A DNA stretch of 64,000 nt from Saprospiraceae bacterium (GTDB taxonomy: Bacteria > Bacteroidota > Bacteroidia > Chitinophagales > Saprospiraceae), in assembly GCA_020628645.1 (NCBI GenBank), contig JAHDES010000010.1, positions 1 through 64,000 of the forward strand. The letters are read 5' to 3'. This document shows, piece by piece, positions 1 through 64,000 of the stretch. Numbering within the stretch: position 1 is the first letter of the stretch; each line of letters starts with the position of its first letter. A program made the position numbers and the translations under genes. The notes beneath the pieces are model-generated. The model was not told the origin of the DNA. It made no database searches and worked only from the letters and a program-made list of their open reading frames with translations.

Positions 1-3000
1 CACAAGTAATTGTTTTATCAGCAGGAGCAGTAATTACTGGAGGAATAGCATCTTCCACTAATACTTCTTTCCAACATACATTGGTGTTACCAGCATTATC
101 TGTAACGCGTAATTCAACAGTTACTAACTGATCTACATCACAACATGCGAAGCTAACAGTTTCACCCCAAGCAGAAGTACCTAAACATCCGCTAGTACGA
201 CGTACATGAATAGAAGCAATACCACAGTTATCGAAAGAACCTTCGTCTACATCAGCAGCAGTAAGCTGAGCTGATCCGTCAGAACCTAAAGAAACGTGTA
301 ACTCATCATCACAAATTGCAACAGGAGCATTGTCATCTTCTATAGTAATAGTAATTGTTTTCTCAGTAACATTCAAACAGTTATCTTTAGCAAGAATTAC
401 AACTTCAGTAGCACCTAATGGTAAGCCATCTAAAGTTTCACCAGCGCTTAAGTCAACAATTACTAATTGTCCACCACCTTGATAAGCACCACCACCTAAT
501 GTATAAGTAGCAAGTACGTCACCAACACCAGAACAACCATCAGTAATACCTAAATCATCTAAGCTAACATCAGCTGCACAAGTATAAGAATCAGTAGTGC
601 CTACAGTAACATTACCTTGAGCAATTTCTGGACCATCTGTATCTTCAACTTTAATGATTTGCTGGTATTCTTTGTTTGTACCAGTACACCAGTTGATAAC
701 AGTCCAAGTACGAATAATCTTATAACCATCACCACATGTTGGTAATACAACATCTTCGTATGTATAAGAAATATCACATAAATCATGTAAATCATCAGAC
801 AATTCGAAGCAACCGAATTGAGGAGCTCCACTTACATCAGGAGTAACCTCATCTGCAGGTTGACCAGTACACTCAAGTTCAACACTTGATGGTACTTCGA
901 TTTGATCTAACATTGGAGCTTTCAAGCTCACTGTTTGAGTACAAGTAGAAGTATTTCCGTATTTGTCAATTGCTTGCCATGTACGCTCGATCACAGCACC
1001 ATTCCAATCAGATTGGTCACAGTGTGTTTCAACAACCATTTCGTTTAGTAAGCTTACACCTTCTAAAGAACAATCGTATGCAAAGTATGGGTGAGGGAAT
1101 CCACAAGTTACTGTGATAGAAGCAGAAGTAACTTCACCAGTACCTACAGGAGTAACACCGTCACCTGGGCTATTATCAGTAATTAAGATATACCAAGTTC
1201 CACCTAAATTAGCAGGCTGGAATGGTGCAGAGTTTTCAGTTACGTGGAATTCAGGAGAAGTAGTTACTGCATCTGCACAAGAACGACCTAATAATGGAAT
1301 TAAACCAGAAGAGTTACCACCTTGGCTTAATGGTCTTGGAATATACTGATTAGATGTACCTACATCACCAATTTCCTGAAGATCAATAAGACCACCACCT
1401 AAAGCAGTAGGAATTCCTAATTGAACATCTAAGTGAGTAACATCAGTGTGAATCAAGTTCACATTTACAACGATATTTTGAATAATCTCAGCCGTAGGAG
1501 CACAAGATGGGAAGTTTACAGGAATCCAAGTTTGAGATTCTTGTCCAACTAAACCACCAACAATCTGTGTAGGCATTTCGATAGCAGCATCGTAAACATC
1601 TGTATGTGTATAGAACTCATTTAATGCTTCTGGATGCGTACAGTTCAATTCATAATCATTACAAAGTATAACTGGGTCAACTTTGTCTTCTACAGTAAGT
1701 GTACCCCAACAAACGTTTCCGCTTGAAATATGAGTAACTGTATAATTCAATGTTTGCATTAATTCTGCAGGACTTACTAAGTCATTAGCAGGAGTAGTAT
1801 TAGAACCTGGTAAAATTGGGAAACCATTTTCATCTAATGGAAGTCCATTTCCATCAAATACAACTAATGGGTTACCATTTGCATCTAAAATAGTTACTTC
1901 GTATTCGTCAACACAGATATTAGGATCTTCTAATACCATATCTGGCGTAACTTCTACTACACATTCACCTAAGTCATCAGATAATAAGCCTGTGAAAGGA
2001 TTAAGATTTAAATCAAGATTTGTTTGATTGAAAATCTGTGGTCCATTTGCATTTCCAGTATCTGGAGTAGCAAGAGAAATAATTACATTATCGTTACAAG
2101 TCATTGAAGGATTAACATCACTTACAATTACTAAGTCAGCAGTACATTTCACTACGATACCATCGCAGTAAGTATAAGCAGTAACATATTGGTGTTCACC
2201 TACAGGTAATACACCTGCACCTAATCCAACATCACCGTTGAACACTAATGATCCTGAACCTGTATACACAACTTGTGTACCCGAAGCTCCTTGATAATCA
2301 ACACCAAAAGGTAAAACTGTATGTTGAACTAAAATATCACATCCTACTGCATGATTACAAAGTGGGTAACATACTTCAGGCGGTGCTGAAGGTAACATAG
2401 GATTAGTTACTGAACAAGCAGTAGCTCCTGTGATCTCATGATCAGAACAAGCTGGTGGACAAGGTAAAGTGAAGGTATAACGATCTTCATCTTCTCCTGC
2501 ATTTAATACACCACCTGGGAAGAAAGCACCTAAGTTGAAACTAGAAGCCACTAATGACTGACCAAAGAAAGGATCAAGTGGGTTTGTAATTTCAGCACCA
2601 TAATCAAGGTTTGCAGTAATTAATTCCCAGTCTCCAAAGTCCCAACCGTCATTCCAAGCATCGAAAGTAGCAACTGTATATTCATTACATAAATCTAAAG
2701 TCACAGGGTAAGAAACTTGTGTACCTGGTGCTAAACCTTGGTAAGAAATACCATTTACACCAATTACAGCCTGACCTTGCTGTGTTTCACTAGAAATACC
2801 GTCATAAATTTCCCAAGACTGCTCTTCTGGGAATACACCCATTGTTACTCTAAATGTGAAGTCTTCGCTTTCACCTGCACATGGTACATCTGGACATTGA
2901 GTTTTAACGCCAATTACTGTACTAGCAGGAATATTACCTTGATAATCTACAGGATTTCCTGCGTTATCTGTAGCAATGTTTCCGAAAGCATCGTATAATG

Positions 3001-4729
3001 TTAAACCGTGCTCAGAATCAAAAGCACCATTCCAATATTCTAAATCAATTGTTTCTCCATCATTAACACAAATGTTAATAATATTTTGACATCCTTGTTG
3101 AGTAGTAACTTTGTAATTTGTTGGTGTGTCTTCGTTTAAAGATACATCTACAGATGCACCATCCCAACCATTATCACCAGCGTCTGTTAAAACTAATACA
3201 TAATTACAACCACCTTCTGGGCAGCTACAATCAATTACATTAACAATAGTAGCAGCTCTTGGGCTTACCTCAGCAGCACCACAATCACATTGAGCATAAA
3301 CAAGATTAATACCTGGAGCTAAGCCAGCATTTGTAATATCTAAATTAGGACCAGAACCAATCTGCGTACCACCTGCTGGAGCATCCCACCATGTAGTAAC
3401 AGGCATACCTGCTGTTGCAGGATCTTCATATGTAATTACTAACTGAACTTGAATTGAACTTTCACCACAGTAAGAATCTACACCCCCTGGCTCAGAAGCC
3501 GTAAATGTAGCAACACCATCAGCAAACCAAGTAGTTAAGTCAGCAACTGTAATAGCTATACTATTAGTAGTAGGACCAGAGCAGTCACCTGCTGCGGTAG
3601 AAGTACCTAAAGCACCTGTTTCACTAGTTACTGTCCATGTTTCACCACCTGGAGCCGTACTAGCAAAGCTAATATCACCATCTGCAATAATATTTGCAGA
3701 AGCAGATAAAATAATAGCACCTGCAGGAAGCGTAGTAAATGGATTAGTAGTAACATCTAATGTAAATACATCAGCGATACCAGCACCAGCACCTTGAACG
3801 AATGCAGGGATTACACCCAATGTAGAACCTACAGTAGCATCTACTGGTACATTAAATGTAGCATCAGTACAAGGAGTTGAACATAAAGCTGTAGGAGCTA
3901 CCAAAGCTGTATTTTTTCCTTCACAAACGATACCAGTAGTTGTTGCAGGTGCATCAAAACTTGCAGGACAAGCTGAAGTAAAAGGACTTCCTGCCACTAC
4001 ACCACCTGCTGGACTAGGACCATCTGTTACAAGAACAGCTCCTGTCTCATCTAAAATTGTATATACTTCTTCACTTGCAAAAGCACCACTTGTCATAGTA
4101 AACGACACCATTGAACCTGGAGAAGTTACTAATGAATAAGAATTTGCAGCATCAGAACTTCCACCACAAGCAGCATTAGGATTAAATACTGTATACGTAT
4201 AAGTGCTTACTGCACCAGTAGGGTCGGTAACAGTAGCAGTTAAAGAACCACCGTTCCATCCGTCACCAAATGTATCAGTTAAATTGATAGTCATAGCAGT
4301 ACATGCATCATCAGCAGGACATCCCGCTGAAGCAGCACCAGCTAAAGTACTAAAATCACCTATTGATTGATCAAAATAAGAAAAAACTGGATTTCCACCA
4401 GCATCTAAGATTTCAAACTGACATTCAGTTGTGAAAGCTCCATCTGCACCTGAGATAGCTAAAGAAGTAGCTGTAGAAGGTACTGAAAATGTTGCTGTGC
4501 CGCATGAACCAGCTGTGAAATCGAAAGGACCATAGGCATTACCTAAATCATCTGCAATGCTTACGCTATTACCATTCCAACCATCTCCGAATGTATCATA
4601 CATATTTATAGTGTATGTACAAGCTGTTGGACCGCCTCCTCCAGTTGAAGGAAAACATTGAGCATAAACCTCAGAAAGATTAAACATACCTATAGCCATA
4701 AAAGCTAAAAGTAAATATAACTTTTTCAT
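1..4729 (-). CDS. Giant secreted multidomain surface protein, 3' end outside window
   Basis: The minus-strand frame is open from the ATG at 4729 to the left edge, giving at least 1576 residues without a stop. I translated most of it by hand. It begins with a signal peptide (MKKLYLLLAFMAIG..., predicted cut after VYAQ, residue 24). It then carries repeated motifs of the form DTFGDGWNG (residues about 45-53 and 150, with looser versions near 520 and 690), followed by many Cys-containing beta-sandwich-like stretches. Around residues 1065-1220 is a segment resembling the proprotein convertase P domain (IVVNVNLIHTDVTHLDVQL, then GGTWYILITDNSPGDG). The last part holds hyalin-like modules (VTVELRVTDNAGN, PPVITAPADKTI). 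Such architectures belong to T9SS-exported surface proteins of Bacteroidota; the sorting domain would lie beyond the edge. It follows a small secreted protein gene by 139 nt on the same strand. The exact function is unknown; adhesion or matrix binding is an inference. Confidence 0.85.
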   Translation of the reverse strand, partial: MKKLYLLLAFMAIGMFNLSEVYAQCFPSTGGGGPTACTYTINMYDTFGDGWNGNSVSIADDLGNAYGPFDFTAGSCGTATFSVPSTATSLAISGADGAFTTECQFEILDAGGNPVFSYFDQSIGDFSTLAGAASAGCPADDACTAMTINLTDTFGDGWNGGSLTATVTDPTGAVSTYTYTVFNPNAACGGSSDAANSYSLVTSPGSMVSFTMTSGAFASEEVYTILDETGAVLVTDGPSPAGGVVAGSPFTSACPASFDAPATTTGIVCEGKNTALVAPTALCSTPCTDATFNVPVDATVGSTLGVIPAFVQGAGAGIADVFTLDVTTNPFTTLPAGAIILSASANIIADGDISFASTAPGGETWTVTSETGALGTSTAAGDCSGPTTNSIAITVADLTTWFADGVATFTASEPGGVDSYCGESSIQVQLVITYEDPATAGMPVTTWWDAPAGGTQIGSGPNLDITNAGLAPGINLVYAQCDCGAAEVSPRAATIVNVIDCSCPEGGCNYVLVLTDAGDNGWDGASVDVSLNEDTPTNYKVTTQQGCQNIINICVNDGETIDLEYWNGAFDSEHGLTLYDAFGNIATDNAGNPVDYQGNIPASTVIGVKTQCPDVPCAGESEDFTFRVTMGVFPEEQSWEIYDGISSETQQGQAVIGVNGISYQGLAPGTQVSYPVTLDLCNEYTVATFDAWNDGWDFGDWELITANLDYGAEITNPLDPFFGQSLVASSFNLGAFFPGGVLNAGEDEDRYTFTLPCPPACSDHEITGATACSVTNPMLPSAPPEVCYPLCNHAVGCDILVQHTVLPFGVDYQGASGTQVVYTGSGSLVFNGDVGLGAGVLPVGEHQYVTAYTYCDGIVVKCTADLVIVSDVNPSMTCNDNVIISLATPDTGNANGPQIFNQTNLDLNLNPFTGLLSDDLGECVVEVTPDMVLEDPNICVDEYEVTILDANGNPLVVFDGNGLPLDENGFPILPGSNTTPANDLVSPAELMQTLNYTVTHISSGNVCWGTLTVEDKVDPVILCNDYELNCTHPEALNEFYTHTDVYDAAIEMPTQIVGGLVGQESQTWIPVNFPSCAPTAEIIQNIVVNVNLIHTDVTHLDVQLGIPTALGGGLIDLQEIGDVGTSNQYIPRPLSQGGNSSGLIPLLGRSCADAVTTSPEFHVTENSAPFQPANLGGTWYILITDNSPGDGVTPVGTGEVTSASITVTCGFPHPYFAYDCSLEGVSLLNEMVVETHCDQSDWNGAVIERTWQAIDKYGNTSTCTQTVSLKAPMLDQIEVPSSVELECTGQPADEVTPDVSGAPQFGCFELSDDLHDLCDISYTYEDVVLPTCGDGYKIIRTWTVINWCTGTNKEYQQIIKVEDTDGPEIAQGNVTVGTTDSYTCAADVSLDDLGITDGCSGVGDVLATYTLGGGAYQGGGQLVIVDLSAGETLDGLPLGATEVVILAKDNCLNVTEKTITITIEDDNAPVAICDDELHVSLGSDGSAQLTAADVDEGSFDNCGIASIHVRRTSGCLGTSAWGETVSFACCDVDQLVTVELRVTDNAGNTNVCWKEVLVEDAIPPVITAPADKTITC

Positions 4730-4868
4730 GAATTTTACTAATTATAAAATTGAATGAATTTCATTTTCATGGAACTATCTAATACAAAGGAACCTATCAA
4801 GAATTAAGTCTTGACAAGAAGGAGAAGACAGATGAAAATGAATTTTTAATTTAATACTACACTTAATA

Positions 4869-5315
4869 CTAGTAAGAATTAATGTAGACGATCTTCTTCA
4901 ACTTAGCGTAATAGCGCGAAGACGTACGTCCATCACTTTCTAATTCCTCCACTTCATTTTGAAAGAGGTTAACATCAGTTTGTGTGAACTCTTCTAGAAA
5001 ACTTTCGCTAAATTCAAGGTAGTTATCTTCATAAGGCTTAACATAAGAAAGATTGCCTGTATTAATAGCATCGATATAAGCCTGAAGGCGCTGAATCTCT
5101 GCTTTAATATAGTCAAACTTTCCAGTAGCCGGAAGATACTGTTGCTGCAAAACCGTATAATAACCTATACGATCTTGATAGCTCGGGATAGCTGCAGGAT
5201 CAAGAGAAGATTGAGCTTTCAGTTCTGTAGTTCCTACTATTGCAACAGCTATAAGTAGTGCAAAAACTGAAATTACTCTCACTAAATTTGATCTTGAAAA
5301 AAATCCTTTTTTCAT
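4869..5315 (-). CDS. Small secreted protein of unknown function (148 aa)
   Basis: The open frame extends upstream to 5423, but I chose the internal ATG at 5315. It gives a classical signal peptide (MKKGFFSRSNLVRVISVFAL..., ending ELKAQ), whereas the longer version places 36 odd hydrophobic residues in front of it. The mature protein of about 115 residues is acidic, Tyr-rich and mostly helical. It has a central stretch YIKAEIQRLQAYIDAIN and a Lys/Tyr-rich end. I do not recognise a family. It lies 139 nt upstream of the giant secreted protein on the same strand, so the two may be co-transcribed, and a role as a small accessory to that protein is possible but only inferred from position. Confidence 0.65.
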   Translation of the reverse strand: MKKGFFSRSNLVRVISVFALLIAVAIVGTTELKAQSSLDPAAIPSYQDRIGYYTVLQQQYLPATGKFDYIKAEIQRLQAYIDAINTGNLSYVKPYEDNYLEFSESFLEEFTQTDVNLFQNEVEELESDGRTSSRYYAKLKKIVYINSY

Positions 5316-6117
5316 GAGACTAATAAATTTAAAAAGGTTAACAAATAAAAAATTAATTAATATGATCAGGATAAATAATCCGTAATCTGCTCTTTCAGGC
5401 AACTTTTCTTTAATCGTTGCCAATTATATTTATCTATATGAAATCGAATATTGAGTATGTGTGAAGCTGAAGTTACCTAGACTAGTAAGTTTTATAAAGG
5501 GGGGAGACTTTAGTTGATCTGTCATAGGAAATATAGCTCGCATCGTTTTACTTGTAATACACCATTCGAATAATACCTTAATCAATGATCCTATTGTAAA
5601 TATTGATGGAAATTGGTGAATAAAACTTCTTGACTTTGTTGATGTTTCTGTGTTTTAAAGTTTATTACCATAAAATATTTGATAGGATTGAGACAACTCT
5701 TCTTTTCTTCTTTTGTAACTGTTTGTTATTGAAAACTTTCCAACGTATCTATAGTATCAAAGAAACCTGCTCTGTAAATACAAGTAATGCGAACAAAACA
5801 ACAAGTGTGTGTTCATTCTAAACATTAATAATCTGTAAGGAACACCTTATTAAAGGTGATATTTAACGGTAGATGGGAATGAAAGGAAATACAATTCTGA
5901 AGTTTAAAGAATATTTTTGTTGAATTGTATTTTTGATTGGTTTAATTTAATAACCGAATCACAATTACAAAGATACAATAATCACTCTTTGATTAAATAC
6001 CCTAAACATGGTATTTTTCACTTAATTTTATTTTAATTATCGTAGTTTTAATGATAACTTAATCGTTGTTATAAGTATAAAAGATCATCTATACTATTGA
6101 TTATAAACCACTTATTT
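5316..6117. other. Intergenic region without a convincing gene
   Basis: About 800 nt between the small secreted protein and the 3' end of the FG-GAP lipoprotein gene. Only short low-complexity frames occur, such as a 63-codon plus-strand frame at 5630-5821 rich in Phe, Leu and Lys, which I judge spurious. The minus strand carries one good Bacteroidota -7 box far upstream, listed separately. The part next to 5315 probably holds leader or promoter sequence for the surface-protein genes. Confidence 0.5.
5968..5975 (-). promoter_or_regulatory. Candidate -7 box (TATCTTTG) on the minus strand
   Basis: The minus strand reads TATCTTTG here, an exact match to the Bacteroidota TAnnTTTG -7 consensus. 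No clear TTTG -33 element sits 19-23 nt upstream. A transcript from here would run about 640 nt before the start at 5315, so it would have a long leader or be a separate small RNA. Evidence is motif only. Confidence 0.3.
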
Positions 6118-8361
6118 TCAATTGGAGAAATTGATTGCTGTTCGGTCTAGATAGGTAACTTCTTTTTGATTTTGTTCTATTTGCACAAAACGATTGACTT
6201 CTATATTATTAAAAACTGTTACTGTTTGTTTGGAATCAGGCCATTTAATTTCAATAGTTTTAATATTAGTGGCAGATGCAAGCCCTATTTCTTGTAGAAG
6301 ACTGTTTGAACCAAAACTTCCACCTGTTGAAATAGTACGTCTTATAGTATATTCATTCGATTCTTGATCTACATAAATCACTTTTATTCGAGCGCCTATA
6401 GCAGCTTTATTGGCACTAGTACCCATTAATTTTAGGGTAATGAAATTATTTTTATTACCAAAAGGATTAAAAAATAAAGCATCCCCAAAAACATCCCCTT
6501 CATACGCTCCTCCCACTACGCTGAACAAATCCTGATCACCATCGTTATCTATATCTCCAAAAGCTACCCCATGTCCTTTTTGAATATGCCCGACCCCTGC
6601 TGCGGTAGTAACGTCAAGAAATTTTTCACCCTTTGCGTTCATAAATAGTTTATTTGGAACTACAGAAGTATAGTTAGGTGATCCTGTTCCTAAATACATA
6701 TCTAAATAACCATCATTATCTATATCTCCATAATTTGACCCCATCACAAAATGTGACTCAGCAATCTGGAGTTCATTCGCCACATTGGTAAATGTATTAT
6801 CGCCATTATTTTGATATAAACATAGATTGGCTGCCAAATCAACTCCCATTAATTCTGCGGCAGTAATGAATGCTTGAGGCTTTTCATTGTTAAATCCAAA
6901 AGGAGCTACAAAAATATCTTCCCATCCATCATTGTTATAATCCCACATCCATGTGGGAAAACTATGTTGGGGTTGTTGCGTTTTTGTCGTAGATGAGATA
7001 TTAGTAAAAGAAGGAGTCATATTTGATTTCCCATCGTTTAAAAATAACATATTAGCTCCATCAATATTGGAAATGTATAAATCTGGGTATCCATCATTGT
7101 TAATATCTCCTGCTGTCACTCCTTTGATATAAGCTCGAATATTTTGTAAAGAAGATTGAGCTATTTCATTTTTAAAGGTGCCATTTTTTTGATTGATGTA
7201 TAACTCACATTGACTTTGTGTATTTTTGGTAGTTTCATTGCCAATAAATAAGTCAAGCCAACCATCTAAATTAAAATCTGCCCATACAGCTGTCTGTGTA
7301 GGATAATAGGATAATAGGTTTGCTTCTTGTGTTACATCTGTGAAGGTGCCATCTCCATTATTGCGAATTAGTGAATTGGGAATTTGTCCTTCTGTATCAA
7401 ACCACCCACCTCGCATAACAAAAATATCTAGATGTCCATCATTGTTATAATCCATATGATTGGCATTTAAACCACCTGTTAACCCCATTAACCCACTTTG
7501 CTGCGTTTGATCCTCAAAAGAACCATCTCCTTTATTGATAAAAATACGCATCTGGTCGTATAAGCCCCAAGAAGTTGCTACAATGTCAAGAAACCCATCA
7601 TTATTAAAATCATCCATACAAGCTCCTCCTGCCAATTTAGCTGTATTTAGATTCAGCAAATGAGCTTTGTTTTGAAAAGTAGGAATTTTTTTATCTGACT
7701 GAAAAGAAGATGGAGGAATAAGAAATTTGGGGGGTACATTTTGTGGATATTCACCAATTGCCATGTAAGCAAGATTAAGTAACCAGATTGTTTCATAATC
7801 ATCTTTACGTACTTCTAGCATCTCTTTATAAATATCAATAGCAATACGGACAGGTTTTTTAAATTTATAGGTTGCTTCCTCGGTTAAAGGGAAAATACAA
7901 GATTTAGCATTATAATCATTAATACAGTTTTGTGTTTCTCCCAATCGCATGTAGGCCAGTGATAAATAACGATTGACCTGATAGATGATTTTTTTGTCTG
8001 CTTTATATTTGACCAATTCATCTTTTAATTGTTGTAAGATTTGGATGGCATTCTCATTTTTTCCAGCATTAATTAATTCGTAGCCTTGCCTTGTACGAAA
8101 CATTATCTTTTGCTTGATGTCTTTTGCCTGATTAGACATGTCATAAAATTGATCTGCCCTTTTCTCACATTGAAAATATCCCATCTTTAGAAGATCCATC
8201 TTTGCTATGGACTGTTTCAATAGCTCAGGCATACTAGGATAGTTTTTAGGAATATTTACAGTAGAAGAATTTGTAGTAGTCTCATCACTAGTAGAAGGAT
8301 TGTTGCAATGTATAAACAAACAACTAAGCATTACAAAAAAGAAAAAGCGTGATATATTCAT
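6118..8361 (-). CDS. FG-GAP/VCBS repeat lipoprotein with ASPIC/UnbV C-terminal domain
   Basis: The frame is open from 8409, but the ATG at 8361 starts a lipoprotein signal (MNISRFFFFVMLSCLFIHC, lipobox Cys at about residue 19), giving 747 residues. Residues about 40-200 are helical and TPR-like, with spaced Tyr/Leu. From about residue 230 to 620 there are FG-GAP/VCBS repeats with Ca-binding-loop motifs such as DFNNDGFLD, DYNNDGHLD, DINNDGYPD and DIDNDGYLD, which in this family form an extracellular beta-propeller. The end matches the ASPIC/UnbV domain (GARIKV, then EIKWPDSKQTVTVF). It is likely an outer-membrane-anchored, surface- or periplasm-facing protein. Related proteins in Bacteroidota often go with polymer binding or surface adhesion, but the substrate here is unknown. 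It diverges from the Bax-inhibitor gene. Confidence 0.85.
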   Translation of the reverse strand: MNISRFFFFVMLSCLFIHCNNPSTSDETTTNSSTVNIPKNYPSMPELLKQSIAKMDLLKMGYFQCEKRADQFYDMSNQAKDIKQKIMFRTRQGYELINAGKNENAIQILQQLKDELVKYKADKKIIYQVNRYLSLAYMRLGETQNCINDYNAKSCIFPLTEEATYKFKKPVRIAIDIYKEMLEVRKDDYETIWLLNLAYMAIGEYPQNVPPKFLIPPSSFQSDKKIPTFQNKAHLLNLNTAKLAGGACMDDFNNDGFLDIVATSWGLYDQMRIFINKGDGSFEDQTQQSGLMGLTGGLNANHMDYNNDGHLDIFVMRGGWFDTEGQIPNSLIRNNGDGTFTDVTQEANLLSYYPTQTAVWADFNLDGWLDLFIGNETTKNTQSQCELYINQKNGTFKNEIAQSSLQNIRAYIKGVTAGDINNDGYPDLYISNIDGANMLFLNDGKSNMTPSFTNISSTTKTQQPQHSFPTWMWDYNNDGWEDIFVAPFGFNNEKPQAFITAAELMGVDLAANLCLYQNNGDNTFTNVANELQIAESHFVMGSNYGDIDNDGYLDMYLGTGSPNYTSVVPNKLFMNAKGEKFLDVTTAAGVGHIQKGHGVAFGDIDNDGDQDLFSVVGGAYEGDVFGDALFFNPFGNKNNFITLKLMGTSANKAAIGARIKVIYVDQESNEYTIRRTISTGGSFGSNSLLQEIGLASATNIKTIEIKWPDSKQTVTVFNNIEVNRFVQIEQNQKEVTYLDRTAINFSN

Positions 8362-8452
8362 TAGAAGGATTTTTTTTGTAAAAATAATTCTTTTATCTAT
8401 CGAAACCAATAGCTCGTAGATTAGTGTTGTTTATAAAACAAAAAAATAGAAC

Positions 8453-8486
8453 TTGAAACTTTATCCAATTGTTTATTGTATATTTG
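8453..8486 (+). promoter_or_regulatory. Promoter for the Bax-inhibitor-1 family gene
   Basis: A TTG at 8453-8455 and TATATTTG at 8479-8486, separated by 23 nt, match the Bacteroidota -33/-7 pattern. A start of transcription near 8493 would leave a leader of about 50 nt before the ATG at 8542. Confidence 0.5.
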
Positions 8487-8541
8487 TAAGGATTAGGTTT
8501 TACTATCTTTTTTACTTTTTATCTATTTAACTCAATTTAAT

Positions 8542-9306
8542 ATGAGCCGAAGAAACTCTTTTTTTAAATCTTCTAACCCATTCATGAAAGAAGAGGCTTA
8601 TCAAGCTAACCAACCCCTTGATTCTGAAATGGTCGTTTCCTATAACGATCGTATGACCGTATCGGGAGCTGTAAATAAAACATTTATTCTTGCTGGAATT
8701 TTATTGTTTACTACTTTGATTGGTTACTCCATGCCTTCACCCCTATTTATTTGGGGAGGAGCTATAGCGGGTCTTGCAATGGTGATTTGGGCTGCTTTTC
8801 AGCCGCATCGTTCGCCTTATTTAGCTCCAGCTTATGCTGCTTTTGAGGGGCTTTTTGTGGGTGGAATTTCTTATATGTATGCTGGAATTGCAGGAACGAC
8901 AGGTATTATTTTTAATGCTGTGAGTTTAACAATTGCCTTGCTTTTCATGATGTTATTTTTGTATAAATCTGGTTTGATTAAAGTCACCCAAAAATTCCGT
9001 TCAGGGGTTATGATGGCTACAGGTGCTGTGTTATTGGTGTATGTGATGAGTTGGATTCTTGGAATGTTTGGAATTGATATTCCTTATTTACACCAAGGTG
9101 GAATGATTGGTATTGGGATCAGTGTAGTAATCATAGGAATTGCTTGTCTAAATTTATTATTAGATTTTGATAATTTTGATAAAGGGGAACGCTATGGCGC
9201 AGCTAAATACATGGAGTGGTTTTCTGCTATGGGCTTGATTGTCACCTTAGTATGGTTGTATGTTGAAATTCTTCGTTTATTAACGATTCTTTCTGGAGAA
9301 GATTAA
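8542..9306 (+). CDS. Bax inhibitor-1/YccA family membrane protein
   Basis: A 254-residue protein with a hydrophilic N-terminus of about 42 residues followed by seven predicted transmembrane segments, the usual topology and length of the bacterial Bax-inhibitor-1 (TMBIM) family in Bacteroidota. The C-terminal part has the acidic pair LLDFDNFD (about residues 206-213) followed by a long final helix with the sequence YMEWFSAMGLIVTLVWLYVE. Conserved Asp residues near the C-terminal helices act as a pH-sensitive latch for calcium leak in characterised homologues; whether this one leaks calcium is an inference. It is monocistronic: it has its own promoter upstream and a strong terminator 20 nt downstream. 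Confidence 0.88.
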   Translation: MSRRNSFFKSSNPFMKEEAYQANQPLDSEMVVSYNDRMTVSGAVNKTFILAGILLFTTLIGYSMPSPLFIWGGAIAGLAMVIWAAFQPHRSPYLAPAYAAFEGLFVGGISYMYAGIAGTTGIIFNAVSLTIALLFMMLFLYKSGLIKVTQKFRSGVMMATGAVLLVYVMSWILGMFGIDIPYLHQGGMIGIGISVVIIGIACLNLLLDFDNFDKGERYGAAKYMEWFSAMGLIVTLVWLYVEILRLLTILSGED

Positions 9307-9326
9307 TAAATAGGTTTTCACCTATC

Positions 9327-9364
9327 AAAAAAGGCTTGTACTCAATTGAGTACAAGCCTTTTTT
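9327..9364. terminator. Bidirectional intrinsic terminator between convergent genes
   Basis: A perfect palindrome centred at 9345/9346 with a 19-nt arm, GC core GGCTTGTAC, and A and T tracts at its two ends. It can stop transcription from the Bax-inhibitor gene on the plus strand and from the lipoprotein gene at 9384-9908 on the minus strand. A second terminator with the same core lies at 49471-49503. Confidence 0.85.
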
Positions 9365-9383
9365 AATTATTTTTTCTTCAAAA

Positions 9384-9908
9384 TTAATCTCGTTCTAAGG
9401 TACAAAAAATAGTAGCATCTTGAGTGATTGTTCCTACTAATCCTCCACTCGCCATTGTAGTAGAAGTACTTAAAAGATATTCCATATTTAGTACATCACC
9501 TTCAATGGTAAAAAATGCCATTTGATTCTCTTGATTTTGGCTCGTAATAAATATGATTTGATCTTCTTCTAATTCCCATACACCTGAACCAAAAAAGTCA
9601 TTCACAGGAATTTCTTGAACAGTAGTAGAGCCATCAATGGTGGTAGACAATACTTGAGTATAAGAACCAGAACTTGTATAGGTACCATCTTTATTTAGTT
9701 CTAGAGTAGTATTGATATCTTTAGCCATAAAAGTATAATTAGCCGTAATCATATAATTCTGATCTGGTATTGTGGTGGTAGTTACTCCGTCATTACATTC
9801 TAAAGCAGTAAGCTTCCAAGTACCTGTAACAGCATTCAAGTCATCACCACCACAAGCAAACAAACTCAGTATTGCAAAAAATAATAGAGATCGAAATACA
9901 GTTTTCAT
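9384..9908 (-). CDS. Lipocalin-like lipoprotein
   Basis: A 174-residue protein starting MKTVFRSLLFFAILSLFAC, a lipoprotein signal with the lipidated Cys at residue 19 followed by GGDD, typical of outer-membrane lipoproteins in this phylum. The mature part opens with VTGTWKLTALEC and alternates short beta strands (TLELNKDGTYTSSGSY, VWELEEDQIIFI, DVLNMEYLLS). This is the pattern of the small lipocalin-like domains common in Bacteroidota, which probably form an eight-stranded barrel for a small hydrophobic ligand. Ligand and role are unknown. It converges on the Bax-inhibitor gene across a shared terminator. Confidence 0.75.
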   Translation of the reverse strand: MKTVFRSLLFFAILSLFACGGDDLNAVTGTWKLTALECNDGVTTTTIPDQNYMITANYTFMAKDINTTLELNKDGTYTSSGSYTQVLSTTIDGSTTVQEIPVNDFFGSGVWELEEDQIIFITSQNQENQMAFFTIEGDVLNMEYLLSTSTTMASGGLVGTITQDATIFCTLERD

Positions 9909-10008
9909 GTTAATTGAGATTTTAAGATGTCAAGAAATAAGTCCCCACTAGATTTTTTCAGGAGTTGAAATCATGTTTATTTATTCTTTAGTTGGATAAA
10001 TATTCCCT

Positions 10009-10016
10009 TATATTTG
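10009..10016 (+). promoter_or_regulatory. Candidate -7 box (TATATTTG) for the PepSY gene
   Basis: An exact TAnnTTTG match on the plus strand. The upstream element is weak: a TTG at 9992-9994 is closer than usual, and a TTTA lies at a better distance. Predicted leader of about 90 nt to the GTG at 10112. Confidence 0.4.
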
Positions 10017-10111
10017 TTTTTTTTGATGATAATGGGAAATCATATCTTTTAATAAATATTTCTTACAAATTTAATACCCTAATTTATTTTTGATTAATAT
10101 TATTTAACTAA

Positions 10112-10654
10112 GTGCTTCTAAAAAAAATAATAAAAAGCCTTCGTGTCTCTCGAGTATGGCATCGCTATTTAGGAACAGCTCTTGCGCTATTCTTATTTAT
10201 CAGTGCCATCACAGGTATTTTATTAGCACTTAAAAAAGACGTTGATTTACTACAACCTCCCACTCAAAAAGGAAGTTCCAAGGTTTTAACTGATTGGAAA
10301 TCAATCGCTGATATTGCTGATATTGCCACAACAGCCTTTCATACAGCTCATCCCAACCAACTTGAAAATACCATAGATCGAATAGATGCGCGTCCTTCTA
10401 AAGGAATGGTTAAAGTTTTATTTAAAAAGGGCTATTGGGAAGTACAAGTAGATGCAGTAAATGGGGAAATATTATCCATTGCCAAACGTCATTCTGATTG
10501 GATTGAAGCTTTACATGATGGTTCAATTATTGCGGATTGGTTTAAACTCATTTCTATGAATATGATTGGTTGGGGCTTATTATTAATGATTATTTCTGGC
10601 TTATGGTTATGGTATGGTCCCAAACGCTATCGTAAGTTGAAGAAACAGCGATAA
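10112..10654 (+). CDS. PepSY-associated transmembrane protein
   Basis: A 180-residue protein. The frame begins at a GTG just after an in-frame stop, so GTG is the only start that keeps the N-terminal helix (LKKIIKSLRVSRVWHRYLG). HRYLGTALALFLFISAITGILLAL (about residues 18-41) is the typical first helix of PepSY-TM proteins, followed by a periplasmic segment of about 95 residues containing a PepSY-like repeat (VLFKKGYWEVQVDAVNGEIL). A second helix, GWGLLLMIISGLWLWYG, ends in a basic tail. Larger relatives are linked to iron-siderophore uptake and reduction; this short version has only one periplasmic module, so its role is uncertain. No siderophore genes are nearby. Confidence 0.75.
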   Translation: MLLKKIIKSLRVSRVWHRYLGTALALFLFISAITGILLALKKDVDLLQPPTQKGSSKVLTDWKSIADIADIATTAFHTAHPNQLENTIDRIDARPSKGMVKVLFKKGYWEVQVDAVNGEILSIAKRHSDWIEALHDGSIIADWFKLISMNMIGWGLLLMIISGLWLWYGPKRYRKLKKQR

Positions 10655-10746
10655 ATCAACTACTTCATCCCGAAATCATACCTAATTTCTTTTAGCACTT
10701 ATGTGCCTGCCTGTCATAAAATTTTATTAACCAAGGCAGACAGAGT

Positions 10747-12327
10747 TCAATACTCACTCGTCGTATGAAAGCGCACTTCGGGATGATTTTCTTGTGCCAT
10801 TTGGAGGGTCCAAGCAGATTCGGCAAGAAAGACAAGATTTCCATCTTTATCTTTTGCCATATCGCGTTTGCGACGACTTGTTAATTCGCGTAAAGCTGCT
10901 TCCTCTCCGCTCACCCAACAAGCTTTATGCAAGTTGACGGGTTCGTACTGACAAGAGGCTCCATATTCATGTTTGAGGCGATATTGTATCACTTCAAATT
11001 GGAGCGCACCGACTGTACCTATTATTTTTCGACCGTTGATTTCTTTGATAAATAATTGGGCGACCCCTTCATCCATCAATTGGGTTAATCCTTTCGCTAA
11101 TTGTTTAGCTTTCATAGGATTAGCATTATTCACAAAGCGAAATTGCTCAGGAGAAAAGCTTGGAATTCCTTTGAAATGAAGCACCTCCCCCTCTGTCAAA
11201 GAGTCACCAATTTTAAAATTCCCTGAATCATATAAACCCACTACATCTCCTGGGTAAGCAGCTTCGATGACCTCTTTTTTAGATGCCATAAAAGTAGTAG
11301 GATTGGCAAATTTCATTTTACGATTTTGGCGAACGTGAAGATAATTGGTATTGCGCTCAAATTTACCCGAACAAATGCGCATAAAAGCGATTCGATCTCG
11401 ATGTTTAGGATCCATATTCGCATGAATTTTGAAAACAAAACCTGCAAACTTATCTTCTAAGGGATTAATGATTCGTTCCTCCGTTTCACGAGGTAAAGGA
11501 GTGGGTGCAATTTCGATAAAACAATCCAATAATTCCTTGACTCCAAAATTATTAATAGCACTTCCAAAAAAGACTGGAGATAACTCACCATTCAGATAGG
11601 CTTCTTTATCAAATTCGGGATAAACTTCATCTGCCATCGTCGCTTCTTCACGAAGTTCTTCAGCCGCATTTTCCCCAATATGTTGTTCTAAATCTGGACT
11701 ATCCAAATCAGTTATTTCAATGGCTTCTCCTGTATCATCTTGTTTAGCATGAGGACGAAAAAGGACTAATTTTTTTTCATATAAATTGTATACGCCCTTG
11801 AATCTCTGCCCCATTCCCACAGGCCAACTCAAGGGTCGAACAGTCAAACCTAATTTTTCTTCCAATTCATCTAATAAATCAAAACCATCTTTCCCTTCAC
11901 GGTCTAATTTATTGATAAAAACGATGATAGGCGTCTTACGCATACGGCATACTTTGACCAATTTTTCGGTTTGTGTTTCCACCCCTTTTGCCACATCTAT
12001 CACCACAATCACACTATCCACTGCTGTAAGTGTACGAAAGGTATCTTCTGCAAAATCTTGGTGACCAGGTGTATCTAAAATATTAATTTTCAAACCTTTA
12101 TACTCAAAACCCATTACAGAAGTTGCTACAGAAATTCCTCTTTGTTTTTCAATTTCCATAAAATCGGAAGTCGCCGAACGTTTAATTTTATTCGATTTCA
12201 CAGCCCCTGCTACTTGGATTGCTCCACCAAAAAGGAGTAATTTTTCTGTCAGCGTCGTTTTACCTGCATCAGGGTGACTGATAATACCAAATGTGCGCCG
12301 CTTGTTAATCTCCGTTTGAATACTCAT
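10747..12327 (-). CDS. prfC: Peptide chain release factor 3
   Basis: RF3 is the translational GTPase that recycles release factors RF1 and RF2 from the terminating ribosome in the cytoplasm. The 526-residue length fits the family. GTPase motifs are intact: G1 HPDAGKTT (18-25), switch I region [11 protein letters not shown] (about 60-70), G3 DTPGH (85-89) and G4 NKLD (139-142). The domain after the G domain contains the RF3-type stretch [19 protein letters not shown], and the C-terminus ends in the family-like RFHTTSEY. It stands alone on the minus strand, with a candidate promoter about 100 nt upstream. Confidence 0.96.
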
Positions 12328-12427
12328 AGATAAAATAGGTTTGCGATCGTGTTTAAATATCTCTCAACCTAAAACTACTAATTTTCGCAAAAAGATAAAT
12401 TTCAAACAAGATCTTGAAAAAGCGCTG

Positions 12428-12435
12428 CAAAGTTA
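12428..12435 (-). promoter_or_regulatory. Candidate -7 box (TAACTTTG) for prfC
   Basis: The minus strand reads TAACTTTG, an exact TAnnTTTG match, about 100 nt upstream of the prfC ATG. No clear -33 TTTG was found at the usual distance. Confidence 0.4.
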
Positions 12436-12512
12436 TACTTTTTTTAGCAGTAGATATTGTATATTTCGATTTAGAATTCGTCAAAAATTAAATTCCTTTT
12501 TTTAGTTTTCTT

Positions 12513-13100
12513 ATGGCTTCTTTATTTCAAACTTATTTTAGCTTAGGATTTGATCACATTCTTGACCCTAGAGCATTTGACCATATTGTATTTTTAATTG
12601 CTTTATGTGCCGTGTATACGTGGGCAGAATGGAAGCAATTAGCCATTTTAGTAACGGCATTTACCATCGGACATTCTTTGACCTTGGCAATGGCGGTTTT
12701 AGATGTCATTCAATTTTCTAGCACCCTAGTAGAAACATTGATTCCAATTACCATTATGATAACAGCTCTATTAAATGTGGTATTATCAACAAACCATTTT
12801 CAGAAACAAAAACGATGGCATTATGTCTTGGCATTAGTATTTGGGTTTATACATGGAATGGGCTTTTCAGGGCTTCTAAAACAGATGCAATTGCTGGGAG
12901 AAGACACTCTTTTGATGCAGTTATTTGCCTTTAATATAGGTATTGAAGTTGGACAATTATTAATTGTCACTTTTATAATGGGAATTGTATATTTGATATT
13001 AAATGTGCTGAATATCCGACAATTGAGCTGGAAAATCTTTATTTCTGGTGCGACTTTTGGAATTGGAATTATATTGCTCTTGCAATTATTTTATAAATAA
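12513..13100 (+). CDS. HupE/UreJ-family membrane protein
   Basis: A 195-residue integral membrane protein with about six hydrophobic segments. FDHILDPRAFDHIVFLIALC near the start and the stretches FTIGHSLTLAMAVL and FGFIHGMGFSGLL are the His/Gly-bearing signatures of the HupE/UreJ_2 family. Those proteins carry conserved His and Asp residues in the membrane and are proposed nickel or cobalt permeases in organisms with hydrogenase or urease. No nickel-enzyme genes occur in this window, and in Bacteroidota the family is often found alone, so metal transport is an inference. Confidence 0.8.
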   Translation: MASLFQTYFSLGFDHILDPRAFDHIVFLIALCAVYTWAEWKQLAILVTAFTIGHSLTLAMAVLDVIQFSSTLVETLIPITIMITALLNVVLSTNHFQKQKRWHYVLALVFGFIHGMGFSGLLKQMQLLGEDTLLMQLFAFNIGIEVGQLLIVTFIMGIVYLILNVLNIRQLSWKIFISGATFGIGIILLLQLFYK

Positions 13101-13264
13101 TGTATTTTAGAGAAAAAAAAGAGGAATAATACTTTTTTTGCCAAAAATCATTAGCCAATCACAACTTATTGCCAAATTTAGGCGTTCTAACTACACCATA
13201 AAAACCAACCCAAATTCCATTTATTCCTGTTAGTTTCAACTAATTTTTTATTCGAAAAACCAAT

Positions 13265-13594
13265 ATGGCAAATCAACCTAGCTATTATGATCTAGTTTTT
13301 GAACTCACCCGACTTATCCCCGAAGGTCGAGTAAGTACTTACGGCGCAATAGCAGATAGTTTAGCTTTAGGGTCGGCAAGAATGGTGGGTTGGGCCTTGA
13401 ATAAATGTATAGGCCCGAATAGTGATGTACCTGCTCATCGTGTCGTTAATCGAAAAGGAGAATTATCAGGTCGCATCCATTTTTCTACCCCCACAAGAAT
13501 GCAAGAACTCCTTGAAGCAGAGGGTGTTGAGATAAAAGAAGATAAAGTTGTCAATTTCCAAGAATGTTTTTGGCATCCAGCGAAAGAGCTATAA
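13265..13594 (+). CDS. Alkyltransferase-like (ATL) DNA-binding protein lacking the active-site cysteine
   Basis: A 109-residue protein matching the C-terminal DNA-binding domain of O6-alkylguanine-DNA alkyltransferase: YDLVFELTRLIPEGRVSTYGAIA near the start, the recognition-helix region ARMVGWALN (38-46) with the Arg used to flip the base, and PAHRVV (56-61). In true MGMT enzymes this last motif is PCHRV and the Cys accepts the alkyl group; here Ala-57 replaces it. ATL proteins bind O6-alkylguanine and hand the lesion to nucleotide excision repair. That role is established for the family and inferred here. Upstream is a 164-nt spacer without a clear promoter. Confidence 0.9.
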   Translation: MANQPSYYDLVFELTRLIPEGRVSTYGAIADSLALGSARMVGWALNKCIGPNSDVPAHRVVNRKGELSGRIHFSTPTRMQELLEAEGVEIKEDKVVNFQECFWHPAKEL

Positions 13595-13702
13595 ACATAG
13601 CCAACCGAAACAAATCGAACCTACCATTATCGTCAGTCAGATTGGAAGACGGATAGTACTCTTTTCTACCAACTGAATCAAAAATAGGGAACAATTTACA
13701 TC

Positions 13703-14290
13703 ATGAACAAAGGGAAAAGTAGTTTTACTTTCTCCCAACAAATTATTAATCGCATGAATCGAACGATAGGATGGATTATTATAGGTTTAATTTTCTTTAT
13801 TTCAAGTAGTAATAATGAACCTGACCTAATTTATTGGTCGGAGGATTATCGCTTATCTTGGGATGATTTTCAAGGGCAACCTCGATTTGATCAAAAATAT
13901 ATTTCTGCACTTACTTCTTCTGGCATTGTAGATTATAAAGGTTGTAAAGATGGTATGCTCATTTATGAAGTAAAAGCATATTTTGAACGACAAAACTCAT
14001 GGGTGAAACAAGAAGCTTATACGGATTATCATCTCGCTCATGAACAACTTCATTTTGATATCACCGAACTCAATGCGCGTCGTTTGCGAAGAGCCTTGAC
14101 TAAACGCCAATTTCTATGTGGACAAGAGGAAGAATTTAGTCAATTTGTACAAGCGAATTTACAAGAATGGTTTGACGATCAACGAGATTATGATTTTGCA
14201 ACACGCCATAGTATGGACAAAGTAAAGCAGAAAGAATGGATGTATCGCATTCATACAGAACTATCCCTTTTAGATGATTATAAAGAATAA
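13703..14290 (+). CDS. Putative membrane-anchored HExxH peptidase (DUF922-like)
   Basis: A 195-residue protein with one N-terminal hydrophobic segment (TIGWIIIGLIFFISSS, about 21-36), acting as a signal or anchor. An alternative ATG at 13754 would remove 17 residues in front of it. The following domain has WSEDYRLSWDDFQGQP and then HLAHEQLHFDITELNARRLR, which contains an HExxH zinc-binding motif at residues 113-117. This arrangement resembles DUF922-type putative zinc proteases, which work outside the cytoplasm. No protein substrate is known. The gene ends 8 nt from the end of the convergent MscS gene. The family call rests on the motif and its flanks. Confidence 0.65.
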   Translation: MNKGKSSFTFSQQIINRMNRTIGWIIIGLIFFISSSNNEPDLIYWSEDYRLSWDDFQGQPRFDQKYISALTSSGIVDYKGCKDGMLIYEVKAYFERQNSWVKQEAYTDYHLAHEQLHFDITELNARRLRRALTKRQFLCGQEEEFSQFVQANLQEWFDDQRDYDFATRHSMDKVKQKEWMYRIHTELSLLDDYKE

Positions 14291-14298
14291 AACAAGAA

Positions 14299-15651
14299 TT
14301 AGTCTTCCTTTTTAATCCATACATCACGTTGTGGAAAAGGAATAGAGATATTATGTTCTCGAAATAGACGATCTATTTCAAAACGAGCGTCGCTTTTTAT
14401 GTCTTCTATGACAATAAAATTGCGTGTCCAAAAATGAAGTTGAAAATCAAGAGAAGAATCTCCAAAATTGATAAATCGTACAATAGGCATCGGATAATCC
14501 AACACATAAATATTCTCTCGTGCTACACGAAGTAATAATTTTTTAACCAAAGCCGTATTTGATCCATAAGCCACCCCTATATTAATATGAAATCGTGCTT
14601 TATTATCATAATGACTCCAATTGATTACATTATCTACAATCAATTTTGAGTTGGGAACAATTACAGTGATATTATCAAAGGTTTCTACTAAGGATGTCCG
14701 TAAACCAATCTTTTTAACCGTCCCTATTAGTTCATTAACATTGACGACATCTCCCACTTCAACCGTGCGTTCAAACAATAAAATGATCCCTGAAATAAGG
14801 TCATTAAAGGTTTGTTGTAAGCCCAATCCAATACCAACTAACAAAGCGGCTGCACCACCCCAAATAAGGGTCATATCAATACCAATGCTATCTATGGTAA
14901 TGAACGCCGCTATAGTATAAATGATATATTTTAATAACTGATTGATGGCATATTGCGAGCCAATATTGATACTTTTTCGTTTGTAATAACTATACAAAAC
15001 TAATTGGATCATCAGCCAGGCAAATAATCGTGCTGCCAATAAAATCAAGAACCCAAAGATAATACTCGTTATCGTCAAGGGAACATCTGGCGTCTCTCTA
15101 TTGGGAATATCAAAAAAGGTATAATTGAAATTAAAAGCATTTAAAATCAATAAGATAGAGATCAAATAGACAATATATTGAGTCGTTTTACTGGCTTTTC
15201 CTTCAATCTCATCATCTATCGTTTTAGGACTATCTTTTTTCTTTTTTTCAGCATCTCTATTCACATAATAATTGTGAAGCATGACTTTGGAAATCAACCA
15301 ATCCATCAATCGTGCAATCTGAAAAATCAACAAAACCTGAATAATAGTAGAAAGGCGAAAGTCAACTGTTTCATGATTAGGAAAAAGATCAATATCTAAT
15401 TTGCCAATATAAAGTCCTCCCAACAAAATAATAAAAATGCCAATTAATAGAACGATGGAGCGCGTTCTTCTTCGTTGTTTTAATTCTACCTCATTTTTAC
15501 TAAAATAACGTGGCAAAAGGCGATTAATCACCACTCGATACACAAGGTATACCACCAAAATCAATAGTACAAAACCAATGAGCTGCCCTAATGTAATTGG
15601 TACAGTGCCTATCGAAAATAAAACATAACGCAAATTGGCGAGTATATCCAT
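14299..15651 (-). CDS. Mechanosensitive ion channel, MscS family
   Basis: A 450-residue inner-membrane protein that would open under membrane tension to release solutes during hypo-osmotic shock. It has about five transmembrane segments, with a charged cytoplasmic loop (VNRDAEKKKKDSPKTIDDE) between the early helices. The pore helix and upper beta domain are clear at about residues 250-310: LIWGGAAALLVGIGLGLQQ, then ISGIILLFERTVEVGDVV and GTVKKIGLRTSLVETFD. The pore helix has the Ala/Gly packing pattern of MscS TM3. The protein is longer than E. coli MscS because of extra N-terminal helices. The gene converges on the putative peptidase. Confidence 0.93.
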   Translation of the reverse strand: MDILANLRYVLFSIGTVPITLGQLIGFVLLILVVYLVYRVVINRLLPRYFSKNEVELKQRRRTRSIVLLIGIFIILLGGLYIGKLDIDLFPNHETVDFRLSTIIQVLLIFQIARLMDWLISKVMLHNYYVNRDAEKKKKDSPKTIDDEIEGKASKTTQYIVYLISILLILNAFNFNYTFFDIPNRETPDVPLTITSIIFGFLILLAARLFAWLMIQLVLYSYYKRKSINIGSQYAINQLLKYIIYTIAAFITIDSIGIDMTLIWGGAAALLVGIGLGLQQTFNDLISGIILLFERTVEVGDVVNVNELIGTVKKIGLRTSLVETFDNITVIVPNSKLIVDNVINWSHYDNKARFHINIGVAYGSNTALVKKLLLRVARENIYVLDYPMPIVRFINFGDSSLDFQLHFWTRNFIVIEDIKSDARFEIDRLFREHNISIPFPQRDVWIKKED

Positions 15652-15931
15652 GCTGTAAATGTAAGAACTAAATCATATTTTCTACGATCATTGGCTACAA
15701 GATAATAACCAAAAGTCAATTGAATAATGTAAATCTCAAAAAACTCTTTATTTGAAAAGGGTATAAAATTGCATTTTTCATATAAATCAGACAAAAAATT
15801 ATATTTCATTTAACAAAATAGACCTTCACCAGCATTTTGTTATAAAATAATTAAGCAATTGGCAGAAAAACTGTAACTTTACTGCTGCTTTTACGCGGAT
15901 AAACTGCAATTGTCAACGTAAACCACCAAAA

Positions 15932-16975
15932 ATGAAATTGTACAACCGAGTCAATAGTGATGAACTAAAACGTCAACTATTGGAAAGTAAAGAAGAGCGA
16001 ATTACGCTTTCTTTCTACAAATATTATCAGCTACCCAATCCCCATTTTTTTCGGGATTACATTTATTATCACTGGAGTCAATTAGGTGTCTTTGGTCGTA
16101 TTTATGTCGCTAAGGAAGGTGTAAATGGACAGATTTCTGTTCCTAAGGAACAAATTAGTGCTTTTAAAAAAGAAATGGCAAATGTGCTTTTTCTGGCAGG
16201 TATTCGTTTGAATATTGCCATTGAAGATGACGGAAAATCGTTCTATAAGCTTAAAATAAAGGTACGTGACAAAATTGTAGCGGACGGATTGAATGATGAA
16301 AGCTTTGATGTAACTGATAGAGGTACGCACATCAATGCAGAACAATTTAATACCCTTAGCGATCAGGAAAACACTCTTATTGTGGATATGCGCAATCATT
16401 ATGAGAGCGAAGTAGGTCATTTTGAAGATGCCATCATTCCAGATGTAGAAACTTTTCGAGAAGCATTGCCTTTAGTGGAGAAGATGTTGGAGGAAGACAA
16501 GGATAAAAACATCATTATGTATTGTACTGGCGGCATTCGTTGTGAAAAAGCAAGTGCTTATTACAAACATAAAGGCTTCAAAAATGTTTTTCAGCTTGAC
16601 GGCGGCATTATAGAATATGCACGACAAGTAAAAGCACAAGGTCTATCCAATAAATTTAAGGGAAAAAACTTTGTCTTTGATGATCGTATGGGAGAGCGAA
16701 TTGGCGAAGAAATCATTTCCCAATGCCATCAATGTGGTACCACTTGTGATACCCACATTAATTGCGCCAATGATGCTTGTCATATTCTATTTATTCAGTG
16801 TGAAGCTTGTGCCATAAAGTACAACAACTGTTGTTCCCAAAAATGTAGTGAATTCAGCGAATTGCCAGAAGAACAACGCGAATTACTCAAGAAAGACATT
16901 GCTTTTAATGGCACACAATTTGGAAAAGGTCGCTATAAAGCCTTACATAAAGACAAGAAACTAGATATACAATAA
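15932..16975 (+). CDS. trhO: tRNA uridine(34) hydroxylase, rhodanese-like
   Basis: TrhO (YceA) makes 5-hydroxyuridine at tRNA position 34 with oxygen. This 347-residue protein has the N-terminal acylphosphatase-like domain typical of the family (GRIYVAKEGVNGQISVP, about 55-71), then a rhodanese domain whose active-site loop is YCTGGIRCEK at 197-206 (Cys-198). The C-terminal 100 residues are Cys-rich (CHQCGTTC, CEAC, CCSQKC), a region seen in many YceA homologues and probably metal-binding. The start at 15932 is the first ATG, and the protein opens with MKLYNRVNSDELK as expected. It appears monocistronic. Confidence 0.93.
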   Translation: MKLYNRVNSDELKRQLLESKEERITLSFYKYYQLPNPHFFRDYIYYHWSQLGVFGRIYVAKEGVNGQISVPKEQISAFKKEMANVLFLAGIRLNIAIEDDGKSFYKLKIKVRDKIVADGLNDESFDVTDRGTHINAEQFNTLSDQENTLIVDMRNHYESEVGHFEDAIIPDVETFREALPLVEKMLEEDKDKNIIMYCTGGIRCEKASAYYKHKGFKNVFQLDGGIIEYARQVKAQGLSNKFKGKNFVFDDRMGERIGEEIISQCHQCGTTCDTHINCANDACHILFIQCEACAIKYNNCCSQKCSEFSELPEEQRELLKKDIAFNGTQFGKGRYKALHKDKKLDIQ

Positions 16976-17719
16976 AATAAAGGAATTAGAACAAATACCA
17001 TTATAATCTCACCACCTCAAACTATATTTCTCAAGCACATTACTTACTGCCTAAAAAAAAGCAAGGAGATAAAATTTGAGCATTTTATCTCCCGCGATAT
17101 TATCGTACAAAGTCAAATTAGAGATAAGTAGACAATTTAAAGGTAAGTTTAAGAGAGTTGCTACTTATCGGCATTAAGTATCTGTTATGGTACAAATATG
17201 CGGCGGTTTTGAATGTAATCCTATTACAGTTTTACAAAAAATCACCACATTAGATTTTATTTTTTCTTCTCAAAAAAAATCCTAAAACATTCATTTTTAA
17301 CACCTTAAAAATTCAAAATCTCACAAAATAAGGATTTTAACATCATAATTTTCACTGAGAAAAAATATATGTCACAAAATTTCTATATAAGTTTTATTCT
17401 CTTTATTCAATAAAAACTTATTAGATTTCTAATAAATCATCAATTGTAATTTTATTAGAAGAATTATTATCATTTTTTGAGTAAATATTAGTGATCATGA
17501 TTTATCAATTTAAAATAAAAAAAAATGTAAAAACAATACAATTATAGTTTGATTGAAAAAATAAATTCTAAACAAAAAACAGAATATTAGAAATATCAAA
17601 AATAGAATCAATTAATTGTTAAAATATTTAATTGCTTCGTTATCTTGGTATAAGCTATCATAAATAGTTTATTAAATTACTATATAAAACCTTTAATAGT
17701 CTGTCACATTTTTCTCTAT
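16976..17719. other. Long AT-rich intergenic region
   Basis: About 740 nt, extremely AT-rich in its right half, with no supported gene. It contains one clear hairpin (17065-17092, listed separately). I see no clear TAnnTTTG box in front of the gene at 17720. The motif TCACA, or its complement TGTGA, appears at several places (for example near 17318, 17372 and 17703), which resembles sites upstream of the surface genes at 60.0-60.3 kb. Confidence 0.5.
17065..17092. repeat. Perfect 11-bp hairpin downstream of trhO
   Basis: GGAGATAAAAT at 17065-17075 pairs with ATTTTATCTCC at 17082-17092 around a 6-nt loop. A run of A at 17053-17060 gives a T tract only on the minus strand, so as a plus-strand terminator for trhO it is atypical; it may be a transcript-end stabilising structure. 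Confidence 0.5.
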
Positions 17720-19270
17720 ATGGATGATCTTAAAGAATTAATACGGATTATTACCAAAAATAAAGTAAGCAAGATTGAAATAATTGGGCAGAATAGTAGT
17801 AGACGGAGTAAAGTTCAAGAACTTTATCATGGCATTGCTAGTGGTCAATTTAAGACAGATGAAGAAGCTGCATATTTTTTTTATGGAACATCCTCAGACT
17901 CTCAGACTTATAAAAAATTAAAATATCGTTTGCGTAAAAGACTAATTGACACTATATTCTTCATCGATGTTAATCAACCCTCTTTTACAGATGCACAACG
18001 AGCATATTATTCTTGTCATAAAGAGTGGGCAGCAATCAATTTATTAATACGTCGTGGTGGAAAAGGAAAACTTTTTACTATCGCTGAACAACTTCTTAAA
18101 AAAGCCATTGAATTTGAGATCACAGAAATTGTTGTTGAAATTTCGCGCTTATTACGAACAATTTATAGCAACGTAAAACTAAACCATAGTAAATATAAGG
18201 AATATGATGCGTTAGTAGATATTTACTCAGACATACTCATTTTAGAGTTAAAAGCTGAAAAATATAATACAGCTTTGACATATAAAATAGGTCAATCTCG
18301 TGCATCAAGAATTGATCTTGAGGAAGAAGCAATAAGATATTCTAATGAACTTCAGGATAAAGTTCTCAAAAATAATTCCTATCGTTTTCATATTGCTGCA
18401 TTTAGGGTACTTGCATTACGTTATCAAGTTGTAAATGATTATAAGGGGCTACTAAATGTGTGTAAAAAAGCAATCCATTTTTTTGAACATAAAGAAGGGT
18501 TATCATTTCCAAATGCAATTTTTCTGTTTCAATATCGCTTAGTCGCTTGTTTAACTCAGCTCAATCGCTTTGAAGAAGGCGAACAAGAAGCTCTAAAATG
18601 CTTAGCCTTACCTATAGAAGGAGGACATAATTGGTTTGCGGCTTATTATACCTATCTCGTCTTATTATTTCGCTCTCAACAATATTCTAAAGCATTAATT
18701 ACATGTATGACTGCAATGCATCATTCTACTTTCAAAAAACAAACTACCGGCACAAAAGAATTATTTAGCGTATTAGATGCCTACCTTCAATATTTTATTG
18801 CTATTGATGTCATTGATAAAAAGGCAATTGATCCACATTATGTATATACCACCTTTAAACTCAATCGTTTTTTAAATGGTCTTCCTGAGTTTTCCAAAGA
18901 TAAACGAGGAATGAATATTCACATTCTCATTATACAGGTTTTGTTTTTATTACAACAAGGCAAGCATGATATTGTGATTGATCGGGTAGAAACACTCAAT
19001 ATGTATTGTTCGCGCTATTTGAAAAAAGATGATACCTTCCGTTCCAATTGTTTTATCAAAATGCTCTTACAGCTTCCCATCGCTGGTTTTCATCGCGCAG
19101 GGGTAGAGCGAAAGGCAGAAAAATTCTTCAAAAAACTACAAAGTGTCCCCATTGAAATCGCAGAACAAAGTACGGATGTAGAAATTGTCCCTTACGAACG
19201 ACTTTGGCAATATGTCTTAGATTCGTTGGGTACGAAGTTTTATTTTCATGAACGCTACATCCGAAAATGA
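17720..19270 (+). CDS. Uncharacterised helical-repeat protein (516 aa)
   Basis: A cytoplasmic, almost wholly helical protein without signal peptide or membrane segments. It opens with MDDLKELIRIITKNKVSKIEIIG and has a basic N-terminal region (KKLKYRLRKRLIDTIFF, about residues 74-90). The rest has repeated helix pairs with TPR-like spacing of Tyr, Ala and Leu (for example RFEEGEQEALKCLAL, QQYSKALITCMTAMH). I recall no named family. Similar orphan proteins with an N-terminal helical head and degenerate TPRs occur in Saprospirales, but I cannot confirm that here. The gene stands alone between a 740-nt spacer and tRNA-Gln. A scaffold or regulatory role is only a guess. Confidence 0.8.
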   Translation: MDDLKELIRIITKNKVSKIEIIGQNSSRRSKVQELYHGIASGQFKTDEEAAYFFYGTSSDSQTYKKLKYRLRKRLIDTIFFIDVNQPSFTDAQRAYYSCHKEWAAINLLIRRGGKGKLFTIAEQLLKKAIEFEITEIVVEISRLLRTIYSNVKLNHSKYKEYDALVDIYSDILILELKAEKYNTALTYKIGQSRASRIDLEEEAIRYSNELQDKVLKNNSYRFHIAAFRVLALRYQVVNDYKGLLNVCKKAIHFFEHKEGLSFPNAIFLFQYRLVACLTQLNRFEEGEQEALKCLALPIEGGHNWFAAYYTYLVLLFRSQQYSKALITCMTAMHHSTFKKQTTGTKELFSVLDAYLQYFIAIDVIDKKAIDPHYVYTTFKLNRFLNGLPEFSKDKRGMNIHILIIQVLFLLQQGKHDIVIDRVETLNMYCSRYLKKDDTFRSNCFIKMLLQLPIAGFHRAGVERKAEKFFKKLQSVPIEIAEQSTDVEIVPYERLWQYVLDSLGTKFYFHERYIRK

Positions 19271-19342
19271 TGGGCTACTTGTAAAAAGAAAAAATATTTA
19301 AAAAAAATAAGATGGGAACTTTACAAGTTCCAAATTTTGTTA

Positions 19343-19350
19343 TAAATTTG
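19343..19350 (+). promoter_or_regulatory. Candidate -7 box (TAAATTTG) for tRNA-Gln
   Basis: An exact TAnnTTTG match ending 27 nt before the tRNA 5' end, a suitable distance for a short precursor leader. A small hairpin at 19315-19331 just upstream may mark the end of the preceding transcript. Confidence 0.5.
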
Positions 19351-19377
19351 TCCTGCTTTTGAAAAAAAGCTGGTTCT

Positions 19378-19449
19378 TGACCCATGGTGTAATTGGCAAC
19401 ACAGCTGGTTTTGGTCCAGTCGTTCTAGGTTCGAGTCCTAGTGGGTCAA
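19378..19449 (+). tRNA. tRNA-Gln (anticodon TTG)
   Basis: All cloverleaf parts can be folded by eye. The acceptor stem pairs TGACCCA (19378-19384) with TGGGTCA (19442-19448). The D arm is GTGT/ACAC. The anticodon stem is GCTGG/CCAGT with loop TTTTGGT, placing TTG at positions 34-36. The T arm is CTAGG/CCTAG with loop TTCGAGT. The anticodon reads CAA, hence glutamine. CCA is not encoded. A terminator follows 14 nt later. Confidence 0.96.
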
Positions 19450-19462
19450 CAAAAATAAAGTG

Positions 19463-19504
19463 AAGTCCTTAATAAGTTTTCAACTTTTAAGGGCTTTTTC
19501 TTTT
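19463..19504 (+). terminator. Intrinsic terminator after tRNA-Gln
   Basis: AAGTCCTTAA (19463-19472) pairs with TTAAGGGCTT (19487-19496), including one G-T wobble, and is followed by a T-rich tract to 19504. Confidence 0.75.
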
Positions 19505-19606
19505 AGCATTTCTCTTGTCTATTGCCTCCCATACTTGTGCAATAATAGTGAGCAGACTAGAATTAAAATGCCTATTTTGACCGAATGCTCGCTATAATTA
19601 ATAGGT

Positions 19607-21268
19607 ATGACTACCAACTTTAACGAGCTCGGCCTTTCCAAGGCTATCCTAGACGCAATTTCTGAAATGGGCTTTGAGCAACCTACTGAAATTCAGGCTC
19701 TTGCTATTCCTCGATTATTAAGCGATCAAACCGATTTTGTAGGTTTGGCTCAAACTGGAACGGGTAAAACTGCTGCATTTGGTTTACCCTTACTTGATTT
19801 GGTGGATGATGCTAATTCTAATACACAAGCCCTTATTCTCGCACCTACTCGCGAACTTTGTGTTCAAATCACAAAAGAACTTCTCTCTTTTGCCAAGTAT
19901 AAAAAATCCATAAAAGTTAAATCTGTCTATGGTGGTGTCGATATTCAAAAACAAATAAAGGATATTAAACGAGGTGCGCACATTATCGCTGCTACTCCAG
20001 GTCGTCTACGCGACTTGATCCGAAGACGGGCAGTGGATATTCGTCAAATTGATTATATCGTTTTAGATGAAGCGGATGAAATGCTCAATATGGGCTTCAA
20101 AGAGGAAATTGATGATATTTTAGAGAATACACCAGAGGAAAAAATGACGTGGCTCTTTTCTGCTACCATGCCTAATGAAGTTCGTCGTATTTCTTTAGAA
20201 TATATGGCTGACCCACTCGAAATGAGTGTAGGAGAACGCAATAAAGGGAATGCCGATATTGACCATCAAGTAGTCATTACTCGTCCTAGCGAACGCCTAG
20301 AAGCGCTCAAACGTTATCTCGATTATAATGCCTCTATTTTTGGCTTGGTGTTTTGTAGAACCCGTCGGGATACCATGGATGTTGCGGATGCCTTAGTGCA
20401 AGAAGGTTATAATGCAGATGCACTTCATGGCGATTTAAGTCAAGCACAACGCGATCGAGTGATGGCTCGTTTTCGCTCACGTCAATTACGTGTATTAGTG
20501 GCTACAGATGTGGCAGCAAGGGGGATTGATGTCAATGAAATCACGCATGTATTTCATTTTAATATTCCTGATGATAAATCTTTTTATACGCATCGTTCGG
20601 GTCGAACTGGACGTGCTGGGAATAAAGGTGTTTCTGTTGTTTTTTGTCATCCAAAAGATAGAGATATTCTCCGTCGAATGGAACGACAATTGAAATTGAA
20701 ATTTACACTAGGACACATTCCTACAGGAGAAGAAATTTGTAAAGAACAATTATTAACTTCCTTCAAACGAATTAGTGAGACGAAAGTCGATGAAAACATC
20801 AATGAATTTTTTGAAGAGATTCTACAAGAAGTGGATGATCTTTCTAAAACAGAATTGATTCGTCGTTTAGCCACTTTATCTTTTAGTGGCATTTACAAGC
20901 GTTATAAAAACGCACCTGACCTCAATCATGCCAAAGCCAAGAAAAAGCGTCAGAAAACCGAAAACATGCATCGTTTATTCATTAATGTAGGACGAATGGA
21001 TGTAGCTGACAAAGGAAAATTAATTGCGCTTATTTGTGAAACAGCAGATATTAAAGGAAGCATCATTGGTCGAATCGATATGCAGCGCATGCGCTCTACT
21101 TTTGATGTAGAACAAGAGTATGCACAACGCATAAAAAGTGCCTTTCGTGGAGCCACATTAGAAGGTCGCGCTTTACGCGTAAATGATGAAGGTCGAAGAA
21201 AACGAGCAGATCGAGATTCTAACTTCAAAAAGAAAAAAAAGGGCGGAAAAAAACGAGCCAGACGATAA
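19607..21268 (+). CDS. deaD: DEAD-box RNA helicase with DbpA-like RNA-binding domain
   Basis: A 553-residue ATP-dependent RNA helicase of the CsdA/DeaD type, acting in ribosome assembly, cold-shock RNA unwinding and mRNA turnover. Motifs in order: Q motif around FEQPTEIQ (23-30), Walker A AQTGTGKT (48-55), PTRELC (80-85), TPGR (130-133), DEAD (154-157), SAT (185-187), then RGIDV and HRSGRTGRAG in the second RecA domain. Residues from about 455 (MHRLFINVGRMD) match the DbpA/CsdA RRM-like domain (IIGRIDMQRMRSTFDVE), and the protein ends in a strongly basic Lys/Arg tail. The start is the ATG giving MTTNFNELGLS. The deaD symbol is by family resemblance. Confidence 0.93.
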   Translation: MTTNFNELGLSKAILDAISEMGFEQPTEIQALAIPRLLSDQTDFVGLAQTGTGKTAAFGLPLLDLVDDANSNTQALILAPTRELCVQITKELLSFAKYKKSIKVKSVYGGVDIQKQIKDIKRGAHIIAATPGRLRDLIRRRAVDIRQIDYIVLDEADEMLNMGFKEEIDDILENTPEEKMTWLFSATMPNEVRRISLEYMADPLEMSVGERNKGNADIDHQVVITRPSERLEALKRYLDYNASIFGLVFCRTRRDTMDVADALVQEGYNADALHGDLSQAQRDRVMARFRSRQLRVLVATDVAARGIDVNEITHVFHFNIPDDKSFYTHRSGRTGRAGNKGVSVVFCHPKDRDILRRMERQLKLKFTLGHIPTGEEICKEQLLTSFKRISETKVDENINEFFEEILQEVDDLSKTELIRRLATLSFSGIYKRYKNAPDLNHAKAKKKRQKTENMHRLFINVGRMDVADKGKLIALICETADIKGSIIGRIDMQRMRSTFDVEQEYAQRIKSAFRGATLEGRALRVNDEGRRKRADRDSNFKKKKKGGKKRARR

Positions 21269-21292
21269 ATTAATTTCAATTGCTCAAAATTG

Positions 21293-21332
21293 AAAAAGCC
21301 ACCCTGTAGTTAAAATTCCTACAAGATGGCTT
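21293..21332 (-). terminator. Terminator of the surface-protein operon, shared with deaD
   Basis: A hairpin with arms at 21296-21309 and 21319-21332 (two mismatches) and a run of A at 21293-21297, which is a T tract on the minus strand. It lies between the convergent deaD gene and the OmpA gene. Confidence 0.6.
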
Positions 21333-21366
21333 TGGTTAGTATGAAATTATAATTTGTAAGTATTGG

Positions 21367-23838
21367 TTAATCTAATTTCAAAATTTTCACTTCTGTACGA
21401 CGATTGGCTTGATGTTTATCATCGGGACAATTTACACCATCTTTACATTCATTGGTCAAACGCGTTTCACCATATCCTACGGCTTTAATTCTAGTCTTGC
21501 TAATTCCTCTAGTAACCAAATAATTCGTTGCACTAACGGCTCTATTTGAAGATAAGGTTTGATTATAAGACATGCTACCGCGGGCATCAGTATGAGAGCT
21601 CAATTCGATCTCCATATTTGGATATTCATTCATCAATAAAATCAAGCGATCTAAGTCAGAAGAAGCATCTCCACGAATGCTCGCCTTATTGAAATCGTAA
21701 TAAATATCGTTGAGTACCAGTGATTTACCTACTTTTAAGTCTTCTACTCTAAATCCACTTTTAAGTGTTCGAGTAGGAGCAGGCGTTGTTCTCGGTGCTG
21801 GTTTTGGAGTAGGTTTCGGTGTTACTTTTTTGGTCGGTGCTGAAGGTGTTGGTTTACGAGTTGTAGTAGGTTGCTTCACTACTTTCTTAGGTGCATCTGC
21901 TAATTGTAAATATAAGGTAACATCCATTGGTTTTTCTTTTTCACAATTGCCTTTGATGGTACTGAGTACTTTTTGATCTTCCGTAAATTTATCTTTTGTA
22001 CCCATAATTTGATAATCACAAGCACAATCCAAACAGAAATCAAATGCTCCATTTGCATCAGCAATCAGTTCTTCTTCTTCACCAGTACAGGTATTGAAAA
22101 TACGAACTGTCGAACCGGGCATTGGCTTATCGCAATCTTTATTAATTACTGTACCACTCAAGGCTGTACACTTACGGCGTGCCATTGGAATAACAGTTGC
22201 CATTCCATTTTCAAATAATTCACTGACAGGTTTTTTCATCAAAACAGGGGTATATCCTTTCTTTTTTGCTTCGATGGTCAATTCTGTATTAGGATGAACA
22301 AAATGCTTCACTTCGCCACGATCATTTGTATTGTACATAGCTGGGGCATCAGGTGTATTATCGTCATTAATACTTACCATGACTTGACCAATTTTTTCTT
22401 TAGTTGCTGCATCAACTACTGTAAAAATACGATTCATTGGACGCATCATTGTTCCGAAGAAATCCATTGGAGTATCGCTCATCCACTCATATACATCATC
22501 TTCTCCCATACCTCCTACTCTATTGGAAGTTAAATAGCCATACTCTGCACTTTCATCCATATAAAACCCAAAATCGTCTTTTTCGGTATTAAATGGTGTA
22601 CCAATATTTTCACGTTTTGACCAAGAGCCATTATCCTTTTGGTCGACTTTTTTAGCAGCAAAAACATCTAAACCACCCATTCCTCGATGTCCATTAGAAG
22701 AGAAAAATAAGACCTCATTTTTACTAATAAATGGAAATAATTCATTTCCAGCTGTATTAATCGTTGGCCCGAGATTAATTGGTGCAGACCATACCCCTTT
22801 TACGCGAGTAGATACATAAATATCCATTCCTCCATAACCACCAGGGCGATTAGAAGCAAAAAAGAGTTGACTTCCATCTTTAGAAAGGGTCGGATGACAG
22901 GTAGAAAATTCTTTACTATTAAATGGCAATTCTTCTGCTGTTCTCCACATGTTTTCGTCATCCATTTCTGTTTGGTAAATTTTTAAATCAACCACTCCAT
23001 TTTTACTCTTTCCATTTCGATTATTTCGGGAGAAATACATGGTATTTTGAGTCGAATTAAATGTGGCTACTCCATCGTGATGTTTTCCATTGATTTTACC
23101 ATTTAAAGGCATCGGATTGGTATACATTCCAAAAGTGGTACGTTCTGCGAAGAACAAATCACTAAAGTGATCTTTTGTCCAATTATCAGTGTGTTTAGTG
23201 ATCTTATCTAATCCACGAGTTGAAGAAAATACGATACCATTTTTGTAAGGAACAGCCACATAATCGAGGTCATCACTATTGATAGCCGTTAAATTGACCA
23301 ATTGCGCATCTGGTGTATTACGAAAGACTTGTTTTTCGCTACAGTTTTTAATAAAATCAAGATTGACGCGTTCTTTTTTGCGTACTTTTTCATTGAATGT
23401 TTTGTACCAACGGGTAGCATCTTCACATTTGTTATTGGTATACAACATGTGTGCATAATGGAAAATGTAAGAGGCTTCTGATTGCTCGCTAACAAATCGT
23501 GCATACCAATATTCCGCTTTTTCAGTATCATTATTCAATCGAAAAGCTGTAGCAATTTTTGCCATAGAAGTAGCATCTAATTCTGTATTGCTCGCTTCAA
23601 GATCTTCATAAATATCTGTTGCTGCTTTGTAGGCGTAATTTTGAAATAATTTATCGGCTTTACGCTTACGCAACTTTCCACTTGGGGCAACTTCTTCTAG
23701 TTTATTATCTAAAATATGTACGTTACTGTTTGAAACAGCTTTTAAGGTATCAACCATCACCATGCGATCTCCCGCTTGTGCAAAAGCAACGAGTGTGAAG
23801 GCGCACCATATTGTAAAAGAGAATATTATTTTTTGCAT
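21367..23838 (-). CDS. TPR-PD40-OmpA outer-membrane/peptidoglycan anchor protein of a T9SS surface module
   Basis: The frame extends to 23880, but the ATG at 23838 starts a signal peptide (MQKIIFSFTIWCAFTLVAFAQ), giving 823 residues. Order of domains: TPR-like helices (about 40-150); WD40/PD40-type beta-propeller repeats with motifs such as STCHPTLSKDGSQLFFASNR and ELFPFISKNEVLFFSSNG (about 180-460); carboxypeptidase-regulatory or CNA-B-like modules (about 480-670); a Pro/Thr/Lys linker; and an OmpA-like peptidoglycan-binding domain (YYDFNKASIRGDA, SSHTDARGSMSYN, NRRTEVKIL). Proteins of this build accompany PorP/SprF proteins in the T9SS and gliding systems of Bacteroidota. It is the last gene of a three-gene minus-strand run, 88 nt after sprF, and ends at a shared terminator. 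Confidence 0.88.
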   Translation of the reverse strand: MQKIIFSFTIWCAFTLVAFAQAGDRMVMVDTLKAVSNSNVHILDNKLEEVAPSGKLRKRKADKLFQNYAYKAATDIYEDLEASNTELDATSMAKIATAFRLNNDTEKAEYWYARFVSEQSEASYIFHYAHMLYTNNKCEDATRWYKTFNEKVRKKERVNLDFIKNCSEKQVFRNTPDAQLVNLTAINSDDLDYVAVPYKNGIVFSSTRGLDKITKHTDNWTKDHFSDLFFAERTTFGMYTNPMPLNGKINGKHHDGVATFNSTQNTMYFSRNNRNGKSKNGVVDLKIYQTEMDDENMWRTAEELPFNSKEFSTCHPTLSKDGSQLFFASNRPGGYGGMDIYVSTRVKGVWSAPINLGPTINTAGNELFPFISKNEVLFFSSNGHRGMGGLDVFAAKKVDQKDNGSWSKRENIGTPFNTEKDDFGFYMDESAEYGYLTSNRVGGMGEDDVYEWMSDTPMDFFGTMMRPMNRIFTVVDAATKEKIGQVMVSINDDNTPDAPAMYNTNDRGEVKHFVHPNTELTIEAKKKGYTPVLMKKPVSELFENGMATVIPMARRKCTALSGTVINKDCDKPMPGSTVRIFNTCTGEEEELIADANGAFDFCLDCACDYQIMGTKDKFTEDQKVLSTIKGNCEKEKPMDVTLYLQLADAPKKVVKQPTTTRKPTPSAPTKKVTPKPTPKPAPRTTPAPTRTLKSGFRVEDLKVGKSLVLNDIYYDFNKASIRGDASSDLDRLILLMNEYPNMEIELSSHTDARGSMSYNQTLSSNRAVSATNYLVTRGISKTRIKAVGYGETRLTNECKDGVNCPDDKHQANRRTEVKILKLD

Positions 23839-23888
23839 CTTAAAAAGATTGTTAATTGTGTTCAAAAGATTTAAAATCAACTATTTAA

Positions 23889-23919
23889 GATATTTCAAGT
23901 TTTATCAACTTGAAATATC
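23889..23919 (-). promoter_or_regulatory. Intercistronic hairpin between sprF-like and ompA-like genes
   Basis: A perfect 13-bp stem (23889-23901 with 23907-23919) and a 5-nt loop, containing CAAGTT/AACTTG next to the loop. No T tract follows, so it is not a simple terminator. It resembles the hairpin at 24881-24915 in front of the sprF-like gene, and the two may adjust the relative expression of the cistrons. Confidence 0.6.
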
Positions 23920-23926
23920 AAATTGA

Positions 23927-24838
23927 TTAGAAATAACGAAGGTGATTTACTTTCTTATCTTCGTAATCAAAGGTGTATTGCACCATTAGTTCAAAACCTC
24001 CAGATGTATAATTTTGCAATTCTGTCAATGTAAAATCTAATGCTGCACCTGCACGTAATTGAGAATTAATTTGATACGCCAAAATAGCATCAAAAGAATC
24101 ACCCAAACGATAAGAACCACCTACCCAAAGGGCATCCATAAAGATGAAATTGGCATTTAAATCGACTTCAAATGGCGCACTTGGATTGTAGCTGAATAAA
24201 ACGGCAGGCTTGAATTTCACTTTCTCACTAAGATCAAGAATAAGTCCTCCCATTAAGTAATAGGTACGAATATCTTCTACGATATTTAAATCTCGGTATA
24301 AACTATTAGCTAATAATTGTGGTGCTGATAAACCCACATAGTATTTACGACTAGATAAATATAATCCAACTCCAAAATTAGGTTTTACGGTAGTTGCTAA
24401 ACCCATCCCCATGAGTTCATCATCTACATCAATCGTTTCTACGCCTGTCCAATCTAAACGGCTATGCTCTAAACGTCCCATCAAGCCCATTGAGAGGGTA
24501 GATCGGTCATTTACTTTTACGCGATAAGCATAAGATAAATTAACGTAAGTCGTGTTCAGCATACCTGCTTGATCGCTCACGATAGATAAGCCTGCTCCAC
24601 ATTTTTGATTGAAAAATGGGGTATGTACATTGAAATTAACTGTTGTAGGCGCACCCTCGATTCCAGTCCATTGATTTCGATAAAGACCAGAAAAGGTAAG
24701 AACCTCATTACTACCAGCGTAAGCAGGATTGTAAACCAGTTTATTAAACATGAAATGCGTGTACTGTGGTGCATGCTGTGCAAGCAAAAAACTCGCTGTT
24801 GTACACAAGATGAATAAGGTGATATATATTTTTTTCAT
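23927..24838 (-). CDS. PorP/SprF-family type IX secretion outer-membrane protein
   Basis: A 303-residue outer-membrane beta-barrel protein with a signal peptide (MKKIYITLFILCTTASFLLAQ). The mature N-terminus HAPQYTHFMFNKLVYNPAYAGS is the family signature, followed by LTFSGLYRNQWTGIEGAP. In Flavobacterium johnsoniae, SprF is needed to secrete or attach the adhesin SprB, and type B sorting-domain proteins generally come with an adjacent SprF-like partner. Here it directly follows the type B adhesin gene (84 nt spacing), so it is probably that adhesin's dedicated partner. It is followed by the OmpA-type gene. Confidence 0.93.
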   Translation of the reverse strand: MKKIYITLFILCTTASFLLAQHAPQYTHFMFNKLVYNPAYAGSNEVLTFSGLYRNQWTGIEGAPTTVNFNVHTPFFNQKCGAGLSIVSDQAGMLNTTYVNLSYAYRVKVNDRSTLSMGLMGRLEHSRLDWTGVETIDVDDELMGMGLATTVKPNFGVGLYLSSRKYYVGLSAPQLLANSLYRDLNIVEDIRTYYLMGGLILDLSEKVKFKPAVLFSYNPSAPFEVDLNANFIFMDALWVGGSYRLGDSFDAILAYQINSQLRAGAALDFTLTELQNYTSGGFELMVQYTFDYEDKKVNHLRYF

Positions 24839-24880
24839 TATTTATAATTTAAAATAAATCAATTGAATGTTACCATAATA

Positions 24881-24915
24881 TTGACTTTTCAAGTCGGTAC
24901 AACTTGAAAAGTCAA
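24881..24915 (-). promoter_or_regulatory. Intercistronic hairpin between adhesin and sprF-like genes
   Basis: TTGACTTTTCAAGT (24881-24894) pairs perfectly with ACTTGAAAAGTCAA (24902-24915) around a 7-nt loop. It lacks a T tract on the minus strand. The core TTTCAAGTTG...ACTTGAAA is shared with the hairpin at 23889-23919. Confidence 0.6.
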
Positions 24916-24922
24916 ACTTATT

Positions 24923-27900
24923 TTAGCGTAAAATGGTAAAATAACCAGTTACGGGTTCTTGGCTACCATTTTTATCTACTGTAAAAATGTAATAGTAAGT
25001 CCCCGCAGGTAGATTTTTATTTTGGTACGTACCATACCAATCATTACGATAATATTCCGTTTGATACACTTTATCTCCCCAACGATTAAAGATCATAATC
25101 TCATTATCGGGATTAGCTTCTGCACAAGTGATAAAGAGTACATCATTTTTACCATCATTATTGGGGGTAATTAAGTTTGGAATGAAGCAATCGCCCCATT
25201 GTTCACGTGCTAAGATGGTAATATCCACTATTGTTTCTTCACAAATATCTGGACAAAGGGTACTACATAATTCATAGGTAAATTGATCGTCTCCTACAAA
25301 ATGATAATCAGGCGTATAGGTATACATTCCTGTAATATCTTGAGAAAGCGTTCCATTCATTGGGCCTTCAGCAATTTGTACTGTGAAGTTGTTATTATCA
25401 TCAGTCCCGAAGTTGTCATTTAAGGTTAATTCTCCTTCTTCAAACTCGATTGGTGTATCAAAAGTAGTTTCAAAAAGATCACTTGCCACTTCTAAATTGG
25501 TAACATCTAAAACTGTAACATCTTGTGCATTGGAGGTAACCGAACTACAGCCATCTACTTCTACTGCCACACTATAAATCCCTTCTGCTGTGGATTGTAC
25601 TTCATCTACAAAAAGGGTAGGAATATCGGTTTGACCGATAACTTCATTCGTTGTTCCATCATTGAAATACCAAGAATAGATTACTGTTTCTCCACTATAG
25701 GCGGTAGAATTCAATTCTAAACGATCCATCACACAAAGTACGTCAGCATCTACGTCGAGATTAGGTGCTGTAGGCATAGGACTGATATCAATCGTCACAG
25801 AAATAGGCTCAGATTCGCACTCATGATTGGTGACTAATGTTAGCGTATATGGTCCTTCATTACTTGGTGTAGCATTTGGAATAGTGGTCATAAATGGGCC
25901 TTCTGTATCAGCAGTGATTTCAGAATAACTAAATCCATTAGGACCTTCCCAAGTATAAGTAATACTAGACACCCCTGGCATATCCATTACGGTATTGGTT
26001 GCCATCAAACTGACCGCTTCTCCTTCACAAAATGCTGCTTCTGTAATAGCCGTTATTAATTGAGGTGTTGTCAATTCAGAACAAGTATATTCTTGGAAAT
26101 CGGGTGTACCATTTGCATCTTCATCTGCACAAGGGGCGCCGCCATTACATTCTTCTGCATCTGGCAAACCATCATCATCACTATCTAAATCGTGCCAATC
26201 AGGCATACCGTCATTATCTGTATCTGGGCAGTTGCTGCCATTGGGGCATTCTATTTGATCGTCGATTCCATCATTGTCGCTATCAATATCTTGGAAATCA
26301 GGTGTGCCGTCGCCATCAAAATCAATAGGATTTGAAGTTGGATCAACAGGATTACCTGAGCCATCAGCGGTTGCTTGTCCATCATCATTTACTTCAGGAG
26401 TTCCTTCACCAACAATACCATCTCCATCTGGATCATCAAAGCCTGCTTCTAGTACATCGCTCAAACCATCATTATCCGAATCAATATCTAAGTAATCAGG
26501 AATACCATCTCCGTCTGTATCATTAGGATCAGAAGTAGGATTGAGTGGGTTACTCATTTCATCTGCTGTTCCTTGTCCTTTGGTATTTACGGTGGGTGTC
26601 CCCTCTCCAATGATACCATCGTTATCTGGATCAGGATTTCCTCCTTCCAATACATCATTGATACCATCATTATCTGAATCTAAATCATGCCAATCTGGTA
26701 CTCCATCATTATCAAAATCGCCAAGTGTAGAAGTTGTCCCTAATGGCGTACCATCTGGAGAAGAGGTGGCTTGACCACTAGTGTTGACTATTGGATTTCC
26801 TGTACCAATAATGCCGTCATTGTCTGGATCAGAAGCTCCACCTTCGATTACGTCATTGATTCCATCGTTATCTGAATCTAAATCGTGCCAATCTGGAACA
26901 GAATCATTGTCTTTATCAGGTACATTTGATGTGGTATTTAAAGGGCTCATTTGGCTATCTTCGGTAGCTATTCCGTGTACATTCACTACAGGTGCACCTA
27001 CCCCAATAATTCCATCATTATCTGTATCTTCAAAACCTGCTTCACGAACATCATTGATACCATCGTTATCCGAATCTAAATCGTGCCAATCTGGAATTTG
27101 ATCGTTATCTACATCAGGCAAAATAGACGTTGTTGTATGTGGAAGTCCTACTGCATCTGCTGTAATTAAACCATTTTGATCTACTGTTGGCGTGCCTTCT
27201 CCTACAATTGCATCATCGTCAAAATCAGCATTACCACCTTCGCGTACATCATGAATTCCATCGTTATCCGAATCTAAATCATGCCAATCTGGAACTAAAT
27301 CTTTATCAAAATCTGGAGGAAAAGGAATCGCATCTGCTGTAATAGCAGGATCAATAATAGGTGTTAAACCTGTTGTGCTAACAGTAGGTACATTGCCCAT
27401 ACCGTCATCAATTCGTCCATCATTATTGGTATCTGAAAAAGCAAAACCTGCTTCTGCTACATCGTGAATTCCATCATTATCTGAATCTAAATCATCATGA
27501 TCGGGAATAGCATCTGCATCTGTATCTAAACGTGTATAATTAGGCTGAGCGGAGAAAGCATCTCGATCTGTAGCGATAGTATTGAAATATCCATTTAAAC
27601 CAAAATCAGCAGGTGAACCATCAATAACGCCATCTGCATCCATATCTAAATGTACAATTCCAGCTTCTGTTACATCAGGAATACCATCATTGTCTGAATC
27701 TAAATCTAAATGATCTGGTACATTATCACCATCAATATCATATTGTGCAGGAATTTGATCGCATTCGCCGTCACCATCTACATCATCACAAATATTGCCT
27801 ACGGCTGGATCATCAGCATCTAAATAATTCAGTATACGATCGTCATCTTCATCATGACTAGGGTCAATATCTGTAGGTAAACAAGTGAATCCACTATTTA

Positions 27901-29599
27901 AATCGCAATATTCCATACGATCTAATACCCCGTCATTATCATCATCAATATCTTCGATATCTACAATTCCATCACCATCTGTATCAATAGTCGGGCCTTT
28001 GGTACAATCATCTGTGATGTTAATGGTAATTTTTCCTTCTCCATTACCTTCATAATCAACATAAGTCCAATAATCTAATAATTTATTATTTCCCCAATTG
28101 CTTTGGTAGGTATAGGCTGTTTCTGTTTCAATTGGGTCACCAGGTAATCCGCCTCCACTAACAGCGCTCCCATTATATTCTGAATGGTCAAAGAAGAAAG
28201 TATTACTAGGAGCATTAGGTCCATTTAATCGTATGAAACTAACCCCTCCATTGTTATTTTCTACATCTGTCATTATAATATGGGTTTCTCCACTTCGAAC
28301 ATCTAGTTTATAATTTAAATCAAAAAGGAAGGTCTCTGTAATTGGATTTCCAAGTCCATCCATTCCATCCCAAAAAATAGAATCTTGTCCTACATTGAGG
28401 GCTTTATAGATCGTACGATCTTTTGCATCTGTATAATTTCCATTACCATCAATATCCAATTGAAGCTTACCTGTACCACCAACATTCGTTTCAAAACGAA
28501 GAAAGCCGCCATGTTCTGGAAGCATGGTATTTTCGACACATTCAATACTTGCATCTGGGTCATAGCCGATGAAATTCATCCCGATGAAATTTACCTCACC
28601 ATCTACAGGTGTAGTAAATAACCAAGTATCTTCGGTTACGCCATTTATGACATCTGTTGCCATTGCGTTTGCTGGTAAAGATGGATCAGGACTGTTGATA
28701 AATATTTTATTATTAATATAAGAGCCTTGATCGTGCGCCATTGGGTCGAAAAGATATTTTTTTCCTTCTACCCAAGTACTAGGATCATTGGATACTTCTA
28801 CGCCTGCTCGATCAAAAGATTTGTAAAAAGGAAAACCTGTATTATCAACAATTCCTGTAGTATTGGAATGTAAAGGGAAACCATAGGGGTCAATCTCTTC
28901 ACAATTCACTTGATAAATTACCCCTTCTTTGGTTAAGACATAATAAGATGGAGAAGTACTAAAACCATTGGTACTAACCATGGAAGCAATCTTATTGGCA
29001 TAAACGCGACCTTTTTGTAAAATACCACCTTCATTTCCAGCCGCATTCTTAGAAATGGTAATATCCCAAGCTAAAACTACTCTTCGAAAGGTAGGTTGAT
29101 TAGCTGCTCGCGTCCATGGAGCATTATTAGGAATATTAGTAAATGTACCAAAGGTATAAGATGGAAACTCAAACATTACCGTCCAAACACCAGCTTCACC
29201 TGCTTGTACAGGCACTATTCCTGGAATATAGCCAATTCCTGCTGTTGTCCCTCCACCTGTAGGACCACCTTGTTCTTCAATATCATTATTGATGATACCA
29301 GTATTGGCTGTCGCTCCTGTATTATCAAAGGTAGAATGTAAGGTGCCATCTGGTCGATAAACACTAATGAAACCTCCATTTATTCCCACATGACTTGCTC
29401 CAACATTAACAAATTCGCCTTCTTCGGCATACACCTTTAATTGGTGGGTTTCTTCTGGCCAGAGAAAAAGACGCATCCCTGGATAGTTGATAAAATCGAC
29501 AGAACCTTCTGCTCTTAGAAGACTCAAACTGCTAAGAAGCATTAATCCACCTAAGAGTAGACTTCTATTAAGCAATTTTTTAAGTAATAAAGTGTTCAT
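24923..29599 (-). CDS. Giant T9SS type B adhesin with thrombospondin-3-like calcium repeats
   Basis: A 1558-residue secreted protein with a signal region ending LSSLSLLRAEG. Residues about 30-520 form a unique N-terminal region of beta-rich sequence. Residues about 540-1170 hold calcium-binding repeats of the thrombospondin type 3 kind, nine with the core DSDNDG, several spaced about 60 residues apart (PDWHDLDSDNDGINDV). Two or three Ig/PKD-like modules follow (TYTWEGPNGFSY, YSWYFNDGT) and a cadherin-like stretch. The last 90 residues (FIPNLITPNNDGKNDVLFI, MIFNRWGDKVYQT, NLPAGTYYYIFTV) are a gliding-type C-terminal domain, the type B sorting signal of the T9SS. It is the first gene of the sprF-like/OmpA run. 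Adhesion is inferred from architecture. Confidence 0.92.
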   Translation of the reverse strand: MNTLLLKKLLNRSLLLGGLMLLSSLSLLRAEGSVDFINYPGMRLFLWPEETHQLKVYAEEGEFVNVGASHVGINGGFISVYRPDGTLHSTFDNTGATANTGIINNDIEEQGGPTGGGTTAGIGYIPGIVPVQAGEAGVWTVMFEFPSYTFGTFTNIPNNAPWTRAANQPTFRRVVLAWDITISKNAAGNEGGILQKGRVYANKIASMVSTNGFSTSPSYYVLTKEGVIYQVNCEEIDPYGFPLHSNTTGIVDNTGFPFYKSFDRAGVEVSNDPSTWVEGKKYLFDPMAHDQGSYINNKIFINSPDPSLPANAMATDVINGVTEDTWLFTTPVDGEVNFIGMNFIGYDPDASIECVENTMLPEHGGFLRFETNVGGTGKLQLDIDGNGNYTDAKDRTIYKALNVGQDSIFWDGMDGLGNPITETFLFDLNYKLDVRSGETHIIMTDVENNNGGVSFIRLNGPNAPSNTFFFDHSEYNGSAVSGGGLPGDPIETETAYTYQSNWGNNKLLDYWTYVDYEGNGEGKITINITDDCTKGPTIDTDGDGIVDIEDIDDDNDGVLDRMEYCDLNSGFTCLPTDIDPSHDEDDDRILNYLDADDPAVGNICDDVDGDGECDQIPAQYDIDGDNVPDHLDLDSDNDGIPDVTEAGIVHLDMDADGVIDGSPADFGLNGYFNTIATDRDAFSAQPNYTRLDTDADAIPDHDDLDSDNDGIHDVAEAGFAFSDTNNDGRIDDGMGNVPTVSTTGLTPIIDPAITADAIPFPPDFDKDLVPDWHDLDSDNDGIHDVREGGNADFDDDAIVGEGTPTVDQNGLITADAVGLPHTTTSILPDVDNDQIPDWHDLDSDNDGINDVREAGFEDTDNDGIIGVGAPVVNVHGIATEDSQMSPLNTTSNVPDKDNDSVPDWHDLDSDNDGINDVIEGGASDPDNDGIIGTGNPIVNTSGQATSSPDGTPLGTTSTLGDFDNDGVPDWHDLDSDNDGINDVLEGGNPDPDNDGIIGEGTPTVNTKGQGTADEMSNPLNPTSDPNDTDGDGIPDYLDIDSDNDGLSDVLEAGFDDPDGDGIVGEGTPEVNDDGQATADGSGNPVDPTSNPIDFDGDGTPDFQDIDSDNDGIDDQIECPNGSNCPDTDNDGMPDWHDLDSDDDGLPDAEECNGGAPCADEDANGTPDFQEYTCSELTTPQLITAITEAAFCEGEAVSLMATNTVMDMPGVSSITYTWEGPNGFSYSEITADTEGPFMTTIPNATPSNEGPYTLTLVTNHECESEPISVTIDISPMPTAPNLDVDADVLCVMDRLELNSTAYSGETVIYSWYFNDGTTNEVIGQTDIPTLFVDEVQSTAEGIYSVAVEVDGCSSVTSNAQDVTVLDVTNLEVASDLFETTFDTPIEFEEGELTLNDNFGTDDNNNFTVQIAEGPMNGTLSQDITGMYTYTPDYHFVGDDQFTYELCSTLCPDICEETIVDITILAREQWGDCFIPNLITPNNDGKNDVLFITCAEANPDNEIMIFNRWGDKVYQTEYYRNDWYGTYQNKNLPAGTYYYIFTVDKNGSQEPVTGYFTILR
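26090..27990 (-). repeat. Coding repeat array: DSDNDG calcium-binding modules
   Basis: Inside the adhesin gene, nine copies of a D-rich core (DxDSDNDGI) recur, most about 180 nt apart, with variable intervening sequence containing xGEGTPTVNxxGxxTA. These are protein-level repeats rather than a CRISPR or a non-coding array. Confidence 0.85.
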
Positions 29600-30062
29600 A
29601 CAATTTGTATTTAAAAAAATTGAATTATGGATCTTGATGAAAATCAGATTGAAATATTAAAATCGTTATAGTAACTTCCTATGATTGGTTGTGTGAAAAG
29701 TTATTCTCTCCTTGTGCGATGTAGATATGGGGTTAAAGGAAAACAGTGTGAGTATATTGATGCTTTTAAGAAAGGCTCAATTGTGTTTGCTCTGTTTTTC
29801 TAGGAAGCTATACGGTAGGTTTTTTTTAAGTGTTGCTTTTTAAAGTTTAGCAGTAACATTTATGTGACAAGCAAAATATAAGAAAACAACAAATATATTT
29901 TATTTTATATTTGTTTATACTTAATATAAATAATGGTTAATCTAAAATAGTTGTATAGTAAGCTTGTTAACTAAAATTGGTGATTTGTGACAAAAGAATG
30001 TTCTTTGTTGTAATATTGTAGAAAAAGATTATGCATTATTAAATGAATTTCAACAAGGAGAG
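29600..30062. other. Intergenic region upstream of the type B adhesin
   Basis: 463 nt with no supported gene. A 10-bp hairpin at 29888-29915 places TATATTTG on both strands (29890-29897 minus, 29906-29913 plus), so it could hold a divergent pair of -7 boxes, but no clear -33 elements accompany them. The minus-strand box would give the adhesin transcript a leader of about 280 nt. Two TGTGACA motifs lie near 29869 and 29987. Confidence 0.4.
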
Positions 30063-31070
30063 TTATTTATTTTGAGGTGTGTACTCAAAGTAAATAACAT
30101 CACTGGTATGCATATCTGCATTGAGAATGAAACGTTGTCGGCGTATGCCATCATCTACCACTACAGCGACTGTATTGGGTGGAGTTTCCCCTAGATTATG
30201 CGCGTATAAGATGAGATAATTAGGAGCTTTTTCATTGGTATCTAGAAATACATCTACTTGATGTGCTTCATGCTGAATTTCGTATTTTTGAAGTATCCAA
30301 TTGCCATTATAATTTAAAGAAATAATATCCCCATCGTCTTTTTGATGGTCATAAACAGTAATGCTTAGATAGTTACTATCTACTTGAATGATTTTTCCTT
30401 TCTCTACTTTACGATTTTTTATTTTTTTGATTTGATTATTTTTATCCCATTGGATGGCTACGGGACCTTTATCTGTTTTATTAAAACTTACATTGTAAGT
30501 TGTTGCTTCTTCTAGGATTAATTCTTCTTCCAATATTTTAGTAAGATGGATAGTACCTGGCGTACAAGCTATTTCGCTGATATGTCCATTGCCTGTCCAT
30601 TCTCCTTCTAAATGCAAGGTATTTCCAATTTTATAAAAATCTAAATCAGCTGTTTTGATACAACTTTCTAAATGGCGTAATTCTTTATGGGTATTAATGT
30701 AATTTTCGATTCGTGTATCTTGATAATGAAGTTGTTCGCCATCCCATCGTCCTGTAAAGTGTTTTTCGTAGGATAGATACCCCATATTATTGGCAAATTT
30801 AGCACGACAAACGAATAATCCATTTACATGGGTTCCTCTATGCTGTATTTCGACGTGCAATTTTCCTGACACGCCTTTAAATTCAGGTTGTCCCTGCCAA
30901 TTGAGTTGGGAGACTTTTCCTTCCCATAAGCCATTTAAATCTACATTTTTATTAGAACGAATTTGGTTGAGTTCGCCTTTGTCTTTTTTGGGAAAATTGA
31001 TTTCAGTTTGGGCAGAAAGTGTGCTTCCTAATATGAAAAAAAACAGTATAAAAGAGATAATTTTAGGCAT
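30063..31070 (-). CDS. Secreted protein of unknown function (335 aa)
   Basis: It starts with a clear signal peptide (MPKIISFILFFFILGSTLSAQ). The mature part is beta-rich with many Trp, His and charged residues. LNGLWEGKVSQLNWQGQPEF and FTGRWDGEQLHYQD look like repeated lipocalin- or beta-sandwich-like strands (GLWEGK, GRWDGE, GEWTGN at about 46, 108 and 164). No family is recognised. It is the second of two minus-strand genes encoding exported proteins, separated by a 122-nt spacer with tandem hairpins, so the pair probably shares a transcript. Confidence 0.8.
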   Translation of the reverse strand: MPKIISFILFFFILGSTLSAQTEINFPKKDKGELNQIRSNKNVDLNGLWEGKVSQLNWQGQPEFKGVSGKLHVEIQHRGTHVNGLFVCRAKFANNMGYLSYEKHFTGRWDGEQLHYQDTRIENYINTHKELRHLESCIKTADLDFYKIGNTLHLEGEWTGNGHISEIACTPGTIHLTKILEEELILEEATTYNVSFNKTDKGPVAIQWDKNNQIKKIKNRKVEKGKIIQVDSNYLSITVYDHQKDDGDIISLNYNGNWILQKYEIQHEAHQVDVFLDTNEKAPNYLILYAHNLGETPPNTVAVVVDDGIRRQRFILNADMHTSDVIYFEYTPQNK

Positions 31071-31114
31071 ATTGATTTTAAAGAAATAGCTTAAAGAAAT
31101 TGATAGTTCAAATT

Positions 31115-31166
31115 TCGAGTTAGGAAACTCGATGTATACAATTCGGAGAAGTTAGGAAACTTCTCC
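31115..31166 (-). repeat. Tandem-hairpin element, copy A
   Basis: Two adjacent hairpins: TCGAGTT/AACTCGA (31115-31121, 31126-31132) and GGAGAAGTT/AACTTCTCC (31145-31153, 31158-31166), both with an AGGA loop on the plus strand. The same two-hairpin layout, with GTTTCC at the turns and different but still complementary outer stems, occurs at 55666-55718. It lies between two minus-strand cistrons. Confidence 0.75.
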
Positions 31167-31192
31167 AATCTTTTAAATTATAGTTTTACGTA

Positions 31193-32197
31193 TCAAAATC
31201 GTTTTTGAATAAAAAAGTGATAGCTTTGATTGCGTAAATTTAAATTTTCATTATCGGCATCACCCACATAATAAGCAGGATTCACAGAATTATTAAAACT
31301 ATTGGACCACAGCGCCCCTAATGCAAAAGAACCTTTAAATAAACTAAAACTTCCCCCAATAATATAGCCCAAATCATGCCGTTCAAAAGGGATATCGACT
31401 CCATTCATCGGTGCTACATTAGTTAAATTAATCGTTTGACTTCCTGAATTTAGATTTTGTCGTTCTGATCCACCTAATAAATAGCCATAATATATCCCTC
31501 CATTGAAATACAAACCAAAACCAAAAGGCGCCACTCCTCCCAAAACTTGCCCACGTACAAAATGATGACGTGTAATCGTGTTTTCGGTATTATTGATTAA
31601 ATTCTCGTAGGCTTGCAAATGATAGAGAACTTCTGGTTGTAAGTACAATCGTTTACGCGCTTGCCAACGTAAATACGTGCCTACTTCATAAGAAAATTGC
31701 TGCTGATAGCTTGGACGGTTGGCATCTACTCTACTATTGCCTAAGCCCACTTTAAATCCTTTACGGATATTCTTTTTTCGTGCATCTCTTTTCTTCTGTT
31801 GATCGATATCTACCACGGGTGGTTTTGGTTGGGGAGGCGTAGGCGTGGGTTGTGGCTCGGCTTTGGGCGTGCGGGGAGCTTTTTGTTCAGTGACTTCTAG
31901 GATAGGCTCAATATTGCCATTGAGTTGATCTCGATCTTTGTACACATCCCATACAATGGCTTTTCCTTTTCCTGCGAGTACATTTCCAATATCGCCTTTT
32001 ACACTTTTGGGTTGAATGATGTCGCCATTATTTAATTTCATGCGAAGATTTACTAAATAAATCATATCTTTCTTGCCTTCTAAATCATAAGAAACTAAAA
32101 GTTGGTCGTCAGTCGTACTGACTTGTATATTAGTAGTGTTTTGAGCAAAAAGGCTGGTGCCAGTAAATAATAAAAGAAAGAAAAAGAACTTATGCAT
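31193..32197 (-). CDS. Outer-membrane beta-barrel-like protein with Pro-rich linker (334 aa)
   Basis: It has a signal peptide (MHKFFFFLLLFTGTSLFAQ), then a small beta domain with VSYDLEGKKDMIYLVNLRMKL and GDIGNVLAGKGKAIVWDVYKD, a pattern I remember from several Bacteroidota envelope proteins. A Pro-rich linker (about residues 108-131) and a basic stretch follow. The C-terminal 180 residues alternate Gly/aromatic strands and end in FFIQKRF, a terminal Phe as usual for outer-membrane barrels. Function is unknown; an envelope role with the downstream secreted protein is inferred from shared strand and spacing. It diverges from the TPR membrane gene. Confidence 0.75.
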   Translation of the reverse strand: MHKFFFFLLLFTGTSLFAQNTTNIQVSTTDDQLLVSYDLEGKKDMIYLVNLRMKLNNGDIIQPKSVKGDIGNVLAGKGKAIVWDVYKDRDQLNGNIEPILEVTEQKAPRTPKAEPQPTPTPPQPKPPVVDIDQQKKRDARKKNIRKGFKVGLGNSRVDANRPSYQQQFSYEVGTYLRWQARKRLYLQPEVLYHLQAYENLINNTENTITRHHFVRGQVLGGVAPFGFGLYFNGGIYYGYLLGGSERQNLNSGSQTINLTNVAPMNGVDIPFERHDLGYIIGGSFSLFKGSFALGALWSNSFNNSVNPAYYVGDADNENLNLRNQSYHFFIQKRF

Positions 32198-32432
32198 AGA
32201 TAAATTTTTGGTCTTTTGAATAGTGATTGTTTTATTTTAGGACGACTTATCCTTTGGTAAGTTACGAACTATTGATTGATTTTGAAGGCTTTAACTTTTT
32301 ATTTAGAATTGAGCCTTGAGAAGACTATTTTTGCACCAAACGAGAAGAATATTCAATTTATACCGATTTACTTAATCAATTTTATACTAAATACTATTTT
32401 TTAATTTCGTATTATTTGTAAATTAGTAGTCT

Positions 32433-34730
32433 ATGGAGAACACAACAAATGAAATATGGCTTAATAAGCTCTTCGATCGGCGAGTGCTTCAATATGTAGG
32501 CTCCTATCTAGCAGTAGGATTCGCGGTTTTACAATTTTTAGAATTTATTAGCAATCGTTATGATTGGAGTGAAGTTTGGGTGGATAAATACTTATTCGTT
32601 TGGCTTTCTTTTTTACCTGCCGTACTTGTCTTTAGCTTTTTTAAAGATCAAATCGTTCAAGCCACGGGATCAAAATTTCCCAAGTTTTTTATTCTCGGCA
32701 ATCTAATAGTTTCTTTACTATTGGGTATTCTATTTTTTAATGGAACTAAAAAAGAAGCCAACACTATTGTTGAGTTAACCAATGAAGAAGGGGAGAAAAT
32801 ACAAGCTATTGTGCCAGCTCAACATCGAATAAAAACACTTGCTTGTTTTCAGTTTGATAATTTGACCAAAGATCAATCTTTAGATTGGTGGGGCGTGGCT
32901 TTTTCTCAATTACTAAAATTTAATTTGAACCAACGCCCCGAATTTTATACTTTATCTACTTATAATCTTAATGGCTATTATAATAGATTAAATTTACCCC
33001 TTTTTAAAGTCCCCGATGTAGGTAAACAACGAGAAATTGCTCAAAAATCGCGCAGTGATTATTTTAGTAGAATAGCCTATACAATAGAACAAGGTATTTT
33101 TATTTTCACAGGGCAAATTTACGATACACGATATGGAAAAAAATTATTTGATCTAGAAGTAAAAGACAACGACCCATTTGTGGCTATAGATGAACTAAAA
33201 CGACAAATCATTCAACACATCCCAGATGCTTTAGGTACCTTAGAAAATCAAGTGGATATGCCTGCTTCTGCTCTAATAAGTAGTAATACGGAAGCTTTAA
33301 AATTCCTGACCCAATCACGTATTGAAGATTTTAACAATCCAAATAAACTAGATGGAGTCATCACCTTAGCTAAAAAGGCTGTTGCACTTGATCCGAGCTG
33401 TTCTTTATGTCATCTTCACACTGGAATTCCGCTTTATATGCAAGGTCAAAGAGAAGAATCCATCAATTATGTGAAGAATGCTATTCGATATGGGGCTTCC
33501 CTTCCCCAACGGATGCAATTTCGTGCAAAATCACTCCTTTATAATTATACCAATAACCTTACTGCCAATATTAAACTACAAGAGTTACGTAGACAAATGT
33601 TTCCTTATGAGTTTGGTGCATATGACTATTTAGTGCCTATTTATAAACTAAATTTTGGTGTAGATAGTACCAAAGCCTTGATTCAAGAAGCCATTGATAA
33701 TGGAAATGTAGAAAAAGGTTTATTAGAAATGTATTTCATACAAATAAGTAACGAAGAATTTGATGCTGCTGAAAAAACACTTGATCGTTTATCCAAAGAA
33801 TTTCCTGATCGAGAAGAAGATCGGCTCAAATATGTGAATCTATATGAAAAACAAGGGCGTTTGACCGAAGCAAAAGAACTTTTGTTAAAAGAAGAATTGC
33901 TAGATCCGCTTGATAGTGAAATTCAATTATATTTGGCTTACATCGATTTTAAAAATACTTTTGTTGCTCAAGCATCAGAACGTTTAGATAGAAATCTTCA
34001 ATCTAGTACATCAACACAAGACAGTCTTCGTTTTTTTGAAGGTAAATTATACTTTTTGAAAGAAACAGGTCAAATTCAAAAAGCATTAGCCACCTTAAAA
34101 GCACATGAAAAATGTTTACTTCAGCGAGAATCAAAAAGTTCTATTATTAGATCTTTTTATATTACAAAAATGAACATGTATCATTCCATTAATCAAGTTG
34201 AAAAGGCTGTACCTTTATTAGAAGAATTGCTACGTTATTCGCCTGAAGATGAAGACTACTATCGATGTATGACTTTCACGAATTCCTTAGTAAATGATTA
34301 TCTGATTTCAGAAGAACAGCAAGAAAATCATGCTTATTGTGAAACGCATTTTAAAGATTTAGGAGAAGGCTATGCTGATTTTGTTGCATTACTAAAAGCC
34401 TACCAAAAGAAAGATTATACCGCATGTGTAGAAATTTTGGATAATGGAAAAACAGAGCTTAGAACAGCTCTAGATATGGATTATTTCATGGCGCGAATTT
34501 ATGCTTTAGCAGGGCAATTGGATAAAGCTAGAACGATTTTACAAGAAAAAATTAATCAAAAAACAGCAGATCCCCTCTATTATTATGAAATGGCAGCCTT
34601 ATTAGAAAAAGAAGACCCAAAAGCCGCCCAAGAAAATTTAAATATTGCACTGAAATTTTGGGAAAAGGCAGATGACAACTATATCTATTTACAAAGAGCA
34701 AAGGACTTAGCGGCTCGGCTACTACAATAA
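32433..34730 (+). CDS. Membrane-anchored TPR protein with TolB/FlgO-like middle domain
   Basis: A 765-residue protein without a cleavable signal. Three hydrophobic segments lie in the first 105 residues (around 20-38, 52-68 and 84-102). Residues about 125-260 (IKTLACFQFDNLTKDQSLDWWGVAFSQLLKFNL, IFTGQIYDTRYGKKLFDL) resemble the periplasmic TolB-N/FlgO-type domain of CadC- or adenylate-cyclase-like sensors. From about 265 to the end are TPR-type helix pairs (KAVALDPSCSLCHLHTGIPLY, GRLTEAKELLLKEELLDP). In relatives the N-terminal cytoplasmic part is a DNA-binding or cyclase domain; here it is only a short tail, so signalling output is not evident. A structural or assembly role is possible. Confidence 0.75.
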   Translation: MENTTNEIWLNKLFDRRVLQYVGSYLAVGFAVLQFLEFISNRYDWSEVWVDKYLFVWLSFLPAVLVFSFFKDQIVQATGSKFPKFFILGNLIVSLLLGILFFNGTKKEANTIVELTNEEGEKIQAIVPAQHRIKTLACFQFDNLTKDQSLDWWGVAFSQLLKFNLNQRPEFYTLSTYNLNGYYNRLNLPLFKVPDVGKQREIAQKSRSDYFSRIAYTIEQGIFIFTGQIYDTRYGKKLFDLEVKDNDPFVAIDELKRQIIQHIPDALGTLENQVDMPASALISSNTEALKFLTQSRIEDFNNPNKLDGVITLAKKAVALDPSCSLCHLHTGIPLYMQGQREESINYVKNAIRYGASLPQRMQFRAKSLLYNYTNNLTANIKLQELRRQMFPYEFGAYDYLVPIYKLNFGVDSTKALIQEAIDNGNVEKGLLEMYFIQISNEEFDAAEKTLDRLSKEFPDREEDRLKYVNLYEKQGRLTEAKELLLKEELLDPLDSEIQLYLAYIDFKNTFVAQASERLDRNLQSSTSTQDSLRFFEGKLYFLKETGQIQKALATLKAHEKCLLQRESKSSIIRSFYITKMNMYHSINQVEKAVPLLEELLRYSPEDEDYYRCMTFTNSLVNDYLISEEQQENHAYCETHFKDLGEGYADFVALLKAYQKKDYTACVEILDNGKTELRTALDMDYFMARIYALAGQLDKARTILQEKINQKTADPLYYYEMAALLEKEDPKAAQENLNIALKFWEKADDNYIYLQRAKDLAARLLQ

Positions 34731-34773
34731 ACATTCCTATCACATAATTCGTAATGACCTATTCATTTACAAT

Positions 34774-34811
34774 ACAAAAAAAGGCACAATAACATTTCGC
34801 TATTGCACCTT
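34774..34811 (-). terminator. Minus-strand terminator beyond the decayed gene end
   Basis: On the minus strand AAGGTGCAATA pairs with TATTGTGCCTT (including two wobble pairs in RNA), followed by seven T. It is the first good terminator downstream of the L-module gene ending at 35066, and lies past the decayed sorting-domain copy. Confidence 0.7.
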
Positions 34812-34836
34812 CTCCTTTCTTGAGTTAAACACTGCT

Positions 34837-34893
34837 TTATATCCGTTGTTTTAAAAAACGAATCGGCGCGTGATAACTCGGGCGTTAATTACT
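34837..34893 (-). pseudogene. Decayed copy of a T9SS sorting-domain 3' end
   Basis: The minus strand encodes YHAPIRFLKQRI and a stop at 34837-34839, almost the same as the ends of the two neighbouring giant genes (YHAPIRFLKQRM and YHAPIRFMKQGM). Upstream similarity continues for about eight codons only if one base is missing near 34877, and then ends. It therefore looks like the remains of a third paralogue or of an older 3' end of the adjacent gene. Confidence 0.7.
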
Positions 34894-35065
34894 ATTTTAT
34901 CAAATTGTGATGAGCGAACACAACTACCTTTCGATCTCTTTCAAATTTTGAGGGACACCGTTTATAATATAATCACGAAACTGTAAAAACGTGACAATTT
35001 ATTCGCTTTTTATTTCTCAAGTTTGATAAAAAGCTCAAACAAATGATATTGTTTAATCGTGTTCT

Positions 35066-38000
35066 TTACATTCGCTGCTTTAAAAAGCGAATCGGCGCGT
35101 GATACGTCTGAGTGTTAAACACCATCATATAAATACCAGAAGGCAATTCACGAATATCAATGGCTACTTCATGGTATTGTTTTCCATTTGCTAATTGATC
35201 TTGTCGAACCACATTTCCTTGAATATCATATATTTTATAGCTAAAGGCTTCTTCTGTTAATGTACTGATGGTAACATTCACTTGATTGACAGCAGGTGTT
35301 GGGTATACATTATGAATAATTAATTTTTGAAGTTGCTCGCGTTGGGAGCGACTTTGTACGTTATTATTAAAGTTAAAATTAGTACCAATAATTACTGCAG
35401 CTTCATCATCTTCATTGGGCACACAACATTGTCCATTTCCAATATTGGAATCTGTATCTGTTCCTTGCATTTCAATGACTTGGGCATAAGAGGTAATTTC
35501 AACCCCTTCCACATTCGTCCAAACGGTAAATTGAATAGACTCACTTTCACCTCCAAAAATAGGTTCATAAATAAACCACTCGCCCGACCAACTATAATAA
35601 TTTCCCGAACTCACGATGGCTTCGTGATGTTTCATGCCTTCGGGTACTTTCCAGTCAATGACGACATCCTGCGCGGCTTGTGTTCCCGTATTGGTGACCG
35701 TAAGTGTGTAAGTAACATAGTCAAAAATGGTATAATTAGGATCATCTACCGTGAGTTCCAATTCCAAATCTATGGTAGTAGAAATGGGTTCATTGTCTCC
35801 ATATTCTAAATAGTAGACAATTTCGTCATCTTCATGCCCATAATTATGAGAGAAGGCATTCGCAGGAGAAGAATCATTATCATTTTGATCAACTTCTACG
35901 ACTTGGAAAAACAAAATATTTTCTTCTCCATCTTCCAATTGATCTTGGTGTAAACGAAGATGTAATTCTACAGTATTTCCTGAACCAATATTTCCAACAT
36001 TCCAAATTTTAGTGGAAGGGTCATAAGCTCCACCACTTAGCGAATGCGACACATAAGATTGATTCATCAAATCGAGATGATTAATGATGATTCCTGTTGC
36101 GGTATTTGGGCCATTGTTTCGTAGTGCGAGGGTGTAAACGACTTCATCTCCCGTTTTGGCTTGCAGCATATCGGCACTCATGGATAATTCTAAGTCCGCA
36201 AAAGGCGTGCTGTCATCTGCAGGATAAATTATAAGAAAGACTTCATCATCTTCATCTGGAATATCATAAAAAGCATAATTATTTGGACTAGAATCCACGT
36301 CTTGCTCATTCAAAGCTGTGACTTGTGCAGAAAATGGTAGCAGATCTCCTCCAACTAAGGTATAAAGCACCAATTCTAAAACAACGGTTTCTCCTGCCCC
36401 TAAATCAGGAATACGCCAATTGCCACCTCCGACCTCATACTGAGATGGAATAGATGGGGTCGCATAACTATGTCCTGTATAAACTAGATAGTTAGGAGGA
36501 ATTTGAGATATGGCAGAACGAACATTTACATTGATACCTGATGCGTTTGCTGTACCAGCGTTTGTTAACTCAAGGGAAAATTTGAGGTCTTTATAAATTT
36601 CATAGGTCGTAAAGTTAGGGGTAACTGCCAATTCTAAGTCAACTCCTTCGGGAGTATCTTCACAAGAACCTAGTATTTGACTATGGGTATCACATGGACT
36701 TTGATTATTAAATATTTCAATTAAATCAAATGAATTACCGCTAGATAAAAGTGGATAAATTGCACAACAGTCTGATAAATTGAGGTTGAAAACAATATTT
36801 ACAACAGCAGCAGCGGTCAAGTTTTCTAAACCGTTTAAGGCGCTAAGATTCTTGTTATTTGAGATGCGTAAGCTTCCTAAAGTAGTTAGTTGACTTAGTG
36901 CTGTTAGATCACTTATATTTTCATTATCATCTATAATGAGAGCATTTGCCATGCTTAGATTATTCAATCCATTTAAACTAATTAAAGAATTAGAATTCCG
37001 AATAATAAGCGAACCAGTAATTTTTTTGAGTGTGCTAAGTGGACTTAGGTCTGTAACATCATCACCTTGAATTCTAAGTGAAGCATTTAATTCCGTACAG
37101 CCTATCCAATTATTGACATCTTCTTGGGAAGACAGTACAATATCCTCATTACAGGTATTATCATTACAGTTTTCAATGATTTCTTCTACACTCTCACATG
37201 CTCCATTATTAAAAAATGTGAGATTTTCTAGCATGCCTGTTGATAATAAAGGATAGACCCCACAACAATCTTGTAAATTGGGATGATTAGAAAGTTCAAA
37301 GCTAGGGGCTCTATTAAGATTAGATAGGGCATCTAAATTTTGAAGATTATCATTTCCTGAAATAGTGAAACTTTCAATAACTTCTCGCAAGTTTTCCAAG
37401 CCCCTCAAATCCACTAATGCATCATTATTCTGGATACTTAAATGATTACTAATAAAAAAACCATTAAAAGGATTACCTACAGATCTGAGGGAACTAAAAA
37501 ACAGTAAATTTTCAAGCTTAGGGTTATTTTCAATTAATACTTCTTCACGAACATTGGTTAATTCTGGAAAACCAGTTCCTGACACTAAATTGTCATTGTT
37601 CGTAATATGCAATAGGTCTAATCCAATATTGGTATGCCAACTAAAGTCAAAAGTGGTTAGTGCATCTAAATTATCTAATTTTATAGTACTTAAATAATCT
37701 ATAGAAGAGGCTGCTAAAGCACTCAAATCATTTAATTGAGCGCAATTGATAAGTTCGATTGTAACACCTCCTAATACATTTTGAAGATTGTTTAAACCAT
37801 CTAAATTCGTAAGATTGGGGCAATCTTTAATTAATAAATGATTAACCTGATTTAAACTCATCAAAGGAGATAAATCGTTAATATCCGCTCCATTTATTTC
37901 AAGCTTATCTACAGTGGTACAGCCCAGCCAATTATTGACTTGATCTTGCGAAGAAAGGATGATATGTTCGGTAGTACAAAAAGTCTCACTTGCATCACAA

Positions 38001-39352
38001 TTGGTAAGAATAGCTTGCGCACTATTGCAGTTCAAATTACCATTAATACTAACGTTTGATGTTGTTCCATTGGACAGCAAAGGAGCAATCCCACAACAAT
38101 CTTGCAAACTGGTATTTTGTTGTAGTCTTAATTCATTTGAAACCCTAGTTAGATTACTGAGTGTATTTATATCCTCTAGTAAAGCATTATCACGAATGAT
38201 TAGGGTTTCTACATTATTTAATAATTCTAATCCTTTTAAATCGGTTAGAGCATCATTTTGATTAATTTCAAGATACTTCAGTTGTCGACCTGCTCGATAT
38301 AAGGCATTTAAGGTAGTTAATTGAGGATTGTCAGTCAATTGAAGGCGAGTCAAATCAGATAAAAATTCAAGCCCAGCTAAGGACGTAAGTTGAGGTTCAC
38401 TAATTTGGTTGAGAAAAGCATCATTTATATTTCTTAAGCCTTGTAAACCAATTAGATTTTGAAGTAGATTATCTTGAATGATAAAACCCTGTTCGAGGGT
38501 ATGGATATTTTCTAAACCCTCTAAAGAAAACAATTCTGGATTTTGAGCAATACGAAGGGTGCCTCCGTTTGTCAAAGTTTGAAGAGGCTTTAAATCGACA
38601 ATATCGGGACCGCTGATGGTCAATGTACCTTCCCAGCTTTGGCATCCTTGCCACGCATCAATTTGAGCTTGAGAAGATAATATAGGATTTACCAAATTAC
38701 AATCTAAATCAGTACATGAATTCAGGATTTCAAAGATGCTAGAACAATTATCCGCTAAATTGATATCCGCATTACTATAATTGGAACCTTGAGCAAAAAG
38801 CGGAGCTAATCCACAACAATCTTGTAAATTACTATTTCTACTTATCGTTAATTTATGGGTTAAATTTTCTAGATTGGAAAGTCCATTTACATTAGTTAAA
38901 GAAGGATTGTTTTCAACAACGAGGGTGTTATTAATGGAACTCAGTTGTTCAAGTCCATCTAAATTCGATAAACTAGGATTGGAAAGAATGTAAAAAAAAT
39001 CCAGTTCCGTAAAATTTCCTAAGTTGGTTAATGTGGTTAGATTGGCATTTTCATCTATCCAGATTTCATTCACATGTGTTATATTATGTAAACCGTATAA
39101 ATCCGTTAATAGAGGATTACTAATTATTCTTAAACGCTGTACAGAACTTAGTGTACTCAAAGGAGATAAATCAGTAATATCTGGTCCAGCAATGGTTAAA
39201 ATGCTGGGAATTTCTTCACATCCAATCCAAGCATTGACTTCTTCCTGTGAACCAAGAGAAACTTCAAAATCTTCGCAAGAATAGTTTTGTCCAAACAAAG
39301 AGGTAAAAAAACATAAAGACAGGAATAGGGTAAATAACTTAAGGGTGTTCAT
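35066..39352 (-). CDS. Giant surface protein with four receptor-L-like LRR modules, DUF11 repeats and T9SS type A sorting domain
   Basis: The frame starts at 39409, but the ATG at 39352 gives a signal peptide (MNTLKLFTLFLSLCFFTSLFGQ) and a 5' context (ACAAATTATGAAC) shared with the neighbouring paralogue; length 1428 residues. Four modules begin with a motif like LSSQEEVNNWIGC (near residues 30, 225, 465 and 740 of this start). Each continues with IxGxDITDLSPLSxL and 22-24-residue leucine-rich repeats, and ends in CCGLYPLL plus two more Cys. This cadence resembles receptor L domains. Three DUF11-like modules follow (from about 905, VDLELAVTPNFTTYEIY), then a type A T9SS sorting domain (NVYPTPAVNQVNVTISTLTEE, ending RFLKQRM). 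It is probably exported and lipid- or LPS-anchored; its ligand is unknown. Confidence 0.9.
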   Translation of the reverse strand: MNTLKLFTLFLSLCFFTSLFGQNYSCEDFEVSLGSQEEVNAWIGCEEIPSILTIAGPDITDLSPLSTLSSVQRLRIISNPLLTDLYGLHNITHVNEIWIDENANLTTLTNLGNFTELDFFYILSNPSLSNLDGLEQLSSINNTLVVENNPSLTNVNGLSNLENLTHKLTISRNSNLQDCCGLAPLFAQGSNYSNADINLADNCSSIFEILNSCTDLDCNLVNPILSSQAQIDAWQGCQSWEGTLTISGPDIVDLKPLQTLTNGGTLRIAQNPELFSLEGLENIHTLEQGFIIQDNLLQNLIGLQGLRNINDAFLNQISEPQLTSLAGLEFLSDLTRLQLTDNPQLTTLNALYRAGRQLKYLEINQNDALTDLKGLELLNNVETLIIRDNALLEDINTLSNLTRVSNELRLQQNTSLQDCCGIAPLLSNGTTSNVSINGNLNCNSAQAILTNCDASETFCTTEHIILSSQDQVNNWLGCTTVDKLEINGADINDLSPLMSLNQVNHLLIKDCPNLTNLDGLNNLQNVLGGVTIELINCAQLNDLSALAASSIDYLSTIKLDNLDALTTFDFSWHTNIGLDLLHITNNDNLVSGTGFPELTNVREEVLIENNPKLENLLFFSSLRSVGNPFNGFFISNHLSIQNNDALVDLRGLENLREVIESFTISGNDNLQNLDALSNLNRAPSFELSNHPNLQDCCGVYPLLSTGMLENLTFFNNGACESVEEIIENCNDNTCNEDIVLSSQEDVNNWIGCTELNASLRIQGDDVTDLSPLSTLKKITGSLIIRNSNSLISLNGLNNLSMANALIIDDNENISDLTALSQLTTLGSLRISNNKNLSALNGLENLTAAAVVNIVFNLNLSDCCAIYPLLSSGNSFDLIEIFNNQSPCDTHSQILGSCEDTPEGVDLELAVTPNFTTYEIYKDLKFSLELTNAGTANASGINVNVRSAISQIPPNYLVYTGHSYATPSIPSQYEVGGGNWRIPDLGAGETVVLELVLYTLVGGDLLPFSAQVTALNEQDVDSSPNNYAFYDIPDEDDEVFLIIYPADDSTPFADLELSMSADMLQAKTGDEVVYTLALRNNGPNTATGIIINHLDLMNQSYVSHSLSGGAYDPSTKIWNVGNIGSGNTVELHLRLHQDQLEDGEENILFFQVVEVDQNDNDSSPANAFSHNYGHEDDEIVYYLEYGDNEPISTTIDLELELTVDDPNYTIFDYVTYTLTVTNTGTQAAQDVVIDWKVPEGMKHHEAIVSSGNYYSWSGEWFIYEPIFGGESESIQFTVWTNVEGVEITSYAQVIEMQGTDTDSNIGNGQCCVPNEDDEAAVIIGTNFNFNNNVQSRSQREQLQKLIIHNVYPTPAVNQVNVTISTLTEEAFSYKIYDIQGNVVRQDQLANGKQYHEVAIDIRELPSGIYMMVFNTQTYHAPIRFLKQRM

Positions 39353-39639
39353 AATTTGTTTTGGTTTAAAAAGTGGTATTTGAGCGGATTGGTTTTGTGA
39401 AGCTATCAAGATTGCTATATCAATTTCCCTATGAGACTGTTTTAAAGTTCTTTCTTTTATCTGTACGAATAAAAAGTTAATTTATAACTTATAAATCATT
39501 TATTTTTCTCTAATCTTTGAACGGGGCGTTTTCTGCTATGAGTGGCAAATGTTATCAAATGAATGGGAATTTTGTAAAATAAAAAAAGCGCAAAAGATAT
39601 GTTCCTTTGCGCCTTTTATCGTATCATTTATTACACTTT
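39353..39639. other. Spacer between the two L-module genes
   Basis: 287 nt containing the terminator of the upstream (higher-coordinate) gene and the leader of the downstream one. The terminator suggests separate transcripts. I saw no exact TAnnTTTG box on the minus strand here. Confidence 0.5.
39581..39612 (-). terminator. Terminator of the larger L-module gene
   Basis: On the minus strand a GCGCAAA/TTTGCGC stem (39606-39612 with 39588-39594) is followed by seven T (39581-39587). It lies 28 nt after the stop codon, a normal spacing that contrasts with the paralogue. Confidence 0.75.
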
Positions 39640-42600
39640 TTACATCCCTTGTTTCATAAAACGAATCGGCGCATGATAACTCCTCGTATCAAAAATTATG
39701 GTATACATACCAGAAGGTAATTCATTTATATCAATAGCTAAATCATGGTAGCGTTTACCAGAAGGAAGTTGATCTCTACGCACTACATTTCCTTGGGAAT
39801 CATAGATTTTATAGGAATAAACTTCTTCTTGTAAGGTTGTGATGGTAACATTAACTTGATCTACTGCAGGATTCGGATAGACATTATGCACCAACAAGTC
39901 TTTAAATTGAGTACGTTCCGAACGATTTTGGATTGTTCCATTATTGGCAAAATTCATAGTTGAGCCAATCGTAACCACCGCCTCATCATCTTCATTTGGG
40001 GTACAACATTCGCCATTTCCTACATTGGAATCCATATCGGTATTATCCATTTCAATGACTTGGGCATAGGATGTGATTTCTACGCCTCCTACATTTGTCC
40101 AAACCGTAAATTCTATCGTCTCACTTTCTCCTGCAAAAATAGGTTCATAGATAAACCACTCGCCCGACCAACTGAAATAATCTCCTGAACTCACAATGGC
40201 ATCATGATGCGCTAAACCTTCTGGTACTTTCCAGTCTATTTTAACGCCTGTGGCGGCTTGTGTACCTGTATTGGTAACCGTAAGGGTGTAAGTTACATAA
40301 TCGAAAATGGTATAATTGGTATCATCCACTGTTAAATCTAATTCTAAATCTATATTGGTGGAAATAGGGTCATTCAAGCCATATTCTAAATAGTAAACAA
40401 TTTCATCATCTTCATGTCCATAATTATGCGTAAACGCATTGGCTGGTGCAGAATCTTTATCATTTTGATCTACTTCTATCACTTGGAAAAATAAGACGTT
40501 TTGTTCGCCATCTTCCAGTTGATCTTGACTTAGTGTAAAGTTTAAAACGACAGTATTTCCTGCCCCTAAATTTCCGACTTCCCAAATATTGGTACTTGGG
40601 TCATACGCTCCACCACTCAGTGAATGCGATACATAAGATTGATTCACAAAATCAAGATGATTAATCACAATACCTGTTGCCAAATCTGGTCCGTTATTAC
40701 GTAAAGCAAGGGTATACGTGATTTCGTCTCCCGTTTGTGCTTGCAATATATTGGTACTCATAGACAGTTCTAAATCTACAATTGGTGTGTCATCATTGGC
40801 TGGCTGAATGGTAATGATAGCTTCATCATCTTCGGTAGGAACACCAGAAGCGACATTATTATTTGGACTCGAGTCCACATCAAATTCATTTTGCTCATAC
40901 ACTTGTGCAGATACCACAATGGGCACATCTTCTACCAAAGTATACAAGACTAATTCTAAGACGGCGGTTTCACCAGGCTGCAAAATTGGAATAATCCAAT
41001 TTCCCCACACCACTTCAAATTCAGAAGGGATATTGGGCGTTAAATTTGTACTTCCTGTATACACCATATCATTAGGGAACATGAATTCCGTAGAATTAGG
41101 AATATTTACAATAACATTAGTTGCAGGTTCTGTTCCGTCATTGGTTAGGGTTAGGGTAAATTTAAGATCTTTATAAATTTCATATTGTGAGAAATTAGAG
41201 GAAATATCCAATTCTAAATCGACGCCATCCAATACGCCATCATCACAGAAACCAAGAATTTGTCCTTGATTGTCGCAAGGCGATTGGTTATTTTCGATAC
41301 CAATATTGCCTATTACCGTTCCTTCATTTAAAAGGGGGTAGATAGCACAACAACTGGATAAAACAGAATTGTCCGATACAAATAAACCATTCGTTACTTC
41401 CATTAAGTTATCCAATCCATCTAAGCTCGTCAAACTAGAAATATTAGACACCACAAATAAGCCCGTGCTAGTTAAATTACTTAATGCAGCTAAACTTGCT
41501 AAATTAGGATTATTTGCCATCACAAAATTGCTTGATACCGTTTGTAGATTAGAAAGGGCATCAATATTGACTAAGTTATCCATACTGATGAGGAAGAGGG
41601 TTTCTATATTCTGTTGTCCTTCTAATCCATCGAGAGAAGCCAAACTAGGATTACCAATTAGCTGAAAATTGATAATGTCGTTTGTATTTGAAAAGGCTTC
41701 GATAGATGCTAAAGCAGGATTATCTTCAATCAATACATTGGATGCATGGGTTAAATTATCAAAGCCATCTAAACTTATGAGTTGTTCATTTTCGTAGATA
41801 TAGAAAAATCCGCCCACACTCGTTACTGCATTTAAGCCTTCTAAATTGGTGATTTGTGGATTTTGCAAGAAAATGAAGTTCGTCTCAATGATTTCTAAAT
41901 TTTGTAAACCATTTAAACTTGCTAAGGAAGCATTATTTACAATCTCTATACTACCAACTTGGGTCAAAGTACTTAGTGGACTTAAATCGACAATATCGTC
42001 TCCACTAATTCGTAAAGTACCTACGATTTCATCACAACCAAGCCAATTGTCTACTTCTTCTTGCGATTCTAGAATTACATCCAAATTACAATCATCCACT
42101 TGACAAACATTTAGGATCGTATTGACACTATTGCAATCTTCTCCATTATCAAAAATATCAATTACACCTCCCACATCTCCCGTAAGGAATAAAGGATACA
42201 CCCCACAACATAAATTTAAGTTGAAATTATTCGTAATATCAACACTACCTCCGACACTCATCAATTGACTGAGTGCATCAATATTTTCCAAACCATTGCC
42301 ATGAAGTACCAACTGATTTGTAATAGAAGTAAGATTTTCTAAACCATCTAAACTGATTAAATTGATATTATCTGCAAATACTAATACATCTCCAATAGAA
42401 GTGACATTTTGAAACGCATTTAATTGGGTGAGATTATCGTTCCCACTGATAAGTACTTGATTACCAATAGTTGTTAGTTGATTAAAAGCATTGATACTCG
42501 TTAGACTGTTATTTTCCATTATATGAATAAAGCCTCCACCAAAATTTAAGCCTAATGTTTGAATGTTATTTAACTCGGAAAGATCAACTAAACTATCATT

Positions 42601-45600
42601 GTCATTAATAATGATATCATTTACAGCTGTTAAATTTTGTAAACCATCTAGAGAAGGGAGTTGATCATTGTTGCGAATAATTAATTGCCCTTGCATGATC
42701 GTTTGCCCACTCATGGCTGTAATATCCGTCAGCATTGGATTGTCTTGAATAACATAAGTAAAGCCAACTTGAGCATTATTTAAGCCATCCAAACTTTGTA
42801 GCATTGGATTATCTCGAATTACGATTCCCCCTTCTACATATTCCAAATTACTTAATGGACTCAAATCAGTAATATCTGGTCCAGAAATAGTTAAGGTTTG
42901 AAAGATAGAATCACAGCCCAACCAATTGTCTACTTCTTCTTGCGAAGCTAAATAAACGGAAGTGGCACAATCATCAACTTGACAAGATAGGACAATCTCA
43001 TTTACAGAATTACAAGTTGCATTTTCTTGAATCGTAGTACTTCCTGTGATTGTTCCTTCTGTAAATAGTGGATATAAACCACAACAATTCGTCAAACTCG
43101 TATTTTCTTGGAGGAAAAAATCGCCTTGAACAGTCAATAAATTACTGAGTGCATCTACATTTTCTAAAAACATATTTCCTTGAACACTGAATCCTCCATT
43201 TACAGTAGCTAAGTTGTCTAAACCATCTAAACTCATTAAACCATCGTTTGAAGAAATAGTGGCAAATCCTTCTACTGTTGTTAGATTTTGTAACCCATTT
43301 AAATCACTAAGTACAGTATTATCAAATACAACAAATCCAAACTCCCCGATGGTTTGAAGATTCTCTAAACTACTAATGTCAATAAGATTGGTATTACCAA
43401 TTATTTCTAGACGATCTAAATAAGTAATAGTAGAGAAGGCATTATCCAATGAAGCTAACTCATCGTTACTATATATCTGAAGTTCATTTACTTCTTGAAG
43501 ATTAGCAAGTGCTGATATATCTGTTAGATTATCGTTATCGTCCAGATAAAGGGTGCCAACTGAATTAAGATTTTGTAAGCCATCAAGGGAAGTGATGGCG
43601 GCATCTAAAATATATAAGAGGTCACCTATATTAGTAAGATTACTCAAAGCAGATATATCATTCAAGTTTGTATTTAAGGCAAGGGCTAAACCATCATCAA
43701 TAGTGGTCAAATTTTCTAAGCCTGCTAAGGAAGTTAAATTATCATTGAGAGCAATTGTGAGACTTCCTGCTCGTTCGAGTGTCGATAAAGGGGATAAGTC
43801 GGTAATATCATCTCCTTGAATCTGTAAAGTTCCGACTACGTGTGTACAACCCAACCAATTATCGACTTCCTCTTGTGAGCTTAAAAAGACATCTTCATTA
43901 CAATCATCAGGTTTACAAACTTGTAATAATTCAAACGTGCTATTGCACGAACCATTATCTTGGAAAGTAACATTACCACCTACCGTGCCTTCAGCAAATA
44001 AAGGATATAAGCCACAGCAACTTTGAAGATTTGGATTCATCTGAAATGAAAAAAGACCTCCAATTGTTAATAAATTACTGAGTGCATCTACATTTTGCAA
44101 ATTGGTATTATACTCTAAATTAACAGAACCATTAATACTGCTTAGGTTTTCCAATCCACTTAAGTCCGTTAAGCCTTCCATGCCAGATATTCGAAAAGAA
44201 TTTTCAACACTAATTAAACTTTGTAAGCCGCTTAGACTAGTTAAACTTGGATTTTCTGCGATAGTAAGGCTTCCGAGCTGTTCTATATTTTGTAAACTTG
44301 AAATATCTGCCAAACCTTCATTCGCTATAATTTGTAAACTTGAAAGTTCAGTCATTCCAGAGAATATAGTTCCTAAAGAGGTGATTTTAGGATTAAAAAT
44401 CATTTGAAATGCCATTATATTTTCTAGATTTTCCAATGCTGTTATATCTTCTAGATTATCATTTTCATCTAAATATAAGGTTCCCACCGTAGTTAAATTC
44501 TGAAAACCATCAAGTGTCGTTAAGCTATTTAGATTGTTTAGATAGAAAAATCCATTTACTGTGGTAAGATTACTGAGTGCAGTAATGTCTGTTAATACAG
44601 TATCATTAACCATTATTAAACTCTCTAATTGGGTAAGATTTTCCAAGCCATCCAAGGTCGTTAGAGTATTACAATTAGTAATGACTAATCCACCAGCACT
44701 TGTTAAGCTAGATAAAGGTGATAAATCTGTAATATCATCTCCATCAATTGTCAAAGTACCTACTACATTTGTACAGCCTAACCAATTATCGACTTCTTCT
44801 TGTGAACTTAAATACACATCTTCATTACAATCGTCGGGTTTGCAGACTTGTGTTATTTGAAAAATGCTATTACAGTCACCATTATTTTGAATGCTGGTAC
44901 TTCCACCTACTGTACCCTCTTCGATCAAAGGGTATAAGCCACAACACTCTTGTAGGTTCGTGTTGTTTTGAAAAGAAAAATTAGTCCCTACATTCATTAA
45001 ATTACTCAATGCATTTACATTTTGGAGGTTAGTATTTCCTACTAAAATGAATGATCCTGCAACAGTTGTTAAGCCTTCCAAGCCATTTAAATTAATTAAA
45101 CCTGTATTGTCGCTAATGACTAAATTAGACATGTAAATAGTCGTAATGTTTTGCAAGCCATTTAAAGTCGTTAAACTCGGATTATTTTGTATAACTAGTC
45201 CTTGTAATTGCTCTACATTTTGAAAGGCAGAAATATCAGATAGGCTTTCATTATCCCGAATTTCTACTATAGTTAACTCAATTGGATCGGAGAACATATT
45301 GCCTAAAGTAGTAAGAGAAGAATTATTAAATAATTGAAACACCACTACTTCTTGAAGATTGGACAAAGCAGATAGGTCGGTTAAATTAGCATTGTTCTCA
45401 AGAGTTAAATTTCTAATATATTCTAAATTTTGTAGTCCATTCAAGTTGGTTAAGCTTTCTAAATTATCCAGATCAATATCATTTGGTATAGAGGTAAGCC
45501 CCTGTAAGGCACTGATATCAACTAAATTAGCTGCATCTCTAAGAATTAAGCCCAGTGATACTTGACTTAAGTTTTCCAGTCCAGCTAATGACGTTAAATT

Positions 45601-46911
45601 AGGGGTATTACTAATGTTAATTATTTCAGCTTCTACCAGACTTGATAAAGGCGACAAATCTGTAATATCATCCCCTATTATGTCAAGCGTTCTAACGCTA
45701 GTACAACCGGGCCAAGCATCTACTTGTGCTTGAGTAGATAGTAGAATGTAGTCATTCCCACAACTAGGAAGTAATAACCCATCTGCTGTTAAGCGTTCGG
45801 CAAAAGCAATACTTTGAAAACCATTGATCCCTTGATTATCTTGTCTACCCACAACAACTAGATCTTGATTGTTGGCTTCAACTATAGCACAGGCTAAGTT
45901 AGTGGAAGAAAATCCAAATGTTCTTCTCCAAATTTCATCCCCATCAAGGTTTACTTTGACCAATTCATAAAAACCATCACTCCCCACCGTGCTAGACGTG
46001 ACATTTGGATCATTTTCATAAGTAATCATCACTAAATTGCCATCACTTGTTTGAATAAATCCTCCTTTGTATTCAAAATTAAACGCCTCTGAATAATCAT
46101 TTTGCCACACTAAATTGCCATCAGTATCCAAACGATATAAATGATTAATTAAAATAGAACTATCTGCATAAAAACCATTAAATATCACATCTCCATCGGG
46201 CGTTTCTATAGCATCAAAAGTACCTGTAAAAGGGCCCCATTCAAAGGTTTGTTTCCATAGTTGATTTCCATTCGCATCTACTCGATAGATAAAGTCATTA
46301 TAATCCGAAAAATCATTTCCGAAGATGATGAAATCACCATTTGATGTTTCAATAAGTCCCTCTGCAATTTCTACTTTCGTATTACTTTGGTCATCATCAT
46401 ACACTTGCTCAAATACAACATTGCCTTGTACATCCATTTTGGTCAATTGGACACGCGGAAAACCTAGTGGAAGTGGAGTGGCATAAGAGAGCACCATTAG
46501 ATGTCCATCAGAAGTGTGTAGCACATCTCTGGCGTTTGTTAAAGGGAATGTTTGAATAAGATTTCCAGATGCATCTACATTATAAAGACCACTGCTTGAT
46601 AAGATCCAATTCTCATTTCCAATAGCTATTATTTCTTCAATGGCATCAAATAAATTGAGCATTTCAATGGTGTTGTTCCATATGACACTTCCTTCTGCAT
46701 TAATAGAATACAACCAAATGGAACGATCATTATTTGAGTTAGCCAAACTAGTTTGTCCTAATACGGTAAAGGTATCATCTGTATTTGCAAGAATTTTTAC
46801 TGCTCGATCATTGGTTTGATTGAAATATTCATTAGACCAAGTGGTTTGTGAAAAGAGAAATGGAGTGCTACATAACAATAGCAATAGGGTTAGTGCATTA
46901 CGAATGTTCAT
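39640..46911 (-). CDS. Giant surface protein (2423 aa) with five receptor-L-like LRR modules, DUF11 repeats and T9SS type A sorting domain
   Basis: Signal peptide MNIRNALTLLLLLCSTPFLFSQ. Residues about 22-385 form a beta-propeller-like region with repeated strands of the type GNLVWQNDYSEAF and GDEIWRRTFGF. Five L-like modules then start near residues 389, 700, 1010, 1321 and 1615 with (S)SQEEVDNWLGC, almost evenly spaced at about 310 residues. Each has the DDITDLSPLS motif, leucine-rich repeats with SLDGLQNLT and DISALSNL, and a Cys-bearing end (CCGLYPLFxEGTVGG, CNS). Three DUF11-like modules follow from about 1894, then the type A sorting domain from about 2338 (NVYPNPAVDQVNVTITTLQEE). The last 530 residues closely match the downstream paralogue. 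Extracellular recognition or adhesion is inferred. Confidence 0.92.
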   Translation of the reverse strand: MNIRNALTLLLLLCSTPFLFSQTTWSNEYFNQTNDRAVKILANTDDTFTVLGQTSLANSNNDRSIWLYSINAEGSVIWNNTIEMLNLFDAIEEIIAIGNENWILSSSGLYNVDASGNLIQTFPLTNARDVLHTSDGHLMVLSYATPLPLGFPRVQLTKMDVQGNVVFEQVYDDDQSNTKVEIAEGLIETSNGDFIIFGNDFSDYNDFIYRVDANGNQLWKQTFEWGPFTGTFDAIETPDGDVIFNGFYADSSILINHLYRLDTDGNLVWQNDYSEAFNFEYKGGFIQTSDGNLVMITYENDPNVTSSTVGSDGFYELVKVNLDGDEIWRRTFGFSSTNLACAIVEANNQDLVVVGRQDNQGINGFQSIAFAERLTADGLLLPSCGNDYILLSTQAQVDAWPGCTSVRTLDIIGDDITDLSPLSSLVEAEIINISNTPNLTSLAGLENLSQVSLGLILRDAANLVDISALQGLTSIPNDIDLDNLESLTNLNGLQNLEYIRNLTLENNANLTDLSALSNLQEVVVFQLFNNSSLTTLGNMFSDPIELTIVEIRDNESLSDISAFQNVEQLQGLVIQNNPSLTTLNGLQNITTIYMSNLVISDNTGLINLNGLEGLTTVAGSFILVGNTNLQNVNALSNLMNVGTNFSFQNNTNLQECCGLYPLIEEGTVGGSTSIQNNGDCNSIFQITQVCKPDDCNEDVYLSSQEEVDNWLGCTNVVGTLTIDGDDITDLSPLSSLTSAGGLVITNCNTLTTLDGLENLTQLESLIMVNDTVLTDITALSNLTTVNGFFYLNNLNSLTTLDGFQNLTTVGTLYLDENDNLEDITALENLENIMAFQMIFNPKITSLGTIFSGMTELSSLQIIANEGLADISSLQNIEQLGSLTIAENPSLTSLSGLQSLISVENSFRISGMEGLTDLSGLENLSSINGSVNLEYNTNLQNVDALSNLLTIGGLFSFQMNPNLQSCCGLYPLFAEGTVGGNVTFQDNGSCNSTFELLQVCKPDDCNEDVFLSSQEEVDNWLGCTHVVGTLQIQGDDITDLSPLSTLERAGSLTIALNDNLTSLAGLENLTTIDDGLALALNTNLNDISALSNLTNIGDLLYILDAAITSLDGLQNLNSVGTLYLDDNDNLTDISALANLQEVNELQIYSNDELASLDNAFSTITYLDRLEIIGNTNLIDISSLENLQTIGEFGFVVFDNTVLSDLNGLQNLTTVEGFATISSNDGLMSLDGLDNLATVNGGFSVQGNMFLENVDALSNLLTVQGDFFLQENTSLTNCCGLYPLFTEGTITGSTTIQENATCNSVNEIVLSCQVDDCATSVYLASQEEVDNWLGCDSIFQTLTISGPDITDLSPLSNLEYVEGGIVIRDNPMLQSLDGLNNAQVGFTYVIQDNPMLTDITAMSGQTIMQGQLIIRNNDQLPSLDGLQNLTAVNDIIINDNDSLVDLSELNNIQTLGLNFGGGFIHIMENNSLTSINAFNQLTTIGNQVLISGNDNLTQLNAFQNVTSIGDVLVFADNINLISLDGLENLTSITNQLVLHGNGLENIDALSQLMSVGGSVDITNNFNLNLCCGVYPLFLTGDVGGVIDIFDNGEDCNSVNTILNVCQVDDCNLDVILESQEEVDNWLGCDEIVGTLRISGDDIVDLSPLSTLTQVGSIEIVNNASLASLNGLQNLEIIETNFIFLQNPQITNLEGLNAVTSVGGFFYIYENEQLISLDGFDNLTHASNVLIEDNPALASIEAFSNTNDIINFQLIGNPSLASLDGLEGQQNIETLFLISMDNLVNIDALSNLQTVSSNFVMANNPNLASLAALSNLTSTGLFVVSNISSLTSLDGLDNLMEVTNGLFVSDNSVLSSCCAIYPLLNEGTVIGNIGIENNQSPCDNQGQILGFCDDGVLDGVDLELDISSNFSQYEIYKDLKFTLTLTNDGTEPATNVIVNIPNSTEFMFPNDMVYTGSTNLTPNIPSEFEVVWGNWIIPILQPGETAVLELVLYTLVEDVPIVVSAQVYEQNEFDVDSSPNNNVASGVPTEDDEAIITIQPANDDTPIVDLELSMSTNILQAQTGDEITYTLALRNNGPDLATGIVINHLDFVNQSYVSHSLSGGAYDPSTNIWEVGNLGAGNTVVLNFTLSQDQLEDGEQNVLFFQVIEVDQNDKDSAPANAFTHNYGHEDDEIVYYLEYGLNDPISTNIDLELDLTVDDTNYTIFDYVTYTLTVTNTGTQAATGVKIDWKVPEGLAHHDAIVSSGDYFSWSGEWFIYEPIFAGESETIEFTVWTNVGGVEITSYAQVIEMDNTDMDSNVGNGECCTPNEDDEAVVTIGSTMNFANNGTIQNRSERTQFKDLLVHNVYPNPAVDQVNVTITTLQEEVYSYKIYDSQGNVVRRDQLPSGKRYHDLAIDINELPSGMYTIIFDTRSYHAPIRFMKQGM

Positions 46912-47383
46912 AATTTGTTTTTGTTCTAGTTTTAGTAGTTGCTAAAAAAATCTATCCTATCTAGTACAGCAAATAATGGACAGAACGGTCTAGCCCTCAA
47001 AACTGTACTTTTGAAAAGTATTTTGATAAATGATTTTTCAACTATGAATAAATAGGTACTGAGGTATTGTAAAGCAATTGAGGGATTATGTGGTTTGGGG
47101 TGGTAGTTGTTTTCCCTATCTTGTTGAGAAGAATTAATCTACAATTTATTATAATTAAACCCCAAATCCAATTTCTATATCAAATTTAACGTACCTAGAG
47201 CATATCTTTTTAAATGTAATTTATCTAAAAGCCTGTCTCAATATCTACATTTTGAATAAAAAAGCATCTTTTTCTTCATTCTGTATTTTTTTTACTATCT
47301 TCATAGCTAGGGTTTTAGCCTTGGCTACTTCCTTTATATGAGAAAAAATCTAATTTTCAAACCAACTTAACGTCAAACATACC
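46912..47383. other. Divergent intergenic region
   Basis: 472 nt between the larger L-module gene and the ompA-like gene. On the minus strand TAAATTTG at 47181-47188 is an exact -7 match but has no clear -33 partner and would give a leader of about 260 nt. On the plus strand TATCTTCA near 47296 is a weak -7 candidate. Nothing else recognisable. Confidence 0.4.
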
Positions 47384-48307
47384 ATGAGTAAAAGACAGAT
47401 TCTCTGGCTGGTTTTATGGTTGTTACTAGTTATTTTTAGCTGCTGGCTGTTTTGGGATTCTTGCAAAGATTGTAACAATTGCCAAGAACGAGCTGTCACT
47501 GAAGAAAGCACTAGTGATGCAACGAATAATGCTACAGGACTTGCTGATCCTGATGTGTTTAGTCTTAACCAACCAGACAAAATTCCACTCTATTTTAATT
47601 GGGAAGATCCCACCGCCTTTACCACTGACAAGTTCCCTGAATACAAAAAATGGATTGTCGAACAATTAGGTGATAAGGATAATCTCGAAATTTATGGTTT
47701 CTATTCTTCTGATGAACCTACTCCCGATGGATTTGATAACATGGGCTTCGCTCGCGCTGCGAAAGTACGAGATTTATTATCCGACGTAATTGATCCTAGT
47801 CGAATGACTCTGCGTGCTAAAAAAGTAGACGATGATGCTGAAATGCGTAAAAATGCGTTCCGTGGTGTGATCTTCCGAAAAGCTGCTGCTGCTGTTGCAG
47901 ATAACAATGCCGATGGAAGTGATACCAATACAACTGAGAATACAGGCTCAACTGCTTCCGTGGAACAATTAGATGATCGAGAGATTGTTTATTTCCCTTT
48001 CAATGATACCAAAAAAGAAGTTGATCCTAGAATTGATGAATATCTAGATAATTTAGCTAAACGTATTATTGCTTCTGGTGAAAAAGTACGATTAACAGGT
48101 CATACAGACAATGTAGGTTCTGCTGCTTATAATATGAGCCTATCCGACAAACGAGTGCGTTATGTACGCCGAATTTTACGTACCAAAGGTGTTCCTCGTG
48201 AACAGATCATCTTTGAAGCAAAAGGGATGACTGAACCTACTGCTACTAATAGTACGGATGAAGGACGGGCTAAAAATCGTCGTGTAGAAGTTCAATTATT
48301 AAAATAA
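47384..48307 (+). CDS. OmpA-family protein with a second, degenerate OmpA-like half
   Basis: A 307-residue protein with one N-terminal hydrophobic helix (ILWLVLWLLLVIFSCWLFW) followed by CKDCNNCQ. The C-terminal domain (IVYFPFNDTKKEVDPRIDEYL, LTGHTDNVGSAAYNMSLSDKRV, NRRVEVQLL) is a complete OmpA-like peptidoglycan-binding domain. The middle part (LYFNWEDPTAF, LEIYGFYSSDEPTPDGFDNMGFARAAKVRDLL) has the same strand-helix order and looks like a diverged copy. It would be envelope-anchored, tethered to the cell wall. It is followed after 27 nt by a membrane coiled-coil protein with helix-hairpin-helix modules, and the two very likely form an operon. Confidence 0.88.
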   Translation: MSKRQILWLVLWLLLVIFSCWLFWDSCKDCNNCQERAVTEESTSDATNNATGLADPDVFSLNQPDKIPLYFNWEDPTAFTTDKFPEYKKWIVEQLGDKDNLEIYGFYSSDEPTPDGFDNMGFARAAKVRDLLSDVIDPSRMTLRAKKVDDDAEMRKNAFRGVIFRKAAAAVADNNADGSDTNTTENTGSTASVEQLDDREIVYFPFNDTKKEVDPRIDEYLDNLAKRIIASGEKVRLTGHTDNVGSAAYNMSLSDKRVRYVRRILRTKGVPREQIIFEAKGMTEPTATNSTDEGRAKNRRVEVQLLK

Positions 48308-48334
48308 TTTATTCCATTATAAAATAGAAAAATC

Positions 48335-49441
48335 ATGTTTCTCGATATAATTTTATTAGATTGGTGCAGCACGTTCTGCAAATGGTGGTGGCTCTTATTG
48401 CCCCTCCTCATGTTATTATCTTGGTTACTAGGCTGGTTATTTTGGTCAGGCTATAAATCTCGCTATTTAGCAGAAATAAAAAGCCTAGAAGATGACTTAG
48501 CCAAGTGCAAAGCAAAAGGTGCAGAATTAGAAAAAGATCTTTCTACAAGTCGCTACGACCTAGAAAAATTAGAAGGTGACTACCGCAAATTACGCGGCTC
48601 AAACGCAGATTTAGATATGAAAGTTCGTGCGCTAAATGAACAAAATCAAAATCTACTTGCTGCTGCTAATACAGAAGTCAATAATACTGGTTCAGCCGAT
48701 TATGAAGCTCGTATCGCAAGTCTAGAAGCTGACTTAAAAGCTTGTGAAGATGCCAAAATTGCCCTGACGGCAAGTGCTGGAACCGGTGGAGCTTTGGGAA
48801 TTGCAGGAGGTATGGGCGGAGATGATGATGACGGAGATGTACTTTCTGGCTACGCCGCTGCATTTGCTTCTGATAATTTACAAATCATTGAAGGGGTGGG
48901 CCCAAAAATTGAAGGCTTACTCAAAGCTGGAGGATACAATACTTGGTCAGAAGTAGGTAATGCAGAACTTACAGGTTTACAAAAAGTGCTGGATGATGCT
49001 GGCCCTCGTTATCGTATTCATAATCCAAGTTCTTGGTCGGAGCAAGCGCGTTTAGCAGCTTCTGGTCAGTGGGATGATTTAATTCGTTTACAAAAAGACT
49101 TGGATAGTGGCGGAGAAGCAGCTAATGGTGATACACCTTCTAAAGTAGAAAAATTATATGCCAAACATTTAGGATTTGCCGCTTTCAAAAAAGATGATTT
49201 AAAAATTGTTGAAGGCATTGGCCCTAAGATTGCAGGTTTATTGAATGATGCTGGTATTACTACATGGGAAGGACTCGCGAATACAGCCGTTGAGCGTATA
49301 AAAGAAATTCTAACGAATGCTGGAGATCGCTATCGTTTAGCTGATCCTACCACTTGGCCTCGTCAGGCGCGTATGGCTGCTGATGCAAAATGGACTGCAC
49401 TCAAAAAATACCAAGATGAACTAGATGGTGGAAGAGCATAA
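48335..49441 (+). CDS. Membrane-anchored coiled-coil protein with two helix-hairpin-helix modules
   Basis: A 368-residue protein with an unusually Trp/Leu-rich N-terminal membrane segment (WWWLLLPLLMLLSWLLGWLFW), then a coiled coil (about 45-150: AEIKSLEDDLAKCKAKGAEL, YDLEKLEGDYRKLRG), a Gly/Asp-rich linker, and two homologous modules of about 80 residues. Each module has a helix-hairpin-helix core, NLQIIEGVGPKIEGLL and DLKIVEGIGPKIAGLL, followed by RYRIHNPSSWSEQARLAA or RYRLADPTTWPRQARMAA. HhH folds usually bind nucleic acid, or act as protein-binding modules in some membrane proteins. Its operon partner is the OmpA protein, which suggests an envelope role. A terminator follows 30 nt downstream. 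Confidence 0.85.
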   Translation: MFLDIILLDWCSTFCKWWWLLLPLLMLLSWLLGWLFWSGYKSRYLAEIKSLEDDLAKCKAKGAELEKDLSTSRYDLEKLEGDYRKLRGSNADLDMKVRALNEQNQNLLAAANTEVNNTGSADYEARIASLEADLKACEDAKIALTASAGTGGALGIAGGMGGDDDDGDVLSGYAAAFASDNLQIIEGVGPKIEGLLKAGGYNTWSEVGNAELTGLQKVLDDAGPRYRIHNPSSWSEQARLAASGQWDDLIRLQKDLDSGGEAANGDTPSKVEKLYAKHLGFAAFKKDDLKIVEGIGPKIAGLLNDAGITTWEGLANTAVERIKEILTNAGDRYRLADPTTWPRQARMAADAKWTALKKYQDELDGGRA

Positions 49442-49470
49442 GCCCTCATCATATCGTTTAGTCTAAACAA

Positions 49471-49503
49471 AAAGGGCTTGTACCGAACTGGTACAAGCCT
49501 TTT
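49471..49503. terminator. Bidirectional terminator between the HhH gene and hpf
   Basis: GGCTTGTACC (49475-49484) pairs with GGTACAAGCC (49490-49499) around a 5-nt loop, flanked by A and T runs. Its core is shared with the terminator at 9327-9364. Confidence 0.85.
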
Positions 49504-49540
49504 CTTTTAATTCTTATGGGTTGTCAATAATTAGGGAAAT

Positions 49541-49852
49541 TTAACGTTGATTGGAGCGATTCCGAAGTCGCTCTTTATATTTGATGAGTTGTCGCTTTAA
49601 GGCTTCTGTCGCACTATCGACTGAACCTTCGAAGGTTTTATGGGTTTCTTTAACATATAAAACAGAACCTGGGACTGCTATTCGAACTTCTGCAATTTTA
49701 TCCCGTACTTGCCCTGAGTTTTCCAACTTTAAGGTTACTTGAGCTTCAATAATGCGTCCGAAAAATTGTTCCAGTTTTTCCAACTTCTTCTCAATAAATT
49801 CAACTAATTTTTTGTCTGCAGAAAAATGCACAGCTTTCGTGTGTACTTTCAT
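49541..49852 (-). CDS. hpf: Ribosome hibernation-promoting factor
   Basis: A 103-residue short HPF/RaiA-type protein that binds the small ribosomal subunit in stationary phase and blocks tRNA and mRNA sites. The sequence MKVHTKAVHFSADKKLVEFIEKKLEKLEQFF and the basic helix DSATEALKRQLIKYKERLRNR fit the beta-alpha-beta-beta-beta-alpha fold. It lacks the long C-terminal dimerisation domain. It lies 200 nt downstream of xerC on the same strand, a gene order I know from other Bacteroidota. Confidence 0.9.
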   Translation of the reverse strand: MKVHTKAVHFSADKKLVEFIEKKLEKLEQFFGRIIEAQVTLKLENSGQVRDKIAEVRIAVPGSVLYVKETHKTFEGSVDSATEALKRQLIKYKERLRNRSNQR

Positions 49853-50052
49853 AAATTGAATGATTTAAAATGTTAAATAATTGGGTTTATTTGAACGTAC
49901 TGATGGACTTTACCATCTTTAATTTCTTTCTTTTTTTGCTCACATAGGCGTAGGATTTAGTGACATAATAAGTTATTCATAAAATGAATCGTTCGCTATT
50001 TAATTCTTAGACTTCTCGTGACGAACAAGATTCAATGTATAAGGCAAATTCT

Positions 50053-50952
50053 TTATGGATGCTGTTGCTCTCCTTTTGGATGTGCCTGTTGATAAATTTC
50101 TTTGAGTTTTTCGATGCTATTGTGTGTATAAATTTGGGTAGCGGATAAATTAGCGTGTCCCAACAATTCTTTGATGGCATTTAAATCTGCTCCACCATTG
50201 GATAAATGAGTAGCAAAAGAATGACGCAGAATATGTGGGCTTTTTTTATCGACTGTTGTTACAGTCGATAGATATTTTTTAACTGTATTGTAAACAAATT
50301 TCGGATACAATTTTTTTCCTTTATTTGTGACTAAAAGCTGAGGTGGCAATACTTCTTCAAATTCATTTGATCGCAAGAATAAATAATTTTGAATCGCTTC
50401 TTTTAAAGGTTTTCCAAAAGGAACTAAACGTTCTTTATTTCCTTTACCTAATATTTTTAACTGTAAATTCCAGAAATCAACATCTTCTACTTCTAAATGA
50501 ATTAATTCTGATAAGCGCATTCCCGTACTATACAAGATTTCTAAAATTAAACGATCACGCATCCCTCTAAAACCATCTGCAAATTGAAAATCTGAAAAAA
50601 GACGTTGCATATTTTCTTCTGGCACAAACACAGGAAGACGTTTGCCTACTTTTGGAGTAACAACTTTGAGCATGGGATTTTTAGCTACCCATCCTCGTTT
50701 AAGTAGAAATTTATAATAGGTTTTTAAAGTAGATAACTTTCGATTAATGGTGCGAGTACTTACTTGATTCTGCATTAAAGATACCATCCAAGAACGAATT
50801 TCTTGGTGGGTCACTTCTTTAATATCATGAATAGAATATTGTAAGGCAAGGTAATCGAAAAATTGAGTTATATCATTTTGATACGCTTTTAGAGTATGTG
50901 GGGAATAACGTTTTTCTAAGGCTAAATAATTATAAAATGTGTCTAGTCTCAT
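50053..50952 (-). CDS. xerC: Tyrosine recombinase XerC/XerD
   Basis: A 299-residue recombinase that resolves chromosome dimers at dif. It has an N-terminal core-binding (SAM-like) domain (about 1-95) and a catalytic domain with every active-site residue: Arg-146 (TGMRLSE), Lys-170 (GKGNK), His-240 and Arg-243 (HILRHSF), His-266 (LLGHANL) and Tyr-275 (IYTH). The length and the xerC-hpf neighbourhood indicate the housekeeping recombinase rather than a phage or transposon integrase. XerC versus XerD cannot be decided from sequence alone. Confidence 0.92.
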   Translation of the reverse strand: MRLDTFYNYLALEKRYSPHTLKAYQNDITQFFDYLALQYSIHDIKEVTHQEIRSWMVSLMQNQVSTRTINRKLSTLKTYYKFLLKRGWVAKNPMLKVVTPKVGKRLPVFVPEENMQRLFSDFQFADGFRGMRDRLILEILYSTGMRLSELIHLEVEDVDFWNLQLKILGKGNKERLVPFGKPLKEAIQNYLFLRSNEFEEVLPPQLLVTNKGKKLYPKFVYNTVKKYLSTVTTVDKKSPHILRHSFATHLSNGGADLNAIKELLGHANLSATQIYTHNSIEKLKEIYQQAHPKGEQQHP

Positions 50953-51084
50953 AATGTTTCATTATCATACTTCAACAAATCAATACTAATAAGAGTAACA
51001 AACAACTCTTTCATAAAACACATGATTAAGTTAGGGGTTTTGAATAACAAAATCAAGTAGGTTTCTACAGTTACTTAAAAAAAA

Positions 51085-51624
51085 ATGATGAACTTCTTGA
51101 ACGATAAGATAGAACCAATTATTTCTTTTTACGTATCTATTCATATGGCAAAATCAAGAGAAACAAAAGAAAATAGTTTTATCAAACGCCCTTATTATGA
51201 AGGCGGAATAAAGGCACTTCGCCAGTTTATCCGCGAAAATATGCAGTATCCCAAAGCAGCATTAAAGGCAAAAATTGAAGGAACTGTTTATCTCCGCTAT
51301 ACCGTCGATTATAAAGGAAATGTAGTGTCCGTTAAAGTTAAATCAAGTCTTGGACATGGCTGTGATGAAGAAGCGATTCGATTAGTAAAGCTCTTGAAAT
51401 TCAAAGTTGATAAAGTCCGAAAGGTTAGAGTACAATTTCATAAAACCATTCAAATACACTTTAAATTACCCAAAGTAAAACCCGCCCCCAAACCCAAACC
51501 TCAGCCTCCATCTTCCGCAACGAGTCTACAAGTGACCTATAATTATACCGCTCCTAAAAAAACTCCTCCCAAAAAAGACCCGCCTAAAAAAAGTGGTGGC
51601 TATACCATTACCATTAGTTACTAA
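51085..51624 (+). CDS. TonB C-terminal-like domain protein without membrane anchor
   Basis: The frame gives 179 residues from the ATG at 51085. An ATG at 51145 (MAKSRETKENSFIKRPYYEG) is an equally plausible start, giving 159. The core (ALRQFIRENMQYPKAALKAK, GTVYLRYTVDYKGNVVSVKV, CDEEAIRLVKLLKF) matches the TonB C-terminal domain that binds TonB boxes of outer-membrane receptors. Canonical TonB has an N-terminal helix, then a Pro-rich spacer, then this domain. Here the Pro/Lys-rich segment (KPAPKPKPQPP, KKDPPKK) follows the domain and no transmembrane helix or signal is convincing. Function is therefore unclear. Confidence 0.75.
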   Translation: MMNFLNDKIEPIISFYVSIHMAKSRETKENSFIKRPYYEGGIKALRQFIRENMQYPKAALKAKIEGTVYLRYTVDYKGNVVSVKVKSSLGHGCDEEAIRLVKLLKFKVDKVRKVRVQFHKTIQIHFKLPKVKPAPKPKPQPPSSATSLQVTYNYTAPKKTPPKKDPPKKSGGYTITISY

Positions 51625-51985
51625 AGCGTTAATTTGATAGGTAAGAGGCATTCCCTTTGCTCATCTTTATTGTACATATTATCTATGTGAACTATATTTC
51701 TATGTGGTTTGTAATTTCAAAATGGAAAAGTGCCAAACCAAACAGCCTTTTACAATAGAAGACTTGTCTTGACCAAGACAATTTGCATCATAAGCTCTTT
51801 TTTTCTGAAATTTTTACACTCACATAAAAAATTGATTACCAGTTAATTACACTCCGTTTTTATAGCTGTGATACTTTCGTGAACTCTTCGTGATTCGGCT
51901 GTAATACTTCCCCCTTAATTTTGTAATCGTAATCATCAAATATTAAAAACTTTACAATTACAAATTTTAAAATACCATCATTATC
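51625..51985. other. Intergenic region with a candidate promoter
   Basis: 361 nt. It contains a 7-bp hairpin TTGTCTT/AAGACAA (51764-51781) without a proper T tract, and a TAATTTTG -7 box at 51916-51923 for the lipoprotein gene. Confidence 0.45.
51916..51923 (+). promoter_or_regulatory. Candidate -7 box (TAATTTTG) for the lipoprotein gene
   Basis: Exact TAnnTTTG match 62 nt before the ATG at 51986. No good TTTG -33 element was found upstream. Confidence 0.4.
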
Positions 51986-52885
51986 ATGAAACTCATTAAT
52001 CTTAATTTATTAGCAATCGCTTTAGTAACCCTAATTTTTGCTTCTTCTTGTGGAGAAGAAGATAATGCCACCCCTGCCAATGCAGAATTCACATTTAATG
52101 CAAGTGGTCTTGAAGATTTAGGTAGTAATTATGCCTACGAAGGTTGGCTGATCGTAGACGGCGCACCTGTTACTACGGGTGTATTTACAGTAGATGCTGA
52201 TGGCAATCCATCTGCTACCACTTTCTCTGCAGCTACCGAAGATCTTGATGCTGCCACTACTTTTGTATTAACAATTGAGCCATCCCCCGATAACGATCCT
52301 GCCCCTTCAGATGTTCATATTTTAGCTGGTGATATCTCAAATGGTTCAGCCGATTTATCAGTAGAACACCCTGCTGCTTTGGGAACAGATTTTACTTCTG
52401 GTACAGGTACTTACATCTTAGCAACACCAACTTCTGCATCTATGGATGATGAAAAAAGTGGCGTATGGTTTCTTGATCCTACTGCTGGGCCTGGTGCTGG
52501 TTTAGATTTGCCCACATTACCTGCGGGTTGGGCGTATGAAGGATGGGCTGTCATTGATGGAACACCCGTTTCTACAGGAACATTTTTGAGTGCTTCAGGA
52601 GCAGATGATGCAGCACCTTTTAGCGGAACAAATCCAGGTCCTCCATTTCCAGGCGAAGATTTTGTACAAAATGCACCTAGCGGATTGAGTTTCCCAACCG
52701 ATTTATCTGGTGGAGTAGCCGTTATTTCTGTAGAGCCAGTTCCAGACAATAGTGCTGCTCCATTTTTACTAAAACCTTTAGTGGGTGCAATAGCAGCAGA
52801 TGCTTTAGATCATACGCCTTATACCATGGATAATAATGCCCTGAATACTAATCCTACAGGTTCTTTTAACCGCGTAGAGCAATAG
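51986..52885 (+). CDS. Lipoprotein with two anti-sigma-factor (RskA)-like repeats
   Basis: A 299-residue protein with a lipoprotein signal (MKLINLNLLAIALVTLIFASSC, Cys at 22, then GEEDN). The mature part holds two copies of one module: LGSNYAYEGWLIVDGAPVTT at about 46 and LPAGWAYEGWAVIDGTPVST at about 178. Each is followed by a TGxF strand and ends in an IEPSPDN or VEPVPDN strand. The motif YEGWxxVDGxPVxTGxF resembles the extracytoplasmic domain of RskA-type anti-sigma factors (YxLWxxxxGxPxxxG). No sigma factor or transmembrane helix is present, so an anti-sigma role is unlikely. It is acidic and Thr/Ala/Pro-rich, and is followed by a good terminator. Confidence 0.8.
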   Translation: MKLINLNLLAIALVTLIFASSCGEEDNATPANAEFTFNASGLEDLGSNYAYEGWLIVDGAPVTTGVFTVDADGNPSATTFSAATEDLDAATTFVLTIEPSPDNDPAPSDVHILAGDISNGSADLSVEHPAALGTDFTSGTGTYILATPTSASMDDEKSGVWFLDPTAGPGAGLDLPTLPAGWAYEGWAVIDGTPVSTGTFLSASGADDAAPFSGTNPGPPFPGEDFVQNAPSGLSFPTDLSGGVAVISVEPVPDNSAAPFLLKPLVGAIAADALDHTPYTMDNNALNTNPTGSFNRVEQ

Positions 52886-52992
52886 AACAAGCACTGAAAT
52901 TTTTGTATTAAATTTTGATTTTAGAAAAGAGTGAATACTTTAGTAAATAAGCGTGAAGAAATAAAGTAGACCATTTTGACTTTCTGAAAATG

Positions 52993-53032
52993 AGTTCAAA
53001 ACAGACAGAATGGAAGTTTTGAACTTGTTTTT
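52993..53032 (+). terminator. Terminator after the RskA-like lipoprotein gene
   Basis: AGTTCAAAAC (52993-53002) pairs perfectly with GTTTTGAACT (53016-53025), followed by TGTTTTT. Confidence 0.7.
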
Positions 53033-53084
53033 GGGAAGTCTTCTAAAAAATGGCACTTTATTTTAGCTCAATTATTAATGACGT

Positions 53085-54146
53085 TCACTCTTTTTTTATA
53101 CCCCTTTGTATAATAGGATTCAAGGCCCAATTTTGTAAATGAGTAGCATCGTAAAAATGATCAAAATTAGCTCCGATCGTTTTTGGATTACTTGCACCAA
53201 TGACTTGCAACTTATATTTTTTTGCTAATTCCTGATAAAAAAGAGTCGCTAGTGGCATACCCTTAAAAGAAGGATGATTCATAAAACCTTCATAAGTAAT
53301 CGGATGATAAGGTGGAATGTATAAAATAAGATGAACCCCTTTTTGTTTTAAATAAAAGATGAGTTGTTCGAGTTGCTTTTTTTTGTTGGCAGAAAGTTGA
53401 TTAAATTGTTCGTCTTTACTTTGTATAACATAATCTTTTGCCGTCCGCTCCACATGACTTTTTCCGCGATGAATATGACTTACATTTCTTCGACGAGAAC
53501 CATCTGCAAATTTGATGTCTTTTTCACATTCAGATGAAGTTGTAATCTCCCATTTTTGAGATGTCGGTTTTTGAATTCCATTTAAAAAGGAAACAGTAGA
53601 AAATAATTCCGACCAATAATTTTTATAATAATTCCAACGCGTAGCCCAAATGGACCAATCATATGAAAAGCCAAGTTGCTCATTCATATTTAAATAATCA
53701 GTAGAAAGGGGCATCCAATTGGTACGTTGAATGGCATCATTTAATAACCATTGATCCAATCCTAATAGAATAGTATCGGGCAAACTTTGAACTTCTTCAT
53801 ATAAATGGACGATAGCTAAAAAATCCTCTAGATTAGCATTAGTCACAGAATGATTAAAGAACGACTGATTGGGAAAACAACTTTTGTCAATACCTAAGGT
53901 ACGACTTGAGCCCAATATCAATACATCAGGTGTTTCGTTTTGCTGTTGTATCAATAATTTTTGAAACGTACGATCATCAATATATTCTACACCACAGATG
54001 TTATTTCCCGCTTGAATGGCATTAACCATTTCTACCACGGTATCATCTCGTAAGATTTGATCTCTATCCACCCAATAATTGACCATCCCTACCACAAACG
54101 GTAAGAGTAACAATAAAGAAAATCTACTAATTATCTTCCAAAACAT
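53085..54146 (-). CDS. SGNH-hydrolase-like partner of the MBOAT acyltransferase
   Basis: The frame begins at a TTG (54161), but the ATG at 54146 is a better start (MFWKIISRFSLLLLLPFVVG), giving 353 residues with one N-terminal membrane anchor. The extracytoplasmic domain has VLILGSSRTLGID, which carries a Gly-Ser-Ser nucleophile-type motif, and near the end FYDATHLQNWA, a D-x-x-H pair, the arrangement of AlgX/AlgJ/DltD-like SGNH proteins. Such proteins accept acyl groups moved across the membrane by an MBOAT protein and put them on a polysaccharide. It follows the MBOAT gene after 27 nt on the same strand, supporting a two-component acylation system. Confidence 0.75.
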   Translation of the reverse strand: MFWKIISRFSLLLLLPFVVGMVNYWVDRDQILRDDTVVEMVNAIQAGNNICGVEYIDDRTFQKLLIQQQNETPDVLILGSSRTLGIDKSCFPNQSFFNHSVTNANLEDFLAIVHLYEEVQSLPDTILLGLDQWLLNDAIQRTNWMPLSTDYLNMNEQLGFSYDWSIWATRWNYYKNYWSELFSTVSFLNGIQKPTSQKWEITTSSECEKDIKFADGSRRRNVSHIHRGKSHVERTAKDYVIQSKDEQFNQLSANKKKQLEQLIFYLKQKGVHLILYIPPYHPITYEGFMNHPSFKGMPLATLFYQELAKKYKLQVIGASNPKTIGANFDHFYDATHLQNWALNPIIQRGIKKE

Positions 54147-54173
54147 AGAAAAACAAATCAACTAGCAACTATC

Positions 54174-55601
54174 TTAAAACGCAAAATAAATAAACGGACG
54201 CTCCGTCTGAAAAAAGTACAATACACCAAAAAATAAGAGATAATATACTGCCCAACGTACCCAAAACGGAAAAGAACTAATCTCCAAAGCATGATCTCGA
54301 TTCCCTTGAAAAAATTCAATTCCCATTAAAAGAACAATAAAAAAAATTCCCTTTTGTAAAAAAGATTGATCTAGTAAAGAAAATCCTTCACTATAATTTT
54401 CCTCATTAAAAATACACAAAAACAGATGCATCGCTTGATTCAAACTTTCTGCTCGAAAAAATAACCATGCGATTATCACCACCAAAAAGGTACTACTCCA
54501 TTGTAAAAAATGAATCCCTAAATTAGATGATTTAGATGCTTTCTTACCACCTAAAATAGTATCCTGTAAAATATAAACGCCTCCATGAATTGCCCCCCAT
54601 ATCAAAAAGGTCCAATTGGCACCATGCCACAAGCCACTCACTAAAAAAGTAAGCATCAAATTGAATTGCTGACGTACTTTAGACCTTCGATTTCCCCCCA
54701 AAGGGATATACACATAATCTCGAAACCACTGACTCAACGTAATATGCCAGCCTTGCCAAAACCTTCTTAAATTTCTTGCAAAATAAGGATGCCGAAAATT
54801 AACCGACAATCGAAAACCAAACCATTTTGCAATCCCAATTGCCATATCTGAATAACCCGAAAAGTCGCAATAAATTTGAAAGGCAAATAAAAAACAACCC
54901 AATAATACCATTCCTCCGCCCATCTCATTTGAAGTGGAAAAGATAATGTCAGCATTATTGGCCAATACATCAGCAATGGCTACTTTCTTAAATAAACCCC
55001 ATAAAAATTGCCGAAAACCATCTGCTGCTAAAGCATAAGAAAAGGAGCGTTTGGATTCAAACTGAGGTAATAATTTTGCCGCCCGCTCAATCGGTCCAGC
55101 TACTAACTGTGGAAAGAAACAAACAAAGGTGAAGAAGGCTAATCCATCAGATGTAGGTTTTAATTTCCCTTTATAAATATCAATCGTATAACTCAAGCTT
55201 TGAAACGTATAAAAACTAATTCCAACAGGTAAAATAATAGACAAACTATAGGTATGAAATGGCAATCCCAGCACTTGAAATAAATCAGCTACACTATCCA
55301 CAAAAAAATTGAAGTACTTGAAAAAGCCTAAAATCCCAAGATTAATCAACAAACTTGCATACAATAATCGTTTTTTGGAGCGAGCAGATTTCGATTCATA
55401 CATCCATTTGCCAATCCAAAAATCTGCCGTGGAACTAATCACAATCAAAGATAAAAATCGCCAATCCCACCAGCCATAAAATACATAACTCGCCATTAAG
55501 AGCCATCCATTTTGTAGTAGACGACGATCTTTTCCCAGCCACCAGTACACGCTTAATACTAATGGAAGAAAAAAAACAAACTCAAACGAATTAAATAGCA
55601 T
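54174..55601 (-). CDS. MBOAT family O-acyltransferase (AlgI/DltB-like)
   Basis: The frame is longer, but the ATG at 55601 (MLFNSFEFVFFLPLVLSVYW) is the standard start for the family, giving 475 residues. It is a polytopic inner-membrane protein with about ten helices. Family motifs are intact: GISFYTFQSLSYTIDIY (about 127-143), FFPQLVAGPIER (162-173), FWQGWHITLSQWFRDYVYIP (281-300), and SGLWHGANW with the catalytic His at about 326. It transfers acyl (often acetyl) groups across the membrane for O-acylation of an extracellular glycan. The gene overlaps nothing and precedes the SGNH partner. The glycan is unknown because no polysaccharide synthesis genes are nearby. Confidence 0.9.
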   Translation of the reverse strand: MLFNSFEFVFFLPLVLSVYWWLGKDRRLLQNGWLLMASYVFYGWWDWRFLSLIVISSTADFWIGKWMYESKSARSKKRLLYASLLINLGILGFFKYFNFFVDSVADLFQVLGLPFHTYSLSIILPVGISFYTFQSLSYTIDIYKGKLKPTSDGLAFFTFVCFFPQLVAGPIERAAKLLPQFESKRSFSYALAADGFRQFLWGLFKKVAIADVLANNADIIFSTSNEMGGGMVLLGCFLFAFQIYCDFSGYSDMAIGIAKWFGFRLSVNFRHPYFARNLRRFWQGWHITLSQWFRDYVYIPLGGNRRSKVRQQFNLMLTFLVSGLWHGANWTFLIWGAIHGGVYILQDTILGGKKASKSSNLGIHFLQWSSTFLVVIIAWLFFRAESLNQAMHLFLCIFNEENYSEGFSLLDQSFLQKGIFFIVLLMGIEFFQGNRDHALEISSFPFWVRWAVYYLLFFGVLYFFQTERPFIYFAF

Positions 55602-55665
55602 ACAGACTAAACCCTTTGAAATTGATTGACGTAAAACAATATACAAATACGAAATAAGGAAAGAT

Positions 55666-55718
55666 CAGCCAAGTTTCCTAACTTGGCTGTTTATATCTTT
55701 CGAGTTTCCAAACTCGAA
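55666..55718 (+). repeat. Tandem-hairpin element, copy B
   Basis: CAGCCAAGTT (55666-55675) pairs with AACTTGGCTG (55680-55689), and TTCGAGTTT (55699-55707) with AAACTCGAA (55710-55718). It has the same order and inner sequences (AAGTTTCCTAACTT, then CGAGTTTCC) as copy A at 31115-31166 read on the minus strand. The outer stem bases differ (AGCC/GGCT here, GGAG/CTCC there) yet remain paired. It lies in the divergent region between the MBOAT and aminopeptidase genes. Confidence 0.75.
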
Positions 55719-55786
55719 TTAAGCTTTCTGAATGAAATTTCATTTCTTTGCAAGGATTTTATCCTTAAACCGACTTGATTAATATT

Positions 55787-56887
55787 ATGAATACCATTCT
55801 TTCCAAATACGCCGACTTACTTGTTAATTATTGTGTAGAAATTCAGCGCGGCGATAAATTATACATTCGTACAACTACGCTTGCAGAACCTTTAGTCCGT
55901 GAAGTCTATCGGGCTGCTTTGCGTTCGGGAGCGCATCAAGTGGAAGTTGAATTCGATTTTCCTTCTAAAGAAAGTATTTTCTACCAAGAAGCACAAGAAG
56001 ATCAATTACAACAAGTGCCGCTTTTATACAAAACAGCGATGGAAACCTTTGATGCCTATATTTATATTCGTGCGCCTTTTAATCTTCGAGAAGACACAGG
56101 GGTGGATAGCAGTAAAGTAAAAATTCATAAAAAGGCAAAAGCACCTGTTTCCAAACGCTATTTTGAACGCACAGGGACGCGTGAAATGAAACGCAATTTG
56201 TGTCAATTCCCGACGCAAGCATCGGCTCAATATGCAGGGATGTCTTTAGAAGATTATCAACAATTTATCTACAATGCATGTAATCTATTTAAGGATGATC
56301 CCAAACAAGCTTGGTTGAACGTACGCAAAAATCAACAGAAATATACCGATCATTTAAATAGCTGTCAACACATTCACTATAAAGGAGAAGATATTGATAT
56401 CCAGTTCTCTACCAAAGGACGAACGTGGATCAATTCAGATGGGCAAACGAATATGCCTTCTGGAGAAGTCTATACCTCTCCTGTGGAAGATTCGGTTAAT
56501 GGAACAATTCGATTCTCTTTTCCTGCCATTTATATGGGGCATGAAGTGGAGGATGCGACGCTTTGGGTGAAAGATGGCTATATCGAAAAATGGGAAGCCA
56601 AACGAGGAAAAGATTTCTTAGATCGTATTTTTTCTTTAGATGGAACACGCCGATTTGGCGAAGCAGCCATCGGTACCAACTATAATATTCAACAACTCAC
56701 CAAAAATATTCTATTCGATGAAAAAATAGGTGGTACGATTCATATGGCAATTGGGCAATCTTATATTCAATGTGGTGGTAAAAACGAATCTTCTGTACAT
56801 TGGGATATGATTTCCAATATGCGCAATGGCGGAGAAATTTTAGCTGATGGAGAAAAAATTTATGAAAACGGAGTATTCTTACTCTAA
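55787..56887 (+). CDS. Aminopeptidase, peptidase family M29
   Basis: A cytoplasmic metallo-aminopeptidase of the AmpS/PepS/AmpT family. I chose the ATG at 55787 (MNTILSKYADLLVNYCVEIQ) over an upstream TTG at 55775; length 366 residues. The family's metal ligands are all in place: Glu-227 (SGEVYTSP), Glu-292 (RFGEAAIG), His-319 (GTIHMAIG), and His-338 with Asp-340 (SVHWDMI). The region RAPFNLREDTG, IDIQFSTKGRTWINSDGQTN agrees with the family. It removes N-terminal residues from peptides with two divalent metals. It is probably monocistronic, divergent from the MBOAT gene. Confidence 0.92.
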   Translation: MNTILSKYADLLVNYCVEIQRGDKLYIRTTTLAEPLVREVYRAALRSGAHQVEVEFDFPSKESIFYQEAQEDQLQQVPLLYKTAMETFDAYIYIRAPFNLREDTGVDSSKVKIHKKAKAPVSKRYFERTGTREMKRNLCQFPTQASAQYAGMSLEDYQQFIYNACNLFKDDPKQAWLNVRKNQQKYTDHLNSCQHIHYKGEDIDIQFSTKGRTWINSDGQTNMPSGEVYTSPVEDSVNGTIRFSFPAIYMGHEVEDATLWVKDGYIEKWEAKRGKDFLDRIFSLDGTRRFGEAAIGTNYNIQQLTKNILFDEKIGGTIHMAIGQSYIQCGGKNESSVHWDMISNMRNGGEILADGEKIYENGVFLL

Positions 56888-56946
56888 AGCCCATTTTTGA
56901 AGATCAACTTTTTTATTCAAAATTAATCAACATCTTGCCATTGCTA

Positions 56947-56978
56947 TTGTTAATTCCATATTAAATCTCGTACCTTTG
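56947..56978 (+). promoter_or_regulatory. Promoter for gcvP
   Basis: TTG at 56947-56949 and TACCTTTG at 56971-56978 with a 21-nt spacer, a full match to the Bacteroidota consensus. Transcription would begin near 56985, which rules out an upstream start and supports the ATG at 57017. Confidence 0.65.
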
Positions 56979-57016
56979 TAAGGCATTTATTAATAGTGGT
57001 CTTTTTATTTATTACT

Positions 57017-59920
57017 ATGGCAAACTTCTTCCAAAACGATCGTTTTATTAACCGACATATTGGTATTAATCAAGACGAATTGGCTCACTTATTATCGGCA
57101 GTTGGAGTAACTTCACTCGATCAATTGATAAGTGAAACTATCCCCAAAAATATTCGATCAAAAAGTAAATTAAACATTCCAGAAGCACTTACGGAATACG
57201 ATTACTTACAGGAGTTAAAACAAACTTCCACACAGAATCTTGTCTGTAAATCATACATTGGATTGGGGTATTATAATACAATCACACCTTCTGTTATTGC
57301 ACGAAATGTATTTCAAAACCCCGGTTGGTATACACAATACACCCCTTATCAAGCAGAAATTGCACAAGGACGTTTGGAAGCTCTTCTGAATTTCCAAACT
57401 ATGGTCAGTGATCTTACCGCCCTTCCTATTGCCAATGCTTCTCTTTTAGATGAAGGCACAGCCGCAGCGGAAGCAATGAGCATGTTTTATAGTTTAAAAA
57501 ATAAACGAAATAAGGGAGAAAGCTTTAATGAATTTTTTGTCGATCAAGGCGTTTATCCGCACACCATAGATATTCTACAAACTCGTGCTACACCATTAGA
57601 TATCAAAGTAGTAGTAGGTGATTGGAAAACATATGAGTTTACTGATAGAACATTTGGAGTGCTGCTACAATATCCTGCAATGAATGGTGCAGTGGAGGAT
57701 TATCGTACATTTACAGCAAAAGCAAACGCTCAAAATCTCTATGTAACAGTAGCTGCTGATTTATTGAGCTTAGCATTATTGATGCCTCCTGGAGAATGGG
57801 GGGCCGATGCAGTTGTGGGTAATACCCAGCGTTTTGGAGTTCCTATGGGATATGGAGGGCCTCATGCCGCTTATTTTGCTACAAAAGATGAATTCAAACG
57901 TCAAATTCCAGGAAGAATTATTGGCGTATCTGTCGATGCTCAAAATAATCCTGCCTTACGAATGGCACTCCAAACTAGGGAGCAACATATTCGCCGAGAA
58001 AAAGCTACGTCCAATATTTGTACCGCTCAAGCTTTACTTGCTATCATGGCAAGTATGTATGCTGTCTATCATGGGCATAAAGGAATACATGGCATCGCAC
58101 AACGGATTCATGGTTTAACCCAAAATTTAGCTAAAAAAATCAAAGCCTTGGGTTATGAATTAGTAAATGATACTTATTTTGATACCCTTTCTGTTGGTGT
58201 AAAAAATACTGATGCGCTTCAAGAAATTGCACTAACCAATGAAGTCAATTTTTTCTATACAAATGGGCAAGTCCATATTAGTTTAGATGAAACAACTTCT
58301 CTGGAGGATGTAAATCTCATTGCTACTATTTTTGCAAAAGCGAAAAATACAGCCTTTGTAGATGTCGTTTTAAATGGACATCGAGAAGCCATTATACCCA
58401 ATGCTTTAGTTCGATCTTCTGCATATCTGACACATCCTGTTTTCAATTCCTATCATACGGAAACGAAAATGATGCGTTATATCAAACGTTTAGAAAATAA
58501 AGATTTATCCCTGACACACTCGATGATTCCGCTAGGGTCATGTACCATGAAACTCAATGCTGCTACTCAATTGATTCCTGTTTCTTGGGAAGCATTTGCT
58601 AATATTCATCCATTTGCTCCACTAGATCAAACTAAAGGCTATCAAAAAATATTTACTGAATTAGAAGCCTATTTGAGTGAAATTACTGGTTTTGCGGCTT
58701 GTTCCTTACAACCCAATTCTGGTGCACAAGGTGAATATACAGGCTTATTGACGATACGGGCATATCATGAAGCAAATGGAGATACACATCGAAATATAGC
58801 TCTGATTCCTTCTTCTGCACATGGAACGAATCCTGCGAGTGCCGTTATGGCAGGTATGAAGGTCGTAGTCGTCAAATGTGATGAAAATGGTAATATTGAT
58901 GTCACTGATTTAAAAGCAAAAGCCGAGCAACATTCTACTAATCTATCTTGCTTAATGGTAACTTATCCATCGACACATGGTGTTTTTGAAGCAGCCATTC
59001 AAGAAATTTGTGGTATTATTCATCAACATGGAGGAAAAGTATACATGGATGGAGCCAATATGAATGCCCAAGTTGGTTTAACAAGTCCAGGTGCGATAGA
59101 TGCAGATGTTTGTCATCTAAATTTACATAAAACCTTTGCCATTCCACATGGCGGTGGTGGTCCTGGTATGGGGCCTATTTGTGTCAATGAAAGCCTCGCT
59201 CCATTTTTACCAAAACATAAATTAGTAGAAACAGGAGGTAAACAGGGAATTTCTGCGGTATCTGCAGCGCCTTGGGGAAGTGCCAGCATTTTACTCATTT
59301 CTTATGCTTATATTAAAATGCTTGGTAGAGATGGCTTAAAATCAGCTACAGAATATGCCATTCTAAATGCCAATTACATCAAAGCTCGTTTGGAAGATAA
59401 ATATGATGTTTTATATATTGGTGAACAAGGGCGTGTGGCACATGAGTTAATTTTGGATTTACGTCCATTTAAAGCTGTAGTAAGTGCAGAAGATGTGGCG
59501 AAACGATTAATAGATTATGGTTTCCACGCTCCTACTCTATCGTTCCCAGTAGCTGGTACGATTATGATCGAGCCAACAGAAAGCGAAAGTCTAGATGAAT
59601 TAGATCGCTTCTGTGATGCGATGCTCGCCATTCGTGAAGAGATTGAAGAAATCGCGCAAGGCACCTATTCAGATGATAATAATGTATTACATAATGCTCC
59701 TCATACCTTAGCTCTTGTAGCTGCTGATGAATGGGATTTACCTTATCCTCGTTCTAAAGCTGCTTATCCACTTGCTTATCTAAAAGAAGGCTATAAGTTC
59801 TGGGCAGCCGTTGGGCGTGTGAATAATGCAAAAGGTGACCGTCATTTGATCTGTACTTGTCCTCCTATTGATATGTATGAAGAAAAATTTTCTGAGGTTT
59901 CTTCAAGAGCAAATAATTAA
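57017..59920 (+). CDS. gcvP: Glycine dehydrogenase (decarboxylating), P protein of the glycine cleavage system
   Basis: A 967-residue P protein of the fused (homodimer) type that decarboxylates glycine with pyridoxal phosphate and passes the aminomethyl group to lipoylated H protein. The frame extends to a GTG at 56996, but the promoter position and the typical [16 protein letters not shown] start favour 57017. The N-terminal half contains [35 protein letters not shown], and the C-terminal half contains [16 protein letters not shown]. The PLP lysine is Lys-705 in [19 protein letters not shown], with the Gly loop following. No gcvT or gcvH is nearby. The gene is followed by a terminator. Confidence 0.97.
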
Positions 59921-59947
59921 GACCTTATCTAAACGCAGAAATAAGGG

Positions 59948-59978
59948 AAAAACAAGCGAGTTTTTATTCTTGTTTTTT
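59948..59978 (+). terminator. Terminator after gcvP
   Basis: AAAAACAAG (59948-59956) pairs perfectly with CTTGTTTTT (59969-59977) around a 12-nt loop, ending in a T run, 28 nt after the stop codon. Confidence 0.65.
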
Positions 59979-60487
59979 CATACAACAAATACACAACACA
60001 AAAAAATGTAAAAATATCTGTTCCCTGATACCTTTCTAATTTCTGTGACACTTTTTTAGCACATAGACTAATTTTTTAAATCACATAACATTCTGTTTAA
60101 ATAGATTTTATCTGTTCTTTTTTTTAAAATTGGATTTTTTAAATATGTCTTTGTGACATTAAAAAATAATTAAATCTTTTTTTTCTCATGTGATCGCTTC
60201 TTTTCTGATTCTTATTGTGACGGCATTAAATATTAAAATGGAACACTAATTGTGATATAAAAGATATTTAGAATTTTAAAAAATTATAATATGTGCAAAA
60301 TAGGAAAATCTCGACAAGATAATTGAGATATTCCGTCTTCTCTATTATCACATCTTTATCAATTTTATTACCTCCTTTTCTTCAATACAGAAAGAGTTTA
60401 TACTATAAACTCAAAATTCTTACATCCAGTCTTTCTCATTTGAACGATTAATGTTCAAATAAGACTTTTTAATTTAAACCGTAAAAT
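59979..60487. other. AT-rich upstream region with repeated TGTGA motifs
   Basis: About 510 nt without a gene. TGTGA occurs on the plus strand at 60044, 60152, 60189, 60216 and 60251, four of them within 105 nt, directly upstream of the surface-protein operon. They look like half-sites of a CRP/FNR-type or similar regulator, but none forms a perfect palindrome. I found no exact TAnnTTTG box. Confidence 0.4.
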
Positions 60488-61165
60488 ATGCCAAAGACAA
60501 ATCTGACTATTCTAAGTTGTTTTCTTTTCCAAGTATTTTTTTGTGTATCCTCATTTGCACAAGAAAACAATGACCCTTTCAACCAAAATCATTTCTGGAA
60601 GAAAGATGTACAGACGAATAGTACTGCTTACAATAGTAGAAGTACCAACATGTCTGTTTTTAAAACAAGCTCTGAAAATACAATCTATCGTTTTACTGAA
60701 AACAAAATAGTACTACAACAGCAAAAAGATTTAACTGCAGTATCAAGCATTCAGTTTTATCCTGCGATTTCTTCGTCTAATATGTCCGCTAATTTTCGCT
60801 ATTTAGAATGTAATACGAATCTAGAGGGCATTAGTATGAAATTTAAACATGCAGAAAAAGAAAACCCGCTCATTTATAAATATACCCTTCAGCCGAACGC
60901 TTCTCTAAATGAAGTACAATGGAATTTAGAGGAAACTTGTACTTGGCAAATTAACGCGAATGGAAATTTAGTAATAGAGGACGAAGCAGGACTTTCTTAT
61001 ACTATTGCTCCTCCAACTGCTTATCAAACCATTCGAAGTGAGGCTGGAATCTCTCAATCGAAAATTAAAGTATCCTTCTCAAAATTAGATCATCATTCTA
61101 TAGGCTTTACACTCAATGAAAATCCTAATCCTAATTTTAGATTTACCATAGAAGGAAATTTATAG
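60488..61165 (+). CDS. Small secreted protein preceding a SprB-like adhesin (225 aa)
   Basis: Signal peptide MPKTNLTILSCFLFQVFFCVSSFAQ. The mature domain (IYRFTENKIVLQQ, FYPAISSSNM, LIYKYTLQPNASLNEVQWNL, INANGNLVIEDEAGLSYTIAPPTAYQ) resembles the N-terminal domain found in many large Bacteroidota secreted proteins, where a 'yKYdfxlxPgAxxxxIxW' strand is followed by 'G.L.I....G......P..YQ'. Here it stands alone and ends at residue 225 without a recognisable sorting domain. It is 22 nt upstream of the SprB-like gene, so the two are almost certainly co-transcribed. Assistance in export or binding of that adhesin is an inference. Confidence 0.8.
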   Translation: MPKTNLTILSCFLFQVFFCVSSFAQENNDPFNQNHFWKKDVQTNSTAYNSRSTNMSVFKTSSENTIYRFTENKIVLQQQKDLTAVSSIQFYPAISSSNMSANFRYLECNTNLEGISMKFKHAEKENPLIYKYTLQPNASLNEVQWNLEETCTWQINANGNLVIEDEAGLSYTIAPPTAYQTIRSEAGISQSKIKVSFSKLDHHSIGFTLNENPNPNFRFTIEGNL

Positions 61166-61187
61166 TATAAAAATCTAACCTTTAAAT

Positions 61188-64000
61188 ATGCATATTACTA
61201 TGAGATGCTATAAACTAGGAATACTCAGTTTATTCCTTATCTTAAATTATACCGCGAGCTTTGGACAAACAGACTTTAGTGCTTGTGCTGGTCAACGAGC
61301 TTCATTTGTGGACTGGCACGGTGGCTATGGTAGCATGTCTCTAGATGGTGTTACCTATACCGTATTTTGTATGAATTACGATTTAGACGTTCCACCTCCT
61401 GGGCATGGATATACTATTGTATCAAGTTTTCCTACCTGTGGTACAGCTTCCGCTGTAACAAGTTGTGTTTTTGGCGGTTGTGCTGATGATGATGCAGGGC
61501 AATGTGTGTGGGCCGCTACTTGTTCTTCCAATCATTCTGGCACCTATGGCTGTTTTGGTTCTCCTGGGGCTAATCAAGGTGTTTTATATGGAAGGCCTGA
61601 TGATCCTGCCAATCAAAACTTTGTATTTAGGGTAACTACTACTCCTGACTGTGCTCCGAGTTGTAACTTGGTTATAGAATGTGATGCTCAAAACGTCTCT
61701 TGTGAGGGTAATGATGGATGGGTAGCTGTTACTGGAGGTTCAGGAAATCAAGGCGCAGTTAGTTATTTATGGAATACAGGTGCAACCACTTATGCTATTG
61801 AAAATCTAGGCCCTGGTACTTATACGGTGACAGTAACGGATTTGGGTGTCGGGGCAGCTTGTACTCAAACCTGCTCCTATACTTTAACAGATAATTATTC
61901 TGGTGGAGCTTATTTCTTAAATCTTACAGGAACTGACCCTTCTTCTTGTGGTGCTAATGATGGTCAAGTTGAAATGACAAGTGGTGGTGGTGGTAATGCT
62001 CCTGTTACTGCTGAATGGTCTACTGGAGCAGTAGATGTCTACTCCATTTCAGGATTGTCGGGAGGAACCTATTCCTTAACCGTGACAGATAATTTTGGCT
62101 GTACGGTTACTAGTTCTTACACGATAAATGAGCCGGGAGGACCAAGCGTTTCTTGTTCAAAAACCGATCCTAGTTGTGGCGCATCGGATGGTACTGCTAC
62201 TGCAAATGCATCAGGAGGTGCATCCCCATATACTTATAGTTGGAGTAGTGGTGGTTCAGATGCTTCTATTTCGGGTTTAGCTGCTGGAGAATATACCGTA
62301 ACCGTTACGGATAATAGTGGTTGTGTAGATGTTTGTTCTGTTACACTCGAATCACCCGGTGGACCAACTGCTACATGCAGTGTTGGATCAGCACCCGATT
62401 GTGGGCAGTCCAATGGTTCTGCCTCTGTCAGTGTTTCAGGAGGCGCTACTCCTTATAGCTATTCGTGGAGTAGTGGTGGCTCAGGTGCGTCTGAAAGCGG
62501 ACTTGCTGCTGGAAATTATACCGTAACCGTAACCGATGCCAATAGTTGCTCCACTACTTGTGATGTTACGCTTTCTGAACCGGGAGGGCCAACTGCTTCT
62601 TGTAGTGTAGGTTCTCATCCTGGTTGTGGCGAATCCAATGGTTCTGCTTCTGTCAGTGTTTCAGGAGGCGCTACTCCTTATAGCTATTCGTGGAGTAGTG
62701 GTGGCTCAGGTGCGTCTGAAAGCGGACTTGCTGCTGGAAATTATACCGTAACCGTAACCGATGCCAATAGTTGCTCCACTACTTGTGATGTCACCCTTTC
62801 CGAACCGGGGGGACCGACTGCTTCTTGTAGTGTAGGTTCACATCCAGGTTGTAATATCGCTAATGGCTCTGCTTCTGTCAGTCCTTCAGGAGGTGCAACT
62901 CCATATTCTTATAATTGGAGTTCAGGAGAAAGCTCCGCTTCTATTTCTGGCAAAGGTCCAGGAAATTATGCCGTTACCGTTACTGATGCGAATAATTGTT
63001 CCACTACTTGTGATGTCACCCTCACTGAACCGGGGGGACCGTCCGTTTCTTGTTCTATTACTACTGAACCTAGTTGTTTTATGTCCGATGGTCAAATTGC
63101 TTCGAGCGCAAGTGGAGGTACTCCACCTTATAGCTACGCCTGGTCAAGTGGTGGAAATAGTGCAAATGAAGGAGGATTAGTGGGAGGAAATTATACCCTT
63201 ACGGTTACTGATGCGAATAATTGTACGGCTACTTGTGATGTCACCTTACCTGAACCTACAGGTTGTTGTGAAGTAACGATTTCACAAACGATGCAATCTG
63301 AATGTATGGACAATGGTACACCGACTAATGTCAATGATGATTATTTCCAAATCACTGTAAATGCAACGAATACAAGTCCTTCACTTCCGAATTATCAAGT
63401 AGTAGTTAACGCAGCAGCAAATGGATCTGGCGGAACAGTTTTGGCTACGGTCAATTATAATACTCCTGTTACTGTTGGTATTCCTACAATACCACCTTTT
63501 GAGGCTGATGGAAGTAGTACTTATGAAATAACGATAAGAGATAGTTCAACTCCTGATTGTTTTGATACTTTTACTACTACTCCTGTCGATTACTGTTTTA
63601 CTTGTCCGACTTATAATATGGTAACTAGTAGTGAAACAGAAATTTGTGATGGAGAAACAGTTGCTACGATACAAGCATCCGTAACTGATGTGGTAAGTCC
63701 TGATCAAGTTCGATTTGTTTATTTTACAAGTCCGCAATTTGGAACAGCCATGTATACGGGTGGTACGCATATTGGAACAGTACCAGCAATAGCGGGTTTT
63801 GCTTCTGTGAGTAATATTAGTTTCCCAAGTGCTGGTTCATATTTTGTTTATGCCATTTTAGATCCTCCACCTACTGTAGAACCGAGCTGTCGTCCTTTTG
63901 CTTTTACAGAAATTACGGTGCATCCTTTACCAGATGCAAGACTTGCGGTTGTGGATGAAGAAATTTGTGAAGACCGAGTAGCTTATGTAGAATTGTTAAG
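61188..64000 (+). CDS. SprB-repeat giant adhesin, 3' end outside window
   Basis: The frame is open from the ATG at 61188 (a second ATG at 61200 also suits) to the right edge, 937 codons. The signal region is MRCYKLGILSLFLILNYTASFGQ. Residues about 30-160 are a unique Cys-rich domain (DWHGGYGSMSLDGVTYTVFC). From about 160 to 690 come seven SprB-type repeats with the pattern NGSASVSVSGGATPYSYSWS, then LAAGNYTVTVTDANSC, of about 75 residues each. After these, Ig-like modules begin (TCPTYNMVTSSETEICDGE). SprB is the mobile gliding adhesin of Flavobacterium, and proteins with such repeats are T9SS cargo, so the missing end probably carries a type B sorting domain. Two of the repeats are nearly identical in DNA. 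Confidence 0.9.
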   Translation, partial: MHITMRCYKLGILSLFLILNYTASFGQTDFSACAGQRASFVDWHGGYGSMSLDGVTYTVFCMNYDLDVPPPGHGYTIVSSFPTCGTASAVTSCVFGGCADDDAGQCVWAATCSSNHSGTYGCFGSPGANQGVLYGRPDDPANQNFVFRVTTTPDCAPSCNLVIECDAQNVSCEGNDGWVAVTGGSGNQGAVSYLWNTGATTYAIENLGPGTYTVTVTDLGVGAACTQTCSYTLTDNYSGGAYFLNLTGTDPSSCGANDGQVEMTSGGGGNAPVTAEWSTGAVDVYSISGLSGGTYSLTVTDNFGCTVTSSYTINEPGGPSVSCSKTDPSCGASDGTATANASGGASPYTYSWSSGGSDASISGLAAGEYTVTVTDNSGCVDVCSVTLESPGGPTATCSVGSAPDCGQSNGSASVSVSGGATPYSYSWSSGGSGASESGLAAGNYTVTVTDANSCSTTCDVTLSEPGGPTASCSVGSHPGCGESNGSASVSVSGGATPYSYSWSSGGSGASESGLAAGNYTVTVTDANSCSTTCDVTLSEPGGPTASCSVGSHPGCNIANGSASVSPSGGATPYSYNWSSGESSASISGKGPGNYAVTVTDANNCSTTCDVTLTEPGGPSVSCSITTEPSCFMSDGQIASSASGGTPPYSYAWSSGGNSANEGGLVGGNYTLTVTDANNCTATCDVTLPEPTGCCEVTISQTMQSECMDNGTPTNVNDDYFQITVNATNTSPSLPNYQVVVNAAANGSGGTVLATVNYNTPVTVGIPTIPPFEADGSSTYEITIRDSSTPDCFDTFTTTPVDYCFTCPTYNMVTSSETEICDGETVATIQASVTDVVSPDQVRFVYFTSPQFGTAMYTGGTHIGTVPAIAGFASVSNISFPSAGSYFVYAILDPPPTVEPSCRPFAFTEITVHPLPDARLAVVDEEICEDRVAYVELL
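62424..62791 (+). repeat. Near-identical direct repeats inside the SprB-like gene
   Basis: The 143 bp at 62424-62566 are repeated without a change at 62649-62791, a period of 225 bp (75 residues). Neighbouring repeats of the same gene are similar only at protein level. This indicates recent duplication or gene conversion of a repeat unit. Confidence 0.85.

Follow-up and report, generated by a model that had tools for sequence, protein, structure and literature searches.

A family of twin-hairpin repeats in a Saprospiraceae genome, probably REP-like elements moved by a RAYT

The REP, BIME and REPIN repeats of Proteobacteria are short intergenic palindromes with alternative complementary letters in their stems, and their RAYTs each have a hairpin family of their own (PMC8266576, PMC3733652, PMC2817692). 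The repeat described here is alike in these respects; it differs in that its two hairpins face the same way and are accompanied by GATN and TATC, whereas the proteobacterial repeats carry GTAG and usually stand in inverted pairs (PMC8266576, PMC3733652, PMC2817692). The CGTC-tagged palindromes are likewise short, with stems of 8-9 bp and loops of 4-5 bases, and are known in Bacteroidetes too; they are described as flanking no transposase gene (PMC3733652). RAYTs of subclass 2.6 (group 5), which occur mostly in Bacteroidetes, have atypical structures on their flanks that lack GT[AG]G and recur elsewhere in the genome (PMC6006769). No paper was found that joins 'repetitive extragenic palindromic' with 'Saprospir', nor one on REP-associated transposases in Flavobacteri*; among the matches listed for TnpAREP, Bacteroidetes and head-to-tail, only PMC6006769 has TnpAREP. 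The element is of a known kind, REP/RAYT, with an unusual head-to-tail double-hairpin layout.

Two copies lie in the window, by which we mean the whole stretch of 64,000 nucleotides that was analysed. Tandem hairpins with a common inner sequence had been pointed out in an initial annotation at 31115-31166 (minus strand) and 55666-55718 (plus strand), and they are present at both sites. The copies and their neighbouring genes are as follows.

31112..31171, minus strand: copy A of the twin-hairpin element (model positions 1-60; covariance-model match, 79.2 bits)
31168..31170, minus strand: conserved unpaired GAT of copy A, directly 5' of hairpin 1, putative guide
31145..31166, minus strand: hairpin 1 of copy A, stem 9 bp, loop TCCT
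31133..31144, minus strand: spacer of copy A, with TATA (31138 down to 31135) in place of the usual TATC
31115..31132, minus strand: hairpin 2 of copy A, stem 7 bp, loop TCCT, orientation as hairpin 1
30063-31070, minus strand: gene without Pfam match, about 40 nt downstream of copy A
31193-32197, minus strand: gene with a sub-threshold OMP_b-brl_2 match, about 20 nt upstream of copy A
55662..55720, plus strand: copy B of the twin-hairpin element (covariance-model match, 60.7 bits)
55663..55665, plus strand: GAT of copy B, directly 5' of hairpin 1, putative guide
55666..55689, plus strand: hairpin 1 of copy B, stem 10 bp, loop TCCT
55694..55697, plus strand: spacer TATC of copy B, ahead of hairpin 2, putative guide or cleavage motif
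55699..55718, plus strand: hairpin 2 of copy B, stem 8 bp, loop TCCA, orientation as hairpin 1
54174-55646, minus strand: MBOAT acyltransferase gene beside copy B, divergent from the peptidase gene
55775-56887, plus strand: M29 peptidase gene beside copy B, divergent from the acyltransferase gene

In both copies a short spacer separates hairpin 1 from hairpin 2, and hairpin 1 is the longer of the two. As the annotation had stated, the outer stem of hairpin 1 differs between them yet stays complementary (GGAG/CTCC versus AGCC/GGCT), and the two sites are unrelated in gene content, with the Pfam-less and OMP_b-brl_2-like genes at one and the acyltransferase and peptidase genes at the other. Folded as single-stranded DNA, copy A reached a z of -5.8 on either strand and copy B -9.1 and -7.4; in each of the four folds none of 200 shuffles was equally stable. 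The description of the element as two-copy is correct for the window and wrong for the genome, where at least 92 matches to a covariance model were obtained at E<=1.

The twin hairpins are members of a family of about 80 short, mostly intergenic DNA repeats. In the genome (6.18 Mb, 98 contigs) the core AGTTTCCTAACT occurs 73 times, compared with 2 occurrences of the reversed control. The covariance model, built from 17 copies, gave at least 79 matches at E<=1e-4 from the 150 candidates scored out of 3059 at first look, so that the genome search that the annotation had proposed revealed further copies in abundance. For alignment, 80 matches from 77 chosen sources (fetched stretches) were fitted to the model. 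Of these 80 copies 72 show no overlap of 15 nt or more with an open reading frame of at least 80 aa; such reading frames make up 86% of the fetched sequence.

The unit measures about 60 nt and comprises GATN, hairpin 1, a TATC-bearing spacer and hairpin 2, with both hairpins in the same orientation. Its consensus reads GATN, GGNGAAGTT-TCCT-AACTTCNCC (hairpin 1), the spacer NAAANATATC, 2 bases, GCGAGTT-TCCT-AACTCGC (hairpin 2) and AAA. The GAT 5' of hairpin 1 is near-invariant (G in 78, A in 80 and T in 75 of 80 copies), as is the TAT of the spacer (77, 75 and 75 of 80), which is followed by C in 57 of 80. Beyond the unit conservation falls off, except for a general A-richness of the flanks, whose composition contains no sharp target motif. 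A finder requiring two hairpins with stems of at least 5 detected both hairpins in 69 of the 80 copies, and their loop-to-loop distance was nearly fixed: 32 nt in 51 copies, 31 in 12, 30 in three, and 28, 33 and 61 once each. In two of these 69 one hairpin is clearly inverted; the rest are same-facing as far as the loop tells, which argues against REPINs, that is, two inverted REPs. The inverted hairpins sit in otherwise normal copies and show the loop AGGA instead of TCCT (hairpin 1 in L123:1462-1521, hairpin 2 in L114:2447-2504). At L127:1536-1570 and L078:286-344, beside a normal copy, the stem of hairpin 1 is lengthened through GAT into a long palindrome.

At the hairpin foot of the 80 aligned copies neither GT[AG]G nor a conserved CGTC tag was found, GATN and TATC standing there instead. 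The latter result speaks against CGTC REPs. The former excludes canonical REPs only, since GT[AG]G is also absent from the structures of subclass 2.6 (PMC6006769).

A second dispersed palindrome, CCTGTC N12-32 GCRGACAG, was matched at 17 genomic sites, compared with 0 for its control, and a solo copy of it lies in the window at 10706-10743 (plus strand). It is also present inside seven twin-hairpin copies, some of them damaged, always between ...AG and TTTCC of the loop: in L131 and L142 (hairpin 1), in L134, L140 and L144 (hairpin 2) and in L154 and L155. Four of the seven insertions are among the 17 matches, while the other three are diverged and were spotted by eye. It resembles an insertion that prefers this site of the hairpin. 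Insertion sequences targeting REPs have reportedly been seen, and this palindrome would be comparable. A further repeated palindrome, CAAGGGAACATGTTCCCTTG, is represented with close variants by 8 copies in a 1.19 Mb sample (L198, L203, L205, L208, L213, L220, L243) and looks like either a regulator site or another small repeat.

The annotation had taken the compensatory change in hairpin 1 as a sign that structure is maintained, and the alignment bears this out. Across the 80 copies 98.2% of stem cells are paired, two-sided changes are found at 10 of 16 pairs and in 135 cells (shuffle mean 35), and sliding the partners cuts stem pairing to about 47% or below. A second alignment held 22 copies of 60 nt from four genomes, picked by eye: seven of the 80 from this genome and 15 of 24 listed from relatives, leaving out seven copies of other length, an incomplete copy where a contig ends and a near-duplicate of 60 nt (L283:37-96). 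Here 98.0% of cells are paired, and two-sided changes affect 13 of 16 pairs and 75 cells (shuffles 23). In the same alignment 6 of the 22 copies do not form pair 7-26, and the count of further pair types is only weakly above the shuffles, 21 of 500 of which reach the same number. The stems have 16 G-T cells and 9 A-C cells, a ratio that does not clearly support RNA as the folded molecule. Guide-target pairing between GAT and TATC, conceivable because GAT and ATC are complementary, is not supported by covariation: both motifs are near-invariant and variants such as GAC or TATT are uncompensated. It is further disfavoured by relatives in another genome (G177), which mostly have GTT with AATACC or AATATC.

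Of the eight PF01797 matches in the genome, one is a RAYT gene adjoining copies of the element. This gene (C25:17356-17925) encodes 190 aa with the motifs NHIH, WQ and YIHLNP. Its product scores 95.7 bits against NF047646 (REP_Tyr_transpos; cut-off 80) and so combines HUH and the catalytic tyrosine with a profile match above the cut-off; the best solved-structure match of its family profile is E. coli TnpArep 4er8 (whole-sequence E 1.3e-7). Compared with the motifs of subclass 2.6 (NH[LIV]H, WQ, YIH[QN]NP), NHIH and WQ match and YIHLNP is one residue off. RAYT group 5, or TnpAREP subclass 2.6, is the closest known kind: it shares the occurrence in Bacteroidetes, NHIH and WQ, flanking hairpins without GT[AG]G and genomic copies of these, and differs in YIH[QN]NP (PMC6006769). 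A head-to-tail pair of fixed pitch does not appear in the text of that paper, though it may already stand in its supplementary structure lists (PMC6006769).

The nearer copy of the element (C25:17283-17342, plus strand) ends 13 nt before the start of the RAYT gene, and beside it lies a second, inverted copy (C25:17218-17276, minus strand). Both are upstream of the gene; no model match was found within 1.2 kb downstream. In this genome the link to the RAYT is carried by adjacency on one side, and adjacency on both sides comes from G177, a genome of another genus. The RAYT of G177 has 44% identity to the C25 RAYT (NF047646, 97.1 bits) and is flanked by full model matches upstream (1080-1139, plus strand) and downstream (1966-2025, minus strand); at the partial matches 951-969 and 2080-2098 two further twin structures are visible in the sequence. 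A RAYT beside the copies, which the annotation had named as a sign of a dispersed element, was thus found in both genomes. Two RAYT paralogues of the C25 gene product in the same genome (51% and 46% identity, NF047646 above cut-off) are flanked by hairpins unlike the twin element. The hairpins of both are rare: one has 3 matches at up to one mismatch and 1 in a genome sample, and the other had no match in the genome sample.

Homologues of the C25 RAYT were present in 31 of 60 genomes, this one counted. The element itself has a patchy distribution. Model matches at E<=1e-4 were obtained in 7 of 298 genomes of the family (G000, the present genome, and G002, G074, G083, G177, G180 and G245), where up to 18 candidates were scored per genome and counts per genome are lower bounds. 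With up to 91 candidates scored, G002 gave at least 27 matches, and G001, which has a RAYT, gave none. The only RAYT found in G002 is flanked by hairpins that differ from the twin element. Copies from G245 have many changed stem letters; all those listed retain GAT, and most retain TATC. Of the 7 copies listed from G177 and G083, 6 have GTT as their first tag, and the stems in these two genomes are different once more. A loop of the TTTCC type is conserved in all three genomes. Sequence around copies was fetched from five genomes; of the 15 stretches one contained a RAYT (that of G177), and none was found in the seven around G245 copies.

A RAYT with 45% identity to the C25 RAYT is found in G037, which belongs to another family. 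Another hairpin, CAAGTC-TTTTC-GACTTG, stands in same-strand pairs on either side of this RAYT, with TCTNCCGC-like letters in place of GATN at the first hairpin. This hairpin has 35 matches in G037 (10 exact, the rest with one mismatch; control 0) and none in four other genomes searched. A recount over 20 fetched stretches gave 15 same-strand pairs with a pitch of 31 (10 pairs), 32 (4) or 34 (1), two of which (C108 and C252) have identical sequences and may represent a single site where contigs end. In these stretches 29 of 44 cores were in pairs and no opposite-strand core lay within 60 nt. The nearest named relative found of the C25 RAYT, in a Paludibacter MAG (L149), has close hairpin pairs at the RAYT as well.

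Hairpins beside RAYT genes were also surveyed at 36 loci of Bacteroidota and relatives, including the three of this genome; six with short flanks or short matches were dropped. A hairpin with a stem of at least 7 lay within 250 nt at 19 of the 30 loci used (shuffle mean 2), compared with 2 of 20 control sites 1150-1400 nt from the RAYTs; at 11 of the 30 no such hairpin was found. At ten loci the two sides shared an inner arm (0 in shuffles). Close hairpin pairs, defined by stems of at least 6 lying 4-22 nt apart with no common inner arm required, were found at 10 of 30 loci (shuffle mean 0.08, control 0 of 20). The RAYT tree is poorly resolved, with good support for 5 of its 21 inner branches. 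It does not place L034 and L291 as sisters and is too weak to test co-descent. In G059 three RAYT matches lie within 4 kb on contig 8 (L073, L087) and one on contig 13 (L071). Two of these four have internal stops and at least one has a twin-hairpin-like sequence upstream, which reads as local expansion with decay.

We consider it likely that the twin hairpin is a REP-like element moved by a RAYT near subclass 2.6 (group 5). It would be a non-autonomous DNA repeat whose unit is the head-to-tail hairpin pair. The RAYT, a domesticated transposase with a Y1 HUH single-strand nuclease of the TnpAREP type, probably recognises the folded single strand, GATN and TATC 5' of the two hairpins would substitute as guide or cleavage sites for the usual GTAG guide, and the unit would be copied or moved into new, mostly intergenic sites. 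Copy number, compensatory stems, fixed pitch, RAYT adjacency in several genomes and orientation bias were observed; that the C25 RAYT is the enzyme acting on the element, that the two motifs serve as guide or cleavage sites and that the copies arose by movement is inferred. A near-identical sequence of 60 nt with a conserved loop and unpaired GAT and TATC at about 80 sites points to copying. No clean empty site was found: the peptidase orthologues of G001 and G002 have no element upstream, but the neighbouring sequence differs.

A more specific and rather tentative version takes the twin hairpin for an entire single-strand transposon that has no cargo, an IS200/IS605-like element shrunk to about 60 nt. 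Its direct hairpins would be the left and right ends, read by the RAYT on one strand. In IS200/IS605 both end hairpins lie on one strand. The ends of these elements (IS608) resemble the twin element in the guide tetranucleotide 5' of the hairpin foot and in the strand-specific Y1 enzyme (PMC8266576, PMC6006769); the twin element differs in having no cargo and hairpins about 10 nt apart, and the three IS200-like genes of the genome have other hairpins. TnpAREP of E. coli recognises single-stranded REP and not its inverse (PMC8266576). If this preference is valid here, direct twin hairpins would offer two substrates on one strand, like IS200/IS605 ends.

The copies are not oriented at random with respect to genes. 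Of the 73 copies that could be placed between open reading frames, 54 lie between codirectional genes, and 45 of these are oriented along transcription (p 7e-7; 43 of 53 in a cruder first count); at 10 copies the neighbouring genes converge, and at 9 they diverge. Replication strand was rejected as the source of this bias, as intergenic GC skew matches the strand of the element in 27 of 54 cases and codon-3 skew does so in 25 of 46; the test is weak, since skew in this genome correlates negatively with gene strand and may be a poor guide to the direction of replication. The bias may arise because transcription exposes the target strand, or by counter-selection against the other orientation, in which NATC and then mostly T-rich sequence come after hairpin 1, so that it would be more terminator-like.

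The same bias, which did not follow skew, is what a cis-acting RNA element would show, for example an mRNA stabiliser, a processing site or a weak terminator selected independently after genes without any transposase. By a simple, loose scan hairpin 1 of both window copies is indeed terminator-like, in copy A on the strand opposite the element and in copy B on both strands, the opposite strand being the more terminator-like because of the A-rich 5' flank. On the strand that follows transcription, however, hairpin 2 is followed by A-rich rather than T-rich sequence and hairpin 1 by NAAANATATC, and an intrinsic terminator as the main role was rejected since no T run lies downstream of the hairpins there. 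Independent selection also fits poorly with the near-identical units at some 80 sites, with the patchy presence among genomes, with the adjacency to RAYTs and with stem mismatches that favour RNA by no clear margin. Against Rfam, the window gave only tRNA at gathering score and three copy-bearing loci gave no match at E<=1. We therefore regard an RNA element alone as improbable. Of the two readings offered by the annotation, the REP-like dispersed element is the one upheld, by about 80 copies, 72 of 80 of them intergenic, and the adjoining RAYT; a regulatory RNA is kept as a possible added role, as orientation follows transcription.

Two other explanations are very unlikely. Three strong PF01797 matches (L031-L033) might have made the element a miniature derivative of ordinary IS200/IS605 elements of the genome, yet their flanking hairpins differ in sequence and the core is in none of the three loci, which largely refutes this origin. 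Paired palindromes bound by a regulator or nucleoid protein would suit the fixed pitch, as 31-32 nt correspond to about three helical turns and a protein could sit on one face. A protein reading the duplex would not, however, demand that outer stem letters vary with pairing retained, and sequence is conserved instead in GAT, TATC, the loop and the inner stem. Hairpins do arise by chance in AT-rich intergenic DNA: one dinucleotide shuffle of the 1.19 Mb sample, which was chosen around copies and so is enriched for them, contained 46 perfect hairpins with stems of at least 8. The sample itself contains 135, and 70 of these have the AGTT inner arm of the family. For chance hairpins as an explanation, the core count, the at least 79 model matches, the stability of the folds relative to shuffles and the two-sided stem changes leave practically no room.

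If the REP-like element is moved as a transposon with two ends, the pitch of 31-32 nt common to this genome and G037 despite different hairpins would suggest a single complex that holds two hairpins. This clade's RAYTs would then actively move a unit whose construction departs from that of REPINs. The way in which RAYTs spread REPs is not yet settled (PMC8266576), and the best-studied systems have GTAG tags and mostly inverted pairs. Direct twin hairpins with other tags and a recurrent pitch would offer a comparative test of what the enzyme measures: the loop, the foot motif or the distance between hairpins.
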